NCBI GenBank assembly: GCA_945860705.1
Contig: CAMART010000006.1
Span: 1-64,000 of the forward strand
Direction of reading: 5' to 3'
Length of the DNA: 64,000 bases
DNA from: Chitinophaga pinensis
Lineage (GTDB): Bacteria; Bacteroidota; Bacteroidia; Chitinophagales; CAMDFR01
A program made the translations under genes and the position numbers. Every line of letters starts with the position of its first letter. Within the stretch, counting starts at the first letter, position 1. The notes under the pieces were generated by a model, which did not search any database, was not told the origin of the DNA, and was given only the letters and a program-made list of their open reading frames with translations. Below, in pieces: positions 1 to 64,000 of this stretch.

Positions 1-864
1 CTCCATAAAATTCATAAACATTTCTCCATTTGCATCACCTCCACATGCATTATTGGGATTGTGTGGAAATGTAGGACAACCATAATTGAGTTCTTGACAT
101 GGTTTTGTATCACTTACAAAATCATCATCACAACTCCTCTCACAAGGATGCAATAAACCTAGCCAATGGCCAGTTTCGTGTGTCAGTGTTCTCCCTTTAT
201 TAAATGGTGCGGTTGCGGTGCCAATTCTACTAAAATAAGTATAACCTATTACTACTCCATCTTCTTCTGGAAACATAGATAGCTCATCAGGAAAAGTTGC
301 ATAGCCTAATGTTCCATTGATCAGATTACAAACCCATACATTTAAATATTGATTTGGATTCCAATTATCGCGTCCACCTGTTATATTAAATTTCACATCC
401 GAACCAAAATTCACATCTGCATCAAAACCAGTAGTAGAGGTAAATGTTCTAGTGATACCGTTGGTAGGATTGCCACTTGGGTCTGTTGTAGCTAAACAAA
501 ATTCATATTCAGCATCTCCTATAAACGGATAAAATGCATGCGTGCTCGCAAGTGTATCGGCATTTCTTTTTCTATAATCTTCGTTGAGTACTCTTATCTG
601 TTCGCGTATTTGTGTTTCGCTGATATTTTGTGTAGGTGTATTGTATACTACATGCAGTACTACAGGTATCGTTATTACCGCATTAGTTTTATTGCTAGTG
701 TTTCCAGCTAATGTAGACATGGTTGCTTCAGACTCTTTATGTATTTCTCTAAGTAGAGGATTGCTATTCAATTTTTCATTATAGATATGTTGCGACATAC
801 ACTTATGCTGTGCATTGCAAGCTATATAACCTAATAATATAAATTGAAGAAGAACATATTTCAT
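1..864 (-). CDS. M43 (pappalysin-like) zinc metalloprotease, C-terminus missing
   Basis: My reading of the reverse strand gives 288 codons from ATG at 864 to the window edge without a stop. Residues 1-19 look like a short export signal (hydrophobic, then CNAQ). Residues 229-239 read HETGHWLGLLH, the HExxHxxGxxH zinc site of metzincins, and MNFME near residue 284 fits the Met-turn that follows in M43 enzymes such as ulilysin and cytophagalysin. Cysteines after the zinc site also suit the family. The product should be a secreted or surface protease; any sorting tail lies outside the window. The gene starts 17 bases after the rarA stop on the same strand and is probably cotranscribed with it. 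Family call is firm, substrate unknown. Confidence 0.88.
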   Translation of the reverse strand, partial: MKYVLLQFILLGYIACNAQHKCMSQHIYNEKLNSNPLLREIHKESEATMSTLAGNTSNKTNAVITIPVVLHVVYNTPTQNISETQIREQIRVLNEDYRKRNADTLASTHAFYPFIGDAEYEFCLATTDPSGNPTNGITRTFTSTTGFDADVNFGSDVKFNITGGRDNWNPNQYLNVWVCNLINGTLGYATFPDELSMFPEEDGVVIGYTYFSRIGTATAPFNKGRTLTHETGHWLGLLHPCERSCDDDFVSDTKPCQELNYGCPTFPHNPNNACGGDANGEMFMNFME

Positions 865-881
865 TTGATAGAATTTTTTAT

Positions 882-2156
882 TTAATAATTGTATTTTTCT
901 TTCCAGCATTTTTTCAAATAGTTTCTGAGTTCATTTTCTCTTGCATTCAAACCTGGATTATATATTTGAGTGCCACTTATTTCGCTAGGCAAAAATTCTT
1001 GTTCAGCAAAATTGCCTTCGTACTCATGTGCATATTTATAATCGGTTCCATAGTTCAAACTCTTCATCAATTTAGTTGGTGCATTTCTTAGATGCAAAGG
1101 TACTGCCGATTGTTCATACTCTTTGGCCAATTTTTTTGCAGTAGCTATTGCTGTATAAGAGGCATTACTTTTTGGAGATGAAGCTAAATAAATCACTGTT
1201 TGAGATAAGATCAAATCACATTCTGGATAACCTATTTTACTCACCGCATCAAAACAAGTATTCGCCATGATGAGCGCAGTAGGATTGGCATTGCCGATGT
1301 CTTCACTTGCAAGAATCAACATTCTTCTAGCTATAAATTTTGGGTCTTCACCAGCAAGTATCATTCTTGCTAAATAAAACAATGCTGCATTGGGGTCACT
1401 TCCTCGCATAGATTTGATAAATGCAGAAATGATATCATAGTGCATCTCTCCATTTTTATCATACAGCGCTTGTTTATTTTGCAAAACGTTTTTTACTAAC
1501 TCATTCGTGATAATAATGCTATCTGTATTTTGTACATCTACTATTATCTCTAGTAGATTGAGCAGTTTACGAGCATCGCCTCCACTAAAATAGATAAGCG
1601 CATCATGCTCTTGTATTTCTATATGTTTCGTTTTTAAAATTTCATCATGTGTGATAGCATGATGAAGTAAATTGACTAAATCTTTTTGCTCTAGTTCTTT
1701 GAGTATATATACCTGACATCTAGAAAGCAAAGCGTTATTTACTTCAAAGGAAGGATTTTCTGTGGTAGCACCTATCAGCGTGATGATTCCTTTTTCTACT
1801 GCAGCCAATAAGGAATCTTGTTGCGATTTATTAAAACGATGTATTTCATCGATGAATAATAACGCTTTACCTAATTTACCAGCCGTTTCTATCACGGCAC
1901 GTATTTCTTTCACTCCTGCATCTATAGCACTCAAACTAAAAAACTGCAAATCACTTTCTTTGGATAAGATTCGTGCAAGCGTAGTTTTGCCCACACCTGG
2001 CGGTCCCCAAAAGATGATAGAAGGTATTTTTTTGTTTTGAACTGCTTGATATAAAACCGCATTTGGCGCAGTGAGATGTTCCTGACCCATCACATCACTC
2101 AATGTTTTAGGTCTTAGTCGCTCCGCTAAAGGAAGTATATGCTTTTGCTCACTCAT
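882..2156 (-). CDS. rarA: Replication-associated recombination protein A (RarA/MgsA AAA+ ATPase)
   Basis: A clamp-loader-like AAA+ ATPase that acts at stalled replication forks. Visible motifs are the Walker A GPPGVGKTT, the Walker B LLFIDEIHRF, and a sensor-1 segment GATTENPSFEVN. The C-terminal half matches the RarA tetramerisation region (RGSDPNAALFYLARM, ASEDIGNANP). An upstream in-frame ATG at 2168 exists, but a promoter-like TAACTTTA box (minus strand, 2168-2175) overlaps that codon. I therefore place the start at the ATG at 2156 (MSEQKH), giving 424 residues, the usual family length. It is divergent from pyrD, and the metalloprotease gene follows closely. The function call is secure; the start rests on the promoter argument. 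Confidence 0.93.
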   Translation of the reverse strand: MSEQKHILPLAERLRPKTLSDVMGQEHLTAPNAVLYQAVQNKKIPSIIFWGPPGVGKTTLARILSKESDLQFFSLSAIDAGVKEIRAVIETAGKLGKALLFIDEIHRFNKSQQDSLLAAVEKGIITLIGATTENPSFEVNNALLSRCQVYILKELEQKDLVNLLHHAITHDEILKTKHIEIQEHDALIYFSGGDARKLLNLLEIIVDVQNTDSIIITNELVKNVLQNKQALYDKNGEMHYDIISAFIKSMRGSDPNAALFYLARMILAGEDPKFIARRMLILASEDIGNANPTALIMANTCFDAVSKIGYPECDLILSQTVIYLASSPKSNASYTAIATAKKLAKEYEQSAVPLHLRNAPTKLMKSLNYGTDYKYAHEYEGNFAEQEFLPSEISGTQIYNPGLNARENELRNYLKKCWKEKYNY

Positions 2157-2167
2157 GATTTGAACCA

Positions 2168-2197
2168 TAAAGTTAGGAAATATTTATTTAGTAGCAA
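2168..2197 (-). promoter_or_regulatory. Putative rarA promoter (TTG-N19-TAACTTTA)
   Basis: On the minus strand TTG (2197-2195) is followed after exactly 19 bases by TAACTTTA (2175-2168), one base off the Bacteroidota -7 consensus TAnnTTTG. The TTG lies in the first unit of the heptamer array. Transcription would start a few bases before the ATG at 2156, so the leader is very short. Confidence 0.5.
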
Positions 2198-2274
2198 GTA
2201 GTAAGTAGCAAGAATCAAGTAGTAAGAATCAAGAACCAAGTAGTAAGAAGTAAGTAGCAAGAATTGTGAATCTT
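2191..2274. repeat. Degenerate heptanucleotide tandem array
   Basis: From 2191 the sequence is in strict 7-base register: GTAGCAA, GTAGTAA, GTAGCAA, GAATCAA, GTAGTAA, GAATCAA, GAACCAA, GTAGTAA, GAAGTAA, GTAGCAA, followed by two decayed units. The consensus is G(T/A)A(G/T)(C/T)AA. It lies between the divergent genes rarA and pyrD. Confidence 0.85.
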
Positions 2275-2361
2275 GATTTTTATACAATTTAAGACAAAGC
2301 CTTTTCTCAAATCCATTAATTATATTCTAACTAATCGAGCCTTGGCTTGACTAAAGTCTTA

Positions 2362-2389
2362 TATCTTGATACTTGATACTAACATCTAA
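2362..2389. repeat. Short heptamer array upstream of pyrD
   Basis: Units TATCTTG, ATACTTG, ATACTAA and CATCTAA keep a 7-base register. Read on the other strand the first two match the CAAGTAT-like units of the array at 2191. The second unit supplies the TTG of the pyrD promoter. Confidence 0.65.
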
Positions 2390-2402
2390 TTTTCTACCTT
2401 TG
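2373..2402 (+). promoter_or_regulatory. pyrD promoter (TTG-N19-TACCTTTG)
   Basis: TTG at 2373-2375, 19 bases, then TACCTTTG at 2395-2402, an exact match to the Bacteroidota sigma-A-type TAnnTTTG box. The GTG start at 2418 lies 15 bases downstream, so the leader is only about ten bases. Confidence 0.75.
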
Positions 2403-2417
2403 TAAAAAATCCGAAAA

Positions 2418-3464
2418 GTGTATTCTATTCTACTTAAAATATTGTTTTTGTTCGATGCGGAAAAAGTGCATCATTTCACCCTTAATTTTTTATACTATTT
2501 CATCAAATTTCCTTTTGCTAAATCTTTTTTAAGAGCCTTGTTTTTAGTAGAAAATAATGCCTTAGTCGTAAAAAAATGGGGATTGACTTTTCGAAATCCT
2601 GTAGGACTTGCAGCTGGTTTTGATAAAAACGCCAAATATATTGAAGTGATGGAATGTCTCGGTTTTGGTTATGTAGAAATCGGAACAGTAACTCCTGTTG
2701 GCCAGCCAGGAAATGATTTGCCACGTCTGTTTCGATTGAAAGCAGACAAAGCCATCATCAATAGAATGGGATTTAATAATGATGGGGCAGATATTATTGT
2801 AGAGCGACTAAAAGCATTGAAAGATAGAAAAATAATTATTGGTGGAAATATTGGTAAAAATAAAATCACACCCAACGAAAATGCCGTTGATGATTATGTG
2901 ATTTGTTTCAATAAATTATTTGAGTATGTCGATTATTTTGTGGTGAATGTGAGTTCGCCCAATACGCCAGGATTGCGCGCACTCCAAGACAAAGATAGTT
3001 TGCTTCAAATATTAAGTGCTTTACAAAAAATCAATTTAGCGAAGTCGAATCCCAAACCAATCTTATTAAAAATTGCACCTGATTTGGGTGAAGAACAAAT
3101 ACAAGAAATAGTAGAGATAGTGACTGAAACCAAAATACAAGGCATCATAGCTACCAATACTACTATCAGTCGTGAACCATTAACTACATCATCAGCCATA
3201 GTAGAAGCTATAGGAGCAGGAGGACTGAGTGGCTTACCAGTAAAAGAAAAAACCAATCGAGTAATCGAATTGATACAAGAAAAATCGAATAAAAGTATCG
3301 ACATCATTGGTGTAGGTGGTATCATGAATGCAAATGATGCACTACAAAAATTTCAATTAGGTTGCGAACTCATCCAAATCTATTCTGGATTTATTTATGT
3401 AGGACCAGGATTGATAAAGCAGATTAATAACAAGAGGCTAGATAATAGGCGCTTGATTTTTTAA
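2418..3464 (+). CDS. pyrD: Dihydroorotate dehydrogenase (quinone), class 2
   Basis: Oxidises dihydroorotate to orotate in pyrimidine synthesis, passing electrons to the quinone pool. The 348-residue length and the N-terminal hydrophobic helix region (about residues 1-45) indicate the membrane-associated class 2 enzyme. Visible motifs are the FMN segment AAGFDKNAKYIE, the catalytic-serine segment NVSSPNTPGLR, TNTT, GAGGLSG, GVGGI and the terminal YSGFIYVGPGLIKQI. The start is GTG, close behind a good promoter. The last dozen codons (RLDNRRLIF tail) look like a neighbouring heptamer array that has become coding sequence. Function is secure. Confidence 0.95.
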   Translation: MYSILLKILFLFDAEKVHHFTLNFLYYFIKFPFAKSFLRALFLVENNALVVKKWGLTFRNPVGLAAGFDKNAKYIEVMECLGFGYVEIGTVTPVGQPGNDLPRLFRLKADKAIINRMGFNNDGADIIVERLKALKDRKIIIGGNIGKNKITPNENAVDDYVICFNKLFEYVDYFVVNVSSPNTPGLRALQDKDSLLQILSALQKINLAKSNPKPILLKIAPDLGEEQIQEIVEIVTETKIQGIIATNTTISREPLTTSSAIVEAIGAGGLSGLPVKEKTNRVIELIQEKSNKSIDIIGVGGIMNANDALQKFQLGCELIQIYSGFIYVGPGLIKQINNKRLDNRRLIF

Positions 3465-3497
3465 TCTTAATAACTTATTACTTTTCGCTTTTCACGA
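3463..3497. repeat. Weak heptamer array after pyrD
   Basis: AATCTTA, ATAACTT, ATTACTT, TTCGCTT and TTCACGA run in 7-base register immediately after the pyrD stop. It is more degenerate than the other arrays. Confidence 0.4.
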
Positions 3498-3558
3498 TTT
3501 GGAATGATTAATTCTACTACTTGATCTCGTCCTTAGACGAAACTAAATGTTTCTTTTT

Positions 3559-3586
3559 TCTAGTATCTAACATCTAGCGTCTAGAT
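3559..3586. repeat. Heptamer array abutting the pbpC stop codon
   Basis: Four units, TCTAGTA, TCTAACA, TCTAGCG and TCTAGAT, end at the base next to the pbpC stop codon (minus-strand TGA, 3587-3589). The same unit type recurs beside the alpha-2-macroglobulin stop at 9512-9546. Confidence 0.75.
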
Positions 3587-5932
3587 TCACATATCCACGT
3601 ACTTCACCGTCACTGTCACATTGGTGTTTCTGCCTTTATCGTCACTACAACTGATTTTTAAGATGCCTTCTTCAGGTTGTATAAATATTTTTTCATTGGC
3701 ATTCACTTCTTTCAGCAATTGATTATTGACATACCAATACACTTTTTTTACATCAATACTGGTTTGGCAAGCGAGCATTAGTTGATTCGTTTCTTTTTTG
3801 TCGAGTAGGTAACTCATATTATTGCTGGGGCTAGTTATCTCTGGAGCACCGTATTCATAGATTTTTTCGCAGTTTGGATTGTGGTCGGGTATTTTTTCAT
3901 ATGGCAGAAAATGCTGTTCGAAATATGCCAACATTTCTGGTTCGTGATTCATCACTTCTTTTTTCTTATATCCATATTCAGGTAAGCATGCGGTACAATA
4001 ACTGATTTTTTCATCATCACTCACATAGATTTCTTTGAGGTGATTGCAGACGCTATTGCCACTGAGCAAAGGAATATAATAATCCATCACTTGATTCGTA
4101 CAATAGGAGTTGGGTCGCTTTCCGGTAAGATTGCACACGTATCTAAAATCCAATTCTTTAGGCATCGCATACCAATCATTTTTGCTATTGTACGCTAGAT
4201 TATTAAAAATTTCAAAAAGCAATGGCGTGGCGATATCTGTTCCAGTCAGCTCGGGTACGCCTTCGCCAGTGAAGTTGCCACACCAAACCCCTACCGTATA
4301 TTTTTTATTGAAACCAATACTCCAAGCATCTCTTCTACCATAAGAAGTACCAGTTTTCCACGCTATTTTTGGTAAGTGAAAACTATTTTCATAAGATACA
4401 GGAAAATCTGGTCGAGCTTTTTCGGTAAGAATTTCAGTAATCATAAATGCACTTGCCGGACTTAAAATATTTTTACTAATAAGTGCATTGTCCTTTTCTT
4501 TAAGCCAAGAAATATTTTGCCATTTTCCTTGAAGAGCTATCATCGCATACATATTGGTCAGCTCTTCTAATGTAATACCACAGCCACCCAGAGCCATAGA
4601 CAAGCCAAGATGTTTTTCATCTTTTTTTATCTGCTTGCAATCCATCTCAATCAGTTTTTTCGAAAAGGTATCGGCACTCAATTGATTCAGTAATTTTACA
4701 GCAGGTATATTCAGCGAATAGGAGAGTGCCTTTTCTACTGTGACATACCCATTAAATTTTCTATCAAAATTTTCGGGCCTATATCCATTGAAATTGACAC
4801 TCACATCAGTCATCATCATTTTAGGTGTGATCCATCCTTTGTCCATGCAAAGCCCATAGAGTAATGGTTTTAGGGTGCTTCCAGGTTGTCTATTGGCTTT
4901 TATACCATCTACTTGTCCACCATCATTCGTATTATTAAAATCTGCAGAACCAACATAGGCTACAATTTTTGAAGTTTCATTATCTATAATGATACAAGCA
5001 GCATTTTTGATGTTTTGGTGATTGATTTTTTGGATATAGTTTTTACAAATCTCTTCCACTTCACTCTGCGTTTTCATACTTAGGTTAGTATGAATATTTG
5101 CCAATTGCGGATATTGTTTTATCATTCTCCTACAGAAATGTGGAGCAAGTTTTGGTGAGATATTTCTTTTTGCAGTGAGCGATTCACTGAGTGCATCTTC
5201 CACTTCTTTCTTATCAAATATTTTTTCTTGTTCAAATCGTTTGAGCCATTTATTCCGTTCTTCTACTAGAGTGCCGTTGTTCTTGCCTATGATGAGCGAG
5301 GAAGGTCTGTTGGGAATGATAGCAAGCGTAGTGATTTCAGCCAGACTCAAAAAATCAGGATTTTTTTGAAAGTAAAAAAGCGATGCAGATTTCACTCCTT
5401 CTATATTTCCTCCGTAGGGCACTAGATTTAAATAAAATTGTAAAATTTCTGCTTTGCTATATTTTAGTTCCAATTGTGTAGCTCTAAAAATCTCAATGAT
5501 TTTACTAAAATACGTTCTTCGTTTTGGTTCGAGCATACGAGCCACTTGCATGGTGATGGTAGAAGCACCACTAGTTCGTTTGTGATAGATGATATTATTG
5601 ACCAATGCTCTACCTATAGCTATAATATTGATACCAGGATGATAGTAAAAATATTTATCTTCTTTGGCTATGATGGCTTTTTTGAGTGAAGGAGAAATTT
5701 CGTTGAGTTCGGTATACAGTCGCCATTTATCATCGTAGGTAAGAAATGTTTGAAGCACCTGTCCATCTTTATCTAAAACACTTTGGCTATAATCTATATT
5801 TATTTCTAATGGGAAAATAAGATTTAGAATAAAATAAAAAAGGACAATAACTCCAATAAAAATAGAGGAGCACTTCACCCATTTTTTTTGAAATAATTGT
5901 TTTGAATATGTGATAATATTTTGAAAAGTCAC
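3587..5932 (-). CDS. pbpC: Penicillin-binding protein 1C (bifunctional transglycosylase/transpeptidase)
   Basis: A periplasmic peptidoglycan synthase with one N-terminal membrane anchor (about residues 22-40). The glycosyltransferase domain carries EDKYFYYHPG from catalytic E91. The transpeptidase domain has STLK (352-355, nucleophile S352), SLN (406-408) and KTGT (526-529). The last 90 or so residues form the biPBP_C domain typical of PBP1C. The 781-residue length is normal. The start is GTG (5932); a small shift is possible. PBP1C is classically paired with a bacterial alpha-2-macroglobulin, and one lies on the same strand at 9548-14941, separated here by a toxin-antitoxin pair and a TonB receptor. 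Confidence 0.93.
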   Translation of the reverse strand: MTFQNIITYSKQLFQKKWVKCSSIFIGVIVLFYFILNLIFPLEINIDYSQSVLDKDGQVLQTFLTYDDKWRLYTELNEISPSLKKAIIAKEDKYFYYHPGINIIAIGRALVNNIIYHKRTSGASTITMQVARMLEPKRRTYFSKIIEIFRATQLELKYSKAEILQFYLNLVPYGGNIEGVKSASLFYFQKNPDFLSLAEITTLAIIPNRPSSLIIGKNNGTLVEERNKWLKRFEQEKIFDKKEVEDALSESLTAKRNISPKLAPHFCRRMIKQYPQLANIHTNLSMKTQSEVEEICKNYIQKINHQNIKNAACIIIDNETSKIVAYVGSADFNNTNDGGQVDGIKANRQPGSTLKPLLYGLCMDKGWITPKMMMTDVSVNFNGYRPENFDRKFNGYVTVEKALSYSLNIPAVKLLNQLSADTFSKKLIEMDCKQIKKDEKHLGLSMALGGCGITLEELTNMYAMIALQGKWQNISWLKEKDNALISKNILSPASAFMITEILTEKARPDFPVSYENSFHLPKIAWKTGTSYGRRDAWSIGFNKKYTVGVWCGNFTGEGVPELTGTDIATPLLFEIFNNLAYNSKNDWYAMPKELDFRYVCNLTGKRPNSYCTNQVMDYYIPLLSGNSVCNHLKEIYVSDDEKISYCTACLPEYGYKKKEVMNHEPEMLAYFEQHFLPYEKIPDHNPNCEKIYEYGAPEITSPSNNMSYLLDKKETNQLMLACQTSIDVKKVYWYVNNQLLKEVNANEKIFIQPEEGILKISCSDDKGRNTNVTVTVKYVDM

Positions 5933-6075
5933 GATGTAATATTAACGAAATATTTGAATAGATATGTATATTAGAATTACTTTATGTTTGGTTATATATA
6001 TTATTTTCTTCTATTCAATAATGCCAATTAATAGGTCGGTCAAAAGTCTAACCTGAGGCCGAAAGTAAATATTAT

Positions 6076-6360
6076 TTAAAATGAGTGATTTGAGCGATTA
6101 TCAATAAATGTAATTATGTAGATTTGTTTATTGATGGTTGTATAGATTAGTGAATTTATAGAATCTATGTTGCATTTTTTTAATCCTAATATTTTAGAAC
6201 TAGGACAAATATCCTTATGATTAATAATTTTATTAATTAATTGATCTACGTTATTTTGAAATGAATTTACTTCTGTTAAAGTCCATTTTTCAAAAATAAA
6301 ATCAACTATATTCAGATATGTTTCAAGTGCAGTTTCAGTCCAAACGACTTCTTGTTTCAC
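6076..6360 (-). CDS. RelE/ParE-family toxin
   Basis: A 94-residue protein with the look of a RelE/ParE toxin: an N-terminal segment like VVWTETALETYLNIVDFI, two helices, then a C-terminal beta-rich part (LIYTTINKQIYIITFIDNR). It starts with GTG overlapping the TGA of the upstream gene by four bases, the standard coupling of antitoxin and toxin. RelE members cleave mRNA on ribosomes and ParE members poison gyrase; the sequence does not tell me which applies. The pair sits between pbpC and the TonB receptor and may be an acquired insertion. Confidence 0.75.
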   Translation of the reverse strand: MKQEVVWTETALETYLNIVDFIFEKWTLTEVNSFQNNVDQLINKIINHKDICPSSKILGLKKCNIDSINSLIYTTINKQIYIITFIDNRSNHSF

Positions 6361-6608
6361 TTTGATATTTTTTTGATGTGTTTATTTATTTTAGTCACGG
6401 CATCTTCATGAGTTAAAATTCGCTGATTTGCTATATCATCTATGCCTTTTTTTATATAATGTGCCTGCTCTTCTGATAGCGTATTTGCCCAATCTGTATC
6501 ATTATGTTTGTAGGTTAAAAAGTCTATATATTTTTCTACTTCAGCTAATAAATTATCTGGTAGTTTTTTTAGTTTATCATTTATATTGTCAAAATATATA
6601 GTATTCAT
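6357..6608 (-). CDS. Putative antitoxin of the RelE/ParE-type module
   Basis: An 83-residue protein (MNTIYFDNI start at 6608; a longer in-frame start at 6632 is less likely). The N-terminal segment KLKKLPDNLLAEVEKYIDFL resembles DUF2281-type antitoxin helices, and the C-terminal part is charged and probably flexible, as expected for toxin wrapping. Gene order antitoxin-toxin with a four-base overlap supports the role. A TATATTTG promoter box and an 18-base near-palindrome lie directly upstream, which would allow autorepression. I see no clear HTH or AbrB fold, so the DNA-binding mode is open. Confidence 0.65.
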   Translation of the reverse strand: MNTIYFDNINDKLKKLPDNLLAEVEKYIDFLTYKHNDTDWANTLSEEQAHYIKKGIDDIANQRILTHEDAVTKINKHIKKISK

Positions 6609-6626
6609 TGTATTACAATAATTAAA

Positions 6627-6644
6627 TATCAATAATTAATGATA
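6627..6644. promoter_or_regulatory. Palindromic operator candidate of the toxin-antitoxin operon
   Basis: TATCAATAATTAATGATA is an 18-base inverted repeat with eight of nine pairs matching. It lies between the promoter box at 6646-6653 and the antitoxin start at 6608, so bound antitoxin would cover the transcription start. Confidence 0.5.
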
Positions 6645-6645
6645 C

Positions 6646-6653
6646 CAAATATA
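6646..6653 (-). promoter_or_regulatory. Toxin-antitoxin -7 box (TATATTTG)
   Basis: Minus-strand TATATTTG matches TAnnTTTG exactly, 38 bases before the antitoxin ATG. I found no TTG at the preferred 19-base spacing. Confidence 0.5.
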
Positions 6654-7005
6654 ATAATATTTAACTAATTATAAAAATGCAAAATTGGATTAACTAGATA
6701 AGTCACAAATGCCTATGTTATAAGCCTATTGTCATTGAATAGTTTTATCTACAAAACAAGTTTGCTTATATGCTTGGGATAATGCATCATTAAAATGGTG
6801 TGGCAGATAAATTGACTAAAAAGATAAATGTTGATGCCACGCCTTTTTTTAATGAGCATAAGTAAATGTAGTTTTGTGATAAAAGGATTCAAAGACTTGA
6901 TTTTTTGTTTCTTTTGTATCAAGACAAAAGAAATCGCCGAAGGCAAAAATGCGCATATCTTAGAGTATATTCTATTTGGGTAATACAATAGATAAATTGT
7001 GAAAA
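6654..7005. repeat. Intergenic region with a dispersed Bacteroidota-type element
   Basis: This stretch holds no convincing gene. Its centre (6896-6944, best read on the minus strand) contains two hairpins: CTTTTGT/ACAAAAG with a 6-base loop (6911-6930) and GCC-GAA-GGC (6936-6944). I recall this string (CCTTCGGCGATTTCTTTTGT and what follows) from many Bacteroidota intergenic regions, where it is often miscalled as a small protein. A 79-codon minus-strand reading (6749-6988) crosses it and is probably such an artefact. Confidence 0.5.
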
Positions 7006-9402
7006 TTAAAACAATAATCTATACTGTGGCAATGGGAAAAACCCTTGTTGGTATTGCACAGATTCAGTATTGCTTCTAGGGTCATAAGCTATTCGGAAAT
7101 AGTTTCTTCTATTGATAAAGTTTTGTGCATCGAATGAAAATTCATGCGTGATTTTTTTCATACTCATTCTAAAAGTAAACTTCAAATCGGGTTTTAAGTA
7201 GTATGGATATTGCTTGCTAAATGCCTGATCTTGGAGTAGTACTTCTTTTCGTTGAATAGCACTTTGTTCGTAGTCGATAGGAGTATAGGCTCTACCTCCA
7301 GCTATGGTTATTTTACCATCGAGTGCTACCGAATATTTTTTAGTTTTATTTTTCTTACCACCAAATTTATATTCATATCCAGCCAAACCATTTACTACAT
7401 ATAGCCCATTAAATGCAGTACTTCGCCACTTATTATCACTTCCTTTATACTGAGATTGAAATATAGAAGAGGTCAATAAAAAATAAAATCCTTTTGAGAA
7501 AAATTTCTCTAATGTGAGTTCTATTCCATAGTTTCTACCTTCTCCATTATTAATTAAATTGATATTGTTTGGCGTGCCAAAATCTGCACCAGCATTGAGC
7601 ATACTAAATGAGGAAGGAAATTGCTCAACAGGTATTTTATCTAAATATTGATAATAGATTTCTGTTTTGAAATGATAATTCTTTTTGAAAACTAAATCAT
7701 AACCCAATACCAAATGATTGCTTCTAGAAAATTTCATGCGTAAGTTAGTAGGGCTTCTATCGCTTGCTCCGATGCTGATATCGCTATTGTAGTATGTTGG
7801 GAGTGGTTGTATTTGATGATGCAGTCCATATCCAAAACTTAAATACTGCATCGCATTGATTTGGTATTTTAGTCCCAAACGTAGTTCTGGTGCCTCACTA
7901 TTGCTGATAGAAAAATGCATCAAATGTGCGCCTGTTACGAGTGTCCATTTTTCATTGAATTTATGTTGCCAACTCACATAAACTTGCGACAATACTCCGA
8001 TTCCTTTTCCATATTTTAGTGGCACAAATTGATTGAATAATTTGATACTATCCGAAAAAAGTTGATCCATCACATCCACCATGAGTCCAGTGAGTATGGT
8101 ATTTTTGCTATTCAATTTTATATTATACATGCCATGAAAACTATATTTATTCTGACGCAGATATACTTTATTGAAACGTTGCACATTGCTAATGTCAGTT
8201 AGGCTGATGGTATCTATCAATGCCTTTTGTGTCTGATGAGAAGCCGAAAAGATTATTTTTGTAAAAGATTTTGGGTTGATAAAATACGTATGCGAAACAC
8301 CAAAAATTCCAGTCTGTACATTGTTGTATATATCTTGTGTATAGTTGCCAAACAAATCATTTTTTTTCTTGCTGGTATCGGCTTTTGAGCTGATAAGTTC
8401 AATTGCACTCAAGCCACCCAAACCAAATATTTTGAAGACACCCGCTTTTTTGGTAGGAATATCTATCTTGAATGATATATCTTGATAGCGTGGTATAGCT
8501 GTACCTGTTCCAAAATTTGCACCAATCAATTTGAATAAAGCCAATGTTGAATAACGATAGTTTATCATAAAACTCGCATCACTTTTCTTTTTATTGAATG
8601 GACCTTCAGCACCTACTTCTACTCCATTAAAACCAATTTGAGCCATAAACTCATATTTGTTTTTATTGCCACTTCGCATTTTCAAATCAAATACTCCTGC
8701 AAGTGCATTGCCATATTCAGAAGGAAATGCAGCGGTCATAAAATCACTTTTTGCAAGATTATTATTATTGAGCATACTCACAGGTCCACCGGTACTTCCA
8801 AAGCCTCCAAAGTGATTAGGACTCGGTATGTCTACGCCTTCTAGTCTCCAGAGCAATCCCATAGGTGAATTTCCTCTGATGATGATATCGTTTCGTGCAT
8901 CATTTGCTCCACTTACACCTGCAAAATTGGTAGCCATACGTGCAGGGTCATTTCTGCTTCCACTAAATTTGTTTGTTAATTCTACATCAAAAGAACGTGC
9001 ACTCACACTGATCATTTCATTTTTTGCGGCTGCTTGGTTTGGATTGCCATCTCCTTTGATGACGATTTCATTTATCTGATTTATTTTTTCTACAAGTTCA
9101 AAACTCAATTGTAATTCCTTACCTGCTATAACTAAAACATCACTAATAGTTGCTTCTTCGTAGCCTATCAAACTTGCTTTGATGCTCACTCTGCCTAAGG
9201 TTACATTTGCTAGTGTAAAATATCCTTTTTCATCGGTACTTGTTGCTATGATAGGACTAGAGCCAATCACCATCACTGTGACACCAGCCAATGGAAATTT
9301 AGAATCCTTATCTATTACTTGTCCACGCACATTTTTAGTGTCTTGTGCATGTACTTGAATTATTAAAAATAGAATAATCAGTGTAAAAATTATCTTTTTC
9401 AT
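7006..9402 (-). CDS. TonB-dependent receptor with N-terminal carboxypeptidase-like domain
   Basis: A 798-residue outer-membrane receptor. Residues 1-19 are a signal peptide ending VHAQ. Residues 23-105 form a CarboxypepD_reg-like beta-sandwich (VRGQVIDKDSKFPLAGVTV, YFTLANVTLG). A plug domain follows (IIIRGNSPMGLLWRLEGVDI), then a beta-barrel ending in the aromatic-terminated strand QYRLLF required by the BAM machinery. No SusD partner is adjacent, so a polysaccharide system is unlikely; the substrate could be a siderophore, metal complex, peptide or other ligand. It sits between the toxin-antitoxin pair and the alpha-2-macroglobulin gene, with a terminator separating it from the latter. Confidence 0.88.
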   Translation of the reverse strand: MKKIIFTLIILFLIIQVHAQDTKNVRGQVIDKDSKFPLAGVTVMVIGSSPIIATSTDEKGYFTLANVTLGRVSIKASLIGYEEATISDVLVIAGKELQLSFELVEKINQINEIVIKGDGNPNQAAAKNEMISVSARSFDVELTNKFSGSRNDPARMATNFAGVSGANDARNDIIIRGNSPMGLLWRLEGVDIPSPNHFGGFGSTGGPVSMLNNNNLAKSDFMTAAFPSEYGNALAGVFDLKMRSGNKNKYEFMAQIGFNGVEVGAEGPFNKKKSDASFMINYRYSTLALFKLIGANFGTGTAIPRYQDISFKIDIPTKKAGVFKIFGLGGLSAIELISSKADTSKKKNDLFGNYTQDIYNNVQTGIFGVSHTYFINPKSFTKIIFSASHQTQKALIDTISLTDISNVQRFNKVYLRQNKYSFHGMYNIKLNSKNTILTGLMVDVMDQLFSDSIKLFNQFVPLKYGKGIGVLSQVYVSWQHKFNEKWTLVTGAHLMHFSISNSEAPELRLGLKYQINAMQYLSFGYGLHHQIQPLPTYYNSDISIGASDRSPTNLRMKFSRSNHLVLGYDLVFKKNYHFKTEIYYQYLDKIPVEQFPSSFSMLNAGADFGTPNNINLINNGEGRNYGIELTLEKFFSKGFYFLLTSSIFQSQYKGSDNKWRSTAFNGLYVVNGLAGYEYKFGGKKNKTKKYSVALDGKITIAGGRAYTPIDYEQSAIQRKEVLLQDQAFSKQYPYYLKPDLKFTFRMSMKKITHEFSFDAQNFINRRNYFRIAYDPRSNTESVQYQQGFFPLPQYRLLF

Positions 9403-9460
9403 ATTGTAGTATAAAAGTAAATAATCTTAATGAAACACTATAAAGATTTATTTGTTCATA

Positions 9461-9496
9461 AAAAATGCCATCACATTTTAGCATGATGGCATTTTT
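9461..9496 (-). terminator. Rho-independent terminator after the alpha-2-macroglobulin gene
   Basis: ATGCCATCA (9465-9473) pairs with TGATGGCAT (9484-9492) around a ten-base loop. A-rich and T-rich flanks make it usable on both strands. It ends transcription of the minus-strand gene stopping at 9548 and insulates the TonB receptor gene. Confidence 0.85.
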
Positions 9497-9511
9497 TTTA
9501 TCGTTTATTTA

Positions 9512-9546
9512 TCTAGCGTCTAGTATCTTACATCTAGTATCTAGAT
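9512..9546. repeat. Heptamer array abutting the alpha-2-macroglobulin stop codon
   Basis: Five units in register: TCTAGCG, TCTAGTA, TCTTACA, TCTAGTA, TCTAGAT. The array ends one base before the stop codon and uses the same units as the array beside the pbpC stop. Confidence 0.8.
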
Positions 9547-9547
9547 A

Positions 9548-12500
9548 TTATTTTATCCTCACTGTTCCTGCACCATTATACGAATGGTATTCTCCATTGT
9601 ACATAGCATCTGCACTTACAGGCCCCATACGGAATGTACCTTTGCTCACACAACGCACAGCATAATAAAAACTCTGTGAGTTGGCAGATGCACTTACGAA
9701 TAGATTGATTCTATCATCACGTATATCTGTATGCATGGCATATGCATCATCTTTCACCCAACTAGTTCCTGGCACATCATTGATACGAGGATTTTCTATT
9801 TCAAATCCTGCTGGAAGCATATCGGTCACTACCACATTATCTACAAATCCACTACTAGCTTTCAGTGTGATTTTTATCACTACTATATCATTTTGTTTAA
9901 AAGATAAATCTGTAATTTGTCTTCCATATCTATCATAAAAAGTCTTACGAACTTGAAGGAAATTATCTTCTTCTTTATATGCACCAGTACTTGAGATGCC
10001 TTCAGATTCTACAAAATAATACAATGCACCACTACCTTTAGTAGAAACAGATATTTGATTATTCACTAGTTGATTTTTATTGATAGTAAGCATACCATCT
10101 TTGTATGTTCCGATGTTTTTTCCACCACTGCTCACATCTGCTGTTACGGTGCTAGATTTGGTAAGTTTTGCTATTTTGCCCATTGCCAAAAATGCCCAAG
10201 CTCTTTCTTGTGTACTCAAGTATTTATTGGCTTTCATTTCGGTGCTAAGTTGTTTAGCTATGATAGCTACTTGAGGGTCATTTACATTTATTTCTATCAA
10301 TGCATTCAGTGCAATAGCCTTATCTCTGATAGCAGAATAGAACGAGCCTCCATCTTGTGTTACACTTTGCTCATCTCCAAAACTACCCGGTAGTATTTCT
10401 CTATATTTAGTTTTATCGCCAGCAATAAAATAAGTTGCTGCTAATAAATATTTCGCATCACTAGTAAGCAATGCAGGACTAGATTTATAGTAAGACATGA
10501 TACTGCTTTCTGGTTTTCCTGCAAGAGCTAATACATACAAGGAATAAGCTACTTCTTGTGGTGCAGTTTTTTTATTTAACGTTCGGTTATAGTAATAGGT
10601 GATTGTTTCTTTATTTTTCAATTTCATTTTTATATAACCCAGCATTCTATCCAAGCATGCCTCATCTATTTCAAATCCTGCTTTTTTTGCTTCTATCATA
10701 AAATGAGATGCATAGGTTGTAGCCCACCAGTTCACTTCACCACCACCGCTCCACATAGTGAGTCCACCATTATAGGTTTGGCAAAGTTTTATCTTCTTCA
10801 AAGCTTCTTCAATATTTGCATTTGGATTTAAACTTTTATTACTGCCTTTATAAAGAGCGATACACATATCACCATAATAGAGTTGTGGAAATGCTGCAGA
10901 AATGGTTTGTTCCATACATCCATGAGGATACTGAACTAGATAATCTAGATGCTCTGTAAATTGTACCAAAGGAGATTTACTCAATACTATTTTACCACCC
11001 ACACTACTAGCTATAAAATTAGAAGTATTCAAACTTATTGTTTGACTAGCACCTCCATTGATGATACCACTTGATGAAATTTTTTGTAGAGATGCGCTAG
11101 GTCGTATGGTGATTTCTGTTTCATCTTCATAGCTCTCACTACCATTATTTACACTTACTTTCACTTTAGCATTTCCTATGGCATTATTAGCTACTATTCT
11201 ATAGTTGGCTGTGTTTTCTCCATTTGCTTTTATGCTGATACTTTGTGAAGAACTTCCAACTATTTTTAGTGGGCCATTCACACTTATTGTTGCAGTAGAG
11301 CTCATAGATTTTGTAGTAGTATTGCTGATATTTACTGGTATATCTATCGTGTCTCCAGGACTTATAAATCTTGGTAAACCAGTACTCAATACTACTGGGT
11401 CTGCAACAGTCATAGATGCTTGTGCCATACCAAAAGTATTGTCTCTATGGCAGGCAGTCATGATTCTTAGTTGACCAGAAAACTGTGGAATATCTATAGT
11501 CATAGATGCATTACCACTACCATCGGTTTTTACAAGTCCACTCCAAAACGAAACTAATTTTACTCGCTTATTCGTAAGTGGATTTACTCGTTTTGCTAAA
11601 TCATATCCATCTCCACCTGTACTTGATTTTGATAACTCTGCTAATAGATAAGGATACATATCAAATGAACGAATTCCTAATGCACGTTTCGCATAAAAAT
11701 ACGCATGTGGGTCAGGAGTTTCAAAGCCAGTCATTGCCAAAATTCCTTCATCTACGGCAGCTATAGTTATATACGAATTTGGTGCTCCTTTCACATTGAT
11801 GGTTTGTTTGGTTTTACTTCGTACACTTTTTGCAGCAGTAATGCTCATGGCTATTTTTGTGTTTCCACTTTCTACTAAAAATGGTTGCACTCCATGTGCC
11901 ACTGTTAGAGGCATTTCTGAGGCGGTATGTGGTTTTATTAGTGTTGCAGAAATGTAGGCATTTGGCAAATACTTATCAGTAATTTTCAAACTAAGACTGG
12001 CTGTTTTTTTATCCGTTTCTACAAAGAAATGATCTTGTACTTCGTTTGTTTCTATTGTCACAAGCATTTTCCCAGCAAATGGTGTTTTAAATAAAATATT
12101 TGCAGTTTCGCCCACTTGATATTTGTCTTTATCAGTAGAGATGTCAATATTTCCTTCATTGTCTACTTCAAATGATGAGTTATAGCTATTGCCATATCCA
12201 TATGCATAGAATGAAGAACTCACATACGTGTTTGTGCCAGATTTATATACACGTATTTCATATTCGCCACTAGTACGAGGAATAAATTTATACGTAGTGG
12301 TAGTGCCTGCAATACTGATTTCTTTAGTTTCTAGCGTTTTTTCTTGTCGTTCACTTCTATAGGAATAGTAGCTTCCGTTACTTTCTAGCACAGTTTTATA
12401 ATCGTATTTTATGATTTGTATTTTTGCTTTATCGCTTGTAGCTGTTCCATTTTTATCTACAGCTATCAAAGGAAAATCAATGGCAGTATTCAATCCATTC

Positions 12501-14941
12501 CAATACGAATATTCTCCTATACCATAAAATATATTTTGAGTAAATACATCTAAGCTATTACTTCTATTTACAGGTCTACCATTTTCATCAAATACCGTTG
12601 TAAAAATATTTAAACGAAGTTTTCCCATATTGGCATAGCTTGCAGGGATGGTATAGGTTTCAGTTGCATTTCCTTTTTCATCTGTTTTTTTGCCACTACG
12701 AACATCAGGCGAAAAGTAGGTGCTATTATTTGCTTGACTAAAATTATATGATGGATAATTTTTTGCAGAAAAATATTCTTTCTCTAATTTAAATTCTACT
12801 TCATAATTATTGTTAGCAGCAGGAGGTCCAAAATAGTTTTGTGCATTGATATTTAATGTCACCATTTCATTAGGTGCTAAAGATTTTTTGTTTGGAGTGG
12901 CAGTTACTTTTATTCTATCTGGCAAAAATTCTTCTACACGTATGTAATTAGAACCAATCAATAAATCATTGGATGTAAATACTTCTACAGAATAAGTACC
13001 TGTGACACCTGCATTTGGTACCTCAAAACTCAAATCAAAAGAACCTTGCTCATTCAAAGCTTTTTTAAAGGTTTTCATTTCTGAGCCATTTGGCATCAAT
13101 ACTTTTACTTTTACTGGTATAGCTCCAGGTATCATCCATTTTGCATTACGAATTATGGTTGCAAGTTTTACAGTTTCTCCAGGTCTATACATATCTCTTT
13201 CTGGATATATAAAACATTCCATACCACTTGGGTTTTCTGTTTTACCACCTACATCAAATCTAGACGTGTTTACATAAGTTCTATTAAAAGGTAGGTATGT
13301 AAAGTCACTACCCAATTTTGCAGTAATAATCGAAGGGGTAAATCCTTTGATTGTATTATTACTTAGTTTGATGCTAGCCATACCATCATTACCACAAGTA
13401 CCTTTTCCTACTACTTGATTATTTTTTCCAATAATAGTGATTTCAACACCGTTCATAGGTTGAGCAGTTTGTATAGAGTTTGCAAATACATACATATATT
13501 CTTTCCCTTTCTTAGCTACTAGCCCAATATCAGATATAGAAATCACTCTGCTATCTCTTAGCCATCTATCTTCATCACTTGCTATTTGTATATGATATAC
13601 ACCTTTGTAGTCTTTTATTTTGTCTTCAAAATTCACATTGAGCAAACGCATATTACCAAGTTTTTGTAAGTCTTTTGTATCATAGCTTTTCTCCCAAATT
13701 ACATCACCTTCAGTATATTCATCGGAATAATAATCATCATAATAACGAGAGCCATTATATTCGTTTTCATAATTGTAATCTTCATAATCATAATCATTGT
13801 CGGGGCTATAATTATTGGCTTTTAACAAATTGTTTTCATAGATTTTAGAGATAGTTACTTTTACTTTTTTTACATTGATGATATTTACACCTATGTTTTT
13901 AAATCCTTTTCCAGCTAGGTAAAATCCTTTAGAATTGTTGATTGAAATAGTAGGCTCTAGTTCACCAAAAGAAATTTGGGTTTCATATTCTTCTTTTAGT
14001 TTTCCTCCGATTATTCCCATGAGTCCTTTAGTTAGAGTAAGTTTGTATACCTGATTAGGTTTAAACTCCTCACTATAAAGCATAAAGTGATCTTTCTCTA
14101 TGAGTACTTGATAGTTTACATTTGGTTCAAGTTTTATAAATGATTTCAAATCTGCTTCTTTTACTTGTTGAGAGGTGTATATCGTTATTCTTCCTTCTAC
14201 ACCATCGTGTTCATTGTTTGTGCTGGTAATAGAAAGTGTATAAGGTGAAATAAGCATACATTTAGAACTCAGTATTTCTTCAGTCTTTGTAGTGCTATTG
14301 TATATAGATAATCCTTTTTCTATAGTCACTTTTACTTCCTTGTCTTTATCTTCTTTTTTTACATCTAATAAAGTGACACTACATTGATGGCCTGCATCCG
14401 AACTCAATAAGTTAAAAGATTGAGTTTTCCCATCTATTTCTACTTTTAGATTTTTAGCTATATCATTTGGATTGATATCATAATTGAAATCTAAATCGAG
14501 TTGTACTAATACTTTACTCAAGTCATCACCTATCACCGTCCAATATGCATGCGACTGACTCAATTCAAGATAAGGAGTATTGAAGTTGATTTTTGTCTCA
14601 CCAGTCAGTTTGTATTTTGTGAACTGACATATTTTTTTATCTAAAACTGCGGTGAATTTAGTGGAAGGAGGTAATTCATTAAATGGAGAGAATACCAACT
14701 CAGTCTGTGATACCCATTTGAATCTGCCATCTATTTTTGGTTCAAATTTGATATACTCAGTAGTGTCCCAAAACTCCAAAAGTGAATCTGGTGCAAGTAC
14801 TCTATCAAAAGTAAATGATAGATTACCTGTAGTCGGTACTTCTTTTTCAAAATTTTTACTAATAAGTTTTACGGTATCTTTATTGCAAGATACTACTAGA
14901 AGGCTTATGGCTACTAATAAGTAGCCTACTTTTTTAAACAT
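9548..14941 (-). CDS. Alpha-2-macroglobulin family lipoprotein with thioester motif
   Basis: A 1797-residue protein like E. coli YfhM. The signal ends in a lipobox, VVSC, with lipidated C19. The body consists of macroglobulin-like beta domains with a tyrosine/aspartate-rich insertion around residues 390-415. The bait/activation region includes MECFIYPERDMYRPGETV, and PHGCMEQT holds the CxEQ thioester (C1342 to Q1345). A helical TED-like domain and a receptor-like C-terminal domain follow. In the family, protease cleavage of a bait region exposes the thioester, which traps the protease covalently. With PBP1C it is thought to protect and repair the cell envelope. Confident on family; the trapping role is from family knowledge. 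Confidence 0.93.
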   Translation of the reverse strand: MFKKVGYLLVAISLLVVSCNKDTVKLISKNFEKEVPTTGNLSFTFDRVLAPDSLLEFWDTTEYIKFEPKIDGRFKWVSQTELVFSPFNELPPSTKFTAVLDKKICQFTKYKLTGETKINFNTPYLELSQSHAYWTVIGDDLSKVLVQLDLDFNYDINPNDIAKNLKVEIDGKTQSFNLLSSDAGHQCSVTLLDVKKEDKDKEVKVTIEKGLSIYNSTTKTEEILSSKCMLISPYTLSITSTNNEHDGVEGRITIYTSQQVKEADLKSFIKLEPNVNYQVLIEKDHFMLYSEEFKPNQVYKLTLTKGLMGIIGGKLKEEYETQISFGELEPTISINNSKGFYLAGKGFKNIGVNIINVKKVKVTISKIYENNLLKANNYSPDNDYDYEDYNYENEYNGSRYYDDYYSDEYTEGDVIWEKSYDTKDLQKLGNMRLLNVNFEDKIKDYKGVYHIQIASDEDRWLRDSRVISISDIGLVAKKGKEYMYVFANSIQTAQPMNGVEITIIGKNNQVVGKGTCGNDGMASIKLSNNTIKGFTPSIITAKLGSDFTYLPFNRTYVNTSRFDVGGKTENPSGMECFIYPERDMYRPGETVKLATIIRNAKWMIPGAIPVKVKVLMPNGSEMKTFKKALNEQGSFDLSFEVPNAGVTGTYSVEVFTSNDLLIGSNYIRVEEFLPDRIKVTATPNKKSLAPNEMVTLNINAQNYFGPPAANNNYEVEFKLEKEYFSAKNYPSYNFSQANNSTYFSPDVRSGKKTDEKGNATETYTIPASYANMGKLRLNIFTTVFDENGRPVNRSNSLDVFTQNIFYGIGEYSYWNGLNTAIDFPLIAVDKNGTATSDKAKIQIIKYDYKTVLESNGSYYSYRSERQEKTLETKEISIAGTTTTYKFIPRTSGEYEIRVYKSGTNTYVSSSFYAYGYGNSYNSSFEVDNEGNIDISTDKDKYQVGETANILFKTPFAGKMLVTIETNEVQDHFFVETDKKTASLSLKITDKYLPNAYISATLIKPHTASEMPLTVAHGVQPFLVESGNTKIAMSITAAKSVRSKTKQTINVKGAPNSYITIAAVDEGILAMTGFETPDPHAYFYAKRALGIRSFDMYPYLLAELSKSSTGGDGYDLAKRVNPLTNKRVKLVSFWSGLVKTDGSGNASMTIDIPQFSGQLRIMTACHRDNTFGMAQASMTVADPVVLSTGLPRFISPGDTIDIPVNISNTTTKSMSSTATISVNGPLKIVGSSSQSISIKANGENTANYRIVANNAIGNAKVKVSVNNGSESYEDETEITIRPSASLQKISSSGIINGGASQTISLNTSNFIASSVGGKIVLSKSPLVQFTEHLDYLVQYPHGCMEQTISAAFPQLYYGDMCIALYKGSNKSLNPNANIEEALKKIKLCQTYNGGLTMWSGGGEVNWWATTYASHFMIEAKKAGFEIDEACLDRMLGYIKMKLKNKETITYYYNRTLNKKTAPQEVAYSLYVLALAGKPESSIMSYYKSSPALLTSDAKYLLAATYFIAGDKTKYREILPGSFGDEQSVTQDGGSFYSAIRDKAIALNALIEINVNDPQVAIIAKQLSTEMKANKYLSTQERAWAFLAMGKIAKLTKSSTVTADVSSGGKNIGTYKDGMLTINKNQLVNNQISVSTKGSGALYYFVESEGISSTGAYKEEDNFLQVRKTFYDRYGRQITDLSFKQNDIVVIKITLKASSGFVDNVVVTDMLPAGFEIENPRINDVPGTSWVKDDAYAMHTDIRDDRINLFVSASANSQSFYYAVRCVSKGTFRMGPVSADAMYNGEYHSYNGAGTVRIK

Positions 14942-15032
14942 GTTTGATTTGTTTTTTTTCGAGATAATAAATAGGGAAAATTCTTGTCTAAAATTACACT
15001 AACAATAACGCTATTTGCAAATGTTTTTGTAT

Positions 15033-15055
15033 ATTTATTTTTTGAAAAAATAAAT
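15033..15055. promoter_or_regulatory. Perfect AT-only inverted repeat before the frameshifted gene
   Basis: ATTTATTTTTT (15033-15043), a central G, then AAAAAATAAAT (15045-15055) form an 11-base perfect inverted repeat that ends three bases before the ATG at 15058. In a sequence this AT-rich it may be chance; it could be an operator or a leader hairpin. Confidence 0.25.
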
Positions 15056-15057
15056 GG

Positions 15058-16077
15058 ATGTTATGTAAATTATGTAATCATGCTGAAGCTAACAAGAAAA
15101 ACACTCATTATCTTACTGATAGTCTTATTAGGCGTTGTTTAAATGAAGATGGTAATAATATTAGAGAAAAGGGTTTTATGTTTGATTTTTCTTCATCTAG
15201 TCCATTTTTGGATTTTTCATTTCAAAGAAATACATCAATAGAAAGCATAAAAAAAGCATTAGGTAGAGAACCAAATGATGAAGAAATAGGAAACGCTAAA
15301 AAAAAGTATTTTCTGTAGATAATTTCTTTTGTTCAAAATGTGAAGATTTGTTTTCTAGAATTGAAAATGATTTTATTTTAAATTATTTGCCATATATAAG
15401 AAAACAAAAATTGTCTGAGATTAAATTTATAGAAATTGATAAAAATACAGAATTTAGGTTGTTTTTCTACTTGCAAATATTTAGAACATCTGTATGTGCA
15501 GATAATTTTAGAATTGACTCTATAGTTATAGAATATTTACGAAATTTAATACTGGATTATAATAATTTAAAAAACAAAAAAAATCATACAATTCCCTTTA
15601 GGAATTGCAATTTTAGAAGTATTAGAAGATAATTATGAATATACTAAAAATTTAGTAGGTCATGGTGTAATTAATGAAATTAAAGTTATTTTCATGTGTG
15701 AATTTATAATTCAATTTTTTGAATCTGAAAAACACGTAAAATTTGATGTTTTATTTGGATTAAACGAAAAAGATAATTATTTAAATACTATAAATATTAA
15801 TGAAAGTAAGTTTTTAATTAGTGTAGTAAATAATGAGAAAAGACTGAATATATTTAGTAATTATAATTATGAATTTAAAGTAAAACCAATGTTAAATTTA
15901 TATATTTCATTCTTAGATTCATATTGGCAAAATATATATTTTGAAATTCCTTCAGATAAAATAAAAAATGAATATAAGCAATTATTAATATATGGTAAGG
16001 ATTGTACAGATGAAACAAGATATACAAAAGATAGGATTTTAGAATTGACCTATAATTTTGTAATTAATTATAAATAA
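15058..16077 (+). pseudogene. Zinc-ribbon-like hypothetical protein gene with two frameshifts in A8 runs
   Basis: Three consecutive reading frames together make one protein of about 339 residues. Frame 1 starts MLCKLCNH at 15058 and would stop at 15318. Shifting at the A8 run 15298-15305 continues as KVFSVDNFFCSKCEDLFSRI. A second, opposite shift at the A8 run 15576-15583 continues as IIQFPLGIAILEVLEDNYEY to the stop at 16077. Two CxxC pairs, CKLC and CSKC, suggest a zinc ribbon. I do not recognise a family with known function. The gene may be inactive, switched by slippage, or wrongly assembled: the two shifts compensate, and both lie in equal homopolymers. Confidence 0.7.
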
Positions 16078-16119
16078 TTTTATTTTCTTTATATTCACAA
16101 AACCAAAAACTCAAAAATC

Positions 16120-16302
16120 ATGGAAGAAATTCAAAAAAAGAAAAGTGGTTCTAGTATCGGTGGACTCGTATTTGTAGGTTGTATGTTCATAGGTGGTGGC
16201 ATAGGTATGTTTATGGGTAAAACCAATGTAGGTGGTGCTATAGGTATGGGTGTTGGTTTTATTGCTATGGCTGTCATATATATGTATTACAGAGATAAGT
16301 AA
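16120..16302 (+). CDS. Small glycine-rich membrane protein
   Basis: A 60-residue protein with a short charged N-terminus (MEEIQKKKSG), two hydrophobic segments (about 14-30 and 38-56) rich in glycine and methionine, and a charged end, YYRDK. The ATG follows a plausible spacing from an A-rich leader. I do not recognise the family. It resembles small two-helix, glycine-zipper-like membrane peptides. It lies between the broken gene and lpxD, with no sign of coupling to either. Confidence 0.6.
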   Translation: MEEIQKKKSGSSIGGLVFVGCMFIGGGIGMFMGKTNVGGAIGMGVGFIAMAVIYMYYRDK

Positions 16303-16334
16303 ATACTTTTTTCATTTATTATAAAGTGATGTAC

Positions 16335-16363
16335 TATAAGTTCAAAAACTTATAATAACTTTG
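16335..16363 (+). promoter_or_regulatory. lpxD promoter with inverted repeat in the spacer
   Basis: TAACTTTG at 16356-16363 matches TAnnTTTG. Just upstream, TATAAGTT (16335-16342) and AACTTATA (16347-16354) form an 8-base inverted repeat in the -33 to -7 spacer, which could be an operator. The -7 box covers the TTG at 16361 that a gene finder might pick as the lpxD start. Confidence 0.55.
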
Positions 16364-16384
16364 TATGCACAAAAAACCAATACA

Positions 16385-17410
16385 TTGATATCTATTTCAG
16401 CACAAGAACTTGCACATATACTACAAGGAGAACTAGTAGGAAATCCTGCTATTAAAGTAAATAATTTTGCCAAAATAGAAGAAGCCAAAGAAGGCGAATT
16501 GAGTTTTATAGCCAACCCAAAATACGAACATTTTGGACTCACAACTCATGCTTCTATACTTTTAGTTAGCAAAAAATATAACGCAGCTACTAAAGAAAGT
16601 ATTACACTTATCAAAGTAGATGAACCTTATACCTCATTAGCTATTTTATTAGGTATGGTTCAAAAAATGACACAAAAACCTAAATTAGGTATAGAGCCAA
16701 ATTCCTTTGTTCATAATACTTCAAAATATGGTAAAGAATTTTATTTAGGTGCTTTTGCATATATAGGAGAAAATGTAGAGATAGGTAATAATGTAAAAAT
16801 ATACCCTCAAACATATATTGGTGATAATGTAAAAATTGGTGATAATACTATCATTTATGCAGGTGTAAAAATCTATGATTCTTGTAAAATAGGTGCTGAT
16901 TGTATTATACATTCAGGTGTTGTGATAGGTAGTGATGGATTTGGATTTGCTCCACAAAAAGATGGTTCATATAGCAAAGTGCCACAAACAGGAAATGTAG
17001 TAATAGAAGCCCAAGTGGAAATAGGTGCCAATACTGTTATAGATAGAGGTACGATGGGATCTACACTTATCAAAAAGGGAGTGAAACTAGATAATCTTAT
17101 CCAAATAGCGCACAATGTAGAGATAGGCGAAAATACGGTTATTGCCTCTCAGGCTGGGGTTAGTGGTAGTACAAAGCTTGGAAAGAATGTAATGGTTGGT
17201 GGACAAGCAGGTTTTGTAGGACATATAAAAATAGCTGATGGCACTAAAATAAATGCACAGAGTGGCGTGTCTAAAGGAACAGAAAATGCGGTTTCGCTTA
17301 CAGGTTCGCCTGCTATGGATTTCAGAGAAGCATATCGAATGCTTGCTATGATGAAAAAACTTCCAGAACTAGAGAAAAAAATCACAGAACTAGAATTAAA
17401 ACTAAAGTAA
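16385..17410 (+). CDS. lpxD: UDP-3-O-(3-hydroxyacyl)glucosamine N-acyltransferase
   Basis: The third enzyme of lipid A synthesis, which adds the N-linked 3-hydroxyacyl chain in the cytoplasm using acyl-ACP. The N-terminal domain (ISAQELAHILQGELVGNPAI) is the LpxD nucleotide-binding fold. It is followed by a left-handed beta-helix of hexapeptide repeats (IGENVEIGNNVKIYP and onward) with the catalytic-His segment LIQIAHNVEIG. A C-terminal helix closes the protein. An upstream TTG (16361) lies inside the promoter box, so I choose the in-frame TTG at 16385. This gives 341 residues, matching the usual length; it remains a non-ATG start and is less certain than the function. Confidence 0.92.
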   Translation: MISISAQELAHILQGELVGNPAIKVNNFAKIEEAKEGELSFIANPKYEHFGLTTHASILLVSKKYNAATKESITLIKVDEPYTSLAILLGMVQKMTQKPKLGIEPNSFVHNTSKYGKEFYLGAFAYIGENVEIGNNVKIYPQTYIGDNVKIGDNTIIYAGVKIYDSCKIGADCIIHSGVVIGSDGFGFAPQKDGSYSKVPQTGNVVIEAQVEIGANTVIDRGTMGSTLIKKGVKLDNLIQIAHNVEIGENTVIASQAGVSGSTKLGKNVMVGGQAGFVGHIKIADGTKINAQSGVSKGTENAVSLTGSPAMDFREAYRMLAMMKKLPELEKKITELELKLK

Positions 17411-17419
17411 TAATCATCG

Positions 17420-17440
17420 AGTATTAAGTATTAAGAACTG
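17420..17440. repeat. Short heptamer array after lpxD
   Basis: Three units, AGTATTA, AGTATTA and AGAACTG, in 7-base register just behind the lpxD stop. Confidence 0.5.
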
Positions 17441-17491
17441 CCCAGTACAAATGAATGAAAGAATATTATTTCTAACAAAATAGATACTCTT

Positions 17492-17547
17492 AACATTTAA
17501 CATTAAACTTTGAACTCTCAATATTAATCTTTGAACTCTAAGTATTT
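17492..17547. repeat. Heptamer array upstream of purF
   Basis: Eight units in strict register: AACATTT, AACATTA, AACTTTG, AACTCTC, AATATTA, ATCTTTG, AACTCTA, AGTATTT. The unit sequence differs from the 2191 and 9512 arrays while the period is the same. It runs into the purF promoter. Confidence 0.75.
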
Positions 17548-17554
17548 TTTTCAG

Positions 17555-17562
17555 TAACTTTG
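17555..17562 (+). promoter_or_regulatory. purF -7 box (TAACTTTG)
   Basis: TAACTTTG matches the Bacteroidota -7 consensus, 20 bases before the ATG at 17583. A TTG at 17531-17533, inside the heptamer array, lies 21 bases upstream, two bases more than ideal. Confidence 0.7.
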
Positions 17563-17582
17563 CATCATAATTCTTCTCTTTT

Positions 17583-19478
17583 ATGAGTGACGCTATAAAG
17601 CATGAATGTGGTGTAGCATTTATCAGACTTTTAAAACCGCTTGAGTATTATATTGAAAAATATGATACGCCTCTTTATGGACTCAATAAGTTGTATCTAC
17701 TCATGGAAAAACAACACAATAGAGGTCAAGATGGTGCAGGTGTGGCTACAATAAAACTCAACGCAAAACCTGGTAATAGATATATCTCTAGAATGAGAAG
17801 TATAGAACCTGCAGCCATAAAAGAAATTTTTGGAAAGATTTTTTCAGGTTTTTCTAAAGTCAAAAATGAGAATAAAGCATTGTTTAAAAATGCAACATAT
17901 CTTAAAGAAAATGTAGATTTTGCTGGCGAAGTTTTGATGGGACACCTTAGGTATGGAACACATGGAATCAATTCAATAGATGCATGTCATCCTTTTCATA
18001 GAAGCAATAGTTGGATAACTAGAAACTTAGTGATGGCTGGGAATTTCAATATGACTAATGCAAAAGAATTATTTGAAAAACTGGTAGACTTAGGTCAACA
18101 TCCAATTGAAAGAGGAGATACAGTAACAGTCCTTGAAAAGATAGGTCATTTTTTAGATGATGAAGTGCAAAAATTATTTGCCCAATTTAAAAAACATCAT
18201 TATTCAAATGCCGAGTTGACAAATATTATTTCAGAAAATCTAGATGTAAAAAGAATATTAACCCGCTCTACAAAAGATTTTGATGGTGGATATACACTTA
18301 TGGGTATGATTGGCAATGGTGATTCTTTTATACTTCGTGATCCAAACGGAATAAGACCAGCATACTATTATATAGATGATGAAGTATGTGTAGTAGCTAG
18401 TGAGAGACCGTGTATTCAAACAAGTTTTAATGTTCATATCGATTCTATTAAAGAAATCACACCAGGTCATGCGCTTATTATAAAAGCAGATGGAACGATT
18501 AAGGAAGAAAAAATCCAAGAACCATTAGAAAGAAAATCTTGTAGTTTTGAACGAATTTATTTTTCTAGAGGTACAGATAGAGATGTTTATACAGAGCGAA
18601 AAAAACTAGGTTATCTGCTAACTGAACCTGTGATGAAAGCACTAGATTATGATTATGCAAATTCTGTTTTTTCATTTGTGCCCAATACTGCAGAAGTGGC
18701 ATTTTATGGATTGGTAAAAGGAGTAGAAGAAAGTCTGAATAAAAAGAAGATAGCTGCTATCAAAAACAATCACCTAAGTGAAGAAAAGTTATTAGAGCTA
18801 CTAAACCAAAGAGCTCGTGTAGAAAAAATAGCCGTAAAAGATGTAAAACTTAGAACATTTATTACTGATGATAGCAGTAGAGATGACTTAGTGAGTCACG
18901 TGTATGATATCACATATGGTTCTATAAAACCAAATATAGACACACTAGTGATGGTAGACGATTCTATTGTAAGAGGTACTACTTTACAAAAAAGTATTTT
19001 GAGTATTTTGGCTCGATTAAATCCAAAGAAAATAATAATTGTTTCTTCTGCACCACAAATCAGATATCCTGATTGCTATGGTATAGACATGTCAAAAATG
19101 GGAGATTTTATTGCATTCAAGGCAACTATTGCGCTACATAAAGATAGAAATACAGAACATATACTTAAAGAGGTATATGAAAAATGCAAAGCAAGTGAAA
19201 TCAATAAAGATTCTAAAGTAAAGAATTATGTAAAAGAAATTTATAAACCTTTTACACCAGATGAAATTTCTAAAAAAATAGCGGAGATAGTAAAACCAAA
19301 AGAAATTTTTTCAGAGGTAGAAGTGATTTATCAATCTATAGAGTCATTGCACGAAGCTTGTAAATTTAATACGGGTGATTGGTATTTTACAGGCGATTAT
19401 CCTACTATAGGCGGAACTAAAGTGGCCAATAGAGCATTTATTAATTTTATGGAAGGTAAAGACGAACGAGCATATTAA
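17583..19478 (+). CDS. purF: Amidophosphoribosyltransferase, long form
   Basis: Catalyses the first step of purine synthesis, transferring glutamine-derived ammonia to PRPP. The start MSDAIKHECG would be trimmed to expose the Ntn nucleophile C9 of the class II glutaminase domain. The MGHLRYGTHG and NGIRPAYYY segments belong to that domain. The PRPP-binding loop VMVDDSIVRGTT identifies the C-terminal phosphoribosyltransferase domain. At 631 residues it is longer than E. coli PurF (about 505), with insertions in the glutaminase half and a C-terminal extension, as in a Bacteroidota-specific PurF group. korA begins ten bases after its stop, so the genes are probably cotranscribed. Confidence 0.88.
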   Translation: MSDAIKHECGVAFIRLLKPLEYYIEKYDTPLYGLNKLYLLMEKQHNRGQDGAGVATIKLNAKPGNRYISRMRSIEPAAIKEIFGKIFSGFSKVKNENKALFKNATYLKENVDFAGEVLMGHLRYGTHGINSIDACHPFHRSNSWITRNLVMAGNFNMTNAKELFEKLVDLGQHPIERGDTVTVLEKIGHFLDDEVQKLFAQFKKHHYSNAELTNIISENLDVKRILTRSTKDFDGGYTLMGMIGNGDSFILRDPNGIRPAYYYIDDEVCVVASERPCIQTSFNVHIDSIKEITPGHALIIKADGTIKEEKIQEPLERKSCSFERIYFSRGTDRDVYTERKKLGYLLTEPVMKALDYDYANSVFSFVPNTAEVAFYGLVKGVEESLNKKKIAAIKNNHLSEEKLLELLNQRARVEKIAVKDVKLRTFITDDSSRDDLVSHVYDITYGSIKPNIDTLVMVDDSIVRGTTLQKSILSILARLNPKKIIIVSSAPQIRYPDCYGIDMSKMGDFIAFKATIALHKDRNTEHILKEVYEKCKASEINKDSKVKNYVKEIYKPFTPDEISKKIAEIVKPKEIFSEVEVIYQSIESLHEACKFNTGDWYFTGDYPTIGGTKVANRAFINFMEGKDERAY

Positions 19479-19487
19479 GATTGAGAA

Positions 19488-21335
19488 ATGAATGATATAG
19501 TAGAAAAACAAAAAGTAGTCATAAAATTTGCTGGGGATAGTGGTGATGGTATGCAATTAGTAGGAAATCAATTTACATATAATACTGCTCATCTTGGTCA
19601 TGATTTAGCTACTTTTCCAGATTTTCCTGCCGAAATACGAGCACCACAAGGTACGTTAGCAGGTGTGTCTGGTTTTCAAATACATTTTGGGTCTGTAGAA
19701 ATAGATACACCTGGAGATGTTTATGATGTGCTAGTTGTGATGAATGCTGCAGCATTAAAAAACAACATAAAATCGACTAATAGTGATACAATAATTATAG
19801 CTGATATTTCAGGTTTTGATTCTAAAAATCTAAAACTTGCAGGTCATCTAGCAGACGATAAACCTCTCGATGAAATAAAAGAAAAAGTAAAAGTAGTATA
19901 CGAAATAGATATAACAAAACTTACTAGTATTGCTTTAGCTGAGTCATCAATAGATGCAAAAGATAAAGATAGATGTAAGAATATGTTTGCATTAGGAGTT
20001 GTATATTGGTTATATGAAAGAGATTTAGATGAGACTATACAGTACATCAACGAGAAATTTTCAAAAAATAGCTCATTAAAAGATGCTAATATTCTCACAC
20101 TTCAAAAAGGGTTTCATTTTGGTGAAACTACTGAAATATTTCATAATAGATTTCATGTATTAAAAGCAAAACAACAAAAAGGAAATTATAGAGGTATCAA
20201 TGGAAATGAGGCACTTGGTATTGCGCTTATATGCGCAGGAGCCAAATCAAACTTACCATTATATTTTTCTACTTATCCTATTACGCCTGCATCAGATATC
20301 TTACATTTTTTAGCAAAAAAAGAAAAGGAATATCATATAAAAGTGTTTCAAGCTGAAGATGAAATATCGGCTATTTCTAGCGCAATAGGTGCATCTTTTG
20401 GAGGAAGTTTAGCAGTTTGCAGTACTTCTGGTCCTGGTATGGCACTCAAGACTGAAGCACTTGGTTTGGCAGTTAGTATGGAATTGCCTCTTGTAGTTTG
20501 CAATATTCAAAGAGCCGGTCCATCTACGGGTATGCCTACCAAAACAGAACAAACAGATTTACTTCAAGCAGTTTATGGTAGAAATGGAGAAGCACCTCTT
20601 CCCGTATTAGCTGCATCTTCACCATCTGATTGTTTTTATATGACTTATGAAGCTTGCCGTATAGCCATTGAACACATGACCCCTGTTATTTTATTAAGTG
20701 ATTTATTTCTTGCAAATGGCACTGAACCTTGGCTTTATCCAAAATTTGAAGATCTAAAACCCATTAATAATAAAAAGATAAATTCTACACAACAGGAAGT
20801 TTTTTTGCCATTTAGTAGAGATGAAAACTTAGTTAGAAATTGGGCAATTCCTGGCACTAAAAATCTAGAACACAGAATAGGTGGAATAGAAAAACAACAA
20901 GATACAGGTTCAGTATCATATGATGGAGACAATCACCAAAAAATGATACAAATAAGAGCAGAAAAAGTAAATAAAATTGCTCAATTTATACCAAATCAAG
21001 ATGTTGAATTAGGTGAAAAAACGGGTGACATCGCTATTGTTGGCTGGGGTTCTACTTATGGAAGTATCCGCACAGTTACTAAAGAATTATTAAATGAAGA
21101 TAAATCAATAGCACATATTCATATCAAGTATTTACATCCTTTTCCTTCAAATTTAAAAGAGTTGTTGAGTGGATATAAAAAAGTACTAGTAGCTGAAATT
21201 AATAATGGACAATTAGTAAAATTAATTAGAGAACAGTTTTTAATAGATGCAATTCCTTTTAATCAAATTAAAGGGCAACCTATTAAAGTAAGTGATTTGA
21301 AATCAGAAATCTTAAAACAATTGGAAGAATGTTAG
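19488..21335 (+). CDS. korA: 2-oxoacid:ferredoxin oxidoreductase, fused gamma-alpha subunit
   Basis: The first subunit of 2-oxoglutarate (or related 2-oxoacid):ferredoxin oxidoreductase, which decarboxylates a 2-oxoacid to acyl-CoA while reducing ferredoxin. Residues 1-190 are the gamma domain (KFAGDSGDGMQLVGNQF). From about residue 235 the alpha domain carries YPITPASDILHFL, the acidic AEDEISAISSAIGASFGG and STSGPGMALKTEALGLA. The 615-residue gamma-alpha fusion is the KorA arrangement of aerobic Bacteroidota. It overlaps korB by seven bases, implying coupled translation and a 1:1 complex. Substrate assignment to 2-oxoglutarate is by family and gene order. Confidence 0.9.
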   Translation: MNDIVEKQKVVIKFAGDSGDGMQLVGNQFTYNTAHLGHDLATFPDFPAEIRAPQGTLAGVSGFQIHFGSVEIDTPGDVYDVLVVMNAAALKNNIKSTNSDTIIIADISGFDSKNLKLAGHLADDKPLDEIKEKVKVVYEIDITKLTSIALAESSIDAKDKDRCKNMFALGVVYWLYERDLDETIQYINEKFSKNSSLKDANILTLQKGFHFGETTEIFHNRFHVLKAKQQKGNYRGINGNEALGIALICAGAKSNLPLYFSTYPITPASDILHFLAKKEKEYHIKVFQAEDEISAISSAIGASFGGSLAVCSTSGPGMALKTEALGLAVSMELPLVVCNIQRAGPSTGMPTKTEQTDLLQAVYGRNGEAPLPVLAASSPSDCFYMTYEACRIAIEHMTPVILLSDLFLANGTEPWLYPKFEDLKPINNKKINSTQQEVFLPFSRDENLVRNWAIPGTKNLEHRIGGIEKQQDTGSVSYDGDNHQKMIQIRAEKVNKIAQFIPNQDVELGEKTGDIAIVGWGSTYGSIRTVTKELLNEDKSIAHIHIKYLHPFPSNLKELLSGYKKVLVAEINNGQLVKLIREQFLIDAIPFNQIKGQPIKVSDLKSEILKQLEEC

Positions 21336-22327
21336 ATATTGAAAAAAATGTACTTACTTCAAAAGATTTTGAGAGCAACCAAGAAATAAGATGGTGCCCT
21401 GGATGTGGCGATTTTGCAATACTTAAACAACTTCAAAATGTACTGCCGACATTAGGTATTCCAAAAGAAAATTTCGTGATGGTATCAGGCATCGGTTGTT
21501 CATCGAGACTTCCATATTATATGAATACTTATGGTATGCATACTATACACGGACGTGCTACTGCTGTTGCTACAGGGTTGAAACTATCTCGACCAGATTT
21601 AAGTGTATGGATTATCACTGGTGATGGAGATGCATTATCTATTGGTGGCAATCATCTGATTCATTTACTAAGAAGAGATATTGATGTAAATATTTTGTTA
21701 TTTAATAATCAAATTTATGGATTGACAAAAGGACAATTCTCTCCAGTTAGCGAACAAAATAAGATAACAAAATCGAGCCCCAATGGTACAACAGACAAGC
21801 CATTTAATACACTATCTTTGGCATTAGGAGCAGGAGCATCATTTGTTGCTAGAAGTCTAGATAGAGAAGCAAAACACTTACAAGAAGTATTAAAAAGTTC
21901 ACATGAATATACTGGAGCATCATTTGTAGAAATATATCAAAATTGTCATATTTTTAATGATGGGGCATTTGATAAATATACCGATAGGAAAACTCGAAAA
22001 AATAACGTGATATTTTTAGAACAAAATAAACCACTCATTTTTGGTGAAAATAATGAATTTGGAATTGTCTTGGACGGATATAAACCAAAAATAGTTGCAT
22101 TAGATGTAAATAATTCTATCAACAATTTATTTATTCATGATAAAAATGACAAATTAAAGGCGCAAATACTATCCAATTTTAGCGAATTTGGATTGCCCGA
22201 AGTATTTGGTGTTATTTATGAAAATTCAATACTGAAAAAGTTAAATACTGATTTTCAATCACTTGAAAATGATACTAATGCAATAAATTTATTAATAAGT
22301 GGTAATAATTCTTGGAGGGTGTTATAG
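21329..22327 (+). CDS. korB: 2-oxoacid:ferredoxin oxidoreductase, beta subunit
   Basis: The thiamine-diphosphate-binding partner of the preceding subunit. WCPGCGDFAIL supplies cysteines for the [4Fe-4S] cluster. GDGDALSIGGNHLIHLLRR followed by NNQIYGLTKGQFSP is the ThDP/Mg signature of this family. The 332 residues are a normal length. The ATG sits inside the korA 3' end. Together the pair would run in the TCA cycle with ferredoxin as acceptor; no ferredoxin gene is present in the window. Confidence 0.92.
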   Translation: MLDIEKNVLTSKDFESNQEIRWCPGCGDFAILKQLQNVLPTLGIPKENFVMVSGIGCSSRLPYYMNTYGMHTIHGRATAVATGLKLSRPDLSVWIITGDGDALSIGGNHLIHLLRRDIDVNILLFNNQIYGLTKGQFSPVSEQNKITKSSPNGTTDKPFNTLSLALGAGASFVARSLDREAKHLQEVLKSSHEYTGASFVEIYQNCHIFNDGAFDKYTDRKTRKNNVIFLEQNKPLIFGENNEFGIVLDGYKPKIVALDVNNSINNLFIHDKNDKLKAQILSNFSEFGLPEVFGVIYENSILKKLNTDFQSLENDTNAINLLISGNNSWRVL

Positions 22328-22481
22328 ATTGATTATCAGTATGTTTTATATATTATTTTTATATCCACAGTAAAAAACACTTATTTTTCCACACTTATAC
22401 GTGATAAAATTTGGCTATTTGGTTAAATAATACTAATTTAGAGCCTTTAAACATAAAAATGTTACTCAAAAATATATATAT

Positions 22482-24371
22482 ATGAATAAGTATTTATCTA
22501 ACGCGTTATTATTTACATTATTTTTGCTACTCAATTCAGGTAGTTTATTCTCACAAGAACCACCTGTAGACGGTTCTACTAAAAAGAATAAATCTAAGGA
22601 TGCTCAAAACCAGACGGAGTTTTTAAAGCCAGATATGGAGCAAAAAGACTTTAATCTAAATGATAGAAAAGCTATCAGTAGACCTCAAATGCCAAAATAT
22701 GATGTTTCGTCAGATTCTGCTGCATATATGACTGGTAAAGCTAAAGAAAAACAACAAGAAGCTTTTTTGAATAATAAATACTATTATCCAGCTAAACCAA
22801 AAAATCAATGGGAGATTGGATTTGGGGTGGGTTCTTTCCTAATTAGTGGTGATGTGAAACCAGTTTTAAATCCTCTTAAAAGTTTTGGTGGTACATTCAC
22901 TGTAAGAAAATCATTTGGATATATTCTATCTGCAAGACTACAATATGTATATGGTCAAGCTCAAGGTAGAGATTGGGAGCCTAAATCAAATTCAAAATGG
23001 AATGGTGCACTAAATGGTTTCTATAATTCAGATATAAATTATTTTAAGAAATCAGTAACATATAATGTTAATGGAAGAGATTTAACTGCAAAAAATTTAT
23101 CTTTTAAAAATTTTAAAACTCAAGTACACGAAGTATCATTACAAGCAGTATTTACACTAGGTAATCTAAGATTTCATAGAGAAAGAAACAAAATCAATAC
23201 ATACCTATTTTTAGGAGCAGGTGGTATGTTTTATAGTGCTAAAATAGATGCACTTGATGCAAACGGTCAAATGTATGATTTTGGTCCAGCATTATCAAAA
23301 TACTATAGTGGTATAGCAGGCGCATCAAATGATAAAAATGCAAAAAAAGAAACTACCACAGCATTAAAAAATATATATGATGGAAAATTTGAATCTAATG
23401 CTGAAGGTCATCAAAATGAAGAAGGTATAAAATCGTTTACTTTTAATCCTTCTTATAGTATTGGATTAGGTCTTGGTTTTCATGCATCAAAAAGAGTAAC
23501 CTTTAACTTAGAATCTAGAGTAACAATGACAAATGATGATTTATTAGATGGTGAAAGATGGTTAGAAAATGCTTGGGATGGTCATACGAGAGATTTTGAT
23601 AATTACTTCTATACTTTTGTTACTTGTAATATACACATAGGTAAAAAAGCATTAGAGCCTATGTGGTGGTTAAATCCAATGGATTATACATACAAAAAAT
23701 TAGGTGAAATGGATCCAGATAGAATTATTAATGAGTTAATAGCTGATGATGATGAAGATGGTGTTCCAAATAAAATGGATAAAGATCCTAAAACTAAAAA
23801 AGGTTGTCCAGTTGATACAAAAGGTATAGCTTTAGATAGCGATAAAGATGGTATTGCTGATTGTGACGATAAAGAACCATATTCTCCTCCAGGATGTCCT
23901 ATAGATGCAACAGGTGTTGCTAAATGTCCTTCTTGTTGTGATAATTTACCAACTCAAAAAGGTGGTGGAAGTGGATACGATTGCTCTAAAGTAGAATTGC
24001 CATCTGTTTTCTTCCAAGAAGATAAATATGGTGTAAATCCAGAATACTACGCTCACTTACACGAAGTAGCTGATAAATTACAAATGTGTCCAGATGCTAA
24101 AATAGTAGTGACTGGTATCAATGGAGAAGGTAAATATGGTGAGCAAATATCTTGGAATAGAGTAAATAAAGCTATTGATTACATGACCACTAAATATGGT
24201 GTAAGTAGAGATAGATTTATTGTTCAATTCAAACAAGGTGAAAAAGCAGTTACTCCTCAACAAAAAATGGAACAAAGAAGAGTAGAGTTCAAAGTGGCTC
24301 AAGATGGTGTAACTGGTAATAGTAATCCTCCAGCACCACATCCTGGTTTAAAAGCAGGAAGAGAATATTAA
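22482..24371 (+). CDS. OmpA-family outer-membrane protein with thrombospondin type 3 repeats
   Basis: A 629-residue protein with a signal peptide (about 1-25, ending LFSQ). The N-terminal half looks like an eight-strand-type beta-barrel (WEIGFGVGSFLISGDVKP, SARLQYVYGQ). Then come calcium-binding thrombospondin type 3 repeats (DDDEDGVPNKMDKDP, DSDKDGIADCDDKEP), a cysteine-rich link, and a C-terminal OmpA-like domain (about 510-605). The peptidoglycan-binding segment is divergent: NRVNKAIDYM replaces the common NxxLSxxRA pattern. It likely tethers the outer membrane to the wall. The gene stands alone, 154 bases after korB, and ends at a strong terminator. Confidence 0.85.
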   Translation: MNKYLSNALLFTLFLLLNSGSLFSQEPPVDGSTKKNKSKDAQNQTEFLKPDMEQKDFNLNDRKAISRPQMPKYDVSSDSAAYMTGKAKEKQQEAFLNNKYYYPAKPKNQWEIGFGVGSFLISGDVKPVLNPLKSFGGTFTVRKSFGYILSARLQYVYGQAQGRDWEPKSNSKWNGALNGFYNSDINYFKKSVTYNVNGRDLTAKNLSFKNFKTQVHEVSLQAVFTLGNLRFHRERNKINTYLFLGAGGMFYSAKIDALDANGQMYDFGPALSKYYSGIAGASNDKNAKKETTTALKNIYDGKFESNAEGHQNEEGIKSFTFNPSYSIGLGLGFHASKRVTFNLESRVTMTNDDLLDGERWLENAWDGHTRDFDNYFYTFVTCNIHIGKKALEPMWWLNPMDYTYKKLGEMDPDRIINELIADDDEDGVPNKMDKDPKTKKGCPVDTKGIALDSDKDGIADCDDKEPYSPPGCPIDATGVAKCPSCCDNLPTQKGGGSGYDCSKVELPSVFFQEDKYGVNPEYYAHLHEVADKLQMCPDAKIVVTGINGEGKYGEQISWNRVNKAIDYMTTKYGVSRDRFIVQFKQGEKAVTPQQKMEQRRVEFKVAQDGVTGNSNPPAPHPGLKAGREY

Positions 24372-24391
24372 TAAATAATATAAAATATTTT

Positions 24392-24425
24392 AAAGGCTAT
24401 CCAAAATTCATGGATAGCCTTTTTT
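24392..24425 (+). terminator. Rho-independent terminator of the OmpA-family gene
   Basis: AGGCTATCCA (24394-24403) pairs perfectly with TGGATAGCCT (24411-24420) around a 7-base loop, followed by a T run. Confidence 0.92.
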
Positions 24426-24439
24426 ATTTCAATAATAAG

Positions 24440-24447
24440 TATCTTTG
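24440..24447 (+). promoter_or_regulatory. dus -7 box (TATCTTTG)
   Basis: TATCTTTG matches TAnnTTTG, 11 bases before the ATG at 24459 and directly after the terminator, so the gene has its own promoter and almost no leader. Confidence 0.65.
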
Positions 24448-24458
24448 CAATATATAAG

Positions 24459-25451
24459 ATGGCTAAAATAGCAGACATAGATTTAGGAGAGTTTCCTTTA
24501 TTACTAGCACCAATGGAAGATGTAAGCGATCCTCCGTTTAGACATTTATGCAAAAAATATGGAGCAGATATGCTTTATACAGAATTTATATCATCTGATG
24601 GGCTCATCAGAGATGCAGATAAGAGCATTAAAAAATTGGATATCTTTGATGATGAACGACCTATAGGTATTCAAATATTTGGGGGTGATTTTGAACCTAT
24701 GATGCGTAGTGCAGAAATAGTAGAAGCTGCTAAACCCAATTTATTGGATATTAATTACGGATGCCCAGTAAAAAATGTAGTATGTAGAAATGCAGGTGCA
24801 GCTATCCTTAAAGATATTCCTAAAATGATTAAACTTACAGAAGCAGTTGTGAAATCGACAAAGCTTCCTGTAACAGTAAAAACTAGACTTGGCTGGGACG
24901 AGAATAGTATACAAATAGAATCTGTTGTGGAACAACTCCAAGATATAGGTGTACAAGCAGTAAGTATTCATGCACGAACCAGAGCACAGATGTATAAAGG
25001 AAGTGCCAATTGGGATTATTTAAAAAAGGTAAAAGAAAATTCACGTATCAAAATTCCAATCTTTGGCAATGGAGATGTAGATAGTCCTGAAAAAGCAATA
25101 GAAATGCAAAATACAGGTGTAGATGGAGTAATGATAGGTAGAGCTGCTATTGGATATCCTTGGATTTTTAGAGAGATAAAGCATTTTATGAAAACTGGTA
25201 CACATCTAGAACCACCATCCACTGAAGAAAGAGTATATGCTACTTTAGAGCACCTAAATAGAAGTATAGCATGGAAAGGTGAAAAACTTGGAATCTTAGA
25301 AATGCGTAGACATTATGCAAGCTATTTTAGAGGATTTGATAATATAAGAGAAACCAGACATAAACTTGTAAATTCTGAAAACATAAACGAGTTATATGAT
25401 ATTATTGAAGATATACGTGTAAAATATGCTACTTCAAATATAGAGTCTTAA
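24459..25451 (+). CDS. dusB: tRNA-dihydrouridine synthase, DusB-like
   Basis: An FMN enzyme that reduces uridine to dihydrouridine in tRNA D-loops. Family motifs are APMEDVSDPPFRHLCKKYG at the N-terminus, NYGCPVKNVVCRNAGAAIL with the catalytic cysteine in VVCRN, TVKTRLGWD, SIHARTRAQMYKG, and GNGDV followed by GVMIGRAAIGYPWIF. The 330 residues are a normal length, and the C-terminal helical domain (RRHYASYFRGF) fits DusB. The zinc-peptidase gene follows 64 bases later on the same strand. Confidence 0.92.
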   Translation: MAKIADIDLGEFPLLLAPMEDVSDPPFRHLCKKYGADMLYTEFISSDGLIRDADKSIKKLDIFDDERPIGIQIFGGDFEPMMRSAEIVEAAKPNLLDINYGCPVKNVVCRNAGAAILKDIPKMIKLTEAVVKSTKLPVTVKTRLGWDENSIQIESVVEQLQDIGVQAVSIHARTRAQMYKGSANWDYLKKVKENSRIKIPIFGNGDVDSPEKAIEMQNTGVDGVMIGRAAIGYPWIFREIKHFMKTGTHLEPPSTEERVYATLEHLNRSIAWKGEKLGILEMRRHYASYFRGFDNIRETRHKLVNSENINELYDIIEDIRVKYATSNIES

Positions 25452-25515
25452 TAAAAGTTAATTTGGAACTATTATTGATAATAAAAAAGTTATTATATAA
25501 ATTAAAAAGACAAAT

Positions 25516-26202
25516 ATGTTATTAATCATCACCATCGTTTTTGGAGTAATAGGAATGCTTGTCGGAGCAGTTCTTAAAAGTAAATTTGAAAAATACAGTC
25601 AAATGCCACTTAGTTCAGGACTATCTGGTAGAGAAGTAGCGGATAAAATGCTAAAATTTAATGGAATATATGATGTACAAATTACTTGTGTACCAGGTCA
25701 TCTTTCAGATCATTACAATCCTACAGATAAAACTGTAAATCTAAGCCCTCAAGTATACGAAGGTAGAAGTGTAGCAGCAGCAGCTGTTGCTGCTCACGAG
25801 TGTGGTCATGCCGTACAACATGCTACTGCATATAGTATGCTTCAACTTAGATCTAAATTAGTACCAGTAGTAAATATTAGTTCAAAAATCATGAATTGGG
25901 TATTCATGTTAGGTATTGGTTTTTATTTTATGCAAAACAATCCATATGTACTCATGGCAATAATTGTTTTACAAGGAATCGTTACAGCCTTTGCAGTTAT
26001 TACACTTCCTGTAGAATTTGATGCTACTCGTAGAGGATTAGTATTTATTACAGAAAATAATATCACAAGAAGTGATGAAGAATACAAAGGGGCTAAAGAT
26101 GCGCTTACTTGGGCAGGATTAACCTACTTTGTAGCAGCTATAGCAGCAGTAGCACAACTACTTTATTTCATACTTCGTATGAGAAGTAGAGATGATGATT
26201 AA
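25516..26202 (+). CDS. Membrane zinc metallopeptidase, YugP type
   Basis: A 228-residue protein of the Zn_peptidase_2 family. It has a hydrophobic N-terminal helix (about 1-20), the zinc site HECGH (H94, E95, H98), two further membrane segments (about 125-165) and a C-terminal one. PVEFDATRRG, before the last helix, is the conserved family segment expected to hold the third ligand. Members are thought to be membrane proteases, but substrates are poorly defined. It lies between the dus gene and a penicillin acylase-like gene, all on the plus strand. Confidence 0.88.
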   Translation: MLLIITIVFGVIGMLVGAVLKSKFEKYSQMPLSSGLSGREVADKMLKFNGIYDVQITCVPGHLSDHYNPTDKTVNLSPQVYEGRSVAAAAVAAHECGHAVQHATAYSMLQLRSKLVPVVNISSKIMNWVFMLGIGFYFMQNNPYVLMAIIVLQGIVTAFAVITLPVEFDATRRGLVFITENNITRSDEEYKGAKDALTWAGLTYFVAAIAAVAQLLYFILRMRSRDDD

Positions 26203-26248
26203 TTAAAAAAATACTTATAAAAATTTATTTTTTATGTAGATTTATTGC

Positions 26249-28321
26249 ATGAAAATAAAACTACTTTATATTTCTTTTTTTCTCTTCTCTTTTACAATAA
26301 TATTTAGTCAATCTAATTTTTCGAGCGATGTTACTATTGTGAGAGATTCATTTGGAGTACCACATATATATGGTAAAACGGATGCATCTACAGCATATGG
26401 ATTAGCATGGGCACACTGCGAAGATAATTTTTATGACATACAGTTAAACGGTATAGGAGGAAGGGGCAGAAGAGGTGAAGTAGAAGGAAAAGATGGAGTT
26501 ATTTTTGATTTCGCATTAAAATTTTTAGGAATTGATACTTTAGTGGAGAATAGATATGAAAGCGATTTTAGTCCAGAATTTAAAAAAATAATAGAAGCAT
26601 ATGTTCAAGGTGTAAATGATTATGCCTATAAGCATCCTGAAGAAATGATGCTCAAAAATTTATTGCCTTTTACAAAATATGATATTATAAAAGGATATTG
26701 TATCACTATTACACTATTATCAGGAGTTGGGTTTTCACTCAAAGCTATCAGAAGTGGAGATGTTTCTTCCTATATGAAACCAAATGAAAAAGGTTCTAAT
26801 TCTATTTGTATTTCACCCAGTAGAACTGAAGATAATAAAGCTTGGCTTCTTATAAATTCACATCAGCCACTTGAAGGACCCTATGCATGGTACGAAGCAC
26901 ACCTTCCTAGTGAAGAAGGATGGGAAGTTATTGGAGGGTTATTTCCTGGTGGTATTGGTATATTCGTAGGTTGTAATCCTTATCTAGGATGGGCACATAC
27001 TAATAATTTTCACAATTTTGGTGATATATACAAGTTGCAAGTAAAGGGCAAAAAGTATTTATATGATGGAAAGTATGTTTCTCTTCAGTATGATAAAATT
27101 CCGCTAAAAATAAAATTGGGTAATATTAAGCTTTCGGTAAAAAAGAAAGTGGCTTATTGTGAATACGGTCCTGTATATAAATATAAAGGAGTCAATTATG
27201 CACTTCGTTTTCCGTCCTATACTAATATCAAAGGAGCAGAACAATGGTATAAAATGAATAAGGCTAAAAATTTTGATGAATTTGAAGCTTGTATGAAACT
27301 AGATGACTTATCTATGTTTAATACGCTCTACGCAGATATAGATGGAAATATTTACTATCACTCAGCTGGAATGATGCCGTATAGAAATCCTAGTTTGAAC
27401 TGGAAAAATCCTATCAATGGAATATCTTCACAATATAAATGGACAAGTTTATTGCCTTACACAAAAAAAGTGACATACAAAAATCCAACTTGTGGGTATT
27501 TATATAATGCAAATAATACACCTATACATGCATCTGGAAAAGAATGTAATTGGAATGGCGAGTATTATCCTGGGTTACAATTATTTGAATATAATAGAGG
27601 TGAAAGACTAGCTGAGTTATTTGCCAATCTTGATGGTAAAAAAATATCATGGGATGATTTCATAAGAATAAAATTTGATAAATCGTATGATAGTAGTGGC
27701 TCATATAAAGATAGATTTGGAGCACTTTATAATCTTAATCAAAATAAATATCCTAAGATAGCTGATGCAATAGGACTTTTAAAACGATGGGATTTTAATA
27801 ACGATATTAATAACAGAGAAGCTAGTTTAGCTTTGGTGGTGCACCATTTTTTAATCAAAAAAACAGAAGAACCATTTGGATTTTTGATGATAAGAGATAA
27901 AAAAATTACTGAGGAAGAAGCCGTATATGCAATAAGTAAAGCTAGAAAATTTTTGCTAAAAACGCATCATACATTGAATCCAAAATTAGGAGATATACAA
28001 CGTCACATAAGAGGAAATGTATCTATACCAGCTAGTGGTTCTAGAGAAGTACTCAGAGCTGCAGATGCAAAACTATATGATGAAGAAAAAGGCATTTTTA
28101 GAATAACCAATGGAGATGGATATATGCAATTGGTAAAATTTAGTAAAACTTATGGTGTAGAAATTCAATCAATAACTGCATTTGGAAGCAGTTCTAGACC
28201 TACCTCTAAACACTATACAGATCAGATGCAACTATTTCAAAATCAAAAATTAAAAACGATGACTTTTGATAAGATAAAAATATATAAAAGTGCTGAACGA
28301 ATCTATCATCAAGGATATTAA
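26249..28321 (+). CDS. Penicillin acylase family Ntn-hydrolase
   Basis: A 690-residue exported amidase precursor with a signal peptide (1-20, ending IIFSQ). The alpha-chain segment VTIVRDSFGVPHIYGKTDAS and YGLAWAHCEDNF are typical of penicillin/acyl-homoserine-lactone acylases. Autocleavage before S183 in GSNSICIS would release the beta chain with its N-terminal serine nucleophile; family members more often read GSNxW here. GGLFPGGIGIFVGCNPYLGWAHTN is the expected downstream region. Natural substrates could be N-acyl lactones, lipopeptides or N-acyl amino acids; the sequence does not decide. Confidence 0.88.
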   Translation: MKIKLLYISFFLFSFTIIFSQSNFSSDVTIVRDSFGVPHIYGKTDASTAYGLAWAHCEDNFYDIQLNGIGGRGRRGEVEGKDGVIFDFALKFLGIDTLVENRYESDFSPEFKKIIEAYVQGVNDYAYKHPEEMMLKNLLPFTKYDIIKGYCITITLLSGVGFSLKAIRSGDVSSYMKPNEKGSNSICISPSRTEDNKAWLLINSHQPLEGPYAWYEAHLPSEEGWEVIGGLFPGGIGIFVGCNPYLGWAHTNNFHNFGDIYKLQVKGKKYLYDGKYVSLQYDKIPLKIKLGNIKLSVKKKVAYCEYGPVYKYKGVNYALRFPSYTNIKGAEQWYKMNKAKNFDEFEACMKLDDLSMFNTLYADIDGNIYYHSAGMMPYRNPSLNWKNPINGISSQYKWTSLLPYTKKVTYKNPTCGYLYNANNTPIHASGKECNWNGEYYPGLQLFEYNRGERLAELFANLDGKKISWDDFIRIKFDKSYDSSGSYKDRFGALYNLNQNKYPKIADAIGLLKRWDFNNDINNREASLALVVHHFLIKKTEEPFGFLMIRDKKITEEEAVYAISKARKFLLKTHHTLNPKLGDIQRHIRGNVSIPASGSREVLRAADAKLYDEEKGIFRITNGDGYMQLVKFSKTYGVEIQSITAFGSSSRPTSKHYTDQMQLFQNQKLKTMTFDKIKIYKSAERIYHQGY

Positions 28322-28364
28322 TATATACTTATTTTAATTACACATAAACTAAACTTAAATCAAA

Positions 28365-29027
28365 ATGAAAAAAACATTCTTATTCTTATCAATTACACTT
28401 TCTTTATTTATAGTATCATGTAAAAGTGGAAGCAAAGAAGCCTCAAACTCTAACTCAGAACATCAAGAAGTAGTTGCTACTAAAAAATTTAAAATAGACA
28501 ATGTAGTAAGTACACTTGAATGGAAGTGTGGTAAGTTAGTAGGGGGAAGCCATTCGGGCAATGTATCATTTATTGATGGCGAACTAAACGGAACAGATAC
28601 TAAAATAATATCTGGTAAACTAGATATAGATATGAAATCAATCTCATGCAGTGATATAGAGGACAAAGCTAAAAATGCAGACTTAGTTGGTCATTTAAAA
28701 AGTGCTGATTTTTTTGATGTAGAAAAAAATCCTACATCTATATTAGAAATTTTAAAAGTGGAAGATGCTAAAGAAAAAACAGTAGATGCAAATTCAACTA
28801 TTATTGCAAATCTTACTATAAAAGGAGTAACAAAAGAAATTACATTTCCAGCTATGATCAAGTATTCTGACTTGGGATTATTGGCTACTGCTAGTTTTAA
28901 AATAAATAGAAAAGATTGGGGCATGAACTATGGTACAGAAGGTTCAGTTGCTGATTTGGCAAAAGATAGAATCATCAACAATGAAATAGAATTTGTTGTA
29001 TCTATTCTCGCAGAAGAAGTAAAATAA
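28365..29027 (+). CDS. YceI-like lipoprotein
   Basis: A 220-residue protein with lipobox IVSC (C19), then a YceI lipocalin-like barrel: VVSTLEWKCGKLVGGSHSGNV, LKSADFFDVEKNPTSILEI, NLTIKGVTKEITFPA and INRKDWGMNYG are the family segments. YceI proteins bind isoprenoid or other lipids in the periplasm. Here the protein is anchored, probably to the inner face of the outer membrane. It follows the acylase gene after 43 bases and ends at a strong bidirectional terminator. Confidence 0.9.
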   Translation: MKKTFLFLSITLSLFIVSCKSGSKEASNSNSEHQEVVATKKFKIDNVVSTLEWKCGKLVGGSHSGNVSFIDGELNGTDTKIISGKLDIDMKSISCSDIEDKAKNADLVGHLKSADFFDVEKNPTSILEILKVEDAKEKTVDANSTIIANLTIKGVTKEITFPAMIKYSDLGLLATASFKINRKDWGMNYGTEGSVADLAKDRIINNEIEFVVSILAEEVK

Positions 29028-29048
29028 ATTATATTAGTTATAAAAAAA

Positions 29049-29076
29049 ATGCTCGGATATACCGAGCATTTTTTTT
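29049..29076. terminator. Bidirectional terminator between convergent genes
   Basis: GCTCGG (29051-29056) pairs with CCGAGC (29062-29067) around ATATA, extended by A and T runs on either side. It serves both the YceI gene (plus) and the minus-strand gene stopping at 29075. Confidence 0.9.
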
Positions 29077-29536
29077 ATAAGATTTTGCAATACTTATTTA
29101 TAGCTATGTCGGCTTCCTCTTTTTTATTGGTACCTATTAAGAGTTTATCTCCATTCAAAAATTCTATTTGAATTCCTATATTACCATATATATTCAATGC
29201 TCTATTGCTTCCCAATCCTCGCAGTCCCCAACCTCCATATTCGCCTATTGGACTGTATTCTCTTACATATATATTTTTCATTTCTTTCCATGTTATAGTT
29301 TTTTCTTTTAATATAAATGGAAACAATTTATAATGTATTCCTTCTTCATCTATTCGTGTATACAAGTTCATAATATAAATAGTTATCATTATGAGCGAAA
29401 TAAATCCAACAGTAAATATGGTAATGATCATATTGCCTGGTGGCACAATAAAATTAATAACTACCACAAAAATGTAGACTATTGGAAGTATCCAGCTAAA
29501 TTTATTTTTGTAGAAATATTGTTTTTCTTCAAACAT
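29075..29536 (-). CDS. Membrane protein with PH-like domain
   Basis: A 153-residue protein with two adjacent membrane helices (about 14-31 and 36-57) followed by a small beta domain (TRIDEEGIHYKLFPF, KTITWKEMKNIYVREYSP, IQIEFLNGDKLLIGTNKKEEADIAI), the pattern of bacterial PH-like (bPH) membrane proteins. Function unknown. It begins four bases after the hutU stop, so it is probably transcribed with hutU, though the products have no obvious link. Confidence 0.7.
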   Translation of the reverse strand: MFEEKQYFYKNKFSWILPIVYIFVVVINFIVPPGNMIITIFTVGFISLIMITIYIMNLYTRIDEEGIHYKLFPFILKEKTITWKEMKNIYVREYSPIGEYGGWGLRGLGSNRALNIYGNIGIQIEFLNGDKLLIGTNKKEEADIAINKYCKIL

Positions 29537-29540
29537 ATAT

Positions 29541-31205
29541 TTACTTCAATCTTTCTGTAATATCTAATCTAAATTTACGAGCAGTATCTTTAGCTATATC
29601 GTATCCTGCATCTGCATGACGTATCACACCCATAGCAGGGTCATTGTGCAATACTCTTTTGAGTCTTCGAGCAGCATCTTCAGTACCATCTGCAAGTATC
29701 ACCATACCAGCATGCAGTGAGTATCCCATTCCTACTCCACCACCATGATGAAAACTCACCCAGCTGGCACCTCCAGCAGTATTTATCAATGCATTAAGTA
29801 TTGGCCAGTCTGCTACAGCATCGCTACCATCAAGCATTGCTTCTGTTTCTCTATTGGGTGAAGCTACAGAGCCAGTATCTAAGTGGTCTCTTCCTATGAT
29901 TATAGGTGCTTTTACTTTTCCTTCTTTTACTAAATCATTAAACGCAAGAGCAGCTATCTCACGAGCTCCCATCTCTAGCCAACAAATTCTTGCAGGTAAT
30001 CCTTGAAAAGCTATTCTCTCTTTTGCCATAGTCAACCATCTAAGCAATCCTTTATTGTCTGGGAATAGTTCTTTTAGTTTTGCATCACACACTGCTATAT
30101 CATTTGGGTCACCACTCAATGCTACAAACCTAAACGGACCACTTCCTTTACAGAATAATGGTCTTATATATGCAGGAACAAATCCTGGGAAATCAAAAGC
30201 ATGATCTACGTGTCTTTTATCTTTTGCTTGTCCTCTCAAATTATTTCCATAGTCAAAAGTGATAGCACCACGTTTTTGAAGTTCTAGCATTTCATTTACA
30301 TGCTTAGCCATTGTATCCCAGCTTCTATTTCTATATTCTTCAGGATTAGCTTCTCTTAGTATATTTGCCTCAGCTACACTCATGTTTTCTGGGAAATATC
30401 CAATAAGTTCATCATGTGCAGAAGTCTGGTCGGTAAGTGTATCTGGAGTAATATTTCTATCTATGAGTCGTTTCAATAAATCTACCACATTGCATACTAC
30501 TCCAATAGATTTTGCTTCTTTATTTTTTTTGTATTCGAGTGCTTTGTCTATTGCTTCATCTATATCATGATACATTTCGTCTATATATCTGGTTTCTATT
30601 CTTTTTTGAATACGCCATTCTTCCATTTCGGCTGCTAAGCAAACTCCTTCATTCATAGTGATAGCTAGTGGCTGTGCACCTCCCATACCTCCTAGGCCAG
30701 CAGTTACATTTAGTGTGCCTTTAAGTGTGCCTCCAAAATGCTGATTGCTTAGCTCTAAGTATGTTTCATATGTACCTTGAACTATTCCTTGTGAGCCTAT
30801 ATATATCCATGAACCAGCAGTCATCTGCCCATACATCATCAGTCCTTTTTTCTCAAGTTCAGTGAAGTGATCCCAGTTGGCCCATTTTCCTACCAAATTT
30901 GAATTGGCAATCAATACTCTTGGAGCATCTTTATGAGAGCGAAGAATACCTACCGGTTTACCACTTTGCACAATCAAGGTCTCATCATCTTCGAGGTCTT
31001 TGAGAGCTTTTATTATTAGTTCAAAACTTTCCCAATTTCTAGCAGCTTTGCCTCTACCTCCATATACAATTAAATCCTCTGGCCTTTCAGCTACATCTGC
31101 ATCTAGATTGTTTAGGAGCATTCTAAGTGCAGCTTCTTGTACCCAGCCTTTACATGATAAGGTACTTCCTGTTGGAGTTTTCGGTATTTGTCTAGTCGTA
31201 GTCAT
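29541..31205 (-). CDS. hutU: Urocanate hydratase
   Basis: Second step of histidine catabolism, converting urocanate to imidazolone propionate with tightly bound NAD as electrophile. The 554-residue length and conserved segments ([14 protein letters not shown] for NAD binding, [22 protein letters not shown] around the active-site cysteine, [20 protein letters not shown]) are diagnostic. hutH, hutI and hutG are not in the window, so the pathway is either scattered or this gene stands alone. A TAATTTTG promoter box lies 17 bases upstream of the ATG. Confidence 0.95.
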
Positions 31206-31222
31206 TTAATAAATATTTATTG

Positions 31223-31230
31223 CAAAATTA
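31223..31230 (-). promoter_or_regulatory. hutU -7 box (TAATTTTG)
   Basis: Minus-strand TAATTTTG matches TAnnTTTG and sits 17 bases before the hutU ATG. No obvious repressor palindrome is nearby. Confidence 0.55.
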
Positions 31231-31404
31231 TAGCTTAATAACCATTTTGAAAGGAATATGTTTTTATTGAAATAAAAAAGACCAAATAAGCGTTAATTAG
31301 TAATAAAATTTGAAATATTAATAATTGTTATTTATTAAATTAATATCAATCAAATATTTTTTATTTTTAAAAATAAATATAGTTTTACATACAAAATAAC
31401 TTAT

Positions 31405-34400
31405 ATGAAGAAATATGTCTACCTAGTATTTATTTGTTTATTTTTCCTACAAGCAAAAAGCCAAAATAAATACAAACCAACTTTAGATTTAGTAAGAGAA
31501 GCCTATAGTTCTAGTACTAGTAAAGATTATAAAGACGCTATAGAATTATATAGTAAAGTAAACGAAAATGATGATTTATACTTAGCCTCACAATATGAAA
31601 AAAGTTTATGTCTTTTTAATGATGAACAATATGATACTTGTATAATTATATCAAAAGAAATACTTAAATCAGACAAAACTAATTTTGACTATTCATTAGT
31701 ATACAATAATATAGGTATTTCTTATCTCGCACTAAAGAATTATAAAGAAGCAATAAAATATATAGATGAAGGTTTAGTGAAATATCCAAAATATTATTTG
31801 CTTCACTATAATAAAGCTATAGCTCTCAGAGACAATCAAGAGTATCAACTAGCAATAGATGCAATAAAAAAATGTATTTACTATAATCCATACTATGCAA
31901 ATGCACATTATGTACTTGGTAAACTAGCTGGTGATGAAGGTATGCTAGTACAAGCTATGCTTGCTACAAACACAGCTATTTATATAACTGCAGATGATAC
32001 TAAAGCGCTAGGATATGTACAGTATTTAAATACATTACTTTCCAAAAAATATGAATCAAAAGAAAATATGCTTTCTTTTTCTGATAAAGGGGATGATTTT
32101 GCTTCTATAGAAGAGATAATAAGAGCGCAAGCAGCCTTAAATTCAAAATACAAATTGGAGACAGATATTGATTTTCCGTTTGCTCGTCAGAATCAAGCAT
32201 TGTTTTCATATTTACAAGAGCATAGTGGTACAGATGGCTATTTTGAAAAGACATATATCCCTTTTTATAAAGAAATATATTCAAAAAAATATTTTAATGC
32301 TTTTACTAATCTTTGTGTACTCACAACAGACAATACAGCATTACAATCAAAAATCAAAAAGAATCTACCTGCCATTAAAGAGTTTTATGGTTGGTCGGGT
32401 GATGAGTTTCTCTATAAATTTTGCAAAAGAAAAGTAGATGAAATTGAAACGGATGTTTATTTTTATTATAAAGATGGTAAGTTTGATAGAATAGGTACGC
32501 TAGATGAAAACCAAAAAGCCACAGGAAAATGGATTTATGTATTTAATAATGGACTAAAAAGAGGTATTGGATTTTTTAAAGATGGAAAATCTGAAGGAGA
32601 GTGGATCACCTACTACCAAAATGGTAATAAAATGGAACTTCAAAACTTCTCTGATGATAAACTTAATGGTCCATATGAATTTTATTTTGATAATGGAAGC
32701 TTGAAAATAAAAGCAAACTATGTAAATGATAGTATCGACGGCATATTTGAACAATTTAATATCATAGGAGCAAAAATATCTATGACTACATACAAAAACG
32801 GCCAAAAAGAAGGCCCCGCCATAGATTATTATCCAAATGGTGAAAAAAAATTAGAATTAACTTTTGTGAAAAGTAAAGCTGATGGAGACTATATTGGATA
32901 TTATCCAAATGGTAAAAAAGAGTTTGATAGTAAAATGAAAAATAGTTTTTATGAAGGGGCATATACAAGATATTTTGTAGATGGGTCTATAAATAAATCG
33001 TTTAATTATAAAGAAGGATATAAAGAAGGACCCTACAAAATATATTATAGAAATGGGCAATTAAGATCTGAAGGAACATATAAAAAAAATAATCTGGTAG
33101 GTACCTGCAAATCTTATTATGCCAATGGTCAAATAGAGGAAATTTATGAATATGATATAGATGGAAACGAATCTGGAGTTTCAAAAGATTATGATTATGA
33201 TGGTAAGTTGTATAGTGAGATATCTAAAACGAAGAAAAAAATACTCTCATTAAAATACTTTGATAAATCTGGTACTATGTATTACGAATCTAAAGTAAAA
33301 GACGGAAGTGAGTTAAATATATATAGACCAGATGGAAGTCTATTAGCATCAGGCAAAGTAAAATCTAATAGTAAAGATGGAATGTGGCATGAGTATTTTA
33401 GAGATGGGTCAAAAAGTTCTTCTATAGAATATGTCAATGGAGCATATGATGGACTTACAGAAGTATTTTATGCAAATGGAAAATTAAAATCTTATTATTA
33501 TTACAAAAGAGATTCTTTAGTTGGTACTTTTAAAAAATATTATATAAATGGCACAATGTCCAATATTGGTAATTATTACGACGACCATGTGATAGGCGAG
33601 TATTCAAATTATTATAAAAATGGAACTAGATCTAGTACATATTTTTATAATGATGAAGGGGATTTAAATGGAGAATATACTTACTATGATTCATATGGTA
33701 AGCCATATAATATATTGAGTTATAAAGAAGGATTTTATTTAAAAGAATACTATCTAGATAGTACCGGTAAAAAACTAAATGAATATTATTTGAAACCTAC
33801 CAAAGAAATGTATATAGACAAAGGATTTTCAGATATCCAATATTCAGAGAATGAGCAAATGAATGGTATAGGAAATGGAAGTTTTAAGCTATTTAAAAAC
33901 AAGCTACTAGTAACTACAGGGAATTTTATAAACAATAGAAAAGAGGGCATTTGGACTTGGAAAGGTGTATTAGATAGTATAAGTGCAGTATATAGTTATG
34001 AGCTAGGAAGTAGAGAAGGGATTCAAAAAGACTATACTGTAGATGGTAAGTTATATGCTGAATTTAGCACTTTGGAAGATGAGTATCATGGTAAATTTAT
34101 CAGATATTACATGAATGGAGCTAAACAATATGAAAGTGATTATATATATGGAGTAGAGCATGGTGTAAAAACATATTATGCTCTCACAGGAGAAAAAATA
34201 ATGCAAGCAGTTTTTAATAATGATGATATAGTAAAATTTATTGTAAATGGTTCTAAAGAACTCAGTGATACTATAGATTTTAAAACAGGAACAGGGAGTA
34301 TCACCGCAAACTATTTAAATGGAGGTAAAGCAATAGAGCTCCATTTAAAAAATGGTTTATTTGATAGTACATATGCCATTTATAATAAAGACGGTAAACC

Positions 34401-34671
34401 ACTCTATGAGAGTTTTAATAAAGATGATCAGTTTCAAGGGGAGCGAAAATTATATTATCCATCAGGCAAACTATACATATCAGAAATGTATATAGATGAC
34501 GACCTCAATGGAGATAAGGTTATATATAGAGAAAACGGAACTAAGAAAGCTATCATCCCATATTTTAACGATAGTATTAATGGCGATATTAAAATTTTTG
34601 ATAACACTGGTAAGCTTATAGAAACTAGAACTTACTACAATGACAATTTATTGAATGTTAAAAAATACTAG
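31405..34671 (+). CDS. Giant TPR plus YwqK/MORN-repeat protein
   Basis: A 1088-residue exported protein with signal peptide 1-19 (LQAKSQ). Residues 25-200 are tetratricopeptide helices (YNNIGISYLALKNYKEAIKY). From about residue 340 to the end run more than twenty YwqK/MORN-like hairpins of the form GxWxxYYxNG or GxYxxYYxNGxxxxxxxYxxG. The YwqK label is often rendered as antitoxin, but nothing here suggests a toxin partner. Such repeats form long solenoids, so a surface or periplasmic scaffold is plausible. The stop overlaps the next start by 17 bases, tying it to the DUF3857/transglutaminase pair downstream. Confidence 0.85.
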   Translation: MKKYVYLVFICLFFLQAKSQNKYKPTLDLVREAYSSSTSKDYKDAIELYSKVNENDDLYLASQYEKSLCLFNDEQYDTCIIISKEILKSDKTNFDYSLVYNNIGISYLALKNYKEAIKYIDEGLVKYPKYYLLHYNKAIALRDNQEYQLAIDAIKKCIYYNPYYANAHYVLGKLAGDEGMLVQAMLATNTAIYITADDTKALGYVQYLNTLLSKKYESKENMLSFSDKGDDFASIEEIIRAQAALNSKYKLETDIDFPFARQNQALFSYLQEHSGTDGYFEKTYIPFYKEIYSKKYFNAFTNLCVLTTDNTALQSKIKKNLPAIKEFYGWSGDEFLYKFCKRKVDEIETDVYFYYKDGKFDRIGTLDENQKATGKWIYVFNNGLKRGIGFFKDGKSEGEWITYYQNGNKMELQNFSDDKLNGPYEFYFDNGSLKIKANYVNDSIDGIFEQFNIIGAKISMTTYKNGQKEGPAIDYYPNGEKKLELTFVKSKADGDYIGYYPNGKKEFDSKMKNSFYEGAYTRYFVDGSINKSFNYKEGYKEGPYKIYYRNGQLRSEGTYKKNNLVGTCKSYYANGQIEEIYEYDIDGNESGVSKDYDYDGKLYSEISKTKKKILSLKYFDKSGTMYYESKVKDGSELNIYRPDGSLLASGKVKSNSKDGMWHEYFRDGSKSSSIEYVNGAYDGLTEVFYANGKLKSYYYYKRDSLVGTFKKYYINGTMSNIGNYYDDHVIGEYSNYYKNGTRSSTYFYNDEGDLNGEYTYYDSYGKPYNILSYKEGFYLKEYYLDSTGKKLNEYYLKPTKEMYIDKGFSDIQYSENEQMNGIGNGSFKLFKNKLLVTTGNFINNRKEGIWTWKGVLDSISAVYSYELGSREGIQKDYTVDGKLYAEFSTLEDEYHGKFIRYYMNGAKQYESDYIYGVEHGVKTYYALTGEKIMQAVFNNDDIVKFIVNGSKELSDTIDFKTGTGSITANYLNGGKAIELHLKNGLFDSTYAIYNKDGKPLYESFNKDDQFQGERKLYYPSGKLYISEMYIDDDLNGDKVIYRENGTKKAIIPYFNDSINGDIKIFDNTGKLIETRTYYNDNLLNVKKY

Positions 34672-36586
34672 TTTACTACTTGCATTTTTATTGTGTACGA
34701 TACATATACTACATGCACAGCCAGATATAGAATTGGCAGAAGAACAAAAAAAACATCCTGATGATTTTTTGATATATACAAGTAAAAATAAGGATATAGA
34801 TATTTCATTGAAAAATGGAAAATTGTATATCACTTCAGATGTATATGATGAATTATTTATTTTGAAAAATCTTGCAAGCTTAGATGCAGAAGAGTCGGTA
34901 GATTATTCAAATTTTTATAAATTACTTTCACTCGAAGCATATACACTTGTGCCCAATGGTAAAACATATAAAAAGGTAGAAGTGAAAGATTTTAAAGAAA
35001 GGCATGTATTTGATAATATGGTTTTTCATGATGATGTAAATGAGCGTGTATTTACTTATCCAAATTTATCTAAAGGAGCTAAAAAAGTATTGCATTACAA
35101 ACAAGAATTTACAGAGCCACAGCTATTAGATGGTTTCTTTTTTGCTTCAAGTCTTTTTACCAATACTGCAAAACTTACTATCACTGTAGATGAAAATATT
35201 GACTTGGGTTTTAAATTATTTAATGGTGAAGGCTATGCTATAGTAGCTAAAGTAGAAAAAGTAAAAAATAGAAAAGTATATACCTGGCAAATAGATAATG
35301 CACCAAAAGTTAAATTTGAAAATAATGTATACAGTCCTAGATACTATATACCCCACATACTATACAATATCAAGAGCTATACAGTAGACGGAAAATCTAT
35401 AAATGTATTGTCTAATATAGATGACTTACATACTTACTATACTCGCTTTTTAAAAGATTTGAATCTAGATAATAATCCTGCCCTAAAACAGGTAGCAGAT
35501 TCTATCACATCTGGTATAACAGACGAGTCTGAAAAAATTAAAAAAATATACTACTGGGTGAAAGACAATATTCGATATATAGCATTTGAAGATGGTTTTG
35601 GGGGATTCATACCACGTGATGCCACAGAGGTATGTGACAAAAAATTTGGAGACTGTAAAGACATGGCCAATCTTTTGGTATCTATGATCAGAAGTATAGG
35701 TATCAAAAACGTATACCATACTTGGATAGGAAGTAATTCGCTTCCCTATAGATATGAAGATATACCTAGCACAGCTGTAGACAATCATATGATAGCTACT
35801 TACATAAAAGATGGTGAATATATATACTTAGATGCTACTAGTAAATACACGCCTTGGGGATATCCATCTGAGTTTATACAAAATAAAGAGGCGCTCATAC
35901 ATTTAGATGACAAAACATACGAAATAAAAAAAATACCAGAAGTGCCTTGTGAGAAAAATGAAGAATCTACTATAGTGAATATTTTTCTAAAAGGAGATAG
36001 TATCATAGGTCATGGAAATACTACTGTTATTGGTTATACAAAAGATTATTTTCTAGAAATGTTTTCAGACTATACCGGAGAGCAACGTATGAAAAATATA
36101 AAACCATATCTAGAGCTAGGCAATAATAAATTTTATTTAAAAGATTTCACTGAGCAGAATATAAAAGATAGAGATAAAAACTATATTATAGATTTCAATT
36201 TTGAATTGAATAACTATGGAATAGATGTAGAAGATAAAAAATATATTAATCTCTATCTAGATAAATACTATGACCAAGGTAAAATAGATACCTCTAGAAC
36301 ATATGATTTGCAAAATAGATTTGCTGATTTGAAAAAACTAAATATCACTTTGAATATACCTGAAGGATACACCGTTAGCTATATTCCAAAAAACGTACAA
36401 TTAGAAAATAACTTATTGAAATTCAGAAGTGAATTTACTAAGCTAGACAATAAAGTGAATTTGACTTATTCTATAGGTTTGAAAAAGCTTATCATAAAAA
36501 AAGAGGAGCTAGACGATTGGAATAAAATAATAGAGCAACTACAAGATGCTTATTCAGAAAATATTTCATTAACCAAAATTAAATAA
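34655..36586 (+). CDS. DUF3857/transglutaminase-like exported protein, catalytic triad present
   Basis: A 643-residue protein with signal peptide (1-20, LHAQ), an N-terminal DUF3857 beta domain, a transglutaminase-like core and a C-terminal DUF2569/DUF3858-like beta region. The papain-like triad is complete: C334 in FGDCKDMA, H378 in DNHMIATY, D393 in YLDATSKY. Such proteins may be cysteine proteases, amidases or cross-linkers in the envelope; no substrate is known. It is translationally coupled to the giant repeat protein (17-base overlap) and followed after six bases by a related protein lacking the triad. Confidence 0.87.
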   Translation: MLKNTSLLLAFLLCTIHILHAQPDIELAEEQKKHPDDFLIYTSKNKDIDISLKNGKLYITSDVYDELFILKNLASLDAEESVDYSNFYKLLSLEAYTLVPNGKTYKKVEVKDFKERHVFDNMVFHDDVNERVFTYPNLSKGAKKVLHYKQEFTEPQLLDGFFFASSLFTNTAKLTITVDENIDLGFKLFNGEGYAIVAKVEKVKNRKVYTWQIDNAPKVKFENNVYSPRYYIPHILYNIKSYTVDGKSINVLSNIDDLHTYYTRFLKDLNLDNNPALKQVADSITSGITDESEKIKKIYYWVKDNIRYIAFEDGFGGFIPRDATEVCDKKFGDCKDMANLLVSMIRSIGIKNVYHTWIGSNSLPYRYEDIPSTAVDNHMIATYIKDGEYIYLDATSKYTPWGYPSEFIQNKEALIHLDDKTYEIKKIPEVPCEKNEESTIVNIFLKGDSIIGHGNTTVIGYTKDYFLEMFSDYTGEQRMKNIKPYLELGNNKFYLKDFTEQNIKDRDKNYIIDFNFELNNYGIDVEDKKYINLYLDKYYDQGKIDTSRTYDLQNRFADLKKLNITLNIPEGYTVSYIPKNVQLENNLLKFRSEFTKLDNKVNLTYSIGLKKLIIKKEELDDWNKIIEQLQDAYSENISLTKIK

Positions 36587-36592
36587 CCCAAT

Positions 36593-38557
36593 ATGATAAA
36601 ATATAGTTTTATAGTTTTATTTGTAATCAGCAGTATACTTTCAGTTTACGCTCAGGATTCTCGTTTTAAAGATTATAGCTGGACTACCGAAATACCCAAA
36701 TACACCCTGAGCGAAGAAGATAAAAAATATGGTGAGATAACTATAGAAGACAAAAAATCTATAGAAATAGTAGTGGATGAAAATGGCGCATACGAATATT
36801 ATCTATGGCACAATATCACACTTGTAAATACAAGTGATGCTATAGAACGTAATAATACGATACGTTTGCCGTATGCTCAAAATACAGAAATCGTCATTAA
36901 TAAACTTCGTGTGATACAGCCAGACGGCAAAATAATAGAACTTACAGATAATGATATTAAAGAAGCTGAAGATGAAAAAGAAAAAAGAAAGTATAAATAT
37001 TTTGCTGTGAGAGGCCTAGTAGTAGGTGCTTTGATAGAGAGAATTACTCTTAAGAAAATGGAGCCACAATTGAGTGGAGCAGGATTTGATTTGCAGTTTG
37101 ACAATCCCTCAAAGTGGCAAAGTTTTGAATTGATATATCCAAAGTTTTTGAAATTTGAGACAAAAACATATAATATCACTACTCCAGTAAATACAGATAC
37201 TATCGACTATAAATATATACGAAAACATATACAACTAGAAAATATAGACGCCCTCAATGATGAGAAATATAGCAACTATGAAGCAAATGTAAAATCTATT
37301 GCATATAAGCTTACGGGCAACTATAATACAGGCAAAATGAATATCAATAGCTTTAAAGAAATAGTAGATAAGCTCTATCCTGCATTCAATCCAGAACTTA
37401 CAAAAGAAGACAATAAAGCACTAGATAAATTTTTAGCTAAATCAGATATCAATACAGCGACTACCGAGGAAGAAAAAATAATAAAAATAGAAGCTTATCT
37501 AAAAGCAAACTATGTAAGTGGCGAAAATGTAAATGTCACTAGCTATGAAATAGCAGACTTACTTAAAAATAAAGTAACCAATTTCTTTGGTATGACCAAA
37601 CTTTTCTGTGTAGTATTCAATAAGCTAGGTATCAAACATCAAGAAGTATTTACCACCAATAGATACGAGCAGGTATTTGATCCAAAATTTGAAAACATGA
37701 ATCACCTTGATAAATATTTGATTTATTTTCCTGGATATAAATACTTAGCTCCAACTGAAATACTAAGTAGATACCCACTCATACCACATCAATACTCCAA
37801 TAACTACGGCCTGTTTATGAAGCCAATAGAAATGGGAGGAGTGAAAATAGGAATAGGAGAAAAGAAAACGATAGAACCACTTGACTATACATACTCTACC
37901 GATACTATGGATATAGTTATAGATATGACTAAAGATATCATGAAACCAATTTCCAATTACAAAGTAGCTTGGACCGGATATATAGCAGATAGAATACAGC
38001 CATTTATGAATCTGATAGAAGAAAGCGAAAAAGATAAAACGAGAAAATCTATCATGGAAGGTTTTGCAGGCGATATGACCGATGTCACTGTCAAAACAGA
38101 GAATGAAGGAGTAGAGTTTTATGGTAGAAAACCATTTATAGCTACCTGTAGTTCTACCAATCAAAAACTTACAGAAAAAGTAGGAACTACTTATCTATTT
38201 AAGTTAGGACAAGTGATAGGCAGACAAGAAGAAATGTACCAACAAGGAACTAGACAAACCGATATAGATGTGCCACATAAGCATGTATATATAAGAAGAA
38301 TAATAGTAAAATTACCAGAAGGCTATACACTTAAAAATACAGATAAAATAGATATCAATAAAACTTGCATGCTAGGAGACGAAATAGCGGCAAGATTTAT
38401 AACCAAACATGTTATAGAAAACAACCAACTCATCATCACCAACGAAGAAAGTTATAGACTATTAAATTTACCAAAAGATAAGTACGAAGAATTTAGAAGT
38501 GTGATAAATGCAGCAGCAGATTTCAATAAAGTAGTACTCATACTAGAGCCTAAGTAA
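36593..38557 (+). CDS. DUF3857 protein with degenerate transglutaminase core
   Basis: A 654-residue paralogue in size and layout of the preceding gene, with signal peptide (1-20, VYAQ) and DUF3857-like N-terminus (ITLVNTSDAIERNNTIRLPY). At the aligned active site FGMTKLF replaces FGDCKDM, so the cysteine is lost (Thr at 335). The Asp segment reads KYLAPTE in place of YLDATS. It is therefore likely non-catalytic, perhaps a partner or regulator of the active neighbour. Its stop shares a base with the next ATG (TAATG). Family assignment is by overall layout, so slightly less certain. Confidence 0.8.
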   Translation: MIKYSFIVLFVISSILSVYAQDSRFKDYSWTTEIPKYTLSEEDKKYGEITIEDKKSIEIVVDENGAYEYYLWHNITLVNTSDAIERNNTIRLPYAQNTEIVINKLRVIQPDGKIIELTDNDIKEAEDEKEKRKYKYFAVRGLVVGALIERITLKKMEPQLSGAGFDLQFDNPSKWQSFELIYPKFLKFETKTYNITTPVNTDTIDYKYIRKHIQLENIDALNDEKYSNYEANVKSIAYKLTGNYNTGKMNINSFKEIVDKLYPAFNPELTKEDNKALDKFLAKSDINTATTEEEKIIKIEAYLKANYVSGENVNVTSYEIADLLKNKVTNFFGMTKLFCVVFNKLGIKHQEVFTTNRYEQVFDPKFENMNHLDKYLIYFPGYKYLAPTEILSRYPLIPHQYSNNYGLFMKPIEMGGVKIGIGEKKTIEPLDYTYSTDTMDIVIDMTKDIMKPISNYKVAWTGYIADRIQPFMNLIEESEKDKTRKSIMEGFAGDMTDVTVKTENEGVEFYGRKPFIATCSSTNQKLTEKVGTTYLFKLGQVIGRQEEMYQQGTRQTDIDVPHKHVYIRRIIVKLPEGYTLKNTDKIDINKTCMLGDEIAARFITKHVIENNQLIITNEESYRLLNLPKDKYEEFRSVINAAADFNKVVLILEPK

Positions 38558-39339
38558 TGGATATAATATCAAGTCTGCAAAATGCAAAAATAAAAAATGT
38601 AGTACTACTCATAGAGAAAGCTAAAGAGCGTAGAGAGCAAGCTAGCTTTGTGGTAGAAGGTGCTAAGGAAGTAGAGTTGCTACTCAAAAGCAACTATACC
38701 GTTACCGATATATTTATACATGAAAAACTCACACAACTTCCAGATTTTATAAAAAAATCTACAGCCAATCTCTATTCTGTGAGCGAAAAAGTTTTTGAAA
38801 AAATAGCGTATAGAGAAAACAAAAGCGATATAGTAGCACTTGCCAAAACACAAAAACATACATTAGCACAATTAAAATTAACTACTACTCCGCTACTCAT
38901 AGTGCTCGAAGGTATAGAAAAACCAGGCAATCTAGGAGCCATACTCCGAACTGCCGATGCCTGCAATGCCGATGCGGTCATAGTCTGCGAGCCCAATACA
39001 GATATATACAATCCCAATTGTATACGCAATAGTGTAGGTACGTTTTTTAGTAAGCAGTTGGCTATCTGTAGCAATGAGGAATTGAGCGCATACCTAGCAC
39101 AACATCAGATCAAATCATTTGCCACCGCTATCACTACGGAGCATTATCACTATCAAACATCCTACAAAGAGGCTACCGCATTTATATTTGGTACAGAAGC
39201 ACACGGACTCACCGACTACTGGCTACAACATGCCGATGAAATCATAAAAATACCCATGCTTGGCATCAACGATTCGCTCAATGTATCCAACTCAGTAGCT
39301 ATCTGTGTATACGAGGCATTGAGACAGAGAGAGGGATAG
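38557..39339 (+). CDS. TrmH/SpoU-family RNA 2'-O-methyltransferase
   Basis: A 260-residue SPOUT enzyme. The N-terminal substrate-binding domain (VEGAKEVELLL) is followed by the knotted SAM domain with its three motifs: EGIEKPGNLGAILRTADACN, FIFGTEAHGLTDYW and IPMLGINDSLNVSNSVAICVYE. It methylates ribose in rRNA or tRNA; RlmB- or TrmH-like targets cannot be told apart here. The start overlaps the previous stop by one base. GC content rises noticeably in the second half compared with its neighbours. Confidence 0.92.
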   Translation: MDIISSLQNAKIKNVVLLIEKAKERREQASFVVEGAKEVELLLKSNYTVTDIFIHEKLTQLPDFIKKSTANLYSVSEKVFEKIAYRENKSDIVALAKTQKHTLAQLKLTTTPLLIVLEGIEKPGNLGAILRTADACNADAVIVCEPNTDIYNPNCIRNSVGTFFSKQLAICSNEELSAYLAQHQIKSFATAITTEHYHYQTSYKEATAFIFGTEAHGLTDYWLQHADEIIKIPMLGINDSLNVSNSVAICVYEALRQREG

Positions 39340-39424
39340 TTTCTTAGCTATTTTATCAAGTTATCCTATTGTACCATTTTTTATTAATTTTATTATGCTT
39401 TAATTTGTATATAATAATTTCAAT

Positions 39425-40048
39425 ATGATATCGATTTGCATAATAGAAGATATTCTAGATATATTAAATGGTCTTGAAGTGATTATTTCAAGAGATAGTG
39501 AATTTAAATTAATCAAATCTTTTACCAATGCTGAAGATGCTATAAAAGAAATACCAATGCTTTCTCCTGATATTGTACTTACAGATATCAATTTACCTGG
39601 TAAGTCGGGTATAGATTGTATGAAAGAAATCAAACAAATTTGTCCAGATATTTTGTTTATCATGTTTACGATATTTGAGGATAGTGATGCGGTTTTTGAA
39701 GCATTGAAAGCAGGAGCAAGTGGTTATATTCTCAAAAATACTTCTCCAGAAAAAATAATAGATTCATTGGTAGAATTGCATGAAGGAGGCAGTCCTATGT
39801 CGCCGAGTATAGCTAGAAAAGTATTGAGCTCTTTTAATGTATTACCTATATCTAATACAGTAAATAGTCTGCTTACTAAAAGAGAAATAGAAGTATTAGA
39901 ATTACTCAGCAAAGGTTTTTTGTATAAAGAAATAGCCGACAAACAACAGATATCCATAAGTACTGTCAAAAGCCATTTAAATCATATCTATCAAAAACTG
40001 CAAGTTCAAAACAAAACGGAAGCCATCAATAAACTCTATGGTAAATAA
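39425..40048 (+). CDS. NarL/LuxR-type response regulator
   Basis: A 207-residue regulator. Residues 1-120 are a receiver domain with acidic pocket IIEDI and phospho-acceptor D54 in VLTDINLPG, plus the LKAGASGYILKN segment. Residues 145-205 are a LuxR-type helix-turn-helix (LTKREIEVLELLSKGFLYKEI, SISTVKSHLNHIY). The likely partner kinase is the convergent gene ending 19 bases away. Targets are unknown. Confidence 0.92.
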   Translation: MISICIIEDILDILNGLEVIISRDSEFKLIKSFTNAEDAIKEIPMLSPDIVLTDINLPGKSGIDCMKEIKQICPDILFIMFTIFEDSDAVFEALKAGASGYILKNTSPEKIIDSLVELHEGGSPMSPSIARKVLSSFNVLPISNTVNSLLTKREIEVLELLSKGFLYKEIADKQQISISTVKSHLNHIYQKLQVQNKTEAINKLYGK

Positions 40049-40067
40049 ATTCAATGTAATAAAAATA

Positions 40068-41840
40068 CTAATTGCTAATTGGTATAGATATATAGAAATA
40101 TGTACCATTTTCGTTTTTAATTTCTAGAGTTCCAGACAAACTTTCTACTCTTTTTTTGATATTGATTATGCCATTTCCAGAGGGTTTTGATAATTTTTCT
40201 TGCGGTATCCCTATGCCATTATCCTTTATTTCTAGTGTTATAAGTTTATCTATATTTATATCCACTTTTATTGTTGTTGCTTTGGAGTATTTAAGTGCAT
40301 TATTTAAAATTTCTTTATAGATACTAAATAGATTTTTTCGAATAAAACTATTGATAGAAATGTTTTTGTTTTTAAGGTTTGAAGTGAAACTAATTTCTAT
40401 ATTAGTTGATTGATAGAATTCACTTGCGTACCTTTTCAAAAAAGCAATAGTTTCTTCAGCATTGTTTTTGTCATCACTCATGGCCCAAACTATTTCACTC
40501 AGATTTTGAATCAATTCGCCAGTCTTTATTTTTATTTTAGAAAATTTTTCTTTGTCTACAGTATTTGCAAGGTAAAATATAGAAGTCAATCCACTTCCTA
40601 AATTGTCATGCATATCTTGAGATATTCTATCTCTTTCATTAGATATCATACTTTGTTGATCAATTTTTTTCTTAAGTGCATCTTGTTTTTTCTGTGTTTG
40701 ATAATAATAAATTATAAAAATAACGGCTAAAGAAATCCCAATAAATAAGAGTTGAAAAGTGGTGATTCTTCTTTTTGAAGACACTTCATTCAACTCCAGT
40801 TTTAATATTTTATTCTCATTATCTACATATTGTTGGGCTATCTTTTGTATTTTTTTATTACCAGATTGAGCGATGTTTTTTTGAGTAGAAATTAGTTGCT
40901 CTTGTAGAAAAATTAATTTTTGTATATCATTGCTTTTTTTGTATACTAGTATTGCCTCACTAAAAAATAATTGAAGATAATATTGTCCTATGTTTTTTGA
41001 GTTTAATATTTCTATGCAATCGTTGTAAATTTTATCTTGTACAGTTTTATTATTAGAATATGCTTTTAATAGTTTGCCTTTATTCCATAGTAGAATATCA
41101 TTTAAATTATATTTCAATGCCCAATCATTACATTTATTATAATAGTAGTTAGCACTATCTAAATTGTTTTTATGATAATAAATATTTCCGAATGTGATAA
41201 AACACATAGCTTGAGCCCTCATTTGATGTTCTGCTATGGCTTGTTTATAGGCAATATTATTGTAATAAAGCGATGAATCATATTCCCCAAGTTGAAAAGT
41301 CATTTGTGCCAATTGGCTTATCATTTGGCTATATTCTACTGTATTATAATGTCCTTTTTTTGAACTATTTAAATAATAAAATATAGCAGTATGCATGTAT
41401 TTTTTTGATTCATAAAAGCTATCTATTTCTTCATATAAATAACTTAAAAATGCATACGAATTAGCTATTAGCAAACTGTCATTTATTTTATTAGCTTCTC
41501 CTAAACTTTTATATACAGCACTTTTTCCAAATTCAGTTAAATTTTCAAAATAATATATTTCAGTTTGTTTTATATAGATAGTATATTCAAGATATTTATC
41601 TTTTTCAAATTTTGATTGATCAATAAGTAGATATAAATATAGTTCAGCAGAATCTAGCTTATCATCAAAAATATATTCATCTATAATTTTTATAGTATAA
41701 TCATTCTTTAATTTTATTGTTGGAGCATTTTTTAATGAATCTTTTAACAAGTCAATATTAGAAGGCTCATATCCAGAACCATTCATATTCATATTATTTA
41801 ATACTAATATTAAAAATAAAATAATTGCCTTATTTATCAT
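40068..41840 (-). CDS. TPR sensor histidine kinase
   Basis: A 590-residue kinase. After an N-terminal export signal come TPR-like helices in the periplasmic part (about 40-330), one membrane helix (TTFQLLFIGISLAVIFIIYY), then a HisKA_3-type dimerisation segment, ERDRISQDMHDNLGSGL, with the phosphorylated His at about residue 410. The HATPase domain has NALKYSKA and DNGIGIP boxes and a GNGIINIKKRVESL motif. This architecture is typical of Bacteroidota kinases that signal to NarL-type regulators, which is what lies convergent next door. Confidence 0.9.
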   Translation of the reverse strand: MINKAIILFLILVLNNMNMNGSGYEPSNIDLLKDSLKNAPTIKLKNDYTIKIIDEYIFDDKLDSAELYLYLLIDQSKFEKDKYLEYTIYIKQTEIYYFENLTEFGKSAVYKSLGEANKINDSLLIANSYAFLSYLYEEIDSFYESKKYMHTAIFYYLNSSKKGHYNTVEYSQMISQLAQMTFQLGEYDSSLYYNNIAYKQAIAEHQMRAQAMCFITFGNIYYHKNNLDSANYYYNKCNDWALKYNLNDILLWNKGKLLKAYSNNKTVQDKIYNDCIEILNSKNIGQYYLQLFFSEAILVYKKSNDIQKLIFLQEQLISTQKNIAQSGNKKIQKIAQQYVDNENKILKLELNEVSSKRRITTFQLLFIGISLAVIFIIYYYQTQKKQDALKKKIDQQSMISNERDRISQDMHDNLGSGLTSIFYLANTVDKEKFSKIKIKTGELIQNLSEIVWAMSDDKNNAEETIAFLKRYASEFYQSTNIEISFTSNLKNKNISINSFIRKNLFSIYKEILNNALKYSKATTIKVDINIDKLITLEIKDNGIGIPQEKLSKPSGNGIINIKKRVESLSGTLEIKNENGTYFYISIPISN

Positions 41841-41988
41841 TATATAGAATACAAATTAAAGTATATTTTATGGATTATATCATCAATAATACTGTTATTT
41901 AAAATTTGATATATCAACCTTTTGATTGATTTCTAGCATTTTATATTTTACTAATATTGCATCAATATTAATCAATAAATTATATAAA

Positions 41989-42909
41989 ATGAAAAAAATA
42001 ATCTTCCTATGTATATGTATATACCCATTCTTATATAGTTGTACAAAAGATAAAGATGACACAAAACCACCCTATAATGCAAGTGCAAATGTAAATACTA
42101 ATGAAGTAGATGTGATAGATTGTTCTAGTGCAGATTTTTCTGGTGCGATTTCTACAGGTGTAGTTTTTACCGAAAATGGAATTGTATATGCCACCACTAA
42201 AAATCCTACTACATCAAATACTAAATTAGTTGATCTTTCTTCAGGAAATACTATAACTGCTAGTGCATATACTTTAAGTCCTAGTACAAAATATTATTAT
42301 AGAGCATATATCATTAAGTCAGGTATTGTAGAATATGGAGGAGAAGGTAGTTTTAGTACTGTAGCTTGCACTGGAAATCCAGTAGATAATAATTTTTATT
42401 TAAACTTAACTGCTGATGGCAATCAAATAAATTCTAGACAAATGAAAGCTGGTCAAATAACAAATGAATGTATGATGTCATAGAGCGGAGGGAATACCGT
42501 CATAAATCTGGTTACTAATAGTTATATATTTACTTGTATTGGATTTTCATTACTAAATACAGTAGGAACTTATCAATTTAATTCAGATTCAGATGGAGAA
42601 ATACTATTGAATAGTAATCCACCTGGCATTTCTTATATGTTAGGTTCAAATTTAAATTTTACAAGAGCTTTAGATAGTGATGGTGATTGTGTGGAAACAC
42701 AACAAGCATATGGTACTACTACTATCAATATTACAAAAGTGACTCCTTATAGAATTCCAGATTCAGTATTTGTACCAGATAATTTAAGAGAAGGATTTAT
42801 TGTAGAAGGAAATTTGTCAGGCACTATTTATCAGTATTACGAATCTTGTACAAATAGTAGAGCAGTTCCAGTATCAGGCACATTTAGATTGATTTCATGG
42901 AATATCTAA
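41989..42909 (+). pseudogene. Lipoprotein gene interrupted by one in-frame TAG
   Basis: The ATG at 41989 starts a lipoprotein signal (lipobox LYSC), followed by a fibronectin III-like segment (TTKNPTTSNTKLVD, LSPSTKYYYRAYI). At 42481-42483 the frame meets TAG, but the same frame then continues without interruption for 142 codons (SGGNTVINLVTNSY onward) to a stop at 42909, with compositionally similar, protein-like sequence. Readthrough would give about 306 residues. An upstream in-frame ATG (41926) precedes the signal and is not the likely start. TAG ends other genes here (korB, the giant repeat protein), so it is not a sense codon. A nonsense mutation is most likely. Confidence 0.75.
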
Positions 42910-42926
42910 AAATCAAATTAAAAAAT

Positions 42927-43598
42927 CTAACTCAATACTTTAAACAAAAGCTCTTCTAGAAATAGAGCGGTATATTCTCTTTCGTTTTTATTTTTAATAT
43001 CGGTAAGTCTGGGTAAATGCTTTGCAAAATACTGTTGTTGGTGTGAGGCTTCGATTATAGTAGTACTAAGAGAATGCCCATATTTATATTTTGGATTATA
43101 CTCTTTGATGATGCTCGCTATTTTCGCACAAAGATCTTTGTAAGGTTTGAATACTTCTTCCTTATTGATTTCTTTTATGTCTTTTACTAAATATACCTTA
43201 CTACTTTCTGCTATCACTATCTGAGTCAAATATGCTCTATTATACTCTAATTTTCCATTACTTTCAGGTAAGTCATTAGTCAAAATTTCAATGATGGTTT
43301 TTAGCTTTGATTTAGAGTCTTTTAGGTTTTGAATTCTGTAGATAACCAAATACTCCATATAAGACCAGTACCAGTTTAGTATATATAGGAGCATTCGATG
43401 TTTGTTTTCAAAGTATCTATATATGGTAGCTTCTGTTGTATTCATTTCCAGAGCTAGTTTTTTAAAAGTAAACTGTTCAAAACCAATATTATGTATTAGT
43501 TCTATAGCATTTTTTACCATAAGCATACCCAGTTCACTACTTTCAGGGTCTCTCAAATATATATGGTCATTTACTTTAAAACTTAATTTAAACTCCAT
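42927..43598 (-). CDS. TetR/AcrR-family regulator
   Basis: A 223-residue regulator. The N-terminal helix-turn-helix reads NIGFEQFTFKKLALEMNTTEATIYRYFENKHRMLL, split here as GFEQFTFKKLALEMN and TEATIYRYFENK, the standard TetR pattern. The C-terminal ligand domain (about 75-223) shows no recognisable subtype. The gene is divergent from an ABC-HlyD-TolC operon. Two copies of a palindromic motif lie between them, one near each promoter, so this protein most likely represses both itself and the exporter until a small ligand is bound. Confidence 0.9.
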   Translation of the reverse strand: MEFKLSFKVNDHIYLRDPESSELGMLMVKNAIELIHNIGFEQFTFKKLALEMNTTEATIYRYFENKHRMLLYILNWYWSYMEYLVIYRIQNLKDSKSKLKTIIEILTNDLPESNGKLEYNRAYLTQIVIAESSKVYLVKDIKEINKEEVFKPYKDLCAKIASIIKEYNPKYKYGHSLSTTIIEASHQQQYFAKHLPRLTDIKNKNEREYTALFLEELLFKVLS

Positions 43599-43615
43599 TG
43601 TTATTTTATTTGATA

Positions 43616-43623
43616 CAAAGGTA
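43616..43623 (-). promoter_or_regulatory. tetR-type gene -7 box (TACCTTTG)
   Basis: Minus-strand TACCTTTG matches TAnnTTTG, 17 bases before the regulator's ATG. The first operator palindrome (43641-43659) lies about 20 bases upstream, over the expected -33 region. Confidence 0.65.
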
Positions 43624-43640
43624 ATATTTAATTTACATTT

Positions 43641-43659
43641 ATAATAGTAATTGTATTAT
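43641..43659. promoter_or_regulatory. TetR operator candidate, site 1
   Basis: ATAATAGTAATTGTATTAT has outer arms ATAATA/TATTAT. Its last 17 bases match site 2 at 15 of 17 positions. Confidence 0.6.
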
Positions 43660-43680
43660 AAATGATATTTTAACAATTAT

Positions 43681-43703
43681 TAATAATAGTAATACTATTA
43701 TTA
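43681..43703. promoter_or_regulatory. TetR operator candidate, site 2
   Basis: TAATAATAGTA (43681-43691), one base, then TACTATTATTA (43693-43703) is a perfect 11-base inverted repeat. It ends 14 bases before the exporter's -7 box, so it covers the -33 region. Its centre is about 42 bases, four helical turns, from site 1. Confidence 0.75.
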
Positions 43704-43717
43704 TTTTAAATAGTATC

Positions 43718-43725
43718 TATATTTG
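43718..43725 (+). promoter_or_regulatory. Exporter operon -7 box (TATATTTG)
   Basis: TATATTTG matches TAnnTTTG, 25 bases before the ABC gene ATG and just downstream of operator site 2. Confidence 0.65.
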
Positions 43726-43750
43726 CATCAGAATATTAATAAGGATAATT

Positions 43751-45406
43751 ATGAAATTATTTGAGCCATTAGGTAGACTTTTAAAACTTTTAGATAGACA
43801 CAAAAAAGAATTAACGTCTATTTATTTTTATGCTATACTTAGTGGTATAGTACAGTTGAGCGTTCCTATAGGAGTACAAGCTATTATTAGTTTTGTATTA
43901 GGTGCTACAATGGTTACATCTATTTATGTTCTTATTGTTCTAGTGGTAATAGGTGTATTGTTAGTAGGAGTGATGCAAATGAATCAGATGAAAATTATCG
44001 AAAAAATACAACAAAGTATTTTTGCAAGTTATGCAATAGAATTTACAGAAGTAATACCTCGATTTGATTTGAGAAAAACAGATGATTTGTATTTGCCAGA
44101 GCATGTCAATAAGTTTTTTGATGTATTAAATGTTCAAAAAGGATTGTCAAAAATATTATTAGAAATTCCTATTGCTAGTATTCAAATTTTATTCGGATTG
44201 ATTTTATTGTCTTTATACCATCCAGTATTTATAGTATTTGGCTTATTGCTTCTTGTTGTATTGATATTTATTTTGAAATATACAAGTGTAAAAGGTCTAG
44301 AAACAAGCCTCAAAGAAAGTTCTTATAAATACTCAGTAGTAGCTTGGCTTCAAGAGATGGCAAGGGTAATTAAATCCTTCAAGTTTAGCCAAGGTTCGCA
44401 TCTTAACCTACAAAAAACAGATAAAAATCTGCAAGGATACTTAACAGCTCGTACAGCACACTTCAAGATTTTATTATTTCAGTATCAAACATTAGTTTTC
44501 TTCAAAGTGACTATTACATCAGCAATGCTTATCATAGGCACATTTTTATTAATCAATCAAAGCTTAAATATCGGTGAGTTTATAGCTGCAGAGATTGTAA
44601 TATTGATGGTGATAGCTTCTATAGAAAAATTGATTAGTAGTTTAGATAGTGTTTATGATGTGATCACAGGATTAGAAAAACTTGCTACGGTTACAGATAG
44701 TCCACAAGAAAAGGATGGTTCTGTATTATTAAATGCTCAAGAAAATGGTGTAGAATTTGATATGGTTGATTTTAGTTATAATTTTCCAAATGGGCAACTC
44801 CTTTTCAATAAAGTAAATTTAAGTATTCCAAAATATTCATTAGTAGGTATAAGCGGACTAGAAGGAGCAGGTAAAAGCACGCTTTTAAAAATATTTAGCG
44901 GTAGTGTAAGTGATTACCAAGGTAATATTTTATTAAATAATATACCTATGACGAATTATCAGTTAGAAAGTTTAAGAAATCAAATAGGTATGTATCTGCA
45001 TCAGCAAGATATTTTTAAAGGAAGTATATTTGAAAATATAAGTATGTGTAGACAAGGAATAAGCCCAGAAATAATTATGGAAACAGCTGAAACATTAGGC
45101 TTTGAAAAATTTTTAATTAATATTCATAATGGCTTGGACACTTTGATAGATGCAAGTGGAAAAAAACTACCAAATACTTTAGTGAAAAAATTACTATTGC
45201 TTAGAGCATTTGTCAATAAGCCCATATTATTATTGTTGGATGAGCCATGGACAGGATTAGAAGAGCAAGCAAAAAATAACTTAATCGATTATCTATTAGA
45301 TAAAAAATTAAAAAGAACGATATTGGTTGCCACTAATGATGCCGATTTTTTAAGTAAATGTGATATTCAAATAGAATTAAATAACGGAAATGCAATTGTC
45401 AAATAA
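43751..45406 (+). CDS. ABC transporter (membrane plus ATPase domains) with degenerate ATPase signature
   Basis: A 551-residue half-transporter. Residues 20-310 are the six-helix membrane domain of the type I secretion/multidrug exporter class; there is no C39 peptidase domain. The ATPase domain keeps Walker A GLEGAGKST (369-377), a Q-loop (HQQDIFKGSIFEN) and Walker B LLLLDEPW. However, the LSGGQ signature is replaced by LPNTL (473-477) and the switch-loop His is N529 (VATNDADFL). Both lost residues normally complete ATP hydrolysis across the dimer, so activity may be low or altered. It heads an operon with HlyD- and TolC-like genes under the divergent TetR regulator. Confidence 0.88.
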   Translation: MKLFEPLGRLLKLLDRHKKELTSIYFYAILSGIVQLSVPIGVQAIISFVLGATMVTSIYVLIVLVVIGVLLVGVMQMNQMKIIEKIQQSIFASYAIEFTEVIPRFDLRKTDDLYLPEHVNKFFDVLNVQKGLSKILLEIPIASIQILFGLILLSLYHPVFIVFGLLLLVVLIFILKYTSVKGLETSLKESSYKYSVVAWLQEMARVIKSFKFSQGSHLNLQKTDKNLQGYLTARTAHFKILLFQYQTLVFFKVTITSAMLIIGTFLLINQSLNIGEFIAAEIVILMVIASIEKLISSLDSVYDVITGLEKLATVTDSPQEKDGSVLLNAQENGVEFDMVDFSYNFPNGQLLFNKVNLSIPKYSLVGISGLEGAGKSTLLKIFSGSVSDYQGNILLNNIPMTNYQLESLRNQIGMYLHQQDIFKGSIFENISMCRQGISPEIIMETAETLGFEKFLINIHNGLDTLIDASGKKLPNTLVKKLLLLRAFVNKPILLLLDEPWTGLEEQAKNNLIDYLLDKKLKRTILVATNDADFLSKCDIQIELNNGNAIVK

Positions 45407-45407
45407 T

Positions 45408-46742
45408 ATGAATTCAGCTGAATATAAAAAAAATCTAAAGTCTACTAAATTAATTTATAGATACAATATAGAAAGTAGAGTAAAATATTGGTTTATTGGG
45501 ATTATTATTTTTCTACTTTTTATTATGTTTTTGCCATGGACTCAAAATATCAAATCTAAAGGTCTAGTGACATCCTTATACCAAGAAGAAAGACCACAAG
45601 ATATCAATTCTCCAATAGCGGGTAAAATAGTTCAGTGGTATGTGAAAGAAGGTGATATAATAAGAAAAGGTGATACAATACTAAAAATAACCGAGATAAA
45701 GGAAGACTACTTAGACCCAAATCTAGTAGCTCGTACACAACAACAATTAGATGCTAAAAAAGGGGTTGTAAATTATTATCAAGGTAAAGCAAGTACTGCA
45801 GATGTACAAATCGAAGCACTTTTAGAAGCAAAAAAACTAAAAATAGAACAACTAAAAAATAAACTTAGCCAATTAGAAAATAAACTTACTGGAGAAAGGG
45901 CTGAACTAAGCGCAGCAACCAATGAATTGGAGCTTGCTACAGACCAATATGTAAGACAACAAAAAATGTTTGATGAAGGATTGGTGTCTAAAACACAACT
46001 TCAACAAAGAAATATTTCCTACCAAAATGCACAAGCAAAAAAGATAATGGTAGAAAATAAATTGGCTCAAACTAAACAAGAAGTTACCAATGTAAGAATA
46101 GAACAAAACTCTGTAGAACAAGAATATACAGAGAAGATAAGTAAAGCCACAGGGGATAAGTTTCAAAGTATGAGTATGATAGAAGGTGGTAAAGGAGATA
46201 TGGCAAAACTCGAAAATCAAGTATCTAACTATACTATCAGAAATGGCATGTATACTTTATTAGCTCCACAAGATGGGCAGATAGTACAAGCTAAAAAATC
46301 AGGTATTGGTGAGATAATCAAAGAAGGAGAACGTATCACTGTTATCGTTCCTACCCATGTCACTTATGCTGTAGAAATGTTTGTAAAGCCAGTGGATTTG
46401 CCATTAATAAGTGTCGGGCAAAATGTTCGATTCATGTTTGATGGATTTCCTGCTATAGTTTTTAGTGGTTGGCCAAATAGTAGTTATGGTACATTTGGTG
46501 GTGAGATAGTAGCATACGAAAATACAATAAGTGAAAATGGAATGTTTAGAGTGTTGGTAAAACCTGATAATAGTACTAAAAAATGGCCTACTCAACTTAA
46601 GATAGGAAGCGGTGCACAAGGTATTACACTTCTAAAAGATGTACCTATTTGGTATGAACTCTGGAGAAATATAAATGGGTTCCCACCAGATTATTACAAA
46701 TTAAAAGTTTCAGATACTAAAGTAAAATCAGATAAAAAATAA
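45408..46742 (+). CDS. HlyD-like periplasmic adaptor
   Basis: A 444-residue membrane-fusion protein: one N-terminal membrane helix (about 28-48 of the mature frame), a biotinyl-lipoyl half-motif (SPIAGKIVQWYVKEGDIIRK), a long coiled coil (about 105-235, EALLEAKKLKIEQLKNKLSQ and onward), the second lipoyl half (YTLLAPQDGQIVQAKKSGIG) and a beta-barrel domain. I place the start at ATG 45408, one base after the ABC stop; an in-frame ATG at 45390 inside the ABC gene is less likely. It bridges the ABC protein and the TolC-like channel. Confidence 0.9.
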   Translation: MNSAEYKKNLKSTKLIYRYNIESRVKYWFIGIIIFLLFIMFLPWTQNIKSKGLVTSLYQEERPQDINSPIAGKIVQWYVKEGDIIRKGDTILKITEIKEDYLDPNLVARTQQQLDAKKGVVNYYQGKASTADVQIEALLEAKKLKIEQLKNKLSQLENKLTGERAELSAATNELELATDQYVRQQKMFDEGLVSKTQLQQRNISYQNAQAKKIMVENKLAQTKQEVTNVRIEQNSVEQEYTEKISKATGDKFQSMSMIEGGKGDMAKLENQVSNYTIRNGMYTLLAPQDGQIVQAKKSGIGEIIKEGERITVIVPTHVTYAVEMFVKPVDLPLISVGQNVRFMFDGFPAIVFSGWPNSSYGTFGGEIVAYENTISENGMFRVLVKPDNSTKKWPTQLKIGSGAQGITLLKDVPIWYELWRNINGFPPDYYKLKVSDTKVKSDKK

Positions 46743-46743
46743 T

Positions 46744-48165
46744 ATGAAAAATAGATTTTTATATATCTGTATATTTCTTAGTTGTTTGTTTTTAATATAT
46801 TCAACTGCATCTGCACAAAGCGAATTTAAAACATTAAACTCTGAGCAGGTTTTACAACTAGTAAAACTCTATCATCCTATAGCTCGTCAAGCGCAGATAG
46901 GTGTGGAGAAAGCACAAGCAGATATCGTTATAGCTAGAGGTGCTTTTGATCCTATTATCAATAGTTATCTGAGTAGAAAATCATTTGATGGAAAAGACTA
47001 CTATACATATAGCAATCTTGAAATAAAAATTCCTGCTTGGTATGGTATAGAAGTATACAGTGGTATAGAAAGTCTAAGTGGTGCAAGAGTAGACAATTCT
47101 AGTACACTAGGACAAACTAATTTTTTAGGCATCAGTATTCCTTTAGCAAAAAATTTAGTATTAGACAAACGTAGAGCATATCTACAACAGGCTAGAATTT
47201 TTAAAACTTTGGCTAAAGTAGAACAGCGTTCTACAATCAATGATTTGCTTATGGGTTCTATGGAAGCATATTGGCAATGGGTACGAGCATACCAGACATA
47301 CTTAGTTATGAAAAACAATGTTGAGGTCAATCAAAAAAGATTGGAATTGGTAAAAAAATCTTTTGATAATGGGGAAAGACCAGCTATAGATACTACTGAA
47401 GCAAGTACACAATTGATGAGTTTTCAATATCAACAAAATGCCTATTGGTTAGAGTTTCAAAATGCAGGATTACAACTTTCTGCATATTTGTGGAAATCAA
47501 ATGATGAACCTTATAATCTTCCAGAATCTATAATACCACAAGATGGTTGGGAAATCGAAACTAATATTTTGCAGTTTAATCTAGAGCTTACCAATCTGCT
47601 CAATACTGCCATAACCATGCACCCAGAATTGCAGGTATATGAAAATAAATTAGATATACTTACAATTGAAAAACGATTAAAATTTCAAGAGCTTTTGCCT
47701 AAAATCGATTTTAGATATAATTTATTGGGTAAAGGATATAATGTTTTTAGAACACCAGTAGAGAGTCAGCTATTTGAAAATAATTTTCAGTACGGATTGA
47801 AATTAGAAGTGCCATTATTATTTTCAAATGGTAGAGGTCAGTACAGACAAGCAAAACTAAAAATAGAAGAAACCCGTTTAGATCAAAACCAAAAACTATT
47901 AAGTGTGCAATTGAAAGTGAGAAGCTACTATAATGAATTTGTAAACTTGCAAAATCAAATAGCACTACAAAGTAGAAACTATGAAAGCTATCTCCAACTT
48001 GTACGAGCAGAACAAAGCAGATTTGAAAATGGAGAAAGTTCACTTTTTATGATTAATAGTAGAGAAAATAAAGCACTAGAGGCATACGAAAAGCTCATAG
48101 AACTTAAAACAAAATACTTTAAAACCATTTACTCACTTCAATGGAGTGCAGGACTTTTAATTTAA
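46744..48165 (+). CDS. TolC-family outer-membrane channel
   Basis: A 473-residue outer-membrane efflux protein with signal peptide 1-24 (STASAQ). Two OEP repeats with long alpha-helices follow (STINDLLMGSMEAYWQWVRAY, NVEVNQKRLELVKKSFDNGE in the first half; LKVRSYYNEFVNLQNQIALQ, SRFENGESSLFMINSRENKA in the second). The latter is the conserved FxxGExSLF-type turn of Bacteroidota TolC proteins. It begins two bases after the HlyD stop and completes the export operon. No dedicated substrate gene is adjacent. Confidence 0.92.
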   Translation: MKNRFLYICIFLSCLFLIYSTASAQSEFKTLNSEQVLQLVKLYHPIARQAQIGVEKAQADIVIARGAFDPIINSYLSRKSFDGKDYYTYSNLEIKIPAWYGIEVYSGIESLSGARVDNSSTLGQTNFLGISIPLAKNLVLDKRRAYLQQARIFKTLAKVEQRSTINDLLMGSMEAYWQWVRAYQTYLVMKNNVEVNQKRLELVKKSFDNGERPAIDTTEASTQLMSFQYQQNAYWLEFQNAGLQLSAYLWKSNDEPYNLPESIIPQDGWEIETNILQFNLELTNLLNTAITMHPELQVYENKLDILTIEKRLKFQELLPKIDFRYNLLGKGYNVFRTPVESQLFENNFQYGLKLEVPLLFSNGRGQYRQAKLKIEETRLDQNQKLLSVQLKVRSYYNEFVNLQNQIALQSRNYESYLQLVRAEQSRFENGESSLFMINSRENKALEAYEKLIELKTKYFKTIYSLQWSAGLLI

Positions 48166-48204
48166 GCTAAACTAAATTAAACATAGTTATATATTCAAAA
48201 TATA

Positions 48205-48212
48205 TAGATTTG
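48205..48212 (+). promoter_or_regulatory. ECF sigma gene -7 box (TAGATTTG)
   Basis: TAGATTTG matches the housekeeping TAnnTTTG box, 17 bases before the TTG start of the sigma gene. It implies basal expression of the sigma factor independent of its own activity. Confidence 0.55.
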
Positions 48213-48228
48213 CTATAATACTAGCAAT

Positions 48229-48741
48229 TTGAACTTAGAGGATATATATCGAGATCATAAAAAAATGGTTTATAATCTGGCTCTTCAATACACACAAAAT
48301 ATTGAAGACGCTGAGGAAGTAGCCCAAGATGTATTTGTATCTATATATAATTCGATTGATAAATTTCAAGCAAACTCAAAACTTTCTACTTGGATTTACA
48401 GAATCACCATAAATAAATCTTTAGATTTTATAAAGGCAAAAAAAACAAAAAAACGATTTGCATTCATTACGAATTTATTTTTTGAAGATAGTAATGAAGT
48501 AAAACATGACAAGGCAAATTTTAATCATCCAGGTGTAGAGTTAGAAAACAAAGAAGCTGTAGAAAAAATATTTCACGAAATAAATCAACTACCTACAAAT
48601 CAAAAAACAGTAATCATACTCAGTAGAATAGAACAAAAATCTCAAGCAGAAGTAGCGGAGATAATGAATCTAAGTATTAAAGCTGCAGAATCATTGTATC
48701 AAAGAGCCAAACAGAATTTATCAAAAAAACTTAATAATTAA
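48229..48741 (+). CDS. ECF RNA polymerase sigma factor
   Basis: A 170-residue sigma-70 group 4 protein with only regions 2 and 4. Region 2 shows DAEEVAQDVFVSIYNSIDKF and STWIYRITINKSLDFIKAKK; region 4 shows LPTNQKTVIILSRIEQKSQAEV and MNLSIKAAESLYQRAKQNL. It starts with TTG, supported by alignment of the first residues to the family and by the promoter box. It is followed by a small membrane protein in the anti-sigma position and a periplasmic metal-sensor-like protein. A promoter-like site, CGAAGG-N16-CGTC, begins right at its stop codon, and a second copy lies before the YHYH gene. Confidence 0.92.
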   Translation: MNLEDIYRDHKKMVYNLALQYTQNIEDAEEVAQDVFVSIYNSIDKFQANSKLSTWIYRITINKSLDFIKAKKTKKRFAFITNLFFEDSNEVKHDKANFNHPGVELENKEAVEKIFHEINQLPTNQKTVIILSRIEQKSQAEVAEIMNLSIKAAESLYQRAKQNLSKKLNN

Positions 48742-48767
48742 CGAAGGAATAAAAAATAATCATCGTC
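48742..48767 (+). promoter_or_regulatory. ECF-type promoter A (CGAAGG-N16-CGTC)
   Basis: CGAAGG (48742-48747), 16 bases, CGTC (48764-48767), then A. The geometry equals that of ECF promoters such as TGAAAC-N16-CGTC. It begins at the first base after the sigma stop, and the anti-sigma ATG is 17 bases after CGTC. It shares GAAGG, AT-rich spacer, ATCGTCA and a trailing AAAAC with promoter B. Confidence 0.75.
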
Positions 48768-48783
48768 ATAAATAATACAAAAC

Positions 48784-49065
48784 ATGAGAGAAATAGATAA
48801 AATGGATGAATTAGATGCATTACACCACATAAAAAAGGTAGATGCACCTGAATTTCTATTTACTAGAATAGAACAAAAGCTAAAACACGAAAAAAGTGCT
48901 AAAATGCCAGCATGGGCTCTATATGCGATTAGTACTTCTTTAGCAATTATTTTGTTTGTAAATGCATTTGCTATCATATCATATTCGAAATCATCAAGAC
49001 AGGAAGCAAACCTTGCAAAAGCTATGAATTTATTACCTTCAAATAATATATATAGCTATGAATAA
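48784..49065 (+). CDS. Small single-pass membrane protein, probable anti-sigma factor
   Basis: A 93-residue protein: a cytoplasmic N-terminal part of about 40 residues with an amphipathic helix (FLFTRIEQKLKHEKS), one membrane helix (42-67) and a short periplasmic tail. No catalytic or zinc-binding anti-sigma motif is visible. Size, topology and position directly after the ECF gene match minimal anti-sigma factors such as CnrY. Its last eight bases overlap the next gene, a periplasmic sensor, as expected if the two products meet across the membrane. The role is inferred from context. Confidence 0.75.
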   Translation: MREIDKMDELDALHHIKKVDAPEFLFTRIEQKLKHEKSAKMPAWALYAISTSLAIILFVNAFAIISYSKSSRQEANLAKAMNLLPSNNIYSYE

Positions 49066-49540
49066 GGTAAAATATTTAAGTATAGTTACAACTATATTGT
49101 TGATTTTAAATATACTGCTTATTGCATTTATTTTATTGCACAAACCCAATATGAATGAACCTAGAGGTCCACATGGCCATATGCATGGTCCAAGAAATAT
49201 AATTATTGAAAAACTAGATTTTGATAATGTGCAAATAAAGCTCTATGACGAAAAAATAAAATGGCATCAAGAAGAAATGTTTCGAACTCAAAAAGACATT
49301 TTAGCGCTAAAAAGACAACTTTATTCAACCTTAAATCAAACACAGAATGTAACCTTAAATGATTCTTTAATTCTAGAAATCAATAAGGTGCAAAACCAAG
49401 TAGAACATATCAATATTAAGCATTTTGAGGATATTAAAACAATCTGTAAACCTAATCAAATGAATAAGTTTAAGGATCTTAGCACTGAATTGGCAGATTT
49501 ATTTAGCCCACCAAAAAGAAGACCACCTCATAAAGATTAA
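49058..49540 (+). CDS. Spy/CnrX-like periplasmic metal-sensor protein
   Basis: A 160-residue protein with one N-terminal membrane helix (6-27), a His-rich linker (H39, H41, H43 in GPHGHMHGPR) and a long helical periplasmic domain. The two-helix hairpin, WHQEEMFRTQ (H70, M74) and the late segment CKPNQMNKFKDL resemble the Spy/CpxP/CnrX fold and its LTxxQ-type motif. In CnrX, His and Met ligands bind Ni or Co and release the sigma factor through CnrY. A proline/lysine/arginine tail ends the protein. Metal identity cannot be read from sequence; the downstream MbnP/MbnH pair suggests copper. Confidence 0.78.
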   Translation: MNKVKYLSIVTTILLILNILLIAFILLHKPNMNEPRGPHGHMHGPRNIIIEKLDFDNVQIKLYDEKIKWHQEEMFRTQKDILALKRQLYSTLNQTQNVTLNDSLILEINKVQNQVEHINIKHFEDIKTICKPNQMNKFKDLSTELADLFSPPKRRPPHKD

Positions 49541-49565
49541 TTAAGATAATGTAAATAATTTATTA

Positions 49566-50246
49566 ATGATACGAATTTGTTTTACATGTTATCTTATGTG
49601 TTTTTATACTGCACTTTGTGCACAAGATATTTCTATTAAAATTATACCTGTTTTAAATGGTCAAAAAATTGAACTAGATAGATTTTATAAAATAAATATA
49701 AATGATAGTATTGAATTCATAAATCTTAAGTTTTATATATCTTCAATTCAATTTTTTTATAATAATAAGTTAACTTTTGAAGAATCGTCTAGTTATCATC
49801 TTATTGATTTGTCTAAACAAAGTACTACGGCTATTTCAATTAAAAATATACCTAATATAAAATATAATACTATAAGATTTAATTTAGGAATTGATAGTGT
49901 AACAAATGTATCTGGAGCATTTGGAGCTGATTTAGACCCTACAAATGGAATGTATTGGACTTGGCAAAATGGATATATCAATTTTAAAATGGAAGGAAAA
50001 AGCAATTTGTCAACCAATAAAAATGCTGAGTTTGAATTTCATTTAGGAGGCTATCAATATCCTTATAATTCACTACAAACTATAAAATTAAAATTGAAAA
50101 ATAAACAGTATATAAAAATTGGATTAACATTAAATGAATTCTTTAAATTTATAGATTTAGCTACTCAGAAAAACATCATGTCGCCTTCTGCATCAGCGGT
50201 AAATCTATCAAAAAATATTGCTCACTTGTTTTTTATTTCTAAATAA
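49566..50246 (+). CDS. MbnP-like periplasmic protein
   Basis: A 226-residue exported protein (signal 1-20, TALCAQ) of the MbnP family. Hallmarks are FNLGIDSVTN, DPTNGMYWTWQNGYINFKM (with W131 and W133) and FEFHLGGYQYPY (H159). In methanotrophs MbnP has a tryptophan oxidised to kynurenine by its partner MbnH and then binds copper (established for that pair). Here the MbnH-like gene overlaps its stop by one base. No methanobactin biosynthesis genes are present, so the role should be copper handling without methanobactin. Confidence 0.85.
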   Translation: MIRICFTCYLMCFYTALCAQDISIKIIPVLNGQKIELDRFYKININDSIEFINLKFYISSIQFFYNNKLTFEESSSYHLIDLSKQSTTAISIKNIPNIKYNTIRFNLGIDSVTNVSGAFGADLDPTNGMYWTWQNGYINFKMEGKSNLSTNKNAEFEFHLGGYQYPYNSLQTIKLKLKNKQYIKIGLTLNEFFKFIDLATQKNIMSPSASAVNLSKNIAHLFFISK

Positions 50247-51265
50247 TGAAGAATTACATCTATATATTTTTAGTAGTATTGGTAGCTATATATTCTTTCA
50301 CTAAAATTGATAATGAATGGTTCATTTCACTAAAAGGCTTTCCCCAACCTATATATGATTTTAAGAATAATACTTTATCACAAGAAAAAATAAATTTAGG
50401 TAGAGCATTATTTTACGATCCTATTTTATCTAAAAACAATACTATCTCTTGTTCTAGTTGTCATCTACAATATACGGCTTTTACGCATGTAGACCACACA
50501 GTAAGTCACGGAATTGATGATAGAATAGGTACACGAAATGCACCAGCATTGATGAATTTAGCATGGCACTCTTCATTTATGTGGGATGGAGCTATCAATC
50601 ATTTAGATATGCAATCTTTACTGCCTATTTCACATCCAGATGAAATGGGAGAAACAATAGAACACGTAGTTGATAAAATGCAAAAAACTTCATACTATCC
50701 AAAATTATATTATGATGCATTTGCAGATAGCACTATCACAGGCGAACATACACTCAAAGCTTTAGCTTCTTTTATGGTAACTCTTATCAGCAATAATTCT
50801 AAATATGATAGTGTGATGCGAAGAGAATCTATATTTAATGACCAACAAGCAAATGGATATGCACTTTTTAAAAAGAAATGTAGTATTTGTCATTCGGAAC
50901 CACTTTTTACTAATATGAAATTTGAAAATAATGGTTTGTCTTACGACACTTTTTATAAAGATAATGGTAGAATGAAAATTACTCAACTCACAGATGACTC
51001 TTTAAAGTTTAAAGTGCCATCACTTCGAAATATAGAGTTTTCTTATCCATATATGCATGACGGAAGATTTAAAAAGTTGTCTGAGGTGCTTAACCATTAT
51101 AATACAGGTGTAGTTCATTATAAAAATACTTCTGTGTTTTTAAACGATAGTATGGGTTTATCATCCAATGAAAAAGTAGACATAATAGCATTTTTATTGA
51201 CACTAACTGATAAAACTTTTTTATTTCATAAAAAATATTCATATCCAAGAAATTTATATAAGTAA
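50246..51265 (+). CDS. MbnH-like di-heme cytochrome c peroxidase
   Basis: A 339-residue member of the bacterial di-heme peroxidase/MauG superfamily with an N-terminal membrane signal (1-18). Two heme-c sites are CSSCH (69-73) and CSICH (212-216). MHDGRFKKLSEVLNHYN near the end is the conserved segment following the second heme. It is translationally coupled (TAATG) to the MbnP-like gene. The expected job is post-translational oxidation of a tryptophan in that protein; a plain hydrogen-peroxide detoxifying role is the alternative. Confidence 0.87.
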   Translation: MKNYIYIFLVVLVAIYSFTKIDNEWFISLKGFPQPIYDFKNNTLSQEKINLGRALFYDPILSKNNTISCSSCHLQYTAFTHVDHTVSHGIDDRIGTRNAPALMNLAWHSSFMWDGAINHLDMQSLLPISHPDEMGETIEHVVDKMQKTSYYPKLYYDAFADSTITGEHTLKALASFMVTLISNNSKYDSVMRRESIFNDQQANGYALFKKKCSICHSEPLFTNMKFENNGLSYDTFYKDNGRMKITQLTDDSLKFKVPSLRNIEFSYPYMHDGRFKKLSEVLNHYNTGVVHYKNTSVFLNDSMGLSSNEKVDIIAFLLTLTDKTFLFHKKYSYPRNLYK

Positions 51266-51266
51266 A

Positions 51267-51292
51267 TGAAGGTATTAAAATTAATTATCGTC
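51267..51292 (+). promoter_or_regulatory. ECF-type promoter B (TGAAGG-N16-CGTC)
   Basis: TGAAGG (51267-51272), 16 bases, CGTC (51289-51292), then A. It begins one base after the MbnH stop and is 44 bases before the YHYH ATG. The similarity to promoter A spans about 40 bases and is not otherwise expected between two short intergenic regions. Confidence 0.75.
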
Positions 51293-51336
51293 AGATATAA
51301 ATTATAAAACAATAAATATTTAAATTTTAAAAAACA

Positions 51337-52695
51337 ATGAAAAAGAATCTTACATTATTTATTTTAAATGCATTTACCATTTGTGTATTTGCTCAGACTA
51401 ATCCTATTATCACTGGTTGGCTTCAAAATACCACAGGTGTAAAAGGAAGACATTATGCAGCTCCAAGTACAACTCCAATAAATGATGCCGATTCAGCAAA
51501 TATTAAAACTGTATTGTACTCTACAGGTTCAGTATATGTCCGTGCAAATGGAGTACCTACATACATTACAGGTCCTTTTCAAGATGGCAATCCATCATTG
51601 ACTACAAGTCAAAATGCAATTTTTAAATTACCACTTAACCCAACAAGAAATACAGGAACACCGACTGCAACAACAGGTGGTAATATTGGCTTGTTTATTA
51701 ATGGTGTAGCCTTATTTGATTATAGAGATGGTGTAGCTTGGAATAATACTACTATGGCACTTTGTGGAGGTCCAGGAAATCCACCATGTCCAGGAGGTCC
51801 AGGTGCAAGTATGGATTGGAATAGAGATGCGGTACCAGCTGAAAAAGCAGGATTTGACTGTGCTAAAGGACACCCAGCTATGGGTAATTATCATCATCAT
51901 CAAAACCCTAGTGCATTTGATTTAGATAAAGTAGTTATTTCAAATGTATGCACACTTTATGATGCAGATGGTTTATATGTAATTGATAGTACGGTTCATT
52001 CTCCATTAATTGGATTTGCTTATGACGGTTTTCCTATATATGGAGCTTATGCTTATAAAAATGCAGATGGAACTGGTGGTATCGCTAGAATGAAATCGAG
52101 CTATACGCATAGAAGCATCACTACTCGTACATTAGGTCCTGCAGTAAATACTACATATCCTTTAGGTTATTTTAGAGAGGATTATCAATACAATACTACT
52201 TCTGCTTCTACTCCAGATTATTTAGATGAGCACAATGGTCGTTTTTGTATTACACCTGAATATCCTGCAGGAATCTATTGCTATTTTGCTACTGTAGATG
52301 CCAACTGGAATTCTTCTTATCCATACGCAGTAGGTCCTACTTTCTATGGTGTAAAATCTGCAACTAAAGTTACTACAATCACAGAGCCAGTAACTGTATA
52401 CTTAGATACTACATCTTCAGGAGTAGGTATTAATAATTTAGAACAAAATTTTTCTGTAGATATATTCCCAAATCCTGCAAATGATCTAATAGCAGTACAA
52501 GTAAAAAATATTAATAGAGAAAATATCAAAGTAGAATTATTTGATTTTACAGGAAAAAAAGTCGATGAAACTACAATTCTACAAGGAAGTACGATTGCAT
52601 ATTTTGATACTAAAACTTTATATAGTGGTCAGTATATAGTAAAAATATCTAATAGAAATAATATAAGTAGTTATAAAATAGATTTAATAAAATAA
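51337..52695 (+). CDS. Secreted YHYH-domain protein with type IX sorting tail
   Basis: A 452-residue protein with signal peptide 1-19 (CVFAQ), a YHYH domain (about 50-340) and a type A C-terminal sorting domain (about 370-452, SVDIFPNPANDLIAVQVK to SSYKIDLIK). The family motif appears as Y185-H-H-H in GNYHHHQNPSAF. Nearby GHPAMG and LIGFAYDGFPIYGAY are conserved family segments. The histidine cluster suggests metal binding at the cell surface. It is transcribed from its own ECF-type promoter after the MbnP/MbnH pair, and a terminator follows. Confidence 0.87.
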   Translation: MKKNLTLFILNAFTICVFAQTNPIITGWLQNTTGVKGRHYAAPSTTPINDADSANIKTVLYSTGSVYVRANGVPTYITGPFQDGNPSLTTSQNAIFKLPLNPTRNTGTPTATTGGNIGLFINGVALFDYRDGVAWNNTTMALCGGPGNPPCPGGPGASMDWNRDAVPAEKAGFDCAKGHPAMGNYHHHQNPSAFDLDKVVISNVCTLYDADGLYVIDSTVHSPLIGFAYDGFPIYGAYAYKNADGTGGIARMKSSYTHRSITTRTLGPAVNTTYPLGYFREDYQYNTTSASTPDYLDEHNGRFCITPEYPAGIYCYFATVDANWNSSYPYAVGPTFYGVKSATKVTTITEPVTVYLDTTSSGVGINNLEQNFSVDIFPNPANDLIAVQVKNINRENIKVELFDFTGKKVDETTILQGSTIAYFDTKTLYSGQYIVKISNRNNISSYKIDLIK

Positions 52696-52722
52696 AGACA
52701 CTAATTTTTTTCATTTTTTCGT

Positions 52723-52753
52723 AAAGACTCTCTTTTTTTAAGTGAGTCTTTTT
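52723..52753 (+). terminator. Terminator after the YHYH gene
   Basis: AAAGACTC (52723-52730) pairs with GAGTCTTT (52744-52751) around a T-rich loop, followed by a T run. It closes the putative sigma regulon. Confidence 0.75.
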
Positions 52754-52820
52754 TTCTAAATAAAAAGTACATATCTTTATGATAAGTTAATGTTTAATTA
52801 ATTATAAATTAATAGTGCAT

Positions 52821-54683
52821 ATGAAAAAAATTTACACTTTTCTTTTACCTATAGTATTGATATTTTATTCAATATCCTCCTATTCTCAAGTATTTACAAA
52901 TACTACAAGGACGAGCATTCCAGATGCCTCTGTTGCTATCTATGTGCCTATCACTGTAAGTGGTCTCCCATCTTTAATCAATAGTACATTTGGACTTAAA
53001 AAAATATGTATTAATATGCGTCATACTTATATAGGGGATCTAAGAGTAGAACTACTCGCACCAACAGGTGGGGATTCAATGAAAATTTCAGATAGAAATG
53101 GTGGTGGCAATGATATTACTACAAATTTGTGTTTTCATGAAACTGCACCTAACTTTATTGTCAATTATCCAATTCTAGGAGCTACAGATTATTATGGTGT
53201 AGAGAGTATAAATGTAGTAAATACTGGTCGCAATCCTAATGGAACTTGGTATTTAGTGATACAGGATTTAGCTGGTGCTGATACGGGTTATGTAGATGCT
53301 ATATCACTTGAGTTTGGAGCTAGCCCACCACCAACTCATACTAGAATTATTACACCACCACCTCCTCCAGGAGCTTATATATGTTCTGAAACATATCCAT
53401 TTTTATGTGTGTGTCCCGATTTAAATGATACATGTATATTACTACCAGATATGACTACTTCTGCTAATGCTATTAGATCTGCATATTACGAAGAACCAGG
53501 TAAATTATTTTTTGCAATAGCTACTCCAAATATTGGTTATGGACCATTAGAAATCCATGCTATTGATACTGCATGTTATTGTGATACTTTAAAAGTTTTG
53601 TGCAATACACCTTGCCCATTAGGCATTACAAAGTTTAGAGAAGTATACCAAACTACCTATCAAAGAAATGATAGTATTATGGTGAAAAATAATATACCTA
53701 TGGGATTGATGACCTATGACTCTACTTCAAAAATTATTTTTGATAAATGGACTCATAATACACTACGTTTAAAAACAAATGATCCAAATCCTCTAAATTG
53801 GATAATATTAAGTGACTATAGCCACAATAGTAATTGTCTAGTTAATACGAATACATGTTCAAATAGAATAGGATATTGTGTAGATACTTTATTTGATACT
53901 ATTATTAATACTGATTTGCCCAATTATGGATTTGGTTCAGTGACGGGTTGTGGCATGAACCAAGGTATATATGTAGGCAATATGGAAAAGAAAGATGCTG
54001 GATATATTGGTCAGCAAGTAGATTTGCCGTATGAATGTAATGGAGAGTATTATATTGTATCCATTGTTGATCCTGAAAATAGAATAAAAGAAACTAACGA
54101 AAATAATAATTGGACTTTAGTAAAATTAAATTTAACTAATCAAGCAAGTACTTGTTGCCACGCAGATTTTTATGCAGATACTCTCGTAGGTATGGATTCA
54201 CTAACTGTTCAATTTAGCGATTCTACTATCCCAAATGCTCATCACTGGACTTGGGATTTTGGCGATGGAACCACAGATACCACTCAGTTTCCACTTCATG
54301 TATATAATACACCAGGAAACTATACTGTAAAACTTTATACTTCATCAAATAATGGATGCACAGATACTATGGTCAAAACAGATTTTATTACTATAAATAC
54401 TATATCAAGTATTTATTCTTTAGAATCTATTAGCCAAGTTTCTGTATACCCAAATCCATTTGTAGACCAACTAATAATTAATTATACAGTTCCTACTTCT
54501 ATAGAATCTACAATTCAAATAATAGATTTAATGGGTAAAGAAATTTATCATACATCAAAATATGTAGATAGTCAGAGACCTTTAGTTTTAAATAATACAG
54601 ATTTAAAATTAATTAGTGGTACTTATTTTATAAAAATAAGTTATGGGGAAAATTCAAAAACATTTAAAGTGGTAAAACTTTAA
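52821..54683 (+). CDS. Secreted P-domain / lysyl-oxidase-like / PKD protein with type IX sorting tail
   Basis: A 620-residue modular protein (ATG at 52821; an upstream GTG at 52815 is less likely). After a signal peptide (1-23, SYSQ) come four parts. First is a proprotein-convertase P domain (about 25-170; MRHTYIGDLRVELLAPTG, NPNGTWYLVIQDLAGAD). Second is a region like the lysyl oxidase fold (about 205-445; GYIGQQVDLP, YYIVSIVDPENRIKETNENN). Third is a PKD domain (about 455-530; WTWDFGDGTTDTTQFP). Last is a type A sorting domain (VYPNPFVDQLIINYT). The copper-binding WxWHxxHxH of true lysyl oxidases is absent; the equivalent stretch reads KWTHNTLRLK, so enzymatic activity is doubtful. Confidence 0.75.
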   Translation: MKKIYTFLLPIVLIFYSISSYSQVFTNTTRTSIPDASVAIYVPITVSGLPSLINSTFGLKKICINMRHTYIGDLRVELLAPTGGDSMKISDRNGGGNDITTNLCFHETAPNFIVNYPILGATDYYGVESINVVNTGRNPNGTWYLVIQDLAGADTGYVDAISLEFGASPPPTHTRIITPPPPPGAYICSETYPFLCVCPDLNDTCILLPDMTTSANAIRSAYYEEPGKLFFAIATPNIGYGPLEIHAIDTACYCDTLKVLCNTPCPLGITKFREVYQTTYQRNDSIMVKNNIPMGLMTYDSTSKIIFDKWTHNTLRLKTNDPNPLNWIILSDYSHNSNCLVNTNTCSNRIGYCVDTLFDTIINTDLPNYGFGSVTGCGMNQGIYVGNMEKKDAGYIGQQVDLPYECNGEYYIVSIVDPENRIKETNENNNWTLVKLNLTNQASTCCHADFYADTLVGMDSLTVQFSDSTIPNAHHWTWDFGDGTTDTTQFPLHVYNTPGNYTVKLYTSSNNGCTDTMVKTDFITINTISSIYSLESISQVSVYPNPFVDQLIINYTVPTSIESTIQIIDLMGKEIYHTSKYVDSQRPLVLNNTDLKLISGTYFIKISYGENSKTFKVVKL

Positions 54684-54709
54684 AACTTAAAATTCAAAAT
54701 AATAAGAAC

Positions 54710-56455
54710 ATGAAATATATAAATAGAATAATATTTGTTTTAATAATACTACTTAGTATTAATAATACATATGCTCAAACTTGGAATTGGGTTCGCAGTT
54801 TTGGAGGTGTAAAATCAGATAAAGGTATAGTAGTGCGAGTAGATAAAGAAGAGAATGTAATAGCTACTGGTTACTTTTCTAATAGTATGTATATGGGCAA
54901 TGGTATCACTCTTGTATCTACTGCTGGTTCATCAAAACAAGTATTTATAGCTAAATATGATAAGAATGGTGTTTGTCTTTGGGCAAAACAAGGTGGTAAT
55001 GGACTTGATGATAGAGTTTTAGGTATGGATTTAGATTCTGCTGGAAATATTTACATTACTGGTACTAGTTGGAATAGTATAACAATTGGTACAATCAATA
55101 TTACAAGTATACCAGGTTGTTGTGACAATGGTTTTGTAATAAAATTAGATAAAGACGGAAATTGGATTTGGGGAAATTCTGTATCAAGTAATTCAGGAGA
55201 TGACCAAGGATTAGATATAGTCACAGATGATATAGGAAATAGTTATATAACAGGATTTATGACTGGTAGTCAATTATATTTAGGTACGTCTGTATATGCT
55301 CTTGCTTCAAATTCAGGTTCCAATGTTTATAATTATTATGTTGCAAAAATAAATCCAAGTGGAGTATGGGAATGGGGCACTACATTTGGCAATCTACCAT
55401 ATGACCCAATAGCACGTAAATATGTAGAGAGAGATATTGCAATATGTCTTGATTCAAATAAAAATTTGTATATTACTGGAGGATATGATGGTACTAGAAA
55501 TTTTGGTTCTACAGTACTGACGTCTAGAGGAGGTCATGATGTATTCATGATGAAAGCAGATACGGGAGGAAATATTATTTGGGCAAAATCTGGAGGTAGC
55601 ACAAAGGATGATTGGTCAAATGGCATATCAGCAGATGAAATGGGACATGTATATATAACAGGAGAACATAGAGATTCACTTTTATTTGATAGTATGCTTA
55701 TCAGAAACTATGACAAGAGAGATGTGTTTGTAGCAAAGTTTAATACCTCTGATGGTACTGGAATATGGGGCAAGCGAGCAGGTAGTGACATAGGAAGCGA
55801 AAGAGGCAATGATGTATATGCCGATAAAAATTGTAATGTATATGTAGTAGGAGATGTAGGTGCTTATTCAAAATTTGGTCCATTATATACTGATAGTATT
55901 GGGTACTTAAATGTATTTGTATCACGTATTTCTCCTGATGGTGACTGGATGTGGGTAGCTACAGCCAATAGCTCTGATACATCTGATAGAGGCAACTCTA
56001 TTGTAAAAGGAGAAGATAACAAAATCTATATCACAGGTTTTTTTGAAAATGATATTACTATAGGAAATATTACTATTAATTCAAATGGTAAAGCAGATGC
56101 TTATATCGCAAAAATTCTTGATTTAGATACTATCAATTTTTGTAACGAATACTATGCAGATACTATTCCAGTTGATACGATAGTACCTATAGATACTACC
56201 GAAGATACAACTATTAATTATGTAAATAATATTAGACCAGATTTAAAAATTCAGGTTTTTCCAAATCCAACAAAAGATAAATTAATAATAAGTGTAGATA
56301 AAGATTGTAGCGCAACTATGTATGATGTAGCTGGTAGCCTAGTGATTGCAACTAAAGAAAAAGAAATAGATATGTCATCATTAAGAAACGGAATGTATAT
56401 ATTGCATATAAAGATTGATGATATTATTATCAACTATAAAATTATAAAGATTTAA
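54710..56455 (+). CDS. Secreted SBBP-repeat beta-propeller protein with type IX sorting tail
   Basis: A 581-residue protein with signal peptide 1-22 (NTYAQ). About eight SBBP-type repeats follow (ATGYFSNS, YITGTSWNSITIG, YITGFMTG, YITGGYDG, YITGEHRD, YVVGDVG, YITGFFEND), each pairing a GNxYITG strand with a WAKxGG-type strand. A Thr/Asp-rich linker precedes the sorting domain (QVFPNPTKDKLIISVDKD to NYKIIKI). Surface adhesion or scaffolding is likely. It lies 26 bases after the previous gene and ends at a terminator. Confidence 0.87.
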   Translation: MKYINRIIFVLIILLSINNTYAQTWNWVRSFGGVKSDKGIVVRVDKEENVIATGYFSNSMYMGNGITLVSTAGSSKQVFIAKYDKNGVCLWAKQGGNGLDDRVLGMDLDSAGNIYITGTSWNSITIGTINITSIPGCCDNGFVIKLDKDGNWIWGNSVSSNSGDDQGLDIVTDDIGNSYITGFMTGSQLYLGTSVYALASNSGSNVYNYYVAKINPSGVWEWGTTFGNLPYDPIARKYVERDIAICLDSNKNLYITGGYDGTRNFGSTVLTSRGGHDVFMMKADTGGNIIWAKSGGSTKDDWSNGISADEMGHVYITGEHRDSLLFDSMLIRNYDKRDVFVAKFNTSDGTGIWGKRAGSDIGSERGNDVYADKNCNVYVVGDVGAYSKFGPLYTDSIGYLNVFVSRISPDGDWMWVATANSSDTSDRGNSIVKGEDNKIYITGFFENDITIGNITINSNGKADAYIAKILDLDTINFCNEYYADTIPVDTIVPIDTTEDTTINYVNNIRPDLKIQVFPNPTKDKLIISVDKDCSATMYDVAGSLVIATKEKEIDMSSLRNGMYILHIKIDDIIINYKIIKI

Positions 56456-56484
56456 GTTTTGTAACTATTTAAATAAAAAATATA

Positions 56485-56518
56485 AAAGACTCGCTTTTTA
56501 CTAAGTGAGTCTTTTTTT
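56485..56518 (+). terminator. Terminator after the SBBP protein gene
   Basis: AAAGACTCGCTT (56485-56496) pairs with AAGTGAGTCTTT (56503-56514), one G-T pair, followed by a T run. The stem arms resemble the terminator at 52723. Confidence 0.85.
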
Positions 56519-56554
56519 TATTCTAAATTTAACTTTCTAAAATATAAAATTTAT

Positions 56555-57601
56555 ATGCTCGATTTTACAGATAGCTATATTGAAAAACTCAGTGTACACC
56601 AAGTAGGCAATAAAACAAATGGAGAAGATTTATATCTCTCAAAATCACTCTTAGATGTTTCTGATGATAAGCTCAGTGATTTACTATTTACCTATTTCTT
56701 AAAGCCATTTACAAGTGTAGAATTTTATTCGTTTACATTTTCCAACGAAGATTTCACACTCAATCCTATATATAATTATGCTCTTGCAATTTTTGAATCC
56801 ACTAAAAAGTTTCAAGAAAAAACAGCTGATATAGCCAAACATCTTTATGATATGTCTATACATCCTCAAATAAAATCGGGTGATTTGTTTGTAGCTTATT
56901 TCTCAAAAGTGTGTATAGATGATGAAGTGACCGATGCTATTGGTATATTCAAATCTGAGAATAGACAAGCATTTTTAAAACTCAACCATGCAGAAAATGA
57001 ATTTGCATTGCATTATGATGATGGTATTAATATTGAAAAACTTGATAAAGGCTGTTTGATATTTAATACAAATAAAGAACATGGCTATAAAATATCTATA
57101 GTTGATAAATCGAATAAATCTGGTGAGGCTCAATTTTGGAAAGAAAGTTTTTTAAATCTAAAACCTTGTAGTGATGACTATCACTATACCAAAGATTTTT
57201 TGAATATAGCTAAAAACTTTGTGACCAAACAACTTACTGAAGAATTTGAAGTGAGTAAGGCAGACCAAATAGATTTACTCAATAAATCGGTGGAGTATTT
57301 CAAAACGCATGAAACTTTTGAGAAAAAAGAATTTGAAGAAATAGTTTTTCAAGATAAAGGCATCATCAAGTCATTTAGAAATTTTGATGAACAATACAGA
57401 GAAACCAATGATGTAGAGATAGCAGATAGTTTTGATGTGTCTGCACCTGCACTCAAAAAACAAGCTAAGATTTTTAAAAGTGTATTGAAGCTCGATAAAA
57501 ATTTTCATATATACATACATGGCGATAGAGAAATGATAGAACAAGGCATAGATAAGGACGGCCGTAAGTTTTATAAAATTTATTATAAAGATGAACGATA
57601 A
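56555..57601 (+). CDS. Nucleoid-associated protein, NdpA/YejK family
   Basis: A 348-residue protein of the 37-kDa nucleoid-associated family. Segments such as VGNKTNGEDLYLSKS, HPQIKSGDLFVAYFS, AIGIFKSENRQAFLKL and the C-terminal FHIYIHGDREMIEQG match the family pattern. E. coli YejK binds the nucleoid and interacts with topoisomerase IV and gyrase. The role in Bacteroidota is not well characterised. The gene stands alone and converges on katG. Confidence 0.85.
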   Translation: MLDFTDSYIEKLSVHQVGNKTNGEDLYLSKSLLDVSDDKLSDLLFTYFLKPFTSVEFYSFTFSNEDFTLNPIYNYALAIFESTKKFQEKTADIAKHLYDMSIHPQIKSGDLFVAYFSKVCIDDEVTDAIGIFKSENRQAFLKLNHAENEFALHYDDGINIEKLDKGCLIFNTNKEHGYKISIVDKSNKSGEAQFWKESFLNLKPCSDDYHYTKDFLNIAKNFVTKQLTEEFEVSKADQIDLLNKSVEYFKTHETFEKKEFEEIVFQDKGIIKSFRNFDEQYRETNDVEIADSFDVSAPALKKQAKIFKSVLKLDKNFHIYIHGDREMIEQGIDKDGRKFYKIYYKDER

Positions 57602-57605
57602 AAAA

Positions 57606-57635
57606 ATCCCCAATAATATTGCTACTATTGGGGAA
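57606..57635 (-). terminator. Terminator between convergent genes, best oriented for katG
   Basis: CCCCAATA (57608-57615) pairs with TATTGGGG (57626-57633). On the minus strand it is followed by a run of T (plus-strand A run 57600-57606), so it mainly ends katG transcription. Confidence 0.8.
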
Positions 57636-57656
57636 TAATTATTGGTTATGTAATAA

Positions 57657-60148
<2,492 letters not shown>

Positions 60149-63100
60149 TTATCTAATCAAAGTCACATTTCCCGACTTGTAAGTTTTATCTTTAGATAAG
60201 CTACTTTTAGCAACTGCATACCAAACATAAGTTCCAGTCAGTTGTTCACGTTCTTTATACATTCCATTCCATCCTTTTCCTGCAGCATTTTTTGGATAGT
60301 TAAATACTTCTTCTCCCCATCTATTTACAATTACAAAACTTTCTAACTCTAGATATGGAGAAAGTACTAGTCTAAAAATATCATTCACCCCATCGCCATT
60401 TGGACTAAATGCAGTAGGCGCAATGATATCATCCAATGGAATCACCTCAATAAATATACTATCTGTAGCAATACAACCATTAGTATTGATAGTAGTCACA
60501 TAATACCATTGACTAGTAGTTGGGCTTCCAGAAGTAGGATTGCTTGTAGTGCTTGTTAAGGTAGATGCAGGACTCCATCCTATAATCACATCTGTAGTAT
60601 TGAGCATATTTGCAAAAAGACTTAGACTAGTACTTCTTCTTATAATGCTATCAGGGGAAGGTACAATATCTACCAATGCTGGAGAAATAGATACTATTTG
60701 TTGTAAACTATCTATACATCCATTAGCACCTGTAACTACTACGGTATATGCTGATGTATTCAAAGTAGAAACTGTAGTAGGATTGTCCGAACTAAATTGT
60801 CCATTATTCAAATTCCATAAATAACTCACTCCACCACTTGCAAATAGATTTGCATTTTGACCTGCACAAATAGTAGTATCATTTACATTTATAATTGGCA
60901 ATGGATTTACAATTACTGTTACCGAATCAATATTTGAACAACTGCTAGCATCAGTTATAGTTACCACATATGTAGTAGTAATGAGTGGAGTTACATTATT
61001 TATATTTGTTATAGTACCATTACTCCATATAAAAGTTCCAGTACCAGAAGCATTAAGTGTTGCAGATTGATTTTTACAAAGTGTAGTATCATTTCCAGCA
61101 TTGATAGATGGAAGCGGATTGATGATAAAATTAGTTGTAAGTGTGCTATCGCAACCATAAATATTTATTAGTGTGTCATAGTAAGTACCACTAGTAGTTT
61201 GATTAGCTCCACCACAGAAAAATGACTGTCCAATACATCTATTAATAGTTTGAGTATATGAATTTGGATTATTTACTGTTAGGTTAGTTCTAAGCACCGA
61301 ATCACATCCACTAGCATTAGTCAGCGAATCATAATAAGTACCTGTAGCAGTTTGATTAGCACCACCACAGAAATAACTTGTGCCTAGACAAATATTTATA
61401 TTTCTGATCCCTTGTAAAATAGGATTTACTGTTAAGTTGGTTCTAAGCACCGAATCACATCCACTTGCATTATTCAGCGAATCGTAATAAGTACCAGTAG
61501 CAGTTTGATTTGCACCACCACAGAAATAACTTGTGCCTAGACATATATTTATATTTCTGATTCCTTGTAAAATAGGATTTACAGTTAAGTTGGTTCTAAG
61601 CACCGAATCACATCCACTTGCATTAGTCAGCGAATCGTAATAAGTACCTGTAGAAGTTTGATTAGCACCACCACAGAAATAACTTGTGCCCAGACAAATA
61701 TTTATATTTCTGATTCCTTGCAAAATAGGATTTACTGTTAAGTTGGTTCTTAAAACACTATCACAACCTATAGAGCTAGTTAATGTATCATAATAGCTAC
61801 CTGAGGTTGATTGATTGGCACCACCACATAAAAACGAAGTGCCTAAACAAATGCTTATGTTTCTAGTTGCTGTTAGGAGTGATACTATATTTAAATTTGT
61901 AGAAAGTACACTATCACATCTTCTTATATTTACTAGTGTATCATAATATAATCCACTTGTTCTTCTCCATGCTCCTTGTACAAAAAATGAGTCATTAAAA
62001 CATCTACTAATATTTCTACTAAATGTACTGATACCATATATTGTTAAGTTGCTTCTTACTATACTATCGCATCCTAGATAATTTATGAGTGTATCATATC
62101 TAGTACCTGGTGTCAGATAAATACTTGTACCTACTCTCAATGATTCACCGATACAAAAAGATGTGTCAATGATTTTGTTGCTAATTGGATTTATTATCAA
62201 TGTAGTAATAACAATTGAATCACAAGTCCCAGTTCTTCTTAAAGTATCAAAGTATATATTAGGTATAGTATATGTGTTTCCATTTATCGTATAGCTTTCA
62301 CCTGTACATCTTGTGATAGTTTGATTAAATCTTGCTAGGGTATCTACAATTAAATTTGTAATGACAATACTATCACACAAAGGAGAACTACGAATAAAAG
62401 TATCCCTATAGGTACCAGTCACTGAATAGGTTCGAGTACCAACTGTAATAATCGTACCAGCACATCCTCTTCTATTTTGAGTCACGGTAGTATTTGGGTC
62501 TACTAATAAAATAGTAGTAACAACAGAGTCGCACCCAGCGCCCGGTACAGAAACTGTATCTCTATATGTTCCAGCAGAAGTGTACGAATGACCATTATAG
62601 TTATAAGCTCTACCAGCACATATTCTTACAACTTGTGTTCTAGTAGGAATAACAGCACTATAGTTAATATTTATTGTCAAAAAACTATCGCATCCATTAT
62701 AGGCTACTAAGGTATCTCTATAGGTGCCAGCAAGAGTATATATCCTTGCACCTACCCTCACTGTATCTCCCAAGCATATTCCGTATGTTAATGTTCTACT
62801 TCCACTTGGCAAAAGTGTAATAGTAGTAATCACAGTACTATCACATGCTCCTCCTCTAGAAAGAGTTGTAGTGAATACGCCACCTGTAGTATATGTAGTG
62901 CTACCTACAACTATTGATCTTCCATTACAAAGATTAAAACTTTGTCTGAAAATAGGCACAGTATCTAATACTAATATACTAGTGAGTATACTATCACATC
63001 CAAATGAATTTCTAAGTGTATCTCTATAGGTTCCTGGAGTAGTATATACTCGAGTTCCTACTACTACATATCCTCCAGGACATATTCGTACTGTTCTTGT

Positions 63101-64000
63101 ATGCAATGTAATAGGTCTATTAGTAAGATTAGTGATGACTATACTATCGCAAAGACCACCACTTCTAGTAAAGGTATCTCTATATACTCCTGGTATAGTA
63201 TAAGTTCGTGAACCAACAATAGTAGGCACACCGGGGCAAGTATTTATATTTTGAGTACGAATAAAATTAGGTCCGATTGTTAAATTGGTTATTACTACAC
63301 TATCACATCCATATGCTGTAAGTATAGTATCTCTATATGTGCCAGCAGAAGTGTATCTGCGACTACCTACTCGTAGTGTATCGCCTATACAGATAGTAGT
63401 ATTTTGAATTACAGAATCTGGAGAAATAGAAATAAAATGAGTTGTTCGTATACCACCACAAACTAAATTTTTAACTACAGTAAGCAAATATGTTCTGCCT
63501 GGAATCATTCCTCTAAGAGTATCGCTAAGATTTGGAGTGTCATAGTTAGCTCTTACTACTACGTTTGTAAGTGTATCTTGCCATACATATGAGTATGTTG
63601 CAGCGCTATCGGGTACCAGTATCCGCACACTAGCACTTTTATTACAATATCTTTCTACACTATCTGCTAGAGTAGTAGATACACATACAAATGATGGATC
63701 GATAGTAGCTACAAATCCATTTCCACTTACATAAAGAAAATTATTATTTTGATTATATCTTATATCATATACACCTCTTCCTGAGTACCCAGGTATTGTT
63801 ATATCTCCACTAGGCGTAAAAGTAGTACCTGTAAATGTATAAACTTTTATGTTCCCATTATTCCCTCCTACGTATACATGATTGCAATCATCTACAGTTA
63901 TACCACCTTGGGTTTTTGCAATATGTCCAGTTATTGTTATTGGTGTACCAATTCCTAATCCGGTTGATTTATTATATGCTTTTAGATTGAGTCCATCATA
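60149..64000 (-). CDS. Very large surface protein with Cys-repeat array and gliding-motility C-terminal domain, N-terminus missing
   Basis: The frame is open from the right edge (64000) to the stop at 60149, 1283 codons; the internal GTG at 63628 is not the start. Order: a beta-propeller-like part (GGITVDDCNHVYVGGNNGN, QNNNFLYVSGNGFVATIDP), then 15 repeats of about 48-53 residues with the pattern CxGxxxxxG...YxxxGxYxDTL...GCDSxxxTNL. Ig-like/PKD-type segments follow (NAGNDTTLCKNQSATLNASG), then a gliding-motility-associated C-terminal domain (PTAFSPNGDGVNDIFRL, VNRWGEEVF) that directs type IX secretion (type B). Three repeats are nearly identical in DNA. Likely an adhesin or surface filament. 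Confidence 0.88.
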   Translation of the reverse strand, partial: YDGLNLKAYNKSTGLGIGTPITITGHIAKTQGGITVDDCNHVYVGGNNGNIKVYTFTGTTFTPSGDITIPGYSGRGVYDIRYNQNNNFLYVSGNGFVATIDPSFVCVSTTLADSVERYCNKSASVRILVPDSAATYSYVWQDTLTNVVVRANYDTPNLSDTLRGMIPGRTYLLTVVKNLVCGGIRTTHFISISPDSVIQNTTICIGDTLRVGSRRYTSAGTYRDTILTAYGCDSVVITNLTIGPNFIRTQNINTCPGVPTIVGSRTYTIPGVYRDTFTRSGGLCDSIVITNLTNRPITLHTRTVRICPGGYVVVGTRVYTTPGTYRDTLRNSFGCDSILTSILVLDTVPIFRQSFNLCNGRSIVVGSTTYTTGGVFTTTLSRGGACDSTVITTITLLPSGSRTLTYGICLGDTVRVGARIYTLAGTYRDTLVAYNGCDSFLTININYSAVIPTRTQVVRICAGRAYNYNGHSYTSAGTYRDTVSVPGAGCDSVVTTILLVDPNTTVTQNRRGCAGTIITVGTRTYSVTGTYRDTFIRSSPLCDSIVITNLIVDTLARFNQTITRCTGESYTINGNTYTIPNIYFDTLRRTGTCDSIVITTLIINPISNKIIDTSFCIGESLRVGTSIYLTPGTRYDTLINYLGCDSIVRSNLTIYGISTFSRNISRCFNDSFFVQGAWRRTSGLYYDTLVNIRRCDSVLSTNLNIVSLLTATRNISICLGTSFLCGGANQSTSGSYYDTLTSSIGCDSVLRTNLTVNPILQGIRNINICLGTSYFCGGANQTSTGTYYDSLTNASGCDSVLRTNLTVNPILQGIRNINICLGTSYFCGGANQTATGTYYDSLNNASGCDSVLRTNLTVNPILQGIRNINICLGTSYFCGGANQTATGTYYDSLTNASGCDSVLRTNLTVNNPNSYTQTINRCIGQSFFCGGANQTTSGTYYDTLINIYGCDSTLTTNFIINPLPSINAGNDTTLCKNQSATLNASGTGTFIWSNGTITNINNVTPLITTTYVVTITDASSCSNIDSVTVIVNPLPIINVNDTTICAGQNANLFASGGVSYLWNLNNGQFSSDNPTTVSTLNTSAYTVVVTGANGCIDSLQQIVSISPALVDIVPSPDSIIRRSTSLSLFANMLNTTDVIIGWSPASTLTSTTSNPTSGSPTTSQWYYVTTINTNGCIATDSIFIEVIPLDDIIAPTAFSPNGDGVNDIFRLVLSPYLELESFVIVNRWGEEVFNYPKNAAGKGWNGMYKEREQLTGTYVWYAVAKSSLSKDKTYKSGNVTLIR
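61291..61749 (-). repeat. Three near-identical 153-bp tandem repeats inside the adhesin gene
   Basis: The string TAAGCACCGAATCACATCCA recurs at 61291, 61444 and 61597, exactly 153 bases (51 codons) apart. The intervening DNA differs at only a few positions, while flanking repeats (for example from 61750) are diverged. This points to recent duplication or gene conversion within the repeat array. Confidence 0.88.

Follow-up and report, generated by a model that had tools for sequence, protein, structure and literature searches.

The locus is best explained as a whole by a closed circuit in which an ECF sigma factor acts, upon a metal signal, through two promoters of the form GAAGG-N16-CGTC, and a probability of roughly 0.78 is assigned to this reading. 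In the window, i.e., the whole stretch of 64,000 nucleotides that was analysed, the sigma factor very probably drives the genes for an anti-sigma factor, a periplasmic sensor, MbnP and MbnH and, separately, a gene for a secreted YHYH protein. An earlier note on this DNA had proposed this arrangement of one sigma factor, a site A for the anti-sigma operon and a site B for the YHYH gene, and the proposal is supported, as relatives carry the motif at both positions. Since the promoter recurs at the same locations in many Bacteroidota, the connection of the switch with the YHYH surface protein is real and not a coincidence.

Genes and promoter-like sites of the locus

The features of the locus are listed below in order of position.

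48205..48212, + strand: candidate basal promoter of the sigma gene, TAGATTTG, matching TAnnTTTG in a pattern scan
48229..48741, + strand: ECF sigma factor, 170 aa, TTG start (Pfam Sigma70_r2 2e-17 and Sigma70_r4_2 2e-13; TIGR02937 above cut-off)
48743-48767, + strand: site A, GAAGG-N16-CGTC, candidate ECF promoter for anti-sigma, sensor, mbnP and mbnH (GAAGG at 48743-48747, CGTC at 48764-48767)
48784..49065, + strand: putative anti-sigma factor, 93 aa, its role assigned from position and topology, with 25 homologues at the same position aligned
49058..49540, + strand: membrane-anchored periplasmic sensor, a CnrX/NccX/Spy-type helical hairpin by profile matches and predicted fold
49566..50246, + strand: MbnP-family protein (Pfam MbnP 1.5e-43, 149 bits against a cut-off of 27)
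50246..51265, + strand: MbnH-family di-haem (MauG-like) enzyme (Pfam CCP_MauG 1.6e-51, 175 bits)
51268-51292, + strand: site B, GAAGG-N16-CGTC, candidate ECF promoter for the YHYH gene (GAAGG at 51268-51272, CGTC at 51289-51292)
51337..52695, + strand: secreted surface protein with a YHYH domain (PF14240) and a T9SS type A sorting domain (Pfam, TIGR04183)

Two non-coding copies of (C/T)GAAGG-N16-CGTCA had been described in the earlier note, and both are found in place between genes; the ends given there, 48767 and 51292, are right for CGTC and one base short for the final A, which sits at 48768 and 51293. Site A, preceded by C, begins 1 base past the sigma stop codon (48739-48741) and ends 16 bases ahead of the anti-sigma start codon; site B, preceded by T, begins 2 bases past the MbnH stop codon (51263-51265) and ends 44 bases ahead of the YHYH start codon. 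The exact motif is thus observed twice in the window against 0.20 copies expected from shuffles, and none of 100 window shuffles reaches two copies, even when spacers of 14-18 are allowed. The further similarity of the two sites over about 40 bases, also described previously, is real, though modest, with 30 identical bases in 40; among the 31 columns other than the nine fixed ones, 21 match, compared with 14.5 expected from shuffles (p about 0.006). Scans for sigma-70 promoters and terminators gave none above shuffles.

A scan of the whole 2.94 Mb genome for more copies, as the earlier note had suggested, gives three exact copies, and the one additional to sites A and B lies in coding frame within a 686-aa ORF; none of the nine one-mismatch sites with the longer (flanking) consensus, genome-wide, precedes a credible gene. 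The regulon in this genome seems to consist of exactly sites A and B. Genome-wide motif counts were rejected as evidence, being no higher than the backward control in nearly all genomes; therefore, the evidence lies in the position of the motif and not in its count.

The sigma factor consists of regions 2 and 4 only, as is characteristic of the ECF sigma of CnrYXH-type systems, and carries Gln139, Lys151 and Gln158 in region 4. Its apparent start is a TTG at 48229, with no ATG upstream, about 17 bases after the TAnnTTTG element; we take this element to be the primary-sigma -7 element of Bacteroidota, and TAGATTTG is read as such. The weak TTG start may keep the level of the sigma factor low. 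No GAAGG-N16-CGTC promoter precedes the sigma gene itself in the window, and since site A comes after the sigma gene, active sigma would raise its inhibitor and the sensor and not itself, so that the circuit looks like negative feedback rather than self-amplification. Genes for an ABC transporter half, an HlyD-like and a TolC-like protein lie directly upstream of the sigma gene at 43751-48165; they were considered as parts of the system and rejected, as they are not beside the sigma gene in a relative (G003). The anti-sigma factor has a cytoplasmic N-terminus of about 44 aa and one hydrophobic segment, and matches no Pfam family above cut-off; its length and single hydrophobic segment fit the CnrY-type class II, a comparison made by these features and not by a family match.

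In the MbnP-family protein, Trp131, Trp133, Met129 and His159 are invariant (45 of 45), the WxW motif being present; the stricter TIGR04052 cut-off is missed (43.6 against 140), and phmmer gave no solved relative. The MbnH-family enzyme has two CxxCH motifs, CSSCH and CSICH, and its best solved relative is 6e1c, a di-heme enzyme (E 7e-37); its TIGR04039 score of 215 bits is under the cut-off of 363. The YHYH protein is a clear member of PF14240 (5e-56, 190 bits against a cut-off of 25) with invariant histidines at positions 179, 186, 188 and 221, and its C-terminus matches Por_Secre_tail (2e-12), TIGR04183 (42.4 against 23) and the CTD fold (Z 11); by this sorting domain, it is a predicted cargo of type IX secretion. 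A sequence search with the YHYH domain gave no solved relative, and in a fold search the T9SS tail alone matched well and filled the match list, a result that does not amount to evidence of a new fold.

Sensor, signal and proposed mechanism

The sensor protein of the window taken alone has no Pfam match. The profile of its family matches Spy best (7e-7), followed by CnrX (1e-4) and NccX (2e-4), and among 59 sensor homologues Metal_resist is matched by 38 and LTXXQ by 29. In the predicted structure (pLDDT 91), nearly the whole CnrX domain is matched with Z 11-12 and an rmsd of 2.6-3.6 over 104-108 residues, compared with Z of about 9 for Spy. A CnrX-like hairpin is supported by this model; a Z score between helical bundles is not conclusive alone, and the sequence matches agree with it.

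The metal of CnrX is bound by His42, His46, Glu63, His119 and Met123. In the present sensors, the conserved residues are His70, His122, Cys130, Gln59 and Gln134, and 42 of 65 have all three of His70, His122 and Cys130. The position of His122, which matches that of CnrX His119 in the alignment, is conserved in 59 of 65. The other CnrX ligand positions (His42, His46, Glu63 and Met123) are not conserved across the 65 sensors, and that of Met123, a metal ligand in CnrX (PMC7689651), is occupied by V, I or L in 63 of them. Because most CnrX ligands are not conserved, the ability to sense metal may have been lost or changed. The metal response proposed earlier agrees with the predicted CnrX-like fold but mostly not with the CnrX metal ligands; a response to metal is what we infer.

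An alternative that is considered unlikely, though worth weighing, retains the same sigma factor and promoters and takes the signal to be envelope misfolding or oxidation, perceived by a Spy/CpxP-like or cysteine-based sensor, with MbnP, MbnH and YHYH responding to redox stress. Such a signal would suit the Spy profile as the best sensor match, the LTXXQ matches, the missing CnrX ligands and the two thioredoxin-fold genes behind the sensor in G003, but it fits less well with the joint conservation of His70, His122 and Cys130, with the alignment of His122 to the CnrX ligand His119 and with the closer fold match to CnrX than to Spy, and the MbnP and MbnH targets and neighbouring SCO1 genes suggest copper.

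The targets are binding or maturation proteins and not efflux pumps, and they point to copper as the metal. MbnP/MbnH and the comparable CorA/CorB and MopE pairs have been linked to copper (PMC3621798, PMC3912023), and SCO1 genes adjoin the module in two loci (L153 and L064); together with the thioredoxin-fold genes of G003, these observations favour copper handling, perhaps under scarcity. If CnrX is taken as the model, activation by metal in the bound state would be the favoured direction.

Under the favoured reading of a metal-signalled circuit, a non-ECF promoter of its own would supply the sigma factor at a low basal level, and the short one-helix anti-sigma factor, coupled to the CnrX-like periplasmic hairpin, would hold it at the membrane. 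A periplasmic change, most likely copper binding to or leaving the His-His-Cys site of the hairpin, would free the sigma factor, and sigma-RNA polymerase would then initiate at GAAGG-N16-CGTC. Initiation at site A would yield more anti-sigma and sensor (negative feedback) as well as MbnP and the di-haem enzyme paired with it, MbnH; initiation at site B would yield the secreted YHYH protein. The products would work outside the cytoplasm, with YHYH exported through the type IX system, and MbnH probably oxidises MbnP residues, thereby building a copper site. A bolder version, put forward as speculative, makes YHYH the central effector through which Bacteroidota would handle copper: a secreted surface copper protein, possibly matured by the MbnH-type di-haem enzyme, would be governed by a copper-sensing ECF switch with CnrX-like and CnrY-like parts and negative feedback, and would serve methanobactin-independent copper capture or storage at the cell surface.

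Conservation of the motif and reach of the regulon

Homologous loci were gathered through protein homology (sigma or MbnP), and the motif was never a criterion; 398 genomes of the order were searched, and about 80 regions were examined. Among 64 homologous sigma/anti-sigma junctions (7.5 kb), exact GAAGG-N16-CGTC is present in 26 and a site with at most one mismatch in 39, compared with 0-2 matches for each spacer from 10 to 23 other than 16, an average of 0.03 for 119 permuted-letter motifs, 0.003 for shuffles and 0 on the reverse strand. Conservation near the orthologous genes, on which the earlier note had staked its proposal, is thus observed. Columns that had not been selected are also kept in the 26 exact junctions, with A after GAAGG in 25 and C before it in 21, and (T/A)AA follows CGTC, giving the extended consensus gcGAAGGA-N15-CGTC(T/A)AA. 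The families with the motif include f1 (that of the window), f6, f9, f13, f19, f21 and f22.

The exact matches in the examined loci number about 48: 27 fall at the junction and 12 directly ahead of YHYH, 3 precede the sigma gene (L092, L100 and L108 only), 1 precedes mbnP, 1 precedes an mbnH-like gene and 4 are elsewhere. Outside the order, G577 and G597 have an exact site A. The sigma-anti-sigma-sensor module occurs phylum-wide, most of its distant members having other promoter sequences, and the GAAGG type is a subset of this broad module. At the same junction, seven loci (L093, L095, L114, L116, L138, L141 and L145) have the variants GCAAG, GCATG or GCAGG-N16-CGTC or CATC.

Relatives of the YHYH protein were counted with a model of the YHYH domain alone, leaving out the T9SS sorting domain. 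In some of the 12 examined genomes with the exact motif just upstream of YHYH, this gene is unlinked to the sigma gene, and the motif is likewise found upstream of YHYH in L151, L152, L156, L160 and L193, the first four of which, independent named contigs retrieved via the sigma protein alone, have both sites. In a genome of the same class outside the order (G408), site B is exact and site A has AAAGG. In three genomes (G033, G045 and G078), sites A and B are both altered to CATC, a joint change that is expected if one protein reads both sites. Moreover, in family f22 (G037, G071 and G082) the sigma gene and the MbnPH-YHYH cluster are unlinked and the motif is present at both, which argues that the regulon acts in trans. 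The description of the regulon as self-contained, made in the earlier note, thus applies to the window genome with its two sites, and elsewhere gives way to regulons with unlinked loci. YHYH is the commonest direct target outside the anti-sigma operon; MbnP and MbnH, the linkage of which to the module changes about nine times on the sigma tree, are optional partners that are gained and lost.

A site within one mismatch of the consensus precedes YHYH in 19 of 36 genomes with the sigma factor, leaving 17 with none, and in 0 of 6 genomes that lack it (Fisher p 0.024, with genome relatedness ignored). Reading of the motif by another protein, i.e., a different ECF sigma factor or a transcription factor, with the adjacent sigma gene merely sharing the locus, is improbable: the genome offers 17-19 other ECF-like candidates at first look, but in many families the motif recurs at the junction of this very sigma gene as well as at YHYH genes located at other places in the genome, is absent before YHYH in all the sigma-less genomes and has the two boxes and fixed 16-base spacer typical of ECF promoters. 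The -35 variants also accompany residue 158 of sigma region 4, which presumably is the counterpart of Phe175 in the -35 reading helix of E. coli sigma E; this residue is Q, S or H with GAAGG or AAAGG, and F with GCAnG in 10 of 11 cases. As this association involves only about three changes on the tree, with 2-3 independent pairs, and is not significant as independent events, it is a lead and not proof. The adjacent sigma factor is taken to be the probable reader of GAAGG-N16-CGTC. Chance resemblance, or conservation through overlap with conserved coding DNA, is refuted, for although genome-wide counts do not exceed the backward control and the -35 box in many loci reaches into the end of the gene before it, shuffles and permuted motifs give about 0 at junctions, and the site can lie as far as 125 bases beyond the sigma stop (L135) and behind differing genes (sigma, mbnH or sensor).

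Relation to described systems and variant loci

The locus resembles CnrYXH in its working, yet is not a member of that system. As in CnrYXH and NccYXH of Cupriavidus metallidurans (PMC7689651, PMC9045368), an ECF sigma factor is combined with a protein that is short, has one predicted membrane helix and is the putative anti-sigma factor here, and with a periplasmic helical-hairpin sensor anchored in the membrane, and one ligand histidine is aligned (CnrX His119 with His122 here). However, membership fails on the metal ligands, with Met123 and most other CnrX ligands absent and a conserved Cys130 instead, as well as on targets and promoter layout: the CnrYXH promoter stands ahead of the whole operon and RND efflux genes belong to its regulon, whereas here the promoter follows the sigma gene, which lies outside its own regulon, and MbnP, MbnH and YHYH are the targets. 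The gene order also differs, being Y-X-H there and sigma-anti-sigma-sensor here.

Similarly, the FecIRA-like MbnI/MbnR/MbnT system of methanotrophs (PMC3621798) has an ECF sigma factor encoded near an MbnP/MbnH pair, but it relies on a FecR-like anti-sigma factor and a signal via a TonB-dependent transporter; here, the 93-aa anti-sigma factor has no FecR match, and no TonB-dependent transporter was found among the scanned ORFs near the sigma gene. The copper-repressible surface proteins CorA/CorB and MopE/SACCP (PMC3912023) likewise combine a di-haem MauG-like enzyme with a secreted partner, the Trp of which becomes kynurenine at the copper site in the CorA/MopE type (PMC3912023). These systems have no known ECF switch, and YHYH is an extra exported protein in the present locus; MbnP has been described as lacking marked sequence similarity to MopE or CorA (PMC3621798). 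In the literature searched, which covered few subscription journals, no description of this set of parts was found, in agreement with the earlier note, and YHYH is not discussed together with MbnP/MbnH.

For an uncharacterised ECF sigma factor of several Bacteroidota families, the analysis names a defined promoter (GAAGG-N16-CGTC) and regulon as well as a candidate for the signal. The YHYH family gains a regulatory context and a tie to the MbnP/MbnH pair. According to a survey, class I anti-sigma factors adjoin only 6% of Bacteroidetes ECFs, and other modes or classes were proposed to prevail in this group (PMC7406223); the sigma-anti-sigma-sensor module is a defined example on which this suggestion can be tested. 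Both promoters are short and discrete, and thus suited to reporter assays.

Several loci depart from the arrangement in the window. In family f44 of another order (L197, L198, L200-L202, L205 and L207), the sigma gene is preceded by an additional sensor-like gene, giving the order sensor-sigma-anti-sigma-sensor. In G350, MbnH is broken into two frames (L049, 7001-8040; frameshift or assembly error) with the downstream motif intact, and in L148 (2128-3465) a longer MauG-like di-haem protein of 445 aa, with its own motif, takes the place of MbnP/MbnH after the sensor. Locus L153 (10350-12365) has a short YHYH lipoprotein-like gene with the motif directly upstream and an SCO1 gene after it. Finally, L092 (G172) contains several tandem YHYH-domain genes and three copies of the motif, located before the sigma gene, before the anti-sigma gene and before one of the YHYH genes.
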